DNA of 37,647 nucleotides. Source: Gammaproteobacteria bacterium. Lineage in GTDB: Bacteria; Pseudomonadota; Gammaproteobacteria; AKS1. A model generated the notes under the pieces. The model had not been told where the DNA came from, did not search any database, and was given only the letters and a program-made list of their open reading frames with translations. A program made the position numbers and the translations under genes. Shown piece after piece: positions 1 to 37,647 of the stretch (positions are counted from its first letter, which is position 1; each line of letters begins with the position of its first letter). The stretch spans positions 1-37,647 of the forward strand of contig JALTKS010000102.1 of the NCBI GenBank assembly GCA_027006175.1. The letters run 5' to 3'.

Positions 1-53
1 CAGAGACCTATTTTTCCCATTGCTGATGATTTTAGGTTAACCACCTTTGTTTA

Positions 54-146
54 GGGAGCGGGTATCCGTTGTTGTGCAGCGCCGAATTACAAGCGTCTCG
101 CAGAGCGCTTGTCTCGGCGATGTGCAATAACGGATAGCCGCGACCC
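54..146. repeat. Long imperfect inverted repeat (hairpin) upstream of ubiC
   Basis: Bases 58-96 pair with 105-141 to give a stem of more than 30 base pairs around a short loop near 97-104. A short GGG (54-56) / CCC (144-146) extension lies outside it. The arms read GCGGGTATCCGTTGTTG on the left and CAATAACGGATAGCCGC on the right. Four of the non-Watson-Crick positions (71/128, 75/124, 76/123, 96/105) are G-U pairs if the plus strand is transcribed; the clear mismatches are 62/137, 79/120 and 86/113. No T-run follows the stem on either strand, so it is not an ordinary intrinsic terminator. It could be a structured RNA, a 5' leader of ubiC, or a decayed palindromic repeat. No second copy was noticed in the window. 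The remaining bases of 1-224 show no gene. Confidence 0.6.
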
Positions 147-224
147 CCTGTAAACTACATAGCGACTTTTATTAAGTCAGCATGATAAAGTGTGTGTTGG
201 ATTAATTGAGTCGTTATTTTAAGA

Positions 225-776
225 ATGCATCATCGAGAGCCTGTTTGGCATCAGCAAGGTCATATTTTACGCAGTCGTGTGCCGCTTGATTGGTGGCGTT
301 GGATTATTGACCCCACTTCACTTACCAGACGTCTGCAACAAGCCTGCAAAGGTCAGTTTCGAGTGGAGGTTGTCCGTCAGTCCTGGGTCGTGCCGCATCA
401 CAATGAATCACGTTGCATGGGGTTGCCGGAAGGTCGGCGGGCATTATTACGAGAAGTGTATCTTTACTGTGACGATCAGCCCTGGGTGTTTGCACGCACG
501 GTTATACCTATGTCGACTTTATCTGGTCGGGAACGGCGTTTGATGCATTTGGGTAACAAGCCGTTAGGCGCGGTGTTATTTGCTGATCCGGGCATGCAGC
601 GGAGTGAGGTTGAACTGGCTTGTATTGGTTCGGGACAGAAACTATATAAACGCGCAACCCAATGTCTGGCAAAGCAGCCTAAAAGTATATGGGGGCGACG
701 GTCGGTGTTCAGGTTGCATGATAAGCCTTTGTTAGTGAGTGAGATTTTTCTTCCAGATATTCCTAATCATCCTTAA
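225..776 (+). CDS. ubiC: Chorismate pyruvate-lyase UbiC
   Basis: This 183-residue protein matches chorismate lyase in length and character. The enzyme removes pyruvate from chorismate to give 4-hydroxybenzoate, the first committed step of ubiquinone synthesis, and acts in the cytoplasm. Visible family features are the central stretch with LPEGRRALLREVYLYCDDQPWVFARTVIP split as LPEGRRALLREVYLYC followed by WVFARTVIP, the later LGNKPLGAVLF segment, and the C-terminal SEIFLPDIP ending typical of UbiC. The ATG at 225 is the first in-frame start and gives the usual family length. ubiA follows 48 bases downstream on the same strand and uses the product, so the two probably form a small operon. Confidence 0.92.
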   Translation: MHHREPVWHQQGHILRSRVPLDWWRWIIDPTSLTRRLQQACKGQFRVEVVRQSWVVPHHNESRCMGLPEGRRALLREVYLYCDDQPWVFARTVIPMSTLSGRERRLMHLGNKPLGAVLFADPGMQRSEVELACIGSGQKLYKRATQCLAKQPKSIWGRRSVFRLHDKPLLVSEIFLPDIPNHP

Positions 777-824
777 AGGTTATAAGATTGCGATGAATCA
801 TCAGGCACGGCGATAATCACATTC

Positions 825-1739
825 ATGCAAAATCCATTTCATATTATTCGTAAGCTTTATCAGCGGCAATTTTCGCGCCGTACGCGGGATCGGCTTGCAC
901 AATATGCCTTGTTAACAAGGTTAAATCGTCCTATCGGTATTTATCTGTTGTTGTGGCCTACCTTATGGGCGTTGTTTATTGCCGCAAAAGGCTGGCCTTC
1001 GCCTGGTGTGAGTATTGTTTTTATATCCGGTGTGATTTTAATGCGATCCGCAGGCTGTGTGATTAATGATTACGCGGATAGAAAGATAGATAAGCATATT
1101 GCACGTACCAAAGATCGTCCAATTACGGCGGGTCGAGTGTCGGAGCGTGAGGCGTTGTTGTTGTTTGTGGGGCTTTGTTTTACCGCTTTTATACTTGTGT
1201 TGTTTATGAATTTGCTGACAATTCGCTTATCCATCGTTGCGGTTGGTTTGGCTGCACTTTACCCCTTTATGAAACGTTACACCTATTTGCCGCAAGTTTT
1301 TCTCGGCCTTGCTTTTGGCTGGGCAGTGCCAATGGCATTTGCAGCGCAAACCGGCGAGGTTCCGTTGATTGCATGGTTGTTATTAACCGGTACAGTTTTA
1401 TGGGCAACGGCTTACGACACGATGTACGCCATGGTTGATCGTGCTGATGATCTTAAAGTTGGCGTGAAATCGACCGCTATCTTGTTTGGAGAGGCAGATA
1501 GACTCATTATCGGCGCTATCCAATTGCTTTTGGTGCTGGTTTTGCTGTTGATCGGGCGGCAGGCTGAATTGGGTAGTATTTACTTTATTGGCCTGGGTGT
1601 TGCGAGCTTGTCACTCATCTATCAACAAAAGTTGATTTGGCGGCGTGAGCCTGCTGACTGTTTGAAGGCTTTTTTACATAATAATTGGTTTGGCATGGCT
1701 GTTTTTCTGGGGATTCTGGGTGATTATTCCTTCACATAA
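825..1739 (+). CDS. ubiA: 4-hydroxybenzoate octaprenyltransferase UbiA
   Basis: This 304-residue integral membrane prenyltransferase attaches the polyprenyl tail to 4-hydroxybenzoate in ubiquinone synthesis. The first aspartate-rich motif appears as [19 protein letters not shown] (about residues 86-104). The second appears as [20 protein letters not shown] (about 190-210). Several hydrophobic segments fill the rest of the chain. The N terminus carries about 30 basic, amphipathic residues before the first membrane segment, a little longer than some homologues. I see no good Shine-Dalgarno sequence before the ATG at 825. It follows ubiC closely, which fits translation from a shared transcript. 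The other UbiA-superfamily member in this window, ctaB, uses heme b instead, and the two should not be confused. Confidence 0.93.
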
Positions 1740-1940
1740 ACTTGGAAAAATTGAGTTAACAAGCTATTTTATAGATTGACAACAATAGTTTGCTATGTGA
1801 ACCTTAGAAACTACTTGAGTTACAAGGCCTTACAAACTGTAATATTTAACAAAATAGTTGCAATAGTGTCTTCTGATAGATGCGGTGCTATTTTTTGATT
1901 AATAACCAGTAAATAGGCTGGTTTAACCGAGGGCAGCATT
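1740..1940. other. Intergenic region between ubiA and mshI
   Basis: About 200 bases without a convincing gene. A TTGACA at 1776-1781 resembles a -35 box, but no good -10 hexamer lies 16-18 bases downstream. The last bases hold GAGGG at 1929-1933, which I read as the ribosome binding site of mshI. An in-frame TAG at 1914-1916 bounds how far upstream mshI can begin. Confidence 0.4.
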
Positions 1941-2903
1941 CTGTTTTCGTTATTAAAGCGTAAAACACAGAAAAAAGGGCTAGTCGGGGTATCTTTAGAC
2001 CCTGATGGCGTAGCTGTCGCTCGAATTGTTCGCGATGATTCCAATACCCCCAAATTAGATGTATGTCATTTTGCTCCAACTCAGGGTGACGATGATATTT
2101 CTATCAAGTTAAGTCAGCTTGTATTAGAACATGATTTGGATAATAGCCGTTGTTCCTGTGTCATTGACACGCACTCTCATAGTTTGCTTTTAATTGAAGC
2201 GCCGGATGTACAACCCGCAGAGCTCAAGGCGGCGGTTAGGTGGCGCATCAAAGATCTCATTGATTTTCATATTGATGATGCCGTGATTGATGTGTTTGAA
2301 ATCCCGGAACAGGGCGCGACACCAGGACGAGCACGTTTAATGTATGCGGTTGCTGCTCGATCATCAAAGGTGAATACGAGTATTTCAAAGTTGGAAAAAA
2401 CCAACTTGCAACTGGATACCATAGATATACCTGAATTAGCTATCCGTAATATCACTTCTCTGCTGGATGATGATGTGCGTGGCGTTGCTTTTTTATATTT
2501 ATCGGCAGAGTCGGGGGTTATCACGCTGACAAGGCAGGGTTCATTATATTTGTCGCGTAACATTGATGTGGGACTGAAGAAAATGATTCCCGAATCAGGC
2601 AATAATGAGTTGCACCCACAGACAGAGCAATCGCTGGATAAAATAGTACTGGAAGTGCAGCGATCACTGGACTATTACGAAAGTCATTTTTCTCAGCCAC
2701 CTATTACTTCATTAGTGATTGCGCCAATGGAGCAAGAAGTTGCAGGGGTGTTGCCATATCTATCGGCCAATTTAGGCATCGCCGTAAGCATAATGGATTT
2801 TAATAGTATTTTAGACAGTGAAGAATCGATTGATACGTCGTCACAGATAAAATGTTTATTGGCAATTGGCGCAGCACTGCGTTATGAGCAAAAAGTGTTA
2901 TAG
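1941..2903 (+). CDS. mshI: MSHA biogenesis protein MshI (PilM-like), non-canonical start
   Basis: This is an actin-like PilM-type protein of the MSHA pilus inner-membrane platform. Starting at the first conventional codon (TTG at 2136) would lose the N terminus. The same frame stays open back to a stop at 1914-1916, and the extra segment encodes FSLLKRK followed by LVGVSLDPDGVAVARIVRDD, the usual N-terminal strands of MshI proteins. No ATG, GTG or TTG lies in that stretch at a sensible place. CTG at 1941 has GAGGG (1929-1933) seven bases upstream, and ATT at 1938 is the alternative. With CTG the product is 320 residues. The later segment PAELKAAVRWRIKDLIDFHI is typical of the family. The next gene starts 2 bases after the stop. 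Confidence 0.8.
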   Translation: MFSLLKRKTQKKGLVGVSLDPDGVAVARIVRDDSNTPKLDVCHFAPTQGDDDISIKLSQLVLEHDLDNSRCSCVIDTHSHSLLLIEAPDVQPAELKAAVRWRIKDLIDFHIDDAVIDVFEIPEQGATPGRARLMYAVAARSSKVNTSISKLEKTNLQLDTIDIPELAIRNITSLLDDDVRGVAFLYLSAESGVITLTRQGSLYLSRNIDVGLKKMIPESGNNELHPQTEQSLDKIVLEVQRSLDYYESHFSQPPITSLVIAPMEQEVAGVLPYLSANLGIAVSIMDFNSILDSEESIDTSSQIKCLLAIGAALRYEQKVL

Positions 2904-2905
2904 AC

Positions 2906-3520
2906 ATGGCGATACAACAACAAATAAACCTGTATCAACCTCGCTTCCGTAAACAGGAAAAAGTCTTTTCGGCGGAATCAATGTTGGTTGTGCTGGTTGC
3001 TGCGATGGTTGTGTTGGTTGGAATCTATGGTTATGCAAAGTGGAATGTTGTGGCACTGGCAGATGAAAAAGTACGTATTCAGGAACAGCAGGTAAAAGAG
3101 ATTGCGCGACTTGAAGCATTAGCGATCAAATACCCGATAAAGCGAAAGAGTCGTTTAATTGAACAACAATTAAAAGATTTACAGAGTGAACGAAAAGCAA
3201 AACAGTATCTTGTTGATACGTTATCAGGCAGAAGTATTGGTAACAGTGAGGGTTTTTCCTCTTATTTTGCCGGGGTTGCAAGGCAGCATCTAAAAGGTAT
3301 GTGGCTACACCGTTTAGAGCTTGAGAGTGGCGGCGATGTTATTGGTATTTATGGCAGCACTTTAAAGCCAGAGTTGCTGCCACAGTTCTTACAGGCGTTA
3401 TCAAAAGAAGATAGTTTCATTGGCAGTAAGTTCCAGATATTTAATATGGAACGCGATAAGGAGAATGCGACTGCGATTAATTTTTCATTACGGACAATTC
3501 TGGAAGGTGATGAAAAATGA
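2906..3520 (+). CDS. PilN-like MSHA biogenesis protein (second MshI-type subunit)
   Basis: A 204-residue bitopic membrane protein of the PilN type. It opens with the PilN-like cytoplasmic peptide QQINLYQPRF (residues 4-13), which in PilN proteins docks onto the PilM-like partner encoded just upstream. One membrane segment follows at about residues 25-45, then a helical, charged coiled-coil stretch (about 50-110) and a compact periplasmic domain. In the msh nomenclature this is sometimes treated as a second MshI subunit. The gene lies 2 bases after mshI, and its end overlaps mshJ by 4 bases (ATGA), so the three are almost certainly translated from one message. Confidence 0.82.
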   Translation: MAIQQQINLYQPRFRKQEKVFSAESMLVVLVAAMVVLVGIYGYAKWNVVALADEKVRIQEQQVKEIARLEALAIKYPIKRKSRLIEQQLKDLQSERKAKQYLVDTLSGRSIGNSEGFSSYFAGVARQHLKGMWLHRLELESGGDVIGIYGSTLKPELLPQFLQALSKEDSFIGSKFQIFNMERDKENATAINFSLRTILEGDEK

Positions 3521-4194
3521 AACAGCGTATTGAGCAATTAGCACACTGGATAGATAGTCAAAGTTTGCGCGAGCGTGCCTTGATTTTGTTTGCAATTATT
3601 TTTTCCGTGTTTCTGGTTTGGGAAAAGGCATTATTAGATCCACTGGCTGCAGAAGCTAAACAGTTGCAAGCGGATGTAAAAAAACAGAATAAAGATTTGG
3701 CGCGGACTCGCGAGCAACAGACGCAAATTTTGAAACGCGCAGGAAGTGATCCTGATGCGCAAACCTTAAAAGAGATTGAAGCTCTGCGTGTTGCGATGAA
3801 AGGTCTTAATGCGCGGCTACGTAAAATGACGGTTGATTTGATTGACCCCGCCAAGATGGCCGAAGTACTGGAAGAAGTATTAACACGAGAAACAGACCTG
3901 AAGCTGATTCGTGTTGAGGCTTTGGCACCAAAACCGTTGGGTGAACCAAAAATATTAGATAAGAATAAAGATAAACGGACTAAATCGACATTGCCTGGTG
4001 TTTATCAACACGCATTACAAATCGAGTTTCAGGGGTCTTATTTGAGTACCTTGAACTATATGCGAGAACTTGAAAAGTTATCACAGCAGTTTTATTGGGG
4101 TAGTGTTGATTTTAGTGTCGAAGAATACCCAAAAGCACATGTCATTATTACAATTAAAACATTAAGTCTGAATGAGGCGTGGATTGGTGTTTAA
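3517..4194 (+). CDS. mshJ: MSHA biogenesis protein MshJ (PilO-like)
   Basis: A 225-residue PilO/GspM-like platform protein. A short cytoplasmic head (WIDSQSLRERALILFA, about residues 12-27) runs into one membrane segment. A long charged coiled coil follows (about 40-110; AAEAKQLQADVKKQNKDLAR), then a small periplasmic ferredoxin-like domain ending in HVIITIKTLSLNEAWIGV. PilN/PilO-type pairs form a periplasmic heterodimer linking the inner platform to the secretin through the PilP-like protein. Its start overlaps the upstream gene by 4 bases and its end overlaps mshK by 23 bases. The assignment rests on order and architecture, since sequence conservation in this family is weak. Confidence 0.82.
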   Translation: MKQRIEQLAHWIDSQSLRERALILFAIIFSVFLVWEKALLDPLAAEAKQLQADVKKQNKDLARTREQQTQILKRAGSDPDAQTLKEIEALRVAMKGLNARLRKMTVDLIDPAKMAEVLEEVLTRETDLKLIRVEALAPKPLGEPKILDKNKDKRTKSTLPGVYQHALQIEFQGSYLSTLNYMRELEKLSQQFYWGSVDFSVEEYPKAHVIITIKTLSLNEAWIGV

Positions 4195-4525
4195 ATTCAG
4201 GTATAAATTTATTGTTGTTATATGTGGCCTGCTGATAAGCCAGCTACTGCAAGCGCAGTTAGATGATCCAACCTTGCCACCTAATGGGGTGTATAGTTCA
4301 GCGAAAGAAGCAGATAAACCGATTATATGGCATTTGAATTCTGTGCTTATTTCTCCGCAGCGCAAGATTGCAATAATCAATGGTCAATCTGTACAGATAG
4401 GTGACACAGTGGCGGGTGCAAGAATACAAAGTATCAATGAGACAATGGTTAAACTAAAGCATCGTGGTGAAATTATTCGTCTGGAATTATTTCCTGTTAC
4501 AGTAAAAACTGTGCGGGAAAAATAG
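4172..4525 (+). CDS. mshK: MSHA biogenesis protein MshK (PilP-like)
   Basis: A 117-residue exported protein. Residues 1-28 form a signal peptide with a basic start (MRRGLVFKFRYK) and a hydrophobic core ending in LLQAQ. The mature part begins LDDPTLPP, the usual MshK/PilP opening. The C-terminal beta domain includes VLISPQRKIAIINGQSVQIG and a closing IIRLELFPV. PilP-type proteins bridge the PilN/PilO dimer to the secretin in the periplasm. The ATG lies within the end of mshJ, a 23-base overlap, and no better start is available that preserves the signal peptide. mshL begins 22 bases downstream. Confidence 0.83.
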   Translation: MRRGLVFKFRYKFIVVICGLLISQLLQAQLDDPTLPPNGVYSSAKEADKPIIWHLNSVLISPQRKIAIINGQSVQIGDTVAGARIQSINETMVKLKHRGEIIRLELFPVTVKTVREK

Positions 4526-4547
4526 GGTTAACAAGGGTAGCAAGATA

Positions 4548-6308
4548 ATGAATAAAAAAATTAGACATAAAGACAACATCATTAAGAACATGTTGCTACT
4601 CAGTGGTGTGTTAATGTTTTCCTTGTCTGGTTGCTCTGCCTCAGGACCCAGGAATAACAGTACAGCGAATGATATTGATAAAGTTCTGCAGGAATCAGTT
4701 AATGCAACACAGGCAACATCTGAAACACCCCAATCAGTGAGTGATGCATTATTACCACCCATTAATATTAATGTACCTGCGGCAGCTAAAATACCAGAAG
4801 CGCGTTTTGATATTGGTGTTGATAATGCACCCGCAGCAACCTTCTTCATGGGGCTGGTAGAAGGGACGTCATACAATATGGTCGTTCATCCTGATGTGGA
4901 TGGGCTGATTTCATTAAAATTAAAAGATGTCACTATCCCGGAAGTTATGGCGGTGATTCGTGATGTGTATGGTTACGAATATAGTTTGAAAGATCGTTTA
5001 TATCAGGTTTTACCAAGACGTTTACAGTCCAGAATATTTGAGGTTAATTACCTTAATGTTAAGCGTAAAGGTAAGTCACAAACGCGTGTAAGTTCCGGGC
5101 AAATATCACAACCATCGGCACGTTCAACCTCAACAGGTGGTTCCGGTGTAAGTTTGGGTAGTGGTGGTAGCTCAGGACCATCGTCACAAAACCCAACCTC
5201 ACAATCACAATTATCTGGTAGTCGGGTTGAAACAGAGTCTGAAGCAGATTTCTGGTCAGAACTGACGGTTGCCTTACAAACGATTGTCGGCAATAAACAA
5301 GGTCGAAGTGTGATTATTAATCCGCAATCTGGCGTTGTGGTGGTGAGGGCCATGCCATCTGAAATCAGAGATGTGTCGTTGTTTTTAGGTACAACCCAGG
5401 ATGTTGTGGAACGGCAGGTTATTCTGGAAGCAAAAATTATTGAAGTGGAGTTAAAAGATGGTTTTCAGTCAGGAATTAACTGGACTGCATTAGGTCAACC
5501 TGGTCGTGGTAAGACTATTCTTGGTGCGCAAAATGGTGGTGGCAGTATTTTTGATGGCACAGGCTCAACAACGAATGCAGGCACTAACGTAAATCTGCAA
5601 CCTGGCGTGGCACCGTTTAGTGGTATTGTGGACACGGCATTTGGTGGTGTCTTTTCATTGGCATTAAATTTAAATGATTTTACTGCCTTTATTGAGTTAC
5701 TTGAGACACAGGGCAATGTGCAAGTATTGTCGAGCCCGCGTGTTTCAACCATTAATAATCAGAAGGCAGTCATCAAGGTGGGGAGTGATGAGTTCTTTGT
5801 TACCGGTGTGACGAATACAACCGTGACCGGTACTACGACAACAAGCTCACCAACGGTGATTTTAACGCCATTCTTTTCGGGTATTGCTTTAGATGTCATT
5901 CCCCAAATTGATGAAGATGATAATGTCATTCTGCATATTCACCCAACAGTGAGTGAAGTTGCAGAGCAAGTGAAGACATTTACCATTGGTGGTGAGATAC
6001 AGAGTTTACCCTTAGCGCAAAGTAGTGTGCGTGAATCAGATAGTATTGTTCGGGCTAAATCCAATCAGATCATTGTGATTGGTGGGTTAATGCAAAACTC
6101 AACAAGACAACGTGAAGGTGGTACGCCAGTTTTAAGTTCTTTACCTGTTGTTGGACCTTTATTTAGACATACCGTTGAATCCAGTCGAAAAAGTGAATTA
6201 GTTATTTTGCTACGTCCCATTGTAGTAAACACGCCAGCAGCGTGGAAAAATACGATTCAGAAATCAGTAAAACGGTTCAAGACACTTAATGGCAGAGACA
6301 AGCAGTGA
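4548..6308 (+). CDS. mshL: MSHA secretin lipoprotein MshL
   Basis: This 586-residue protein is the outer-membrane secretin of the MSHA-type pilus. A lipoprotein signal ends at LSGC with Cys29. A secretin N-terminal domain follows (about 80-150, including the VDGLISLKLKDVTIPEVM segment). Next comes a Ser/Gly/Thr-rich linker (about 185-230) of low complexity, an N1-like domain, and the C-terminal secretin barrel domain (from about 295). The barrel carries VLSSPRVSTINNQKAVIKVG and the closing region PVLSSLPVVGPLFRH, a secretin signature. It would form the gated ring through which the pilus exits. The SD-like AGGG before the ATG supports the start. It follows mshK with a 22-base gap and is followed almost directly by mshM. 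Confidence 0.93.
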   Translation: MNKKIRHKDNIIKNMLLLSGVLMFSLSGCSASGPRNNSTANDIDKVLQESVNATQATSETPQSVSDALLPPININVPAAAKIPEARFDIGVDNAPAATFFMGLVEGTSYNMVVHPDVDGLISLKLKDVTIPEVMAVIRDVYGYEYSLKDRLYQVLPRRLQSRIFEVNYLNVKRKGKSQTRVSSGQISQPSARSTSTGGSGVSLGSGGSSGPSSQNPTSQSQLSGSRVETESEADFWSELTVALQTIVGNKQGRSVIINPQSGVVVVRAMPSEIRDVSLFLGTTQDVVERQVILEAKIIEVELKDGFQSGINWTALGQPGRGKTILGAQNGGGSIFDGTGSTTNAGTNVNLQPGVAPFSGIVDTAFGGVFSLALNLNDFTAFIELLETQGNVQVLSSPRVSTINNQKAVIKVGSDEFFVTGVTNTTVTGTTTTSSPTVILTPFFSGIALDVIPQIDEDDNVILHIHPTVSEVAEQVKTFTIGGEIQSLPLAQSSVRESDSIVRAKSNQIIVIGGLMQNSTRQREGGTPVLSSLPVVGPLFRHTVESSRKSELVILLRPIVVNTPAAWKNTIQKSVKRFKTLNGRDKQ

Positions 6309-6309
6309 T

Positions 6310-7230
6310 ATGTATTTAGAACATTTCACGCTGAGCGAACAGCCATTTTCTATCACGCCTGATACCGGTTTTTATTTTAATAACCCTAGCCATCAACAAG
6401 CAATGAATGTGTTGCAGGTTGCATTGCGTAGTGGTGAAGGTTTTATAAAAATCACAGGTGAAGTTGGTACAGGTAAGACATTACTATGTCGCCAGTTATT
6501 AAATCAATTATCTAATGATGAGCAATATGTCACAGCTTATTTACCCAACCCTAATTTAGGTCCTTCTGCATTAAATCTGGCTTTAGCAGAAGAAATGGGT
6601 TTGCAGTGCTCCAAGAGTGCGAATCAGCATAATGTTCTGAAGCTCATTAATGAACGCCTAATAGAATTAACAGCAGACGGTAAAAAAGTAGTGTTGTTAA
6701 TTGACGAAGCACAAGCCATGCCGGAAAAATCGCTTGAGGCAATTCGGTTGTTGACGAATCTGGAAACAGAAAAGAGCAAGTTATTACAAATTGTTCTCTT
6801 CGGGCAACCTGAATTAAACGAGATGCTGGAAAAGCCATCCATTCGCCAGTTGAAGCAGCGTATTATTTTTTCATATGCCTTGGAGCCAATGTGTAAAGAG
6901 GGTGTTCAAGCATACCTTGCACATCGATTATTAACGGCAGGTTATGCTGGTGCGCCATTATTTAATAGTCGTGTTATTGAGCAAATATATATGGCAAGCC
7001 GTGGTATTCCCCGGTTAATCAATATACTTGCACATAAATCATTAATGGTGGCCTATGGGCAAGGGGCAAAGAAAATTTCACCTAAGCACATGCAGGCGGC
7101 GATAGACGATACAGAAGATGCCAGTGCTATTAATAAGAGTAAGCAACGTTGGATGGTTGGCCTATCCAGCCTCGCGGCATCGTTATTGATTGCGGTAGGC
7201 GTGTATCTCTATATGGAGAGATTGTCATGA
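6310..7230 (+). CDS. mshM: MSHA biogenesis ATPase MshM (ExeA-like AAA)
   Basis: An ExeA/GspA-type AAA ATPase of about 306 residues. The Walker A motif is GEVGTGKT, Walker B is VVLLIDEAQAM, and sensor-type segments follow (VLFGQPELNEML; SRGIPRLINILAHK). A single membrane segment lies near the C terminus (about 20 residues ending VGVYLYMERLS), so the ATPase is tethered to the inner membrane on its cytoplasmic side. I chose ATG 6310 because homologues begin MYLEHFTL. An ATG at 6289, inside the end of mshL, would add seven residues and cannot be excluded. The family is thought to help assemble the secretin or platform. The stop overlaps the mshN start. Confidence 0.88.
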   Translation: MYLEHFTLSEQPFSITPDTGFYFNNPSHQQAMNVLQVALRSGEGFIKITGEVGTGKTLLCRQLLNQLSNDEQYVTAYLPNPNLGPSALNLALAEEMGLQCSKSANQHNVLKLINERLIELTADGKKVVLLIDEAQAMPEKSLEAIRLLTNLETEKSKLLQIVLFGQPELNEMLEKPSIRQLKQRIIFSYALEPMCKEGVQAYLAHRLLTAGYAGAPLFNSRVIEQIYMASRGIPRLINILAHKSLMVAYGQGAKKISPKHMQAAIDDTEDASAINKSKQRWMVGLSSLAASLLIAVGVYLYMERLS

Positions 7231-8573
7231 GTGTCATCAATCAAATGCTCAAGGATCTTGAACAACGTCGAGCACAAGGTTTTGATAAGGATGCCGATAT
7301 GCTGGGTGATCTGGATGCCAGTGCAGCAGAGAACTCGCCTGTTAGAAGTCCGCATTATTTATGGTTAATATTTAGTATATTTTTCATCGTATCTATCTTA
7401 TTAGCCGGGATGTATTCGGAAGGTTACTTTGATAAGGATGAAAAGAAAGTTGAAGTTGAAACCGAAATTGCTCAGGTAGTTGAGCCAGAAAAAAAACCGG
7501 TACATAAGAGCATTGTTCAGGAAATTATTGTAAAAGATGATGTTACAACTAAAACGGAGCCCCCGTTATTAGCGGAAGAAATCACGGTAGAAAAAGAAAA
7601 GACTAAGCCGCTACAAAAAGAAATTAAAATAGCAACAATTCTTCCCTCCCCATTATATGCTACCGGTAATCGGGAAATTATTACTGTTTATGGCAGCGGT
7701 TTTATTGCCCCGCTTAGTGTTGTCATGGAGTGGAATGACGGTCGCGCATTTAAAGAATTAGAGGGCTGGCAAGTAAACGTAATGTCTGAAACAGAGTTGC
7801 AACTTCACGTTAACCTGGGTCAAACCGAAGATAATTGGCAGCTGTTAGTTAAACAACTTGATAGTAATCAGCAGGCTAATTATAAATTTACTGCTTTGGC
7901 AAAGGAGCCAACGCCAGTTGCAAAAGAAACGAAGCCACAAGAGGTTGTTGTTGAACCGGTACCGGAATCATCTTTTACCAAAACAAACAGAATTCTGGGA
8001 CATGATGAAAAAGTACGGCTTGCGTTTTCCAAAGCGAGTTTATTAATTCAGCAGGGTAAAATAAAAAAGGCTAAACATGCATTGCATCAGGTTCTGGTAT
8101 TGGATTTTTCGCATTTACAAGCCAGACAAGCTTTGGCAGCAATTTTATTCAGAGAGCAGGCTTATGATGAAGCTATTGAGGTTTTAGAGTTAGGCAGTAT
8201 TCAGCATCCAGATCATGTTCCGTTTACGTTGTTACTTGCGCGTATTTATACAGAGCGTGGACAAGATCCTCGCGCAGTGGAGTTGCTTGAACGCTTACAG
8301 CCTGCTGTTGCCCCTAATAGTGAATACTATGCATTGCTAGCGGCCTTGTATCAGCGCGGTGCGCAACATAAGAATGCGGCGGATGTTTACAAAAAACTAT
8401 TAGTTAGTTTTCCTTCTAGAGCTATTTGGTGGATGGGATTGGGTATGTCGTTGCAGGCATTGAGTAAAAATGAGGATGCCTTGAGGGCATATAACAAATC
8501 ATTACAAACACAAGGTCTGACTGCAGAATTACGTCGTTTTATAAAAACGCGGATCGCGCAGTTACAAGGTTAA
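7227..8573 (+). CDS. mshN: MSHA biogenesis TPR protein MshN
   Basis: A 448-residue protein from ATG 7227, which overlaps the stop of mshM (ATGA). An upstream in-frame start at 7149 lies within mshM and is unlikely. The N terminus MSVINQMLKDLEQRR is the conserved MshN opening. A membrane segment lies at about residues 45-65. A charged Lys/Glu-rich linker follows, then an IPT-like beta domain (ILPSPLYATGNREIITVYGS), a second linker, and at least four TPR-type helical repeats from about residue 270 to the end. Such a chain suits a periplasmic scaffold. It is the last msh gene here; the next gene is convergent, only 10 bases beyond. Confidence 0.87.
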   Translation: MSVINQMLKDLEQRRAQGFDKDADMLGDLDASAAENSPVRSPHYLWLIFSIFFIVSILLAGMYSEGYFDKDEKKVEVETEIAQVVEPEKKPVHKSIVQEIIVKDDVTTKTEPPLLAEEITVEKEKTKPLQKEIKIATILPSPLYATGNREIITVYGSGFIAPLSVVMEWNDGRAFKELEGWQVNVMSETELQLHVNLGQTEDNWQLLVKQLDSNQQANYKFTALAKEPTPVAKETKPQEVVVEPVPESSFTKTNRILGHDEKVRLAFSKASLLIQQGKIKKAKHALHQVLVLDFSHLQARQALAAILFREQAYDEAIEVLELGSIQHPDHVPFTLLLARIYTERGQDPRAVELLERLQPAVAPNSEYYALLAALYQRGAQHKNAADVYKKLLVSFPSRAIWWMGLGMSLQALSKNEDALRAYNKSLQTQGLTAELRRFIKTRIAQLQG

Positions 8574-8583
8574 GGTATTTGGT

Positions 8584-9714
8584 TTAGGCGTTGGTTGGTT
8601 TTTTTGCAGAGCAGACTTTATTTCTTCCTTTCTGTTTGGCTTCATAGAGTGCCTCATCCGCAGCGGCCAATAAACGTTCAGATTGCTGATCAATATTCAG
8701 CACACTATGGGCAGAGTAAGCAGTTGCAACACCAATAGAAATCGTTAAGTTCAGATTAGTATCATTTGAAAGAAGTATTTTATTTGATTCAACTGCACTG
8801 CGAAGACGTTCGGCTGTTTCTTCAGCCGTATCAGCAGCTGTATTGCATAATAAAATGGCAAATTCTTCACCGCCAAAACGGGCAAGCACATCACTGCGCC
8901 GCATGTGTGAATCAAGTAATTTAGCAACTTGTTGTAATACTTTATCGCCAACAGTATGCCCATGTTCATCATTAATACGTTTAAAAAAATCAATATCAAT
9001 AAATAAACAGGAAAGGGGCTGGCTATTGCGTCGTGACCGTTCTATTTCTTCAATAATACGTTGATCAAAGAAACGACGATTATTTAACGAGGTTAACGCA
9101 TCTGTGAGTCCGGTACGTTTAAGCCGTTCCAGATTGAGGGTATTTTCAAGACAGATAGTAATAATGGCCGAGAGTCGCTGTAGTAACTCGGTACCGGTTC
9201 CACTGATGTAGCGCTTATCATCATGACTTCCCAGATTGAGGCAGCCAATAACACGTTCTTGCCGAACCAAAGGTAGTCTGGCGATACTATTTAATGATTT
9301 ATTGTGATGACTAAATAATTTGCTGTGTAAATTGGTTTTATAAGCACCTAGTTCGGGTTCGTGAGATGTAAATAAATCATTTTGAACGACATTATTATTT
9401 TCGTTAAATCGAAGTTGTGGGTATTGCTTGATATCAACGCCTTCATCTTCGAGTATGGTACGAATTTCATAATGAGGATCATCTAATACAAGACTAATTG
9501 CATCCAGCTCAAAATCTTGAGGGTATTGCATGATAACCATGCGAATCAGCTCTGACAGGTTGTGTGACCCTAATAGTAAAAGCTCGAGTGACTGAAAGCG
9601 TTGGTATTTATCTTCATTACGGCGAGCCTCGTCAATGAGCACACGCATATTGCGTTGCAAGGTACGAGTATCGCTATTGGTGTCATGCATAATATGTACG
9701 GCCATTCTGTCCAT
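8584..9714 (-). CDS. Diguanylate cyclase with N-terminal DUF484/GAF-like domain
   Basis: A 376-residue soluble protein. Residues of about 15-195 resemble the DUF484/GAF sensory fold, opening with a helical stretch (RNMRVLIDEARRNEDKYQRF). The C-terminal GGDEF domain (about 200-370) carries the active GGEEF motif at residues 281-285 and an intact inhibitory I-site, RRSD at 272-275. It should therefore make cyclic di-GMP and be product-inhibited. No membrane segment is visible, so the signal is probably cytoplasmic. It converges on mshN with a 10-base gap. Cyclic di-GMP often governs MSHA-type pili, but a functional link to this locus is inference. Confidence 0.9.
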   Translation of the reverse strand: MDRMAVHIMHDTNSDTRTLQRNMRVLIDEARRNEDKYQRFQSLELLLLGSHNLSELIRMVIMQYPQDFELDAISLVLDDPHYEIRTILEDEGVDIKQYPQLRFNENNNVVQNDLFTSHEPELGAYKTNLHSKLFSHHNKSLNSIARLPLVRQERVIGCLNLGSHDDKRYISGTGTELLQRLSAIITICLENTLNLERLKRTGLTDALTSLNNRRFFDQRIIEEIERSRRNSQPLSCLFIDIDFFKRINDEHGHTVGDKVLQQVAKLLDSHMRRSDVLARFGGEEFAILLCNTAADTAEETAERLRSAVESNKILLSNDTNLNLTISIGVATAYSAHSVLNIDQQSERLLAAADEALYEAKQKGRNKVCSAKKPTNA

Positions 9715-9809
9715 GGGTTAAGCGTAGTTAAAACCTTACGCAATACCTGAGATCTAGGTCACATTATGCGAAAACCATGATTTATTTCCAGTTTTTTATT
9801 TTTTCGATG

Positions 9810-10577
9810 TTATCTCGGTGGTTCAGCACGGCTAAAGCACCATACGGAGACCTCATCAGCACCTGCCTGTTTGAGCTTTTTAGCCAGCGCATTGACGGTT
9901 GTCCCGCTGGTCATGACATCATCGATGATGACAATATGTTGCCCACTGATATCACGATGAACTACAAATGCATGCTGTAAATTTTGTTTACGCTGCTGCA
10001 AACTCAAACTTGTTTGGGGTGGCGTCGCGGCCGTGCGACCCGCTAAATCATTTAAAAGAGGTATTTGTAGGCGCTTTGCTACAGGAATAGCAATTTCTAA
10101 TGCCTGATTATAACCTCGCTCGCGTTGTCGGGAGGGGTGGAGTGGCACAGCTAATAGCCCATCGGGTCGAGGTTTAAGCAGATCGATACAGTTGACGAGT
10201 TGCATTGCCATCAGCTTGCCTAATAAGCGTGCGGTGGCTAATTTGCCATCAAATTTGGCAGCTTGAACCAAATAATTAAAAGGCGCTACATAAGGGAAAA
10301 AAGCGATTGTTTGGTCGAAGCCGGGTTGTTCGCGTATGCATTGCTCACAATGTCTTGTTTGCATCAAAGCAGATTCATGAATGAAGTCTCCAAGCGTTTC
10401 TCGTTGCGTTTCAAGCGGGTTGGCACATTGCTGGCACGTCTCGCCCAGTAAGGGGAGCTCATGCATACAGTGATCACAGAGCGCGAGATCATACTCCTGA
10501 GATACGGCGCCACCACAGAGTAGGCAGGATTGAGGCAAACAAAGATTTAGAGTGTTTTTTAACCAGTGGTCAACCAT
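9810..10577 (-). CDS. comF: ComF family phosphoribosyltransferase-like protein
   Basis: This 255-residue ComF protein has an N-terminal zinc-finger-like region with four CxxC pairs (CLLC, CDHC, CQQC, CEQC, about residues 18-90). A C-terminal phosphoribosyltransferase-like domain follows, with the PRPP-binding loop [14 protein letters not shown] at about residues 215-230. ComF proteins take part in uptake or handling of transforming DNA in competent bacteria, although their exact activity is unsettled. The gene is divergent from bioB with only 88 bases between the starts. comF beside the biotin operon is a common gammaproteobacterial arrangement. Confidence 0.9.
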
Positions 10578-10592
10578 AGGATTCCCTTCCCG

Positions 10593-10620
10593 TTGACAAC
10601 CAGCGTGTGCTGGCTAAGAT
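10593..10620 (+). promoter_or_regulatory. Candidate bio operon promoter with dyad in the spacer
   Basis: A perfect -35 hexamer TTGACA (10593-10598) is followed after 16 bases by TAAGAT (10615-10620), four of six matches to the -10 consensus. The spacer contains a perfect 5-bp inverted repeat, CCAGC GTGT GCTGG (10600-10613), placed where a repressor could block RNA polymerase. bioB starts at 10665 with GGAGA at 10652-10656. The dyad does not match the long BirA operator I know from enterobacteria. The region also lies upstream of the divergent comF. Confidence 0.5.
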
Positions 10621-10664
10621 GCTCTCATTCTAACCCTTTTAAGCTCATTTTGGAGAAATCTCTT

Positions 10665-11645
10665 ATGTCGACCTCTAGTACTCACCTTATCCGCCATGAC
10701 TGGACGATTGAGGAGATTGAGGCTTTATTTGAATTACCATTTAATGACCTGTTATTTCGCGCTCACACCTTACATCGTGAATTTTTTGATCCAAATACGG
10801 TACAGGTGAGTACGTTAATGAGTATTAAAACAGGATCGTGCCCTGAAGATTGTGCCTACTGCCCACAAAGTGCTCATCATGATACCGGGCTGGAAAAAGA
10901 AAAATTAATAGCGATTGAAAATATCCTCAAAGAAGCACGCGCGGCAAAAGAAAAAGGTGCATCGCGCTTTTGCATGGGAGCAGCTTGGCGTAATTTGAAT
11001 GACCGTGATGTTGATTACGTTGTTGAGTTAGTCAGTGGCGTTAAAGAAATGGGCATGGAAACCTGCATGACACTCGGCATGCTCAAAGAAGATCAGGCTA
11101 AAACATTAAAAGAAGCCGGGCTGGATTATTACAATCATAACCTCGATACCTCACGTGATTATTATGGCGATATTATCACCACGCGCACTTATGACGATCG
11201 CCTGGAAACACTTAAGCATGTACGTGACGCGGGGATGAATGTTTGTTGTGGCGGGATTGTTGGTATGGGCGAAGATCGTCATGATCGCGCAGGATTACTA
11301 TACGAACTAGCCACGATGGAGAAACATCCTGAAAGTGTACCGATTAATTTATTGGTACAAGTAGAGGGAACGCCATTAGAAGGTGTTGATGCATTAGATA
11401 GTTTTGAATTTATTCGAAGTATTGCCGTAGCAAGAATTTTAATGCCGGCATCCTACGTGCGTTTATCTGCTGGACGTGAAGACATGAATGATGAAACACA
11501 GTCCTTATGTTTCTTTGCTGGTGCGAATTCAATTTTCTATGGAGAGAAACTACTAACAACACCTAACCCGGAATCTGGTAAAGATATGCAATTGTTTGCC
11601 CGTTTAGGATTGCAGACAGAATCAATGAGTTGTTCTGAAGCATAA
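10665..11645 (+). CDS. bioB: Biotin synthase BioB
   Basis: A radical SAM enzyme of 326 residues that inserts sulfur into dethiobiotin to make biotin. The radical SAM cluster motif CxxxCxxC appears as CPEDCAYC, followed by PQSAHH. Other family segments are [32 protein letters not shown] and RLSAGRED near the end. I chose ATG 10665 because GGAGA lies eight bases upstream and the protein then begins with the typical short lead before [10 protein letters not shown]. An in-frame start at 10566 would run into the promoter region. It is the first gene of bioB-F-H-C-D. Confidence 0.96.
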
Positions 11646-11647
11646 TC

Positions 11648-12790
11648 ATGTTTGAGCTGAAAGGCTTTCTGGAGCAGCAGCAAGCGCAAGACCTGTATCG
11701 CACACGAAGAATTTGTGAGGGCAAGCAAGCGCCTGAGCAGGTATGTGATGGAAAGTTAATGCTTTCATTTTGTAGTAACGATTATCTCGGTCTTGCGGCA
11801 GATCCACGCATCGTAAAAAGTTTGCAACAAGCCACCGAGAAGTACGGTGTAGGCAGTGGTGCAGCACATTTAATTAATGGACACACTTCCGCGCACCATT
11901 CTCTTGAAGAAGAGTTGGCAGAATTTACAGGTCGCGAACGCGTACTATTGTTTTCAACAGGCTACATGGCGAACCTGGGTGTGGTGAGTGCCTTGTTGGG
12001 TCGCAATGATACGGTGGTTGCAGATAAATTAGTGCATGCCTCATTATTAGATGCAGCAAAATTATCCGGCGCAAAGTTGTTGCGTTTTCAGCATGGCGAT
12101 ATGGATTCATTTGCTTCACGTTTAGATAATAATAATGATAAGAAAATCATCATGACAGATGGTGTATTTAGTATGGATGGTGATATTGCGCCATTGCCAG
12201 AAATAATTTCCCAAGTAGATAAAAATAATTCAGCGATTTTAGTTGATGATGCGCATGGCTTTGGTGTGTTAGGTGAACAAGGTCGTGGTTGTGTCGAGTA
12301 TTTTAATTGTAATGACGATATCGATATTTTGGTTGGTACATTAGGTAAAGCATTCGGCACATTCGGCGCCTTTGTGGCCGGTAGAGAAGAGTTAATAGAA
12401 ACTTTAATTCAGTCGGCACGAAGTTATGTGTTTACTACTGCGATGCCAGCGGCTATAGCGGAAGCGACACGAACCAGTTTGAAAATACTGCAACAGGAAA
12501 ATGACCGCCGTGAATATTTACAAAGTTTGATCAAACAATTTCGTTATGGTGCAGAACAACTAGGATTGACGCTGGTGAACTCACCAACACCCATACAACC
12601 CATTATTGTTGGTAGTGCAGAGAAAGCTGTTGCAATGAGTAAGGGGCTAGCTGCACAAGGCATTATGGTCAGCGCAATAAGACCACCCACTGTTCCAAAT
12701 GGTACGGCACGTTTACGAATTACCTTTAGCGCGAGTCATACTGAAAAACAGTTAGCGTCATTATTGACAGCACTGGCGTCAATTACATGA
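11648..12790 (+). CDS. bioF: 8-amino-7-oxononanoate synthase BioF
   Basis: A pyridoxal-phosphate enzyme of 380 residues that condenses pimeloyl-ACP or CoA with alanine to form 8-amino-7-oxononanoate. Visible fold-type I features are FCSNDYLGLA near the N terminus, GSGAAHLINGHTSAHHSLEE, the cofactor aspartate in ILVDDAHGFGVLGEQGRG, and the Schiff-base lysine in GTLGKAFGTFGAF (about residue 235). The gene begins 2 bases after bioB ends, and its last four bases (ATGA) overlap the bioH start, so the operon is translationally coupled here. Confidence 0.95.
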   Translation: MFELKGFLEQQQAQDLYRTRRICEGKQAPEQVCDGKLMLSFCSNDYLGLAADPRIVKSLQQATEKYGVGSGAAHLINGHTSAHHSLEEELAEFTGRERVLLFSTGYMANLGVVSALLGRNDTVVADKLVHASLLDAAKLSGAKLLRFQHGDMDSFASRLDNNNDKKIIMTDGVFSMDGDIAPLPEIISQVDKNNSAILVDDAHGFGVLGEQGRGCVEYFNCNDDIDILVGTLGKAFGTFGAFVAGREELIETLIQSARSYVFTTAMPAAIAEATRTSLKILQQENDRREYLQSLIKQFRYGAEQLGLTLVNSPTPIQPIIVGSAEKAVAMSKGLAAQGIMVSAIRPPTVPNGTARLRITFSASHTEKQLASLLTALASIT

Positions 12791-13563
12791 GTGATACATT
12801 TAAACCGGAATTAGTTTTGGTGCATGGCTGGGGCGCGCATAGCGGTGTTTGGCAAACTATATTACCTCGTTTGCAAGAAGCATTTAATGTTACCTGTATC
12901 GATCTTCCGGGACATGGCAACAGTGCAGACATGGAAGAAAATAGTCTTGAGACATGGGCTCAGGTAGTACTTGAAAAGGCACCCCCCAAAGCAATCTGGT
13001 TAGGTTGGTCTTTAGGTGGCTTGGTGGCACAGCAAGTAGTCAGTATTGCAGCAGAGCGGGTAGAAAAATTAATCCTGGTTGCTTCCACGCCAAAGTTTGT
13101 CACATCGAATGATTGGGCAGAAGCCGTTGATGAAAAAGTGTTTAGTGATTTTCGTGCCGCCGTGATTGCAGACCCTCATGCTAGCCTCTTGCGTTTTATC
13201 GCCTTGCAAACCCGTGGAAGTAAAACATCGAGTCAGGATAGCCGCTTACTGAGGAAGACATTATTACAACCAGAGCCAACATCAGCAGGATTAGATAATG
13301 GTATGCAGTTATTGTTAAAAACAGATTTACGTGAATGTATTAAAAATATTAATTTGCCGGTTTTATTATTAGCGGGGCAAAGAGATACGTTAGTGCCGGA
13401 GTCAGCAATCAATAAAATCACAGCGCTATTTGTCAATGCTGAATCAGAAATTATTCAACAAGCAGGACATGCACCGTTTTTATCGCATCCAGAACAGTTT
13501 TGTCAGGCGTTGACGAGTTTTTGTTTAGACAAGCAACAAGAAAGCATGAAGGAAACAATGTGA
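12787..13563 (+). CDS. bioH: Pimeloyl-ACP methyl ester carboxylesterase BioH
   Basis: An alpha/beta hydrolase of 258 residues that removes the methyl group from pimeloyl-ACP methyl ester, ending the BioC/BioH route to pimelate. It shows the oxyanion segment LVHGWGAHSGVW, the nucleophile elbow GWSLGG (serine about residue 80), the acid in LLAGQRDTLVP and the catalytic histidine in QQAGHAPFLSHP. Position inside the biotin operon and pairing with bioC support this over a generic hydrolase. It overlaps bioF by 4 bases and bioC by 4 bases. Confidence 0.93.
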   Translation: MSDTFKPELVLVHGWGAHSGVWQTILPRLQEAFNVTCIDLPGHGNSADMEENSLETWAQVVLEKAPPKAIWLGWSLGGLVAQQVVSIAAERVEKLILVASTPKFVTSNDWAEAVDEKVFSDFRAAVIADPHASLLRFIALQTRGSKTSSQDSRLLRKTLLQPEPTSAGLDNGMQLLLKTDLRECIKNINLPVLLLAGQRDTLVPESAINKITALFVNAESEIIQQAGHAPFLSHPEQFCQALTSFCLDKQQESMKETM

Positions 13564-14423
13564 ACAATATTACGCACTATCAACAGCAAGCGGTGAGAAA
13601 ATCATTTGGTGATGCGGCAAAAACCTATGATGAGGCGGCGGTGCTACAGCGCGAAGTGGCAACGCGCATGCTGGAAAGACTTGAGTACATTAAAGCCACA
13701 CCAACACGTATTTTGGATCTTGGCTGTGCAACCGGTGAATATTCAGCACGACTGGCAAAGCAATATAAAGGTGCGCAAGTATTCAGTCTTGATATTGCTA
13801 TACCAATGTTAAAAGAAGTAAAGCGACGTTCGACATGGCGGCGACCATTAAGAACCATCTGTGGTGATATACAGGCATTACCCATTGCGGACAATTCGAT
13901 TGATTTAATTTTCTCAAGTTTAGCCTTGCAGTGGTGTGGTTCTTTAGACGATGCTTTTAGTGAATTTAGGCGGGTATTAAGACCGGGTGGGTTTGTGATG
14001 TTTTCAACGTTTGGTCCTGACACACTCAAAGAATTACGTGCAAGTTGGTCAGAAGTTGATAATGAAAAACACGTACATGATTTTATTGATATGCATCATA
14101 TCGGTGATGCGATGTTGCGCGCCGGTTTATCGCAACCGGTAATGGATGTTGAAACGATCACATTAACGTATAACGATGCTTATGCCTTGATGCGCGAATT
14201 AAAAGAAATAGGGGCACATAATATTGCACAAACGCGTACACGTAATCTAACCAGTAAGTCTCGTCTTAAGGCGGTTGTAAAAGCCTACGAACAATTTCGG
14301 GTAGACGGTGTGTTACCCGCGAGTTACGAAGTGGTATATGGCCATGCCTGGTGTGATGAAAGCAATGTGGGTGATCACAGCGGAGGTGTCAGCATAAATT
14401 CATTACGAGGCTCACTCGAGTGA
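13560..14423 (+). CDS. bioC: Malonyl-ACP O-methyltransferase BioC
   Basis: An SAM-dependent methyltransferase of 287 residues that methylates malonyl-ACP so that fatty acid synthesis can extend it to pimeloyl-ACP. Motif I is ILDLGCATGEYS (about residues 53-64). Later segments include ALPIADNSIDLIFSSLALQW and RVLRPGGFVMFSTFGPDTL, the latter typical of BioC. I chose GTG 13560, which overlaps the bioH stop and has AAGGA (13549-13553) six bases upstream. The longer in-frame start at 13500 would lie deep inside bioH. The stop overlaps the bioD start. Confidence 0.92.
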   Translation: MNNITHYQQQAVRKSFGDAAKTYDEAAVLQREVATRMLERLEYIKATPTRILDLGCATGEYSARLAKQYKGAQVFSLDIAIPMLKEVKRRSTWRRPLRTICGDIQALPIADNSIDLIFSSLALQWCGSLDDAFSEFRRVLRPGGFVMFSTFGPDTLKELRASWSEVDNEKHVHDFIDMHHIGDAMLRAGLSQPVMDVETITLTYNDAYALMRELKEIGAHNIAQTRTRNLTSKSRLKAVVKAYEQFRVDGVLPASYEVVYGHAWCDESNVGDHSGGVSINSLRGSLE

Positions 14424-15091
14424 ACGGTGTATTTATAACAGGCACAGATACGGGTGTGGGCAAAACACTTTGTGCCGCCGGCATACTTGAGGCATATCGC
14501 CAACAAGGTTTTTCAACAATTGCGATGAAACCGGTTGCCAGTGGTTGTGAGCAAACAGATGAGGGTTTACGTAACGAAGATGCCTTGTTGCTCATGCAGC
14601 ATATGAGTGAGCAGGCTAATTATGATGAAATAAATCCTTATGCGTTTTTGCCACCGATGGCACCGCATCTTGCTGCGGCAAGAAATGATCTTGTCATTAA
14701 TAGTGGTGCTCTGGTTGAACAGGCACATGCGCTTGCAAGTCGGGCAGATAGGATTGTGATTGAAGGTGCAGGAGGGTGGTTAGCACCATTAAACGAACAG
14801 CAAACGTTTGCGGATTTGGCTGTACAATTCAAATTACCGGTGGTGTTGGTGGTCGGGATACGGCTTGGTTGCCTGAATCATGCGTTACTCACGGTTGAAA
14901 ATATACAGCATCGCGGTGTAAACATGGCAGGCTGGATCGCAAATATTGGCTTGGAAAATACCTCTGACTGTTTGGATATTGGTGAAAATATCGCGACGCT
15001 AGAGAGCCGAATATCAGCCCCATTGCTCGGTAAAATTCCCTACCTAAATGATCAGAATATACTGGAAATTGCCTCGATCCTGGTTATTTAA
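14420..15091 (+). CDS. bioD: Dethiobiotin synthetase BioD
   Basis: A 223-residue ATP-dependent enzyme that closes the ureido ring of dethiobiotin. The P-loop is GTDTGVGKT (residues 8-16), and the substrate segments AMKPVASGCE and IEGAGGWLAPL follow. It starts with GTG at 14420 overlapping the bioC stop (GTGA). It is the last gene of the operon. bioA, which makes the preceding diamino intermediate, is not in this window and must be elsewhere if the pathway is complete. No clear intrinsic terminator follows directly. Confidence 0.94.
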   Translation: MNGVFITGTDTGVGKTLCAAGILEAYRQQGFSTIAMKPVASGCEQTDEGLRNEDALLLMQHMSEQANYDEINPYAFLPPMAPHLAAARNDLVINSGALVEQAHALASRADRIVIEGAGGWLAPLNEQQTFADLAVQFKLPVVLVVGIRLGCLNHALLTVENIQHRGVNMAGWIANIGLENTSDCLDIGENIATLESRISAPLLGKIPYLNDQNILEIASILVI

Positions 15092-15524
15092 TCACTATCA
15101 GGATTAACCATGATGGTGTCATGGGTAATCCCCTTTGATTTGTGCGTGTATCTGTGTCAGAGTGCAATCTGTTTGAAGCCTCAACATAAGAAAAAGCATA
15201 TAAGTGCTTGCTAATATGAGTAATTATGAGGCGCTCATTCAAACATTCTATTGCGGGATTTTGGGGCATGGTTTAGCATGCCGTAGCTAAATTGTGGCTT
15301 TGGCCGCATATTTGGGGGTACCTTGATAGACCATTTTAGGTTGGGATACATCAATCAAGTGGTTTTAATAGACTAGGTAAAACGGAATTACTCCCCTGGT
15401 TTTACAGAAGTAAAGAAGAAGGTAGCGGCAGCGCGCGTTAGCGATGTGCCAAAATAAAGCTACACGAAATAATAAATACAGAACACAGAATTTAATGTAA
15501 TTATAACTATAGAGAGAGTGGAGC
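15092..15524. other. 433-base intergenic region upstream of the oxidase operon
   Basis: No convincing gene lies here. Structures seen are a small hairpin TTTAGC/GCTAAA near 15272-15291, an FNR-like site at 15341-15354, and a perfect 7-bp inverted repeat GTAAAAC (15377-15383) / GTTTTAC (15399-15405). The coxB ATG at 15525 is preceded by GAGAGAGTGGAG, a fair ribosome binding site. The region probably holds the oxidase operon promoter and a long leader, but I cannot place the hexamers with confidence. Confidence 0.5.
15341..15354. promoter_or_regulatory. Possible FNR/Anr-type site
   Basis: TTGGGATACATCAA matches the consensus TTGAT-N4-ATCAA at 8 of 10 defined positions, with a perfect right half. 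It sits about 170 bases upstream of coxB. Oxygen-responsive control of terminal oxidase operons by FNR-family regulators is well known, but a site this degenerate could occur by chance. Confidence 0.25.
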
Positions 15525-16679
15525 ATGTCCGTACGTAAACTGAAACAGGCAGCATTGGTGCTGTTCAGCTCAGTCTTGGCCATGACATCTAGTCATGCAT
15601 GGGCTGACAAAGTCCTGAATCTGCGTGAGGGTGTCACCGAGGTGAGTCGCAACGCATACAGTCTGCATATGATTGTATTGTGGATTTGTGTCGTCATTGG
15701 TGTCGTCGTATTTGGCGCAATGATTTATTCAATGTTCGCACACCGTAAGTCAAAAGGTGCGGTGGCTGCGAGTTTTCATGAAAGTCATAAAGTCGAAATA
15801 CTTTGGACGGTCATTCCCTTCATTATACTTATTGCGCTTGCTATTCCTGCAACCAAGAATTTGTTATTGCTTGAAGATGCCAGCAATGCAGATGTGACGG
15901 TGAAGGTAACGGGCTACCAGTGGAAATGGAACTACGAATACATGGACGGCGATGCTGAAGGCGTTAAGTACTTCAGTGCCTTAGATAAGGCGAGTAATGA
16001 TGCACGTCAGATGAATTCGGGTATCGATGTTTCTACTGTTCCAAACTACTTACAAAATGTTGATAACGCACTTGTTATCCCAACAGGTAAAAAGGTTCGT
16101 TTCCTGATTACTTCAAATGACGTTATCCACTCATGGTGGGTACCTGACTTTGGTTTCAAAAAAGATGCACTGCCAGGTTACATCAATGAAGCATGGACAC
16201 GTGTAGAAGACGCGGGCACTTACCGCGGCAAGTGTGCCGAGCTTTGCGGTAAAGACCACGGCTTCATGCCAATTGTTGTTGTCGCTAAAGAAGAAGGCGA
16301 ATACAAAAAATGGGCGGCTGCTAAAAAATCTGCTGCCGCTGCTGAAGCTGCCGCTGCTGCAAGTGATAAAACTTGGACAAAAGCAGAACTGATGGCGAAG
16401 GGTGCGAAAGTTTACGGCAGTAGTTGTGCCGCCTGTCACCAGCCTAACGGTGAAGGCACAGGCCCATTCCCACCACTCAAGGGTAGTGCGGTTGCGACAG
16501 GCCCCGCAGCTGGACACATCAACATTGTTGTTAATGGTAGTAAGACGAACCCTTTAATGGCAGCTTACGGTGCACAGCTAAACGACCTGGATTTGGCTGC
16601 TGTCATTACTTACGAGCGTAATAGCTGGGGTAATGATGCAGGTATCGTTCAACCTAAAGACGTTAAGGCTGCCCGCTAA
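15525..16679 (+). CDS. coxB: Cytochrome c oxidase subunit II with fused cytochrome c domain
   Basis: A 384-residue oxidase subunit that receives electrons at the CuA centre. Residues 1-27 look like a signal peptide ending SSHAWA. Two membrane helices follow (about 45-70 and 88-110). The CuA domain carries its binding site in CAELCGKDHGFM with an upstream histidine in VIHSWWVPDFGF. An Ala/Lys-rich linker (about 262-282) joins a C-terminal cytochrome c domain with heme motif CAACH (about 302-306) and a likely axial methionine in NPLMAAYG. The fusion makes this a caa3-like oxidase subunit. It is the first gene of the oxidase operon. Confidence 0.95.
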   Translation: MSVRKLKQAALVLFSSVLAMTSSHAWADKVLNLREGVTEVSRNAYSLHMIVLWICVVIGVVVFGAMIYSMFAHRKSKGAVAASFHESHKVEILWTVIPFIILIALAIPATKNLLLLEDASNADVTVKVTGYQWKWNYEYMDGDAEGVKYFSALDKASNDARQMNSGIDVSTVPNYLQNVDNALVIPTGKKVRFLITSNDVIHSWWVPDFGFKKDALPGYINEAWTRVEDAGTYRGKCAELCGKDHGFMPIVVVAKEEGEYKKWAAAKKSAAAAEAAAAASDKTWTKAELMAKGAKVYGSSCAACHQPNGEGTGPFPPLKGSAVATGPAAGHINIVVNGSKTNPLMAAYGAQLNDLDLAAVITYERNSWGNDAGIVQPKDVKAAR

Positions 16680-16708
16680 AGCGGTACGCGTTTCTGGAGA
16701 TTAAAATT

Positions 16709-18283
16709 ATGAGTACAGCTCACGCAGAACACGAACACCACGGCGCCCCAAGCGGACTAAGCCGTTGGTTGTTTACAACTAACCACAAAGACATTGGTAC
16801 TTTGTACCTTTGGTTCTCATTCGCCATGCTTCTTGTTGGTGGTTCATTCGCGATGGTTATTCGCCTTGAATTACTGCAACCGGGTATGCAGTGGGTCGAT
16901 CCAAACTTCTTTAACTCAATGACAACCATGCATGGTTTGATCATGGTGTTTGGTGCCATTATGCCGGCATTTGTAGGTCTGGCGAACTGGTTAATCCCAA
17001 TGATGATTGGTGCACCGGATATGGCATTGCCTCGTATGAACAACTGGAGTTTCTGGATTCTGCCTTTCGCAGGTACCATGTTACTTTCCACTATGTTCAT
17101 GGATGGCGGTGGTCCAAACTTCGGTTGGACATTCTACGCACCACTATCAACAACCTATGCGCCAGCAAGTACTGACTTCTTTATTTTTGCTGTGCATATG
17201 TTGGGTTTCTCGTCCATCATGGGGTCAATTAACGTTATCGCAACCATCATGAACATGCGTGCGCCTGGCATGACATTAATGAAAATGCCACTGTTCGTCT
17301 GGACCTGGTTAATTACAGCATTCTTGTTGATTGCGGTTATGCCAGTACTTGCGGGTGCGGTAACCATGATGTTGACGGATCGTAACTTTGGTACCTCTTT
17401 CTTTGATGCAGCAGGTGGTGGTGATCCAGTCTTGTTCCAGCATGTTTTCTGGTTCTTTGGTCATCCTGAAGTTTACATTATGATTCTTCCGGCATTTGGT
17501 GTGGTTTCTCAGATCATTCCAACTTTTGCGCGTAAGAAACTGTTTGGTTACAGCTCAATGGTATACGCGACGGCTTCAATTGCCTTCCTGTCATTCATTG
17601 TTTGGGCTCACCATATGTTTACAGTGGGTATGCCTGTTGCCGGTGAATTATTCTTCATGTACGCAACAGTCTTAATTGCTGTGCCAACAGGTGTGAAGGT
17701 ATTCAACTGGGTTGCAACCATGTGGCAGGGCTCAATGACATTTGAATTGCCTATGAAATGGGCATTGGCATTTGTGATTCTGTTCACAATCGGTGGTTTC
17801 TCTGGTTTGATGCTCGGTATCGCACCGGTTGATTTCCAATACCATGACACTTACTTTGTTGTCGCTCACTTCCATTACGTACTTGTAACCGGCGCATTGT
17901 TTTCAATTATTGCGGCTGTTTACTACTGGTTACCAAAATGGACGGGTCACATGTACAGCGAAACATTAGGTAATTGGCATTTCTGGTGTTCAGTAATCTT
18001 CGTTAACATTACCTTCTTCCCACAGCATTTCCTTGGGTTAGCAGGTATGCCGCGTCGTATTCCTGACTATAACGCAGCGTTTGCAGACTTTAACTTCATG
18101 TCTAGTATCGGTGCATTTGGCTTTGGTCTTTCACAATTATTGTTCCTGGCGCTTATCATTAAGTGTATCAAGGGTGGTGAAAAGGCGACTGACGAGGTAT
18201 GGGAAGGTGCAGAAGGTCTTGAATGGACTATTCCATCACCTGCGCCATACCACACATTTGCAGAAGCACCAGAGGTTAAATAA
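16709..18283 (+). CDS. coxA: Cytochrome c oxidase subunit I
   Basis: The 524-residue catalytic heme-copper subunit, with twelve expected membrane helices. The heme and CuB ligands are seen in MTTMHGLIMVFGAIMP, in WFFGHPEVYIMILPAFG (CuB histidine, cross-linked tyrosine and the D-channel glutamate, i.e. the A1 type), in VWAHHMFTVGM and in FVVAHFHYVLV. It reduces oxygen to water and pumps protons across the inner membrane. A ribosome binding site (CTGGAGA) lies before the ATG. Subunit II is 29 bases upstream. A stem-loop without a T-tract follows the stop and may set the ratio of downstream gene expression. Confidence 0.97.
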   Translation: MSTAHAEHEHHGAPSGLSRWLFTTNHKDIGTLYLWFSFAMLLVGGSFAMVIRLELLQPGMQWVDPNFFNSMTTMHGLIMVFGAIMPAFVGLANWLIPMMIGAPDMALPRMNNWSFWILPFAGTMLLSTMFMDGGGPNFGWTFYAPLSTTYAPASTDFFIFAVHMLGFSSIMGSINVIATIMNMRAPGMTLMKMPLFVWTWLITAFLLIAVMPVLAGAVTMMLTDRNFGTSFFDAAGGGDPVLFQHVFWFFGHPEVYIMILPAFGVVSQIIPTFARKKLFGYSSMVYATASIAFLSFIVWAHHMFTVGMPVAGELFFMYATVLIAVPTGVKVFNWVATMWQGSMTFELPMKWALAFVILFTIGGFSGLMLGIAPVDFQYHDTYFVVAHFHYVLVTGALFSIIAAVYYWLPKWTGHMYSETLGNWHFWCSVIFVNITFFPQHFLGLAGMPRRIPDYNAAFADFNFMSSIGAFGFGLSQLLFLALIIKCIKGGEKATDEVWEGAEGLEWTIPSPAPYHTFAEAPEVK

Positions 18284-18294
18284 TCAGACACAAT

Positions 18295-18318
18295 GCTCGG
18301 CAGTCCAGGCTGCCGAGC
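18295..18318 (+). other. Intercistronic stem-loop after coxA
   Basis: A perfect 9-bp inverted repeat, GCTCGGCAG (18295-18303) and CTGCCGAGC (18310-18318), encloses a 6-base loop. No T-run follows, and same-strand genes continue 22 bases later, so complete termination is unlikely. It could act as a 3' stabilising hairpin, or a processing or attenuation point separating abundant subunit messages from assembly-factor messages. Confidence 0.7.
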
Positions 18319-18339
18319 AAGTTTGAATGAAATATATTT

Positions 18340-18444
18340 ATGGAAAACAAGCAGCAAAAGAAAGCAGCAAAGTTGGTTGGGCTGTTAGCATTATTAGCAT
18401 TAACTTTTTATGTAGGATTTATTCTGCTTGTTAGCTTCAGATGA
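18340..18444 (+). CDS. 34-residue membrane peptide, oxidase small assembly protein type
   Basis: A very short open frame encodes a basic N terminus ([11 protein letters not shown]) and then a single hydrophobic segment of about 20 residues ending LLVSFR. Its stop overlaps the ctaG start by 4 bases (ATGA), which suggests translational coupling. Position between coxA and ctaG, size and lysine-rich-then-membrane layout match the small proteins often annotated there as cytochrome oxidase small assembly protein. The ribosome binding site is weak. No function is proven; membership of that group is inferred from context and topology. Confidence 0.72.
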
Positions 18445-19025
18445 ATGAAGAAAGACAGAAGGCAAATAAACGCACAGCAGGTAAGCTTTCTTTAGCCGCT
18501 GTAGCAATGGTGGTTTTTGCATTATTTGGATTGCCAGCACTGTATACGTTGATTTGTGATTTGACCGGTTTAGGTGGACGAACCGGAAGAATAGAGAAAG
18601 AACAAGCATTGGCAGAAAAGCCGGATACAACACGGCTGGTTAAGATAGAATTTGATGCTAATGTGAATGCTGATTTGCCATGGGAATTCAGGCCGTTAAC
18701 AAGACGGGTAGAGGTACACCCAGGCGAAGTAACAACAGTATCGTACTATGCGAAGAATTTGAGTAACCGAACAATTGTAGGACAGGCTATTCCAGCTGTT
18801 ACACCTTTTAAGGTTGCAAAATATTTTAATAAAACAGAATGTTTTTGTTTTTCGCAGCAAAAATTTGGACCAGGTGAAGACAAGGAAATGCCATTACGGT
18901 TTATTGTTGATCCTGATTTACCGAAGAATGTGAATACGATAACACTGTCATATACGTTTTTTGATACGAAACAGAGCGGAGTGGAGGAGGAGCCAGCGAA
19001 AGCTGGAAATGCTACACCGCAATAA
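18441..19025 (+). CDS. ctaG: Cytochrome c oxidase copper chaperone CtaG (Cox11)
   Basis: A 194-residue Cox11-type protein that delivers copper to the CuB site of subunit I. It has one N-terminal membrane segment (about residues 18-40) and a periplasmic immunoglobulin-like domain. The copper-binding motif [19 protein letters not shown] contains the diagnostic CFCF, followed by the conserved RFIVDPDLP. Its start overlaps the small upstream peptide gene by 4 bases. coxC follows after an 88-base gap with its own ribosome binding site (GAGAGGATA). Confidence 0.95.
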
Positions 19026-19113
19026 TAGGGCTTAGGCCTGATAATGATAAACGTCGACGCGATAGCGGAAGACGTGACAAATACTCGATATTAAAGTTAG
19101 AGAGGATAATAGT

Positions 19114-20007
19114 ATGTCTCAAGCAAGCGGTAGCTACTACTTACCGGAACCAAGTAAATGGCCAGTCATTGGCTCAATTGGTATGTTTATTATGTTGTTC
19201 GGCTTTGCAAGCTCACTGTCAGATAAAACGCCTCTAGTGGGTGAAGGTAATCTGACAATGATGTATGTGGGTATGGCAATTATCATCTTCATGTTATTTG
19301 GCTGGTTTGGTCAGGTGATTCGTGAAAGTGAAAGTGGCGCATATAATGGTCAGGTTGATATCTCATTCCGTATGGGCATGATGTGGTTTATCTTCTCAGA
19401 AGTCATGTTCTTTGCCGCATTCTTCGGTGCGCTCTACTACATTCGCACATTATCAGTGCCATGGTTAGGTGGTGCAGATAATAATGCAGCAACCAATGAG
19501 TTTTTATACAATGGCTTTACACCATCATGGCCATTAAATGTCATGCCTGATGCCGCTGCAGGCGGATATAGTGTCTTTAAAGAAACTATTGGTGCCTGGG
19601 GAATCCCCGCATTAAACACAGCATTACTCCTGACTTCTGGTGTGACTGTGACATTAGCGCATTGGGCACTTAAGAAAGGTAACCGTGGAGCATTAACATT
19701 CTGGCTATTCGCAACTGTTGTATTAGGTTTTGTCTTTGTGGGTTTCCAGGCCTATGAATATATTCATGCCTACTCAACAGGTCTGAAATTATCATCCGGT
19801 GTTTATGGTTCAACCTTCTTCATGTTGACCGGTTTCCATGGCTTGCATGTAACGATTGGTGCCATCATGTTAACAGTGATGATGTTCCGTTCAATGAAAG
19901 GTCATTTTACTGACGAAAATCACTTTGCTTTTGAAGCAGCTGCCTGGTATTGGCATTTTGTTGATGTGGTTTGGTTAGGTCTGTTTATCTTTGTTTACGT
20001 ACTGTAA
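19114..20007 (+). CDS. coxC: Cytochrome c oxidase subunit III
   Basis: A 297-residue membrane subunit with seven expected helices. Family segments are FRMGMMWFIFSEVMFFAAFF, FMLTGFHGLHVTIGAIML and the C-terminal AAWYWHFVDVVWLGLFIFVYVL, which appears here as AAWYWHFVDVVW plus the terminal hydrophobic stretch. It stabilises the catalytic core and is the last gene of the operon's first block. A strong terminator follows within 20 bases. A central loop (about residues 115-150) is rich in Asn/Ala and somewhat longer than in short homologues. Confidence 0.96.
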   Translation: MSQASGSYYLPEPSKWPVIGSIGMFIMLFGFASSLSDKTPLVGEGNLTMMYVGMAIIIFMLFGWFGQVIRESESGAYNGQVDISFRMGMMWFIFSEVMFFAAFFGALYYIRTLSVPWLGGADNNAATNEFLYNGFTPSWPLNVMPDAAAGGYSVFKETIGAWGIPALNTALLLTSGVTVTLAHWALKKGNRGALTFWLFATVVLGFVFVGFQAYEYIHAYSTGLKLSSGVYGSTFFMLTGFHGLHVTIGAIMLTVMMFRSMKGHFTDENHFAFEAAAWYWHFVDVVWLGLFIFVYVL

Positions 20008-20023
20008 ATAAGACGATGGATAC

Positions 20024-20056
20024 AAAAAAGGCGCTGCCGTGAGGCAGCGCCTTTTT
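20024..20056. terminator. Bidirectional intrinsic terminator between coxC and a minus-strand gene
   Basis: GCGCTGCC (20031-20038), a GTGA loop and GGCAGCGC (20043-20050) form a perfect GC-rich stem. It is flanked by an A-run on the left and a T-run on the right, so it can stop transcription in both directions. It serves coxC and the convergent DUF2909-type gene. Confidence 0.93.
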
Positions 20057-20070
20057 ATTGTTCAGGCAAT

Positions 20071-20277
20071 TTATTGATATGGGCTGGGGTTAGGTTTAAT
20101 GTAGCCAAATTTCACAAGTAGAAGCAGGGTGGCAAAAAGCACAATAGAGGTGCCGATCCGAAAGCTCAGCGCCTTCACCGTACGGGTTCCTTTGCCTTTG
20201 TCGGTCATCATAAAGCGCATGGCACTGAATAATGTGAATATGATTCCGGCTAGAATGGCGATAACGACAATTTTCAT
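20071..20277 (-). CDS. Small twin-membrane-segment protein, DUF2909 type
   Basis: A 68-residue protein from ATG 20277: one hydrophobic segment at residues 1-20, a short basic loop with TDKGKGTRTVKALSFR, and a second segment at about 38-58. This layout and its position convergent to coxC and divergent from SURF1 fit the DUF2909 family often found in proteobacterial oxidase loci. A longer reading from 20325 would add 16 residues without hydrophobic character, and I consider it unlikely. Function is unknown; a role in oxidase assembly is suggested only by context. Confidence 0.78.
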   Translation of the reverse strand: MKIVVIAILAGIIFTLFSAMRFMMTDKGKGTRTVKALSFRIGTSIVLFATLLLLVKFGYIKPNPSPYQ

Positions 20278-20351
20278 TTCTGCTATATCCTGATGAGTAT
20301 TTGTCACATAGTATAACGAATTCATTTTTCCTGCACGGCTAGAGTTAATTC

Positions 20352-21083
20352 ATGCAAATAGGTGTATTTCAATTTAAACCCACTATTACTGTTTCAGTGA
20401 TAACACTGATCGTGTTTTCTATTCTTGTATCATTGGGTCTATGGCAGTTGAATCGCGCAGTAGAGAAGGCACAGACACAGCAAGAGCTACAATCAAGTCT
20501 GGAACAGTTGGAAATAGACGTATTAAGCCCGCTGCAGGTAGAAGATGAATATCGGTTTAGACATGCGCGTATTAAGGGGTATTTTGATGCCCGGCATCAG
20601 TACTTATTGGATAATCGGATTGAAAAGGGGCGTCCCGGTTTTCTCGTTATTACGCCATTTGTTTATGCTTCAGGAAAGGCAAAGATACTGGTGAATCGAG
20701 GTTGGTTACCATTAGGCAAGCGTAGGGAAGATCTACCGGATATCTCAGTGACAGATAAAGTAGTTGTTATACGGGGAATATTGGCAGATTTACCCGGTAA
20801 ATTACCCAATTTTGGGATTAGCGCAACAATTTCAGATGGTCGCTGGCCCAAGGTCATCCGTGATGTTGAAATTGACCAGATTAGTGCTCAGTTGGGGTAC
20901 ACTATGCCGCCATATTTACTGCAATTAGCGCAGGAAGATGTATCGGCCTATGCTCAGAACTGGCAGCCGGTAGCGAGTGGCCCGGAAAAGAACCAGAGTT
21001 ATGCTGTACAGTGGTTTGGCATGGCGTTAGTGATACTTATTTTATATATCGGTTTGAATAGCCGACGTTTGGAGGAAGAGTAG
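20352..21083 (+). CDS. SURF1 family oxidase assembly protein
   Basis: A 243-residue protein with two membrane segments, one at about residues 10-30 and one at about 222-240, flanking a periplasmic domain. The first helix ends with the SURF1-typical SLGLWQLNRAVEKAQTQ. The domain contains YLLDNRIEKGRPGFLVITPF and VNRGWLPLGKRR, both conserved in the family. SURF1 proteins help deliver heme a to subunit I. It is followed by a SCO-like gene whose GTG overlaps its stop codon by one base. Confidence 0.93.
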   Translation: MQIGVFQFKPTITVSVITLIVFSILVSLGLWQLNRAVEKAQTQQELQSSLEQLEIDVLSPLQVEDEYRFRHARIKGYFDARHQYLLDNRIEKGRPGFLVITPFVYASGKAKILVNRGWLPLGKRREDLPDISVTDKVVVIRGILADLPGKLPNFGISATISDGRWPKVIRDVEIDQISAQLGYTMPPYLLQLAQEDVSAYAQNWQPVASGPEKNQSYAVQWFGMALVILILYIGLNSRRLEEE

Positions 21084-21706
21084 TGGAACAGCAATCTAAA
21101 AAACCTGGAATGGATCCGCGATTAACGCTGATTTTGATGGTATTGGTATTTGTCGTTCCAGTAGGACTGGCGATTGTATTGCACAGTGTTGGTGGCGGTT
21201 TTAAAACTGAATCTACAACCAATTGGGGTAACCTGGTGACGCCGGTAAGACCGATAGCTGATTTTTCTACCACGACAGTTGATGGAAAAGAATTCAATCG
21301 TGACATGCTTAATGGCAAGTGGACAATGTTTTATATTGATTCAGCTGAATGCAATGAAAGCTGTTTTAATAATCTTTATACGATTCGTCAATCACGTCTG
21401 GGAATGGGGGGAGAAAAAGACCGTGTTCAAAGAGTGATGTTGTTAGTGAATGATGGCAACAACGACCAATTAGATAAAATAAAACAGGAACATCAGGGAA
21501 TGAATATTATTCGTCTTGAAAAAGACACATTCTCAGAAGTAATCAAAAATTTTGAATTTGAAGGACTGGCTCCGGCTGAAAAAGCACAGCGAATTTATTT
21601 TGTTGACCCACTGGGAAATTTGATGATGCACTATAAAAGTGATATCAGCCCGAGAGGTGTTGTAAAAGACCTTGAACGTTTATTGAAGTATTCAAGAATT
21701 GGTTAA
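21083..21706 (+). CDS. SCO-like thioredoxin-fold membrane protein
   Basis: A 207-residue protein beginning at GTG 21083, which shares a base with the SURF1 stop. One membrane segment lies at about residues 14-34. A thioredoxin-like domain follows, with CNESC (Cys90, Cys94) in the position of the SCO copper-binding CxxxC and a histidine in LMMHYKSD near residue 182. SCO proteins hand copper to CuA. Overall similarity to classical SCO is modest, and such proteins between SURF1 and heme synthesis genes are often left as hypothetical. I infer a role in CuA assembly. Confidence 0.75.
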   Translation: MEQQSKKPGMDPRLTLILMVLVFVVPVGLAIVLHSVGGGFKTESTTNWGNLVTPVRPIADFSTTTVDGKEFNRDMLNGKWTMFYIDSAECNESCFNNLYTIRQSRLGMGGEKDRVQRVMLLVNDGNNDQLDKIKQEHQGMNIIRLEKDTFSEVIKNFEFEGLAPAEKAQRIYFVDPLGNLMMHYKSDISPRGVVKDLERLLKYSRIG

Positions 21707-21718
21707 AGGCACGCAGTC

Positions 21719-22624
21719 ATGAATGATGAAACACAAACAGAAGAACCAATAGTCATGCAGGACATTACATGGCGTGATTATTACAACCTGTGCAAGCCAA
21801 AGGTCGTTATGTTAATCGTGTTTACTGCAGTGGTTGGAATGTTTCTTGCGGTGCCGGGTATGGTACCACTAGAGCCCTTTATCTTTGGAACGCTGGGTAT
21901 TGGGTTGGCAGCAGGATCGGCTGCAGCAATCAACCAGGTGGTCGATCAGCGCATTGATGCGAAGATGGCAAGAACCAGGAATCGCCCGTTGCCAACAGGT
22001 CATATGGATAATAAGCGTGCATTGATCTTCGCTTTTGCTATTGGTATTTTGGCGATGATTATTTTAGTGGTATTTGTTAATGAACTAACAGCTATCTTAA
22101 CGTTTATTTCATTAATTGGTTACGCTGTTGTATACACTATGTACCTGAAATATGCGACACCACAGAATATTGTGATTGGTGGTGCAGCCGGTGCTGCACC
22201 ACCTGTACTGGGTTGGACAGCAATTACAGGTGATATCAATGCCCACTCCTTGTTATTGTTTTTAATTATTTTTGCATGGACACCACCACATTTCTGGGCG
22301 TTAGCAATTCATCGTCATAAAGAATATGCAAAAGTAGATGTACCAATGTTACCTGTTACACATGGCCTGGAGTTTACTCGGCTGCAGATTTTACTGTACA
22401 CCATCATTCTTATTGTGGTGACGATTTTACCTTTTGTAACGTTAATGAGTGGCGTGTTTTATTTGGCAGGTGCAATAGCGTTAGGGCTAGGTTTTTTATA
22501 TTACTCACTGGAAGTTAAAAAAGCAGAAGATGAAACCATGCCGATCAAAACATTTGGCTATTCAATCTTTTATTTAATGGCACTTTTCGCATTTTTGTTG
22601 ATTGATCATTACATTCCACAGTAA
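21719..22624 (+). CDS. ctaB: Protoheme IX farnesyltransferase (heme O synthase)
   Basis: A UbiA-superfamily membrane enzyme of 301 residues that adds a farnesyl group to heme b to form heme o. Key segments are [18 protein letters not shown], the first aspartate motif [20 protein letters not shown], and [15 protein letters not shown], which is specific to heme O synthases. The conserved [20 protein letters not shown] region, here starting [11 protein letters not shown], binds heme. It lies 12 bases after the SCO-like gene. The heme A synthase gene ctaA, often immediately upstream, is absent. The next gene is convergent. Confidence 0.95.
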
Positions 22625-22635
22625 CCAGTATTATT

Positions 22636-24771
22636 TTATTTACTATCAAGTGTATTGACAGTGTCCCAGTCACTGGCCGGTGGGTTTTCAATATAAGCTC
22701 TGGCTCGAAGTGAGAATTTTTCAGAAACAAGATCACCTTGTTGTGCAAGTTGCTTGAATTGTTCATAAGCAGTTTTAAAGTCGCGGAGTCGATAATTACC
22801 GAGTGCTGTGGCAAAGTGTTGAAGTAAATCCTGATTGTTAGCCATCTCAGTATGTAGAGGTTCATAGATAGTCGTCGGTGTTGCTTTACCCTTAACGCGA
22901 ACAGTATCAAGTTCTCTGACCGAAATTTTATTACCACACTGTTGAATGCTTGTATCGCTGGCGATGATACTGGTACCGTACATTTTATTAACACCTTCCA
23001 GACGTGCAGCAAGATTGACCGCATCGCCGATAATTGTATAGTTAAGACGGTTCGAAGAGCCAATATTTCCAACTAGCATCATGCCGGTGTTAATGCCTAT
23101 GCGAGCTGATACATTCAGACCTCCCGGCAAATTAAAACTGTCTTTAAGTTGTTTAAGCCTTTTGTCACAGGCAATTGCAGATTCAACAGCATGTAATGCA
23201 TGTTGAGGATCATGTTGTGGTGCACCAAACACGGCGATGATGGCATCACCAACATATTTATCAACGAAGCCACCGTGTTCTTTAACAATTCGTGTCATGG
23301 CATCAAAGTATTGATTCAAGAAGTCGACAAGCTGCTGCGGATCAAGCTTCTCTGAAATGCTAGTAAAGCCAGCGATATCAGAAAACCAGACAGTTAATTC
23401 CCTTTCTTCACCACCTAACTCTGGACTATCACCCTCTTTCATCATTTGATCGATGACAGCAGGTTCAAGATAAAGACCAAAAGCGCGTTTAATAATACGT
23501 TTGTCTTTATCGGCAACAATAAAACGAAAACCAAGTGTTGCAGATAAAGTAATGGCAGCGGCAATGATTGGGTCAATTAAGGGAAGAACGAGTCCCTGAT
23601 TGAAATTAATAACAACGAGTATTATCCATAAAACGACACTGGCAAAAACAGCAACAATTAATCGAACAGGAGTCAGTAATAAAGTAAATAGAGCGACAGC
23701 CAATGCCAGTGGAAAGGATAACAGTGCATAGGTAATTGCCGGAGTTTCGGTGAGAGCATTTTTATGTAAAATATTGTTGATGGCTTGCGCGTGAATATAG
23801 ACACCTGAGATATCATCACGTATTTCAGTACTTGCATATTTGTTTGCATCATAGGGAAGAATGCAGCGTTCGGGTACGTTTAAACCTTCCCGTGAATTTG
23901 CAAGATGAGATGCCGCTTTTTTTCTGTCTTCAAGCCCCAGTACTGCCCCGAGTATGACGACTTTGTTTTTAAAATGACGTTTAAAATAATCGGTATTACC
24001 TTTTTGGCTACAGGCATAGATATCAGCAAGAGAGTAGCTCGGAATAAAATCAGGCTGAGTATTGAAATTAATCAACATGGTATTGTCTGATGTAACAGGG
24101 ACGTTGTAGCCATTAATAATAAGAGGCTTGTTACGGACAAATTTAACTTTTTCATTACTTGCGCGAGCAGCAAGTTCAACAGCCATCGAGGGATCGGTTC
24201 TGTTTCCTTGATCAAACCATAATGGCAGGTCGCGAATGATACCGTCGTCATCTCTGGAGTGGTTTCCAAGATTTAACAGGCGTATATTTTTTTCATTGCC
24301 TACAGCAAAGCTATGTCCGGGGTAAGGTTTGACTGGCTTGCCAAAATGCTGAACCTTACCCAGTACGAGCTTACCACTGCGACCATATTTATAGAGTGTT
24401 CTGAGGAAAGCTTTATCATAGCCTTTAAACCTGGATTCGACGCTAGTAGGTAAAACAATATCAAAAGCAAAAACCTTGGCGCCACCTTGCATGATTGAAG
24501 AAATGACCTCTGCATATTGGGGGGTCCACATTACACGCGGTGTTTCAACAAAACCCGGTTGTTGATACGTTTCTTCATCAATCGCCAGAATCACAACATC
24601 GGATTCTTTTTCTGATGCTATTAAACCGGGAAAGTTTTGTTGAAGTGTATGCCGTAACCAGAACAAGGTATCTAAAGATGTTTTTTCCAGACGTTGAGTA
24701 AACGGCATCGACATGATCAGGCTTGCAACAAGCGCAATAGCACCCGCGATTATGATATGCCGTATCTTCAT
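22636..24771 (-). CDS. CHASE2-domain class III adenylate cyclase
   Basis: A 711-residue membrane protein. After a signal-anchor helix (residues 8-25) comes a large periplasmic CHASE2 sensory domain (to about 340), then about three closely spaced membrane helices (about 345-425), then a cytoplasmic class III cyclase domain. The catalytic domain shows both metal aspartates (FSDIAGFTS and VGDAIIAVFG), the adenine-selecting lysine in DKYVGD, the paired aspartate in IIGDAVNLAAR and the transition-state Asn/Arg in the same segment. It should therefore make cyclic AMP. A short helical tail follows. The upstream FecR-domain gene ends 3 bases before it, so the two are co-transcribed. Confidence 0.93.
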   Translation of the reverse strand: MKIRHIIIAGAIALVASLIMSMPFTQRLEKTSLDTLFWLRHTLQQNFPGLIASEKESDVVILAIDEETYQQPGFVETPRVMWTPQYAEVISSIMQGGAKVFAFDIVLPTSVESRFKGYDKAFLRTLYKYGRSGKLVLGKVQHFGKPVKPYPGHSFAVGNEKNIRLLNLGNHSRDDDGIIRDLPLWFDQGNRTDPSMAVELAARASNEKVKFVRNKPLIINGYNVPVTSDNTMLINFNTQPDFIPSYSLADIYACSQKGNTDYFKRHFKNKVVILGAVLGLEDRKKAASHLANSREGLNVPERCILPYDANKYASTEIRDDISGVYIHAQAINNILHKNALTETPAITYALLSFPLALAVALFTLLLTPVRLIVAVFASVVLWIILVVINFNQGLVLPLIDPIIAAAITLSATLGFRFIVADKDKRIIKRAFGLYLEPAVIDQMMKEGDSPELGGEERELTVWFSDIAGFTSISEKLDPQQLVDFLNQYFDAMTRIVKEHGGFVDKYVGDAIIAVFGAPQHDPQHALHAVESAIACDKRLKQLKDSFNLPGGLNVSARIGINTGMMLVGNIGSSNRLNYTIIGDAVNLAARLEGVNKMYGTSIIASDTSIQQCGNKISVRELDTVRVKGKATPTTIYEPLHTEMANNQDLLQHFATALGNYRLRDFKTAYEQFKQLAQQGDLVSEKFSLRARAYIENPPASDWDTVNTLDSK

Positions 24772-24774
24772 GGT

Positions 24775-25431
24775 TTATAGATCGATTAGTCGAGAAACAA
24801 TAGGGATGGCGCCTTTTTCGGCATATTTATCGACTTTGAATGTTTTACTTTTACCGCCTTTAACAACAATTCTATAGACGCCACCTAAAGACAAAGAAAT
24901 GTTTTTAGATGCCAGATCGATGTGTTTACCTTTTAGCTGGTAAGTATATTGTTTTTCATGTTGATCGGTACGTTCGATGGTTATGTTCGCATTTGATTTT
25001 TTTAAACGAATAACCGGAGATGTTCCATAAATCGTTAAATCAGGATTACGAATGCCTATTTTTGACTTTGGAGCTCCACGGAAGGCCAGTGCACCACTTG
25101 TTGCTGCAACTTGCCCAGTAAGATTTGCATTACCACCATCACACTCCACGTCTTCACGCAGCAATTGACCTTTTATAACATTACTTTGTAGAGAACCAAC
25201 GGTGACTGTTCCGCCTGTAATTGTTTCGCGTCGGCATGAGTTAAGATAGCCAATGATCAGCTTGCCTTTACTACCCAGTTTAATAACATGCCCTTCATTG
25301 ACGTAGTCCATAAACGATAAGGAGCTGTTTTGTGCCTGTATCTCTTCAATGATTGCGACAGGTGCGCTGTCAGCAAAAGAATTGATATTACTGAGCAATA
25401 AAGTGACTGCAGCAATAGTATGGATTTTCAT
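24775..25431 (-). CDS. Exported FecR-domain protein
   Basis: A 218-residue protein with an N-terminal signal peptide (MKIHTIAAVTLLLSNINSFA). The first half resembles a FecR domain (about 28-75: VNEGHVIKLGSKGKLIIGYL), including a pair of cysteines at NSCRR and EDVEC that could form a disulfide in the periplasm. The second half is beta-rich with many Lys and Ile residues and no domain I recognise. It lacks the membrane anchor of FecR anti-sigma regulators. It lies 3 bases upstream of the CHASE2 cyclase, so it may be a periplasmic ligand or partner of the CHASE2 domain; this is inference. Confidence 0.8.
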   Translation of the reverse strand: MKIHTIAAVTLLLSNINSFADSAPVAIIEEIQAQNSSLSFMDYVNEGHVIKLGSKGKLIIGYLNSCRRETITGGTVTVGSLQSNVIKGQLLREDVECDGGNANLTGQVAATSGALAFRGAPKSKIGIRNPDLTIYGTSPVIRLKKSNANITIERTDQHEKQYTYQLKGKHIDLASKNISLSLGGVYRIVVKGGKSKTFKVDKYAEKGAIPIVSRLIDL

Positions 25432-25472
25432 TGGTTTTCCTTTTAATAAGGCTATACTTAGCCATTAATATA

Positions 25473-25505
25473 GCAATATTAACGTATTTTGCAGGTTAAT
25501 ATTGC
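25473..25505. promoter_or_regulatory. Perfect 10-bp dyad between fecR-like and caspase-like genes
   Basis: GCAATATTAA (25473-25482) and TTAATATTGC (25496-25505) are exact reverse complements 13 bases apart, centred about 58 bases upstream of the FecR-type start and 66 bases upstream of the caspase-type start. The AT-rich arms and absence of a T-run make an operator more likely than a terminator. It could co-regulate both divergent transcripts. Confidence 0.6.
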
Positions 25506-25554
25506 ACACAGATGACGATAATTGTTTATCCTGATTATTTAGGGCAAATGGAAT

Positions 25555-27153
25555 ATGCGCAACATACCAGTACTGGCAACTTTTTTAGGTTTATTTCTTG
25601 CAGCAACATCGCTATTTGCTGCGGTTCCTTATGATCTTGAGCTTGGACGCTATAATGCGCTGATTATTTCAAACCAGAATTACAAACAGCTTTCACCTTT
25701 AAAGACACCACACGGTGATGCCGATGCCCTGGCGACACTATTGCGTTCCGATTATGGTTTTAAGGTCACGATGTTACGTGATACAAATCGCGCAGGAACC
25801 CTTGATGCCCTGGATCAATTAGTTGAAAAATTAACCCCTAATGATAATTTATTGATTTTCTACGCAGGTCATGGGCACCTGGATTCCGCAACGGGTGAAG
25901 GTTACTGGTTGCCGGTGACGGCGAGCCCAAAGCGTCGTTCTGAGTGGATATCTAATAGTGATATCACCGACACGTTACGTGCCACCGTTGCCAAACATGT
26001 GTTGGTGATTTCGGATAGTTGTTTTTCCGGGACATTGAGTCGTAGTGCTGCGGCAGGTTTGAATGTGGGCAGCGATAAACGTGATTACTACAAGAAATTA
26101 GCAACGCGAACTTCTCGCACCGCATTAAGTTCAGGTGGTCTGGAACCGGTTGATGACGGAGGGACAAGTGGTCATTCTGTTTTTGCAGGGGCGTTGATCT
26201 CGGCGCTACGTCGAAATAACGAACCGATTCTTGAGGCAGAAAGTTTATATACTCAAATTAAACGACCTGTGGCACTGAATTCATCGGCTATACAAAAACC
26301 CCAGTATTCAGATGTACGTGCGACGGGGCATGATGAAGGTGACTTCCTGTTTGCTAAACGTAATATTCGTAAAGTAGAAAAACCGATTGTTGCCACGACA
26401 GCATCGACAACGGCTTCAACAAGTATAAATACACAGGCGGCCTATGAGCTGGCATTCTGGGACAGTATTAAAGATAGTCAGGACCCAGGTGATTTCAGGG
26501 CGTATCTTGAAAATTATTCTCAGGGAAAATTTGTCGCATTGGCAAATTTGCGAATAAAGAAATTATCTAAATCGGCTCAAACTAATAAGAACACATTGGA
26601 ACCGGAAAAAGCTGATAGTGATTCAGGTATTGTTAATGAGGCTAAAGTAATTCCTCGTGTAGCATCGGTTAAAAATTTGCAGCCTGAGTCAAGTCGTAAA
26701 GATGTTCAACAGGGTGAAAATGTTCTGGTTGTATTGGCAACGCCCGACAGTGAATATTCACCTAAATATAAGACTATTGAGGCTTATTCAAACGCAATTG
26801 CCGATTTAGTGACAAGTTCTTTTAAAGGACAATCATTGCTTTATTTGCCAAGGCAAAATATTGCTCAAGGTGTTGTTAATGAAGATGATAGTCACCTGGT
26901 AAGCAAGCAATTATGCCAACGACATCAAGCCCGGAGTGTCATTAGTATTGAACTGGATTTATCGCGAGATATTGAAGAACTATCCCGGACACCGGATGAT
27001 CTTTATTTGGGGTTTTTTGATTGTAAAAATAATAATTACAAGATAACTAGATACAATCTTGATTTTAAATTAAATGAAGAGTTTGCTTATGCAGCAGGGA
27101 TACGCAGTAGTCTGGAACGTTTTAGTAAAAAATATCGATTAGCAGATAAATAA
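25555..27153 (+). CDS. Exported caspase-like (peptidase C14) protein
   Basis: A 532-residue protein with a signal peptide (about 1-22, ending SLFA). A caspase-fold domain follows (about 32-265). The catalytic histidine is in YAGHG (His106) and the cysteine in DSCFSG (Cys156), so the site looks intact. Later conserved parts are SGGLEPVDDGG, GHSVFAGALISAL and the closing GDFLFAKR. Next is a short repeat-type motif, AFWDSIKDSQDPGDFRAYLE (about 300-320), often found in caspase-like and Sel1-type envelope proteins, then a charged linker. A final domain of about 150 residues (from roughly 385) is one I do not recognise. It is divergent from the FecR/cyclase pair and ends in a terminator shared with rpoH. 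Confidence 0.88.
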   Translation: MRNIPVLATFLGLFLAATSLFAAVPYDLELGRYNALIISNQNYKQLSPLKTPHGDADALATLLRSDYGFKVTMLRDTNRAGTLDALDQLVEKLTPNDNLLIFYAGHGHLDSATGEGYWLPVTASPKRRSEWISNSDITDTLRATVAKHVLVISDSCFSGTLSRSAAAGLNVGSDKRDYYKKLATRTSRTALSSGGLEPVDDGGTSGHSVFAGALISALRRNNEPILEAESLYTQIKRPVALNSSAIQKPQYSDVRATGHDEGDFLFAKRNIRKVEKPIVATTASTTASTSINTQAAYELAFWDSIKDSQDPGDFRAYLENYSQGKFVALANLRIKKLSKSAQTNKNTLEPEKADSDSGIVNEAKVIPRVASVKNLQPESSRKDVQQGENVLVVLATPDSEYSPKYKTIEAYSNAIADLVTSSFKGQSLLYLPRQNIAQGVVNEDDSHLVSKQLCQRHQARSVISIELDLSRDIEELSRTPDDLYLGFFDCKNNNYKITRYNLDFKLNEEFAYAAGIRSSLERFSKKYRLADK

Positions 27154-27178
27154 AAAACGGCCCACGAAGGGCCGTTTT
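27154..27178. terminator. Bidirectional intrinsic terminator between caspase-like gene and rpoH
   Basis: AAAACGGCCC (27154-27163), a five-base loop and GGGCCGTTTT (27169-27178) form a perfect 10-bp stem with A- and T-runs on its two sides. It lies at the convergent ends of the caspase-like gene and rpoH and should terminate both. Confidence 0.93.
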
Positions 27179-27198
27179 ATTAACTGCATTAATGATTC

Positions 27199-28050
27199 TT
27201 AATCCATCAAGGCAGTACGCATTTTCTGCATAGCGGCTTTTTCTAACTGGCGTACTCGTTCAGCAGAAATACTGTAACGATCAGCCAAATCATGCAGTGT
27301 TAATTTCTTTTCAGATAACCAGCGACTATTGAGAATGTCGCGACTACGGTCATCAAGTGTTTCAAGTGCTGTTGCCAGACGACCATTATTGTGATCACTC
27401 CAGTCAGCTGCTTCCAGTACCTTGGAAGGTTCGTCACTCATGTCTTCCAGGAACTGTGAAGGTGCAACGTAGAAACTGTCATCGTCATCATCATTGTAAC
27501 CATCGAAGGCCATATCACGACTTGATAAACGTGTTTCCATTTCCAGAACAGTTTCTGGTTTAACACCTAGTTCACTGGCAACGGTTTGTACTTCATCGTT
27601 AGTGAACCAGCCAAGACGCTTTTTATTCTTGCGTAAGTTAAAGAATAATTTGCGTTGGGCTTTAGTGGTTGCAACCTTAACAATGCGCCAGTTTTTCAGA
27701 ATGTATTCGTGCATCTCGGCGCGAATCCAGTGTACAGCGAAAGAAACCAGACGCACACCAACACTTGGGTCGAAACGTTTTACCGCTTTCATTAACCCAA
27801 TATTACCTTCTTGAATAAGGTCGGCGATATTAAGTCCGTAACCTGAGTAGCCACGTGCAACGTGAATTACAAAACGCAGATGCGGAAGAATGAGTTTACG
27901 AGCCGCTTCTACATTACCATTCTCCTGTAGGTCAACGGCAAGCGCGCGCTCTTCCTCAGCGGTCAACATAGGCACGCTGTTGGCAGTGGTGATGTAACCC
28001 GAAATGTTACCGGTCGGGACAGCTAATTGTAGTTGCATGGCGTTATCCAT
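27199..28050 (-). CDS. rpoH: RNA polymerase heat-shock sigma factor RpoH (sigma-32)
   Basis: A 283-residue group 3-like sigma factor. Region 2 shows [36 protein letters not shown] and [20 protein letters not shown]. The diagnostic RpoH box [10 protein letters not shown] follows, then region 3 and a region 4 helix-turn-helix ending [15 protein letters not shown] chose ATG 28050 (protein MDNAMQLQ) because AGG of GCGAGG is nine bases upstream. An ATG nine bases earlier would abut that sequence. In this class rpoH usually lies just after ftsX, but here a REC-REC-GGDEF gene lies between. A CIRCE-type operator sits upstream. Confidence 0.96.
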
Positions 28051-28098
28051 GATTCTCATCCTCGCTAAATGTGTTGGGCGATATATTCGGATATGCTT

Positions 28099-28128
28099 AT
28101 ATTAGCACTCACATAGTGAGAGTGCCAA
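28099..28128 (-). promoter_or_regulatory. Candidate sigma-70 promoter of rpoH
   Basis: On the minus strand TTGGCA (28128-28123; five of six to the -35 consensus) is followed after 18 bases by TAATAT (28104-28099; four of six to the -10). The CIRCE dyad fills the space from the -35 box into the -10 box, so HrcA binding would exclude RNA polymerase. Hexamer assignment is by eye. Confidence 0.5.
28102..28128. promoter_or_regulatory. CIRCE element (HrcA operator) upstream of rpoH
   Basis: TTAGCACTC (28102-28110), a spacer of exactly nine bases, and GAGTGCCAA (28120-28128) match the CIRCE consensus TTAGCACTC-N9-GAGTGCTAA at 17 of 18 positions. The HrcA repressor binds this element at chaperone operons. 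It lies 51 bases upstream of the rpoH start and overlaps the predicted promoter. hrcA itself is not in the window. Confidence 0.9.
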
Positions 28129-28181
28129 TAATAGTATAAGTTCCCGGAAAATGCAGAAAAAAGAGCTAAAAAACTTTCAAA

Positions 28182-29552
28182 TCAAATGGTTATTGACTCT
28201 TTAGGGGGAGGATCCAGGGCGATAGGGCCTTCTTTGCTACCTATATAAACACGGTTTCTGCCGTTCTCCTTAGCCGCGTAGAGGGCTTTATCGGCCAGTG
28301 ACATCAGTTTTGTGATGTCTGCATCAGGGTGATCTGCGCTGCAGGCAACGCCAATACTGAAGGTGACATCAACATTCGCCGGGCAAAGTTTTTCGATGGT
28401 AACGCGGAGCTTATCCGCTTGTTCTGCGGCGCTTAACGCGGTGGTATTTGTCATCACAATTGAAAATTCTTCGCCGCCAAAACGAACCACCATATCGTCA
28501 GGGAAGCTTTCATTTAACTGGGTACCAATACCCGCAAGCACATGGTCACCGGTTAAATGACCAAGTTGATCGTTTATCTTCTTGAAGTGGTCAATATCCA
28601 TAATCATCGCGGAAACAGGCTTATTTGCTTCCTTATTGAGCAATCTATTGCCGTTGTCGAGTAGGAAGCGTTTACTTCTAACGCCGGTCAAACTGTCGGT
28701 TGTAGCAAGTCGGCTCATTTCATCCGTTTGATGCTTGAGAGCGATAAATTGTTGTTTAATCAGTAATAGTGAGCGAATACGGGCAATAAAGATTTCTTCG
28801 TAAATCGGTTTTTGCACAAAGTCATTTGCTCCTGCATGGAAGACTTCGGCTTGTTTTTGCTGGTTATCGGTTACGGTGATAACCAGTACCGGCATTTCCT
28901 GTTGCGAATAATGGAAACGGGTACGAATAGCGTGGAGTAAATCACCACCGGTAAGCTTTCCTTTGAGGAAGAAGTCAGTGACGATGATATCAAAGCCATC
29001 GTCTTCGCTGCCCCAGCCATTGGCAACCCCCTCAAGCAGCTCAAGGGCTTGCTCCGCATGGGTAACATGAACCACTTTCAAGCCATGTTTTTCCATAATT
29101 CGAATGGTGATAGCCGCTGCGGTGGGGCTGTCTTCAACATAGAGAATTTTACCGACTAAGCCGGAATTACGTTGCAAGAAGGATTTAATGAAATCAACAA
29201 AGGCCTTATAGCCACTGGATTTATCAAAATAGTCCGTTACACCCGCGGCAAAGCCTTCGCGTAACAGGCGGCTGTCTGCATCGCCTGAAACGACAATGAC
29301 CGGTGTGTAGTGATGCCGTTCGGATGAGCGGATACGTGTACAGAGATCCAAACCATCCATGTCAGGTAGCATTAATGAGGTGGTGATGAGGTCGAATCGC
29401 TCCCAATTACCAAGCCGTTTTAACGCTTCAGCAGCATTGCCACAAGAGGTAATATTGACGTTTTCGATTTCATTTTTAAGAATGCGAGCGATAATAGTCC
29501 GAGATACCTCAGAACCATCAACGATCATGATGCTGGTTTGACGTTGTTGCAT
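28182..29552 (-). CDS. REC-REC-GGDEF response regulator (diguanylate cyclase)
   Basis: A 456-residue soluble protein with two receiver domains and a GGDEF domain. In the first receiver (about 7-125) the phospho-acceptor aspartate is replaced by Ser59 (TTSLMLPDMDG), although Asp12 and Lys111 remain. The second receiver (about 134-260) is intact: Glu140-Asp141, Asp193 (IVTDFF) and Lys248 (FVQKPI). The cyclase domain has GGEEF at 359-363, but the inhibitory RxxD is missing (Phe350 in place of Arg). It should therefore be activated through receiver 2 and lack I-site feedback. The layout resembles PleD-type regulators. It lies between ftsX and rpoH on the same strand. Confidence 0.9.
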   Translation of the reverse strand: MQQRQTSIMIVDGSEVSRTIIARILKNEIENVNITSCGNAAEALKRLGNWERFDLITTSLMLPDMDGLDLCTRIRSSERHHYTPVIVVSGDADSRLLREGFAAGVTDYFDKSSGYKAFVDFIKSFLQRNSGLVGKILYVEDSPTAAAITIRIMEKHGLKVVHVTHAEQALELLEGVANGWGSEDDGFDIIVTDFFLKGKLTGGDLLHAIRTRFHYSQQEMPVLVITVTDNQQKQAEVFHAGANDFVQKPIYEEIFIARIRSLLLIKQQFIALKHQTDEMSRLATTDSLTGVRSKRFLLDNGNRLLNKEANKPVSAMIMDIDHFKKINDQLGHLTGDHVLAGIGTQLNESFPDDMVVRFGGEEFSIVMTNTTALSAAEQADKLRVTIEKLCPANVDVTFSIGVACSADHPDADITKLMSLADKALYAAKENGRNRVYIGSKEGPIALDPPPKESITI

Positions 29553-29570
29553 TGTTCCTTTTCCCCACCC

Positions 29571-29584
29571 GTGTATCCATACAC
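29571..29584. repeat. Short perfect palindrome upstream of the REC-REC-GGDEF gene
   Basis: GTGTAT CC ATACAC is a perfect 6-bp inverted repeat with a 2-base centre. It ends about 18 bases upstream of the regulator's ATG (29552), just before its AAGGAA ribosome binding site. It may be an operator or a leader hairpin. Confidence 0.4.
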
Positions 29585-29590
29585 GCGCTA

Positions 29591-29633
29591 TTAGTCATTT
29601 TTTATAAGATATATATTTATTTCTAATGACTAA
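29591..29633. promoter_or_regulatory. 9-bp inverted repeat upstream of the REC-REC-GGDEF gene
   Basis: TTAGTCATT (29591-29599) and AATGACTAA (29625-29633) are exact reverse complements separated by 25 AT-rich bases. It lies between the end of ftsX and the start of the downstream regulator gene, beside a T-rich stretch. It may be a regulator-binding site or a weak hairpin; I cannot decide which. Confidence 0.4.
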
Positions 29634-29694
29634 CAGTGTGGCACTGAATCGAAATTTCGCAACGTAAAAAGTGATATTTATGATGGTTTTTTGA

Positions 29695-30618
29695 TTATTC
29701 TGGCTCGATGGCGTCTAAATGACGACTAACGGCTATCCAGGAGCCCGCCAGACCCAGGAAAATGCTCAGTCCAAGCAAAATAATGCTGCCGAGAAGATCC
29801 AATGATGAAAGTGAGTAGTTACTATCATATAACGTTGCTAGTTGACTTACAGGGCCACTGAGCAGCCAGATTGAAAGGGTGACCAGCAACCAGCTCAAAA
29901 TTCCGCCACTGAGTCCATACCAGAAGCCGGTATAGAGAAAGGGGCGCCGAATAAAGGCATCGGTACCACCAATTAATTTGATGATTTCAATTTCGTCACG
30001 CCGGTTCTGAATAGCCAGCCGGATTGTGTTGCCAACGACCAGCAACACCGATAAGGAAAGCATTGCGGCCAGCACCCAGATCCCGCGTCGTCCGAAGTCC
30101 ATAATTGCGTAGAGACGTTTTAACCACTGCATATCCAGCTGAGCCAGTTCTACCTCCGGTCGCTGTTTAAAGCTCGCCAGCATGGTCTGTACCGTGAGCA
30201 GGTTGTCAGATTGTTCGGTTGGAAAGACGACAATGACAGCAGGAAAGGGGTTATCTTCCAGGGCTTCCAATGCTTCACCAAAGCCGGAGTTTTTCCGAAA
30301 TTCTTCCAGTGCTTCACTGCGAGTTATGCGGGTGACCGATTTTACATCCTGGCGCTTTTGCAGAATGTTCGCGAGTTGATCGGCTTGTTTATCCGTTACT
30401 GATGGCTTCATAAACAGTGAGATTTGTGCGGCACCATCCCATTGCGCGGTGACTTGTTGGACATTTTTCAAAATAACATGCAAGCCAGTCGGTAGCGCCA
30501 GTGCAATGCCCATTACCGCGATGGTCATGAGGTTCGACATAGGTGAACGGATCATGTCGCCGAGGGTTGCTAACATCACCTGCATGTGGCGTGCGATGTA
30601 AACACTGGGTGAGATCAT
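29695..30618 (-). CDS. ftsX: Cell division protein FtsX
   Basis: A 307-residue membrane protein, the permease-like partner of FtsE. It has a first membrane segment (about 32-55), a periplasmic extracellular loop (about 60-170) with RITRSEALEEFRKNSGFGEA and PFPAVIVVFP, and three further helices in the C-terminal half. The cytoplasmic motif NRRDEIEIIKLIGGTDAFIRRPF is typical; its core is RDEIEIIKLIGG. FtsEX activates septal peptidoglycan amidases through periplasmic partners. Its start overlaps the ftsE stop by 4 bases. Confidence 0.94.
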   Translation of the reverse strand: MISPSVYIARHMQVMLATLGDMIRSPMSNLMTIAVMGIALALPTGLHVILKNVQQVTAQWDGAAQISLFMKPSVTDKQADQLANILQKRQDVKSVTRITRSEALEEFRKNSGFGEALEALEDNPFPAVIVVFPTEQSDNLLTVQTMLASFKQRPEVELAQLDMQWLKRLYAIMDFGRRGIWVLAAMLSLSVLLVVGNTIRLAIQNRRDEIEIIKLIGGTDAFIRRPFLYTGFWYGLSGGILSWLLVTLSIWLLSGPVSQLATLYDSNYSLSSLDLLGSIILLGLSIFLGLAGSWIAVSRHLDAIEPE

Positions 30619-31304
30619 CTTGGCTCACCCTGCGGTGCGTTGTGCATGCCGCCGGCGACCATTCGACCTTCGTCAAGCGTGAGTACTTTATGCCCCATCT
30701 GGCTGATTAAATCCAAATCATGGCTGGCGATTAAGACGCTCACGCCGACTTGCTGGAATTGTGCAAACAGCTCCATGATTTCACGAGAGAGTTCTGGATC
30801 AAGGTTACCTGTTGGCTCATCAGCAAGCAGGATGGGCGGTTTATTTACAACCGCACGGGCGATACCGACGCGCTGTTGTTGACCACCGGACAAGGTAATG
30901 GGCAATGATTTTTCTTTATTGAGCAGACCAACCTTATCCAGAGATGCACGGACACGACGACCAATTTCCCGATGTGATACGCCCGCGATAACTAACGGCA
31001 AGGCAACGTTATCAAAGACGGTACGGTCAAACAGGAGTTTATGATCTTGAAAAATAATTCCTACATTACGACGTACATAAGGAATGCGGCGGCGGCTAAT
31101 ATGACCAATATTTTCGTTATTGATGAGTACTTGGCCATTGGTAGGACGGATCAGCACGGCAATGAGTTTCAGCAGGGTACTTTTACCTGCGCCGGAATGC
31201 CCCGTGAGAAAAGCCATTTCACCACCGGCAAGTTTAAAACTGACCCGACTTAAGGCATCACCACTACCCGGGTAGCGTTTACTAACATTATGAAATTCAA
31301 TCAT
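30615..31304 (-). CDS. ftsE: Cell division ATP-binding protein FtsE
   Basis: A 229-residue ABC ATPase that powers FtsX in the division ring. It opens IEFHNVSKRYPGSGDAL, with Walker A GHSGAGKST, the signature LSGGQQQRVGIARA, Walker B ILLADEPTGNLD and the switch histidine in IASHDLDLI. It lies between ftsY and ftsX on the same strand, the standard gammaproteobacterial order. The ftsY stop is about 60 bases upstream. Confidence 0.95.
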   Translation of the reverse strand: MIEFHNVSKRYPGSGDALSRVSFKLAGGEMAFLTGHSGAGKSTLLKLIAVLIRPTNGQVLINNENIGHISRRRIPYVRRNVGIIFQDHKLLFDRTVFDNVALPLVIAGVSHREIGRRVRASLDKVGLLNKEKSLPITLSGGQQQRVGIARAVVNKPPILLADEPTGNLDPELSREIMELFAQFQQVGVSVLIASHDLDLISQMGHKVLTLDEGRMVAGGMHNAPQGEPR

Positions 31305-31365
31305 GTGTGCTTACTGTACAGCGTTTGTACTTATTATGTTCAGTATTGTGTCATGAACACGGGGC

Positions 31366-32346
31366 TTAAAACAGGGCTTCGATGAAATCCTTTGCGTCAA
31401 AAGCACGTAAGTCGTCAATCCCTTCACCGACACCGATAAAGCGAATCGGCAGTTTGGTTTTATTGGCGATAGAAAAGATAATACCGCCTTTAGCCGTTCC
31501 ATCCAATTTGGTGAGTGCGACACCGGTAAGGCCAATAATCTTATTAAACTGCTCGGTTTGCGACAGTGCATTCTGGCCGGTGGTGGCATCAAGAACGATG
31601 AGCACTTCATGCGGTGCCGATTCATCAATTTTGCCTAAAACACGCCTGATCTTGGCCAATTCTTCCATCAGGTTGTCTTTATTATGTAAACGACCGGCGG
31701 TATCGGCAATCAAAACATCAATATTTTTAGCTTGTGCAGATTGCAGGGCATCAAAAATCACCGAGGCGGCATCAGCGCCGGTGTGCTGAGCGACCACGGG
31801 TATGTCGTTGCGCTCACCCCAAACTTGCAATTGTTCGACAGCAGCGGCGCGGAAGGTATCGCCGGCGGCAAGCATGACAGAGCGGCCTTCATTTTGCAGT
31901 TGTTTGGCAAGTTTACCGATGGAAGTGGTTTTACCCACACCATTGACGCCAACAACAAGGATGACAAAGGGGGAATCAGACTGCGGGATAGTCAGGGGAA
32001 TACTGCTTGGTTGCAGCATTGCAGCGAGATCATCGCGTAATGCGGCTAGTAGCGCCTCACTATCCGATAATTGTTTTCTGGCAAGGCGATCCGTTAAGTC
32101 GCTGATAATTTGGCTGGTGGCATCAATACCCACATCGGCGAGCAGTAATTGGGTTTCAATTTCCTCGAGTAATTCATCATCAATGGCTTTTTTGCCAACA
32201 ATAAGATCGGCAATAGCCCCACCAAAACTACTGCGGGTTTTGCTTAAGCCCTGCTTTAAGCGGGCAAATAGCCCCATGGGCTCTTTTTCGACAGCATCGC
32301 TGCTATCTGTTTTAGGGGTTTTCTTGTTTTTTCCGAAACCAAACAT
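31366..32346 (-). CDS. ftsY: Signal recognition particle receptor FtsY
   Basis: A 326-residue SRP GTPase that receives ribosome-SRP complexes at the inner membrane. The acidic A domain is short here (about 25 residues, with KKTPKTDSSDAVEKE), followed by the N domain and the GTPase domain. Motifs are VGVNGVGKTTSIGKLA (G1), DTFRAAAVEQL (G2), DTAGRLHNKDNLMEEL (G3) and TKLDGTAKGG (G4/G5). It is the first gene of ftsY-E-X and is divergent from the M16 peptidase genes with about 118 bases between. Confidence 0.96.
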   Translation of the reverse strand: MFGFGKNKKTPKTDSSDAVEKEPMGLFARLKQGLSKTRSSFGGAIADLIVGKKAIDDELLEEIETQLLLADVGIDATSQIISDLTDRLARKQLSDSEALLAALRDDLAAMLQPSSIPLTIPQSDSPFVILVVGVNGVGKTTSIGKLAKQLQNEGRSVMLAAGDTFRAAAVEQLQVWGERNDIPVVAQHTGADAASVIFDALQSAQAKNIDVLIADTAGRLHNKDNLMEELAKIRRVLGKIDESAPHEVLIVLDATTGQNALSQTEQFNKIIGLTGVALTKLDGTAKGGIIFSIANKTKLPIRFIGVGEGIDDLRAFDAKDFIEALF

Positions 32347-32464
32347 ACTTTACAACTGTCTTAGACTCGCAGAGGATAATAAGATAATTAACAATTCATG
32401 CGGCGCTATCGTAACATTGTGTCGGGCTGGCTGAAAAAATATTTTTAACGGGAGCACTAAAAAC

Positions 32465-33868
32465 ATGCGTTTAGCATCAATAATACTTTTGTCAGTGACG
32501 CTGGCGGTAAGTTTTGCGCTACCTGCGCAGGCAAAACATCGTGAGGGCGTGTCTGATGTCAGACAATATATTCTGGATAATGGCCTCAAAATACTGGTAA
32601 AGGAAGATCATCGCGCGCCGGTCGTGGTCTCTCAAATTTGGTACAAGGTGGGTTCCAGTTACGAATATAATGGTATTACCGGTGTTTCCCATGTTTTAGA
32701 ACACATGATGTTCAAGGGCACCAAGAGTCTGGGGCCGAATGAATTTTCTAAAATCATCGCAGCCAACGGTGGTCGTGAAAATGCCTTCACCGGCAAAGAC
32801 TACACTGCTTATTTTCAAACATTGCACAAAGACCGGCTTGAAGTAAGCATGCGTCTGGAAGCAGACCGAATGCATAACCTGTTATTACGCGAGGAAGATT
32901 TTGCGAAAGAGGTGAATGTAGTCAAAGAAGAACGACGCTTGCGTACAGAAGATAAACCAACCTCCTTAACCTATGAACAATTCACCGCGGCAGCATTTCA
33001 AACCAGTCCTTATCATCACCCCGTGATTGGCTGGATGGATGATTTGGAAAATATGGAACTGGAAGATTTACAGCACTGGTATGAACGGTGGTACTCGCCT
33101 TCAAATGCAACGCTGGTCATTGTTGGTGATGTAAAAGCAGATCATGTTTATCGTATGGCTAAAAAATACTTTGGTGTTATTCCGAATGTAAAAATCAAAC
33201 CGGTTAAACCGCAGCGTGAAACAAAACAACGTGGTGAACGCCGTATTAAAGTCCGTGCACAGGCCGAAGTGCCTTACCTGTTAATGGGCTACAAAGTACC
33301 TGTGCTGACCACCGCAAAAGATAAAGATGAAGTGTATGCGCTAGAAGTAATGGCCGGTATTCTTGATGGGGGTAACAGTGCACGTTTATCAAAAGAATTA
33401 GTACGAGGTAAACAAATTGCCGTGTCTGCGGGTGCAGGTTATGACATGTATGATCGTATTGATAATTTGTTCTTATTCGATGGGCGGCCTTCAACCGGAC
33501 ATAGTATTGAAGAACTTGAAACATCACTTCGTGAACAGGTGCAACGCTTACACACTACCCTGGCAACGCAAGATGAATTAGATCGAATTAAAGCACAGGT
33601 GGTTGCCTCTAAAGTTTATGAACTTGATTCAGTGTTCTATCAGGGAATGCAAATTGGCACATTGGAAACAGTTGGGCTTGACCATAAGCAATTAGATGAA
33701 TACGTAACTCGAATTCGTGCCGTAACGCCGGAGCAGGTGCAGGCAGTAGCGAAAAAATATTTGATTGATGAAGGATTAACCGTGGCAATACTTGAACCTG
33801 AAAATGCGAAAAAAGAAATGGCTCCCGCCGTTGTTAATAAAGAATCAGGAGCCGACAATGCGAAATAA
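32465..33868 (+). CDS. M16 family zinc peptidase, catalytic subunit
   Basis: A 467-residue exported protein with a signal peptide ending PAQA (about residue 23). The inverted zinc motif HxxEH is intact as HVLEH (76-80), with a downstream glutamate region NVVKEERRLRTE. Two homologous M16 domains follow. It should act as an envelope zinc endopeptidase on peptides or misfolded segments. The next gene encodes a second M16 protein without the zinc motif, and the pair overlaps by 11 bases, so a heterodimer is likely. The M16 pair next to rsmD and divergent from ftsY is a recurrent neighbourhood. Confidence 0.92.
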   Translation: MRLASIILLSVTLAVSFALPAQAKHREGVSDVRQYILDNGLKILVKEDHRAPVVVSQIWYKVGSSYEYNGITGVSHVLEHMMFKGTKSLGPNEFSKIIAANGGRENAFTGKDYTAYFQTLHKDRLEVSMRLEADRMHNLLLREEDFAKEVNVVKEERRLRTEDKPTSLTYEQFTAAAFQTSPYHHPVIGWMDDLENMELEDLQHWYERWYSPSNATLVIVGDVKADHVYRMAKKYFGVIPNVKIKPVKPQRETKQRGERRIKVRAQAEVPYLLMGYKVPVLTTAKDKDEVYALEVMAGILDGGNSARLSKELVRGKQIAVSAGAGYDMYDRIDNLFLFDGRPSTGHSIEELETSLREQVQRLHTTLATQDELDRIKAQVVASKVYELDSVFYQGMQIGTLETVGLDHKQLDEYVTRIRAVTPEQVQAVAKKYLIDEGLTVAILEPENAKKEMAPAVVNKESGADNAK

Positions 33869-35156
33869 ATTATTAGTGCTACTGAGTTTATTGTTAGTCA
33901 GCAGTTTAAGTATCGCTGGCCCAAAGATTGAGCAATGGAAAACCAAAAACGGTGCAAGGGTATTTTATGTTAATGCACCCCAGTTACCAATTGTGGATTT
34001 ACGGATTGTTTTTGATGCCGGGAGTGCGCGTGACGCGGATAAACCGGGGCTCGCCGCATTAACAAATAGTTTGTTAGATGAAGGCACCGGCACATTAAAT
34101 GCAGATCAAGTAGCCGAACAATTTGAAGGCATAGGTGCACAATTTGGCGCATCATCGTTACGAGATATGGCAGTGGTGAGTATCCGTAGTCTTAATGACA
34201 AAGTGACTCTGGATAAAGCACTGGATTTGTTTAGTAATGTGGTTGCAAAACCGACACTTCCTGAAGAGTCGTTTCAGCGTAATCGTAAAGCCATGCTGGT
34301 TGGCTTGAAGGTGGCGAAGCAGCGACCTAATTCAATTGCGAGCAAAGCCTATTATAAACAGGTCTTTGGTGATCATCCTTATGCTATCGATGGTAGTGGT
34401 ACAGAGGAAAGTTTAACGGCAATGAAACGTCAGGATGTTATCGACTATCATGGGCGTTATTACGTTGCGAACAATGCAGTGATTGCAATTGTCGGCGCTG
34501 TATCACGAGCTGATGCGGCAAAACTGGCAGAAAAAGTCACCAGTCGTTTAGCGGCTGGCGAAGCGGCTGCTACATTGCCTAAAGTAAAGCCGTTAACGGC
34601 AGCGACAACGAAACGCATTAAGCATAAATCACAACAAACCCATATATTGGTGGGGCAGCCGGGAATGCACCGCGGCGATCCTGATTACATCACCTTATAT
34701 GTTGGTAATCATGTGCTTGGTGGAAGTGGGTTGGTTTCTCGGCTGAGTGAACAGGTACGCGAGCAACGAGGATTGGCTTATAGTGCTTATAGCTACTTCT
34801 CACCAATGCGAGAAGATGGTCCGTTTACGATGGGTTTACAAACAAAAAATTCTCAAGCCGATGAAGCGCTGGCGTTGTTGAATAAAATCATTAAAGAATA
34901 TGTAGAGAATGGACCGACTGAACAAGAACTAAAACGTTCCAAGCAAAATATTACGGGTGGCTTTGCCTTGCGTGTAGACAGTAATAAAAAGATTGTTGAG
35001 TATATTGCCATGATCGGCTTTTATGGTTTGTCATTAGACTATCTTGATACCTTTAACGACAGGGTAGAAGCGGTGACGGTTGAAAAAATCAAAGACGCGT
35101 TTAAACGTCGCATTCACCCTGATAAATTAGTTACCATCATGGTTGGCGGCGAATAA
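33858..35156 (+). CDS. M16 family peptidase-like protein, non-catalytic partner
   Basis: A 432-residue exported protein from ATG 33858, with AGGAG at 33848-33852; the longer frame from 33792 lies inside the upstream gene and lacks the signal peptide at its start. The signal peptide ends near SLSIAG. The zinc motif is absent: the corresponding segment reads ALTNSLLDEGT. The Arg/Tyr region used for substrate binding is present in LSRLSEQVREQRGLAYSAYS. This matches the non-catalytic subunit of processing-peptidase-like M16 pairs. It overlaps the catalytic gene and is followed 6 bases later by a lipoprotein gene. Confidence 0.9.
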   Translation: MRNKLLVLLSLLLVSSLSIAGPKIEQWKTKNGARVFYVNAPQLPIVDLRIVFDAGSARDADKPGLAALTNSLLDEGTGTLNADQVAEQFEGIGAQFGASSLRDMAVVSIRSLNDKVTLDKALDLFSNVVAKPTLPEESFQRNRKAMLVGLKVAKQRPNSIASKAYYKQVFGDHPYAIDGSGTEESLTAMKRQDVIDYHGRYYVANNAVIAIVGAVSRADAAKLAEKVTSRLAAGEAAATLPKVKPLTAATTKRIKHKSQQTHILVGQPGMHRGDPDYITLYVGNHVLGGSGLVSRLSEQVREQRGLAYSAYSYFSPMREDGPFTMGLQTKNSQADEALALLNKIIKEYVENGPTEQELKRSKQNITGGFALRVDSNKKIVEYIAMIGFYGLSLDYLDTFNDRVEAVTVEKIKDAFKRRIHPDKLVTIMVGGE

Positions 35157-35162
35157 TTAACC

Positions 35163-35639
35163 ATGAAGTGGTTATTGTTGCTGAGTTTGTTTTTGGGTGG
35201 GTGTGTAACGACTTACGCACCACCTAAAAACAAAGTGCAGCCGACAATCCGTATTGATATGAAAAATATTAAACGGCTTAAATTCTTTGAAGAAGGCAAG
35301 GATTGTTCACAAGCAACGGCTTTGCAATCACCGTACAACCCCTATCTTGCTGATGCAAAACCGATCCCGGTTCGAGGTAATCAGTTATTAGCTTTTCAGT
35401 TAGATTATTCAAATAGTCGGGAAGCGTGTAATACGATTGTTTCTTTTTACCCAAGAATTAATCATGATTATGTTATTTACAATAAGATAAAGTACGATCA
35501 GAGAAACAATATAAGCTGCCGTTTCAAAGTAATAAGAAAAAATCGGGCGGATAAATCGTCACGTTGGCAGGATGAGGATACCGTAAAAGTTAGAAAGCCC
35601 GTCAAGGCGTTGAAGTCTGATGCGCGGCATTGTCGCTAA
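35163..35639 (+). CDS. Predicted lipoprotein of unknown function
   Basis: A 158-residue protein with a short lipoprotein signal, MKWLLLLSLFLGGC, whose lipobox is LGGC (Cys14). The mature protein has three further cysteines (DCSQATAL, EACNTIV, ISCRFKV) and a basic C-terminal tail (RKPVKALKSDARHCR). I do not recognise a domain. The gene is 6 bases after the M16 partner and 10 bases before rsmD, so it is probably co-transcribed. The residue after the lipid cysteine is Val, not Asp, which is compatible with outer-membrane sorting in enterobacteria-like rules. Confidence 0.75.
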   Translation: MKWLLLLSLFLGGCVTTYAPPKNKVQPTIRIDMKNIKRLKFFEEGKDCSQATALQSPYNPYLADAKPIPVRGNQLLAFQLDYSNSREACNTIVSFYPRINHDYVIYNKIKYDQRNNISCRFKVIRKNRADKSSRWQDEDTVKVRKPVKALKSDARHCR

Positions 35640-35649
35640 ATAAATATCT

Positions 35650-36213
35650 ATGGCAAAACAAACAAACACCTTACGTATTATTGGCGGCACACATCGTGGT
35701 CGTAAACTCAGTTTTGTTGATGCACCGAATTTGCGACCCACGCCAGATCGACTACGTGAAACATTATTTAATTGGTTACAGCCGGTTATCTATGAGGCAC
35801 GTTGTCTGGATTTATTTGCCGGCAGTGGTGCATTAGGACTGGAAGCGTTGTCACGTGGTGCGCGAGAAGTCGTGTTTGTGGAAAAAGACCGGAAGGCCGC
35901 ACAGCGCTTGTCGGAAAATCTGGCTTTACTGGGCTATGACCCCTCACAATGTCTTCAGCAGACCGCCCAAGCTCTTTTCGCCACGGAGGCCTCATTGTTT
36001 GATGTGGTGTTTTTAGATCCTCCTTATAAAAGTGAGCTATTACCTGAAATCATTACGCAGTTGAATAATGGCTGGCTCGCAGCGGGCGCGCGTATTTATC
36101 TTGAGCATGATAGCCACCAGGATGCACCGGCATTGCCAGAAGGCTGGCAGGTGCTTAAACAAACCAGGGCGGGGCAGGCAACCGCGTTATTATTGCAATT
36201 TGGCGATAGTTAA
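35650..36213 (+). CDS. rsmD: 16S rRNA (guanine-N2-)-methyltransferase RsmD
   Basis: A 187-residue SAM-dependent enzyme that methylates G966 of 16S rRNA (E. coli numbering). It begins LRIIGGTHRGRKLSF and has RPTPDRLRETLFNWL, the SAM loop LDLFAGSGALGLEALSRG and the catalytic DPPY in VVFLDPPYKSELL. Its place near ftsY and coaD is the usual gammaproteobacterial context. Confidence 0.94.
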   Translation: MAKQTNTLRIIGGTHRGRKLSFVDAPNLRPTPDRLRETLFNWLQPVIYEARCLDLFAGSGALGLEALSRGAREVVFVEKDRKAAQRLSENLALLGYDPSQCLQQTAQALFATEASLFDVVFLDPPYKSELLPEIITQLNNGWLAAGARIYLEHDSHQDAPALPEGWQVLKQTRAGQATALLLQFGDS

Positions 36214-36216
36214 TGA

Positions 36217-36741
<525 letters not shown>

Positions 36742-36780
36742 TATACGCACCGCTGCCCGACCTGATGGGCGTCTTATTGA

Positions 36781-37050
<270 letters not shown>

Positions 37051-37084
37051 ATCGCCGAGTTCGAGCCTGATGTGTTAGATTTAT

Positions 37085-37109
37085 AAAGGTCCCGAGAGGG
37101 GCCTTTTTT
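37085..37109 (+). terminator. Intrinsic terminator after the ferredoxin gene
   Basis: AAAGGTCCC, a GAGA tetraloop and GGGGCCTTT form a 9-bp stem with one T-G wobble, followed by a run of T to 37109. It should end the rsmD-coaD-ferredoxin transcript. Confidence 0.9.
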
Positions 37110-37136
37110 GTGTGTGCGTAGGGAGTAGGAGAAAAA

Positions 37137-37647
37137 ATGTTGATGAGAAATCTGATTGTTTGTTTGTTGTTGCTAACAAGTACAAATTTATTCGCGCAGA
37201 CACTCCCGAATGCAGCCATAGCCACGGCGCACCCGCTAGCCACAAAAGCAGGCCATGAGGTACTCGCTCAAGGTGGTAACGCCTTTGATGCCGCGATTGC
37301 CGTGACCGCAACCTTGGCCGTCGTGGAACCCTACAGCTCGGGAATAGGCGGTGGTGGATTCTGGTTACTGCACCGCGCCAGTGATGGCAAACAAGTCATG
37401 CTAGATGGACGCGAAATGGCACCGGGTCGCGCACATCGAGACATGTACCTGAATGAAAAGGGTGAGGTACGAGCGGGGGCATCCGTGGATGGCCCTTTGT
37501 CAGCCGGTATTCCGGGCGTACCCGCCGCGATAGAACATTTGGCAGTTAAGTATGGCAATTTAGCATTAAAAGATTCCTTAGCCTCGGCGATTAGTATTGC
37601 TGAGAATGGATTTGTCGTGGATGATTTTTATCAGCGCATGGCAGGGT
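37137..37647 (+). CDS. ggt: Gamma-glutamyltransferase, N-terminal part (cut by window end)
   Basis: The reading frame from ATG 37137 runs open to the window end, about 170 residues. A signal peptide ends LFAQ (about residue 21). The mature part shows AAIATAHPLATKAGHEVLAQ, GGNAFDAAIAVTATLAVVEP, the SGIGGGGFWLL segment and the conserved arginine in DGREMAPG, followed by GIPGVPAAIEHLA. These are typical of the periplasmic gamma-glutamyltransferase large subunit, which splits glutathione. The autocatalytic threonine lies beyond the window. AGGAG at 37127-37131 supports ATG 37137; ATG 37143 is the alternative. Confidence 0.9.
   Translation, partial: MLMRNLIVCLLLLTSTNLFAQTLPNAAIATAHPLATKAGHEVLAQGGNAFDAAIAVTATLAVVEPYSSGIGGGGFWLLHRASDGKQVMLDGREMAPGRAHRDMYLNEKGEVRAGASVDGPLSAGIPGVPAAIEHLAVKYGNLALKDSLASAISIAENGFVVDDFYQRMAG

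Follow-up and report, generated by a model that had tools for sequence, protein, structure and literature searches.

In the genome studied here, the promoter of rpoH, the gene for sigma-32, coincides with a CIRCE dyad. This dyad is very probably a genuine HrcA operator built onto a vegetative (sigma-70) rpoH promoter; HrcA binding, repression, dependence on GroEL and the time course are what we infer from it. CIRCE before rpoH is, as far as genome comparison can tell, the usual wiring in the Gammaproteobacteria that carry HrcA.

The window, the whole stretch of 37,647 nt that was analysed, contains a single match to CIRCE (TTAGCACTC-N9-GAGTGCTAA, exact spacing) at three or fewer mismatches, while 100 shuffles gave none (Table 1). 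On the + strand the match is TTAGCACTCACATAGTGAGAGTGCCAA, with 17 of the 18 arm bases as in the consensus and the nine-base spacer exact. Read in the direction of rpoH, it is TTGGCACTC-N9-GAGTGCTAA. With uniform base frequencies, 2.47 Mb should hold about 0.002 sites this close to the consensus (one mismatch or none). The sequence-only reading had claimed a CIRCE with one mismatch and exact N9, 51 bases 5′ of rpoH, and this was confirmed, the distance from the dyad edge to ATG 28050 being 51 nt. Its range, 28099-28128, comprised the dyad and the three bases completing the -10. Promoters and leaders of heat-shock genes are where a CIRCE is expected, and this one falls on the predicted -35 and -10 of rpoH.

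The gene itself encodes a full-length RpoH (406 bits for TIGR02392, cut-off 323). Its likely start is ATG 28050 (MDNAMQLQL), preceded at a plausible distance by AGCGAGGA, which resembles a Shine-Dalgarno sequence. An alternative ATG at 28059 (286 aa) adjoins AGCGAGGA, and the start at 28050 was preferred because of this Shine-Dalgarno position.

Table 1. Features of the rpoH locus, in coordinates of the window
Feature	Position	Strand	Remarks
CIRCE dyad, predicted HrcA operator of rpoH	28102..28128	-	1 mismatch; conserved in genus and class
Predicted -35, TTGGCA	28123..28128	-	First six bases of upstream arm; promoter scan
Predicted -10, TAATAT	28099..28104	-	Extended -10 (TG-C-TAATAT); promoter scan
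rpoH, sigma-32	27199..28050	-	TIGR02392, E 6.9e-122; 283 aa from ATG 28050
PleD-like response regulator with diguanylate cyclase domain	28182..29552	-	Next gene upstream of rpoH

The claimed overlap of the dyad with a -35/-10 pair also held: both hexamers sit within the two arms, the downstream arm supplying TGC and TAA of the extended -10 and the final TAT lying just beyond it. This pair, TTGGCA-18-TAATAT with TG before the -10 (28128 to 28099), was the only sigma-70-like pair in 28030-28260; shuffles averaged 0.5 pairs, and the scan alone is not significant.

Comparison of sites gave a clearer picture. Across 76 rpoH sites, the usual reading of arms plus flank was TTRGCA-18-TAANNT, the -10 hexamer being TAAAAT in 28 and TAATAT in 20; it is an extended -10 wherever the arm is intact, because the TGC of the arm precedes the hexamer. 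A T at +3 past the dyad was present in 73 of the 76 rpoH sites but in only 1 of 16 groESL sites. Of the sites with G at the third arm position, 18 have it in the upstream arm alone, one in the downstream arm alone and one in both arms (binomial p 8e-5, with sites counted without regard to descent). This G turns a -35 of TTAGCA into the better TTGGCA. Such an asymmetry is expected of a -35, and there is no reason for it in a symmetric operator. In G040, a genome with hrcA whose rpoH dyad is gone, the part retained is GAGTGCTAAAAT, the -10 half. In another (G055, locus L110), a perfect CIRCE before rpoH is followed by a partial dyad, TTGGCAGAC-N9-GAGTGCTAATAT, perhaps a tandem promoter-operator.

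The dyad was found before rpoH in all four members of the genus, without mismatch in one of them (G001), so that the comparison of rpoH upstream regions with relatives, proposed in the sequence-only reading, placed it in all three congeners. Across the genus, the aligned arms differed only by A or G at their third position and the -10 flank was invariant, whereas variation was seen in the upstream flank and in the first half of the spacer.

These alignments bear on whether the dyad works at rpoH as it does at groESL. The operator is the same at both genes; at groESL, however, the dyad starts directly after the promoter (CTTGAY ... TATTAT) and so follows the -10, whereas the rpoH dyad holds both hexamers. 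An rpoH promoter just upstream (with TATACT or TATTAT), with CIRCE at the transcription start, would give the groESL layout, which is indeed resembled in our genome, where TATACTATTAT adjoins the dyad. We consider this arrangement improbable: no matching -35 was found, and at rpoH it is the downstream flank that is conserved, whereas the upstream flank is unconserved even within the genus. For an extra promoter adjoining the dyad upstream, our judgement was likewise that it is unlikely, with this flank varying and the scan yielding only the pair fused to the dyad.

Beyond the genus, we compared 53 class genomes in which the sequence upstream of rpoH could be read. Almost every one represents a different family, which is the only correction for phylogeny. 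CIRCE with at most two mismatches preceded rpoH in 29 of the 33 genomes with hrcA and in 5 of the 20 without detected hrcA (Fisher p 6e-6). In four of these five, assembly completeness is only 62-86%, and hrcA could merely have been missed. The fifth (G019, locus L162) is 97% complete and is a real exception, with a one-mismatch CIRCE before rpoH and no hrcA found; either hrcA was lost recently or the dyad is used by another factor. Among the genomes with hrcA, three (G016, G029 and G040) had no CIRCE before rpoH within five mismatches, and the rpoH dyad of G045 had three mismatches. Four loci (L036, L044, L048 and L051), mainly from relatives of Xanthomonas (Luteimonas, Xanthomonas, Lysobacteraceae) with one from Nevskiaceae, have before rpoH a variant of the dyad, one or both of its arms containing GCAGTC/GACTGC; the HrcA there may be of shifted specificity.

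The co-occurrence with hrcA and the sequence-specific match to CIRCE make it very hard to regard the dyad as a transcript hairpin or a chance palindrome unrelated to HrcA. An inverted repeat like this could, by its sequence, fold if transcribed from upstream; its position in the promoter, however, puts it outside the main transcript.

In a second collection of 80 rpoH loci, CIRCE was found at the majority of those from Betaproteobacteria and at many from Gammaproteobacteria, but at none from Vibrio, Photobacterium or enterobacteria. The dyad together with T at +3 was found in 172 of 369 class genomes. When 30 of these loci were inspected, 26 lay just before rpoH, two near groEL and one at hrcA, and the contig of the remaining one was too short. 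The same pattern was rare in 150 genomes of the phylum. There, the inspected loci from other classes were all at groESL (10 of 10), while two further members of the class had it at rpoH. Outside the class, the fused pattern is thus not specific to rpoH, and the rpoH placement was not seen among the few other-class loci inspected. Judged by these loci, the arrangement at rpoH seems characteristic of the Gammaproteobacteria in the wide (GTDB) sense, a reading that is qualified by the CIRCE listed for Geobacter rpoH (PMC545781, Table 8).

Two CIRCEs at three or fewer mismatches were found in the entire genome, before groESL and before rpoH. The groESL site (C74:34165) is perfect, and hrcA is present and complete (TIGR00331, over the cut-off with 325 bits, positions 1-336 of 338), followed in order by grpE, dnaK and dnaJ. 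The sequence-only reading had named hrcA and CIRCEs at groESL and dnaK as things to look for; the first two were there, but the hrcA-grpE-dnaKJ operon has no CIRCE before it at three or fewer mismatches. Instead, a five-mismatch remnant, CGAGCACTC-N9-GAATGTTCA, precedes hrcA. Of the congeners, G001 has one arm left there, while in G002 the dyad can still be recognised, at three mismatches. Because of this series, CIRCE control of hrcA seems to be decaying in the genus, while the groESL and rpoH sites, judged by their mismatches, stay sharp. In our genome (L173, contig C86), the -10 of the hrcA promoter (TATTAT) falls within the spacer of the CIRCE.

The gap between grpE and dnaK contains a perfect sigma-32 promoter, CTTGAA-14-CCCCAT, and the one before grpE scores 10/12; these scores were reached by 0 and 2% of shuffles, respectively. 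A sigma-32-like CTTGAT-14-CCTTAT at groESL is not above shuffles by itself. No sigma-32 promoter above shuffles was found before rpoH, as positive autoregulation would need. Since dnaK has a sigma-32 promoter and no CIRCE, HrcA would act directly on groESL and rpoH and reach dnaK mainly via rpoH or else by controlling hrcA weakly.

HrcA needs GroEL, and heat inactivates HrcA, as established in other bacteria. At low temperature, bound HrcA would cover both hexamers of the rpoH promoter and should directly exclude RNA polymerase, because the arms are the -35 and most of the extended -10. On heating, HrcA would be inactivated as GroEL is drawn off, and transcription of rpoH released. Sigma-32 would then drive dnaK, grpE and probably groESL, until new GroEL reactivates HrcA and both rpoH and groESL are shut down again. 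Control by translation or stability may act on top of HrcA. With hrcA present, the dyad in three congeners and the comparison of sites placing it in the promoter, the proposal of the sequence-only reading that the repressor controls the activator is supported, as a prediction from these sequences.

The operator might be real yet minor, with rpoH mRNA arising mostly by read-through or from other promoters and sigma-32 set by translation and stability. No terminator-like site was found between the diguanylate cyclase gene and rpoH, so transcription may enter rpoH from there, and the gap from that gene to the dyad is short; a basal level of rpoH could come from such read-through. In E. coli, sigma-32 is indeed regulated in that manner. 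However, the operator is strongly and selectively retained where hrcA is kept (the 29 of 33 above), and the leader with the start of rpoH folds no better than shuffles (z 0.85); no thermometer was evident there by this simple fold test, which could miss one. On balance, we regard a minor role as possible but rather doubtful, and prefer an operator that governs the rpoH promoter.

CIRCE before rpoH is already known in kind because it was predicted in Geobacter sulfurreducens (Rodionov et al. 2004, PMC545781, Table 8). The operator sequence and the target are the same, and its position, -51 from the start codon, is similar to that found here. That case, however, is a prediction in one deltaproteobacterium, and the arms are not described as promoter hexamers in the parts of the paper used here, which credit its profiles to Permina (PMC545781). 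HrcA is not mentioned in Leyn 2016. In our search of open-licence papers for HrcA with rpoH, the Geobacter prediction was the only direct precedent. Permina and Gelfand are said to have surveyed these regulons in beta-, gamma- and epsilon-proteobacteria in 2003 and may have listed rpoH sites. No description was found in the open-licence papers of an operator fused with the rpoH promoter, or of the predicted near-universality of such a fusion in HrcA-bearing Gammaproteobacteria.

The control of sigma-32 is taught from E. coli, where it is mainly by translation and protein stability. E. coli rpoH specifies the same sigma factor with the same type of regulon as here, likewise in an ftsY-ftsE-ftsX neighbourhood, but E. 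coli lacks hrcA and was missing among the control matches of our hrcA search. The claimed difference from the E. coli model therefore stands, although not as the departure of one organism, the arrangement being common in HrcA-bearing Gammaproteobacteria. E. coli, without HrcA, looks exceptional, because CIRCE at rpoH is usual where HrcA is kept. We lean slightly towards the broader view that most Gammaproteobacteria still possessing HrcA have an rpoH promoter that is itself an ancestral HrcA operator, with HrcA as a master switch above sigma-32 and the E. coli scheme derived after loss of hrcA. Should CIRCE prove to be the rpoH promoter in every lineage that still has HrcA, the ancestor of the class probably had a repressor-over-activator circuit, of which control of sigma-32 by translation and stability would be the surviving part or the replacement. 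Members of the class that have hrcA and can be cultured would allow a direct test of this prediction.

Further upstream of rpoH on the same strand, the diguanylate cyclase gene is preceded by ftsX, ftsE and ftsY. Each of the four genus members has its orthologue at the rpoH locus, and genes like it are found there in several other families; at the closest match (L002), ftsX lies directly upstream of rpoH with no diguanylate cyclase gene between. Elsewhere in the window (22636-27153), there are genes for a probable membrane-bound nucleotide cyclase (711 aa) and a 218-aa secreted-looking protein without an NCBIfam family, and a caspase-domain protein is encoded on the opposite strand in the same cluster.
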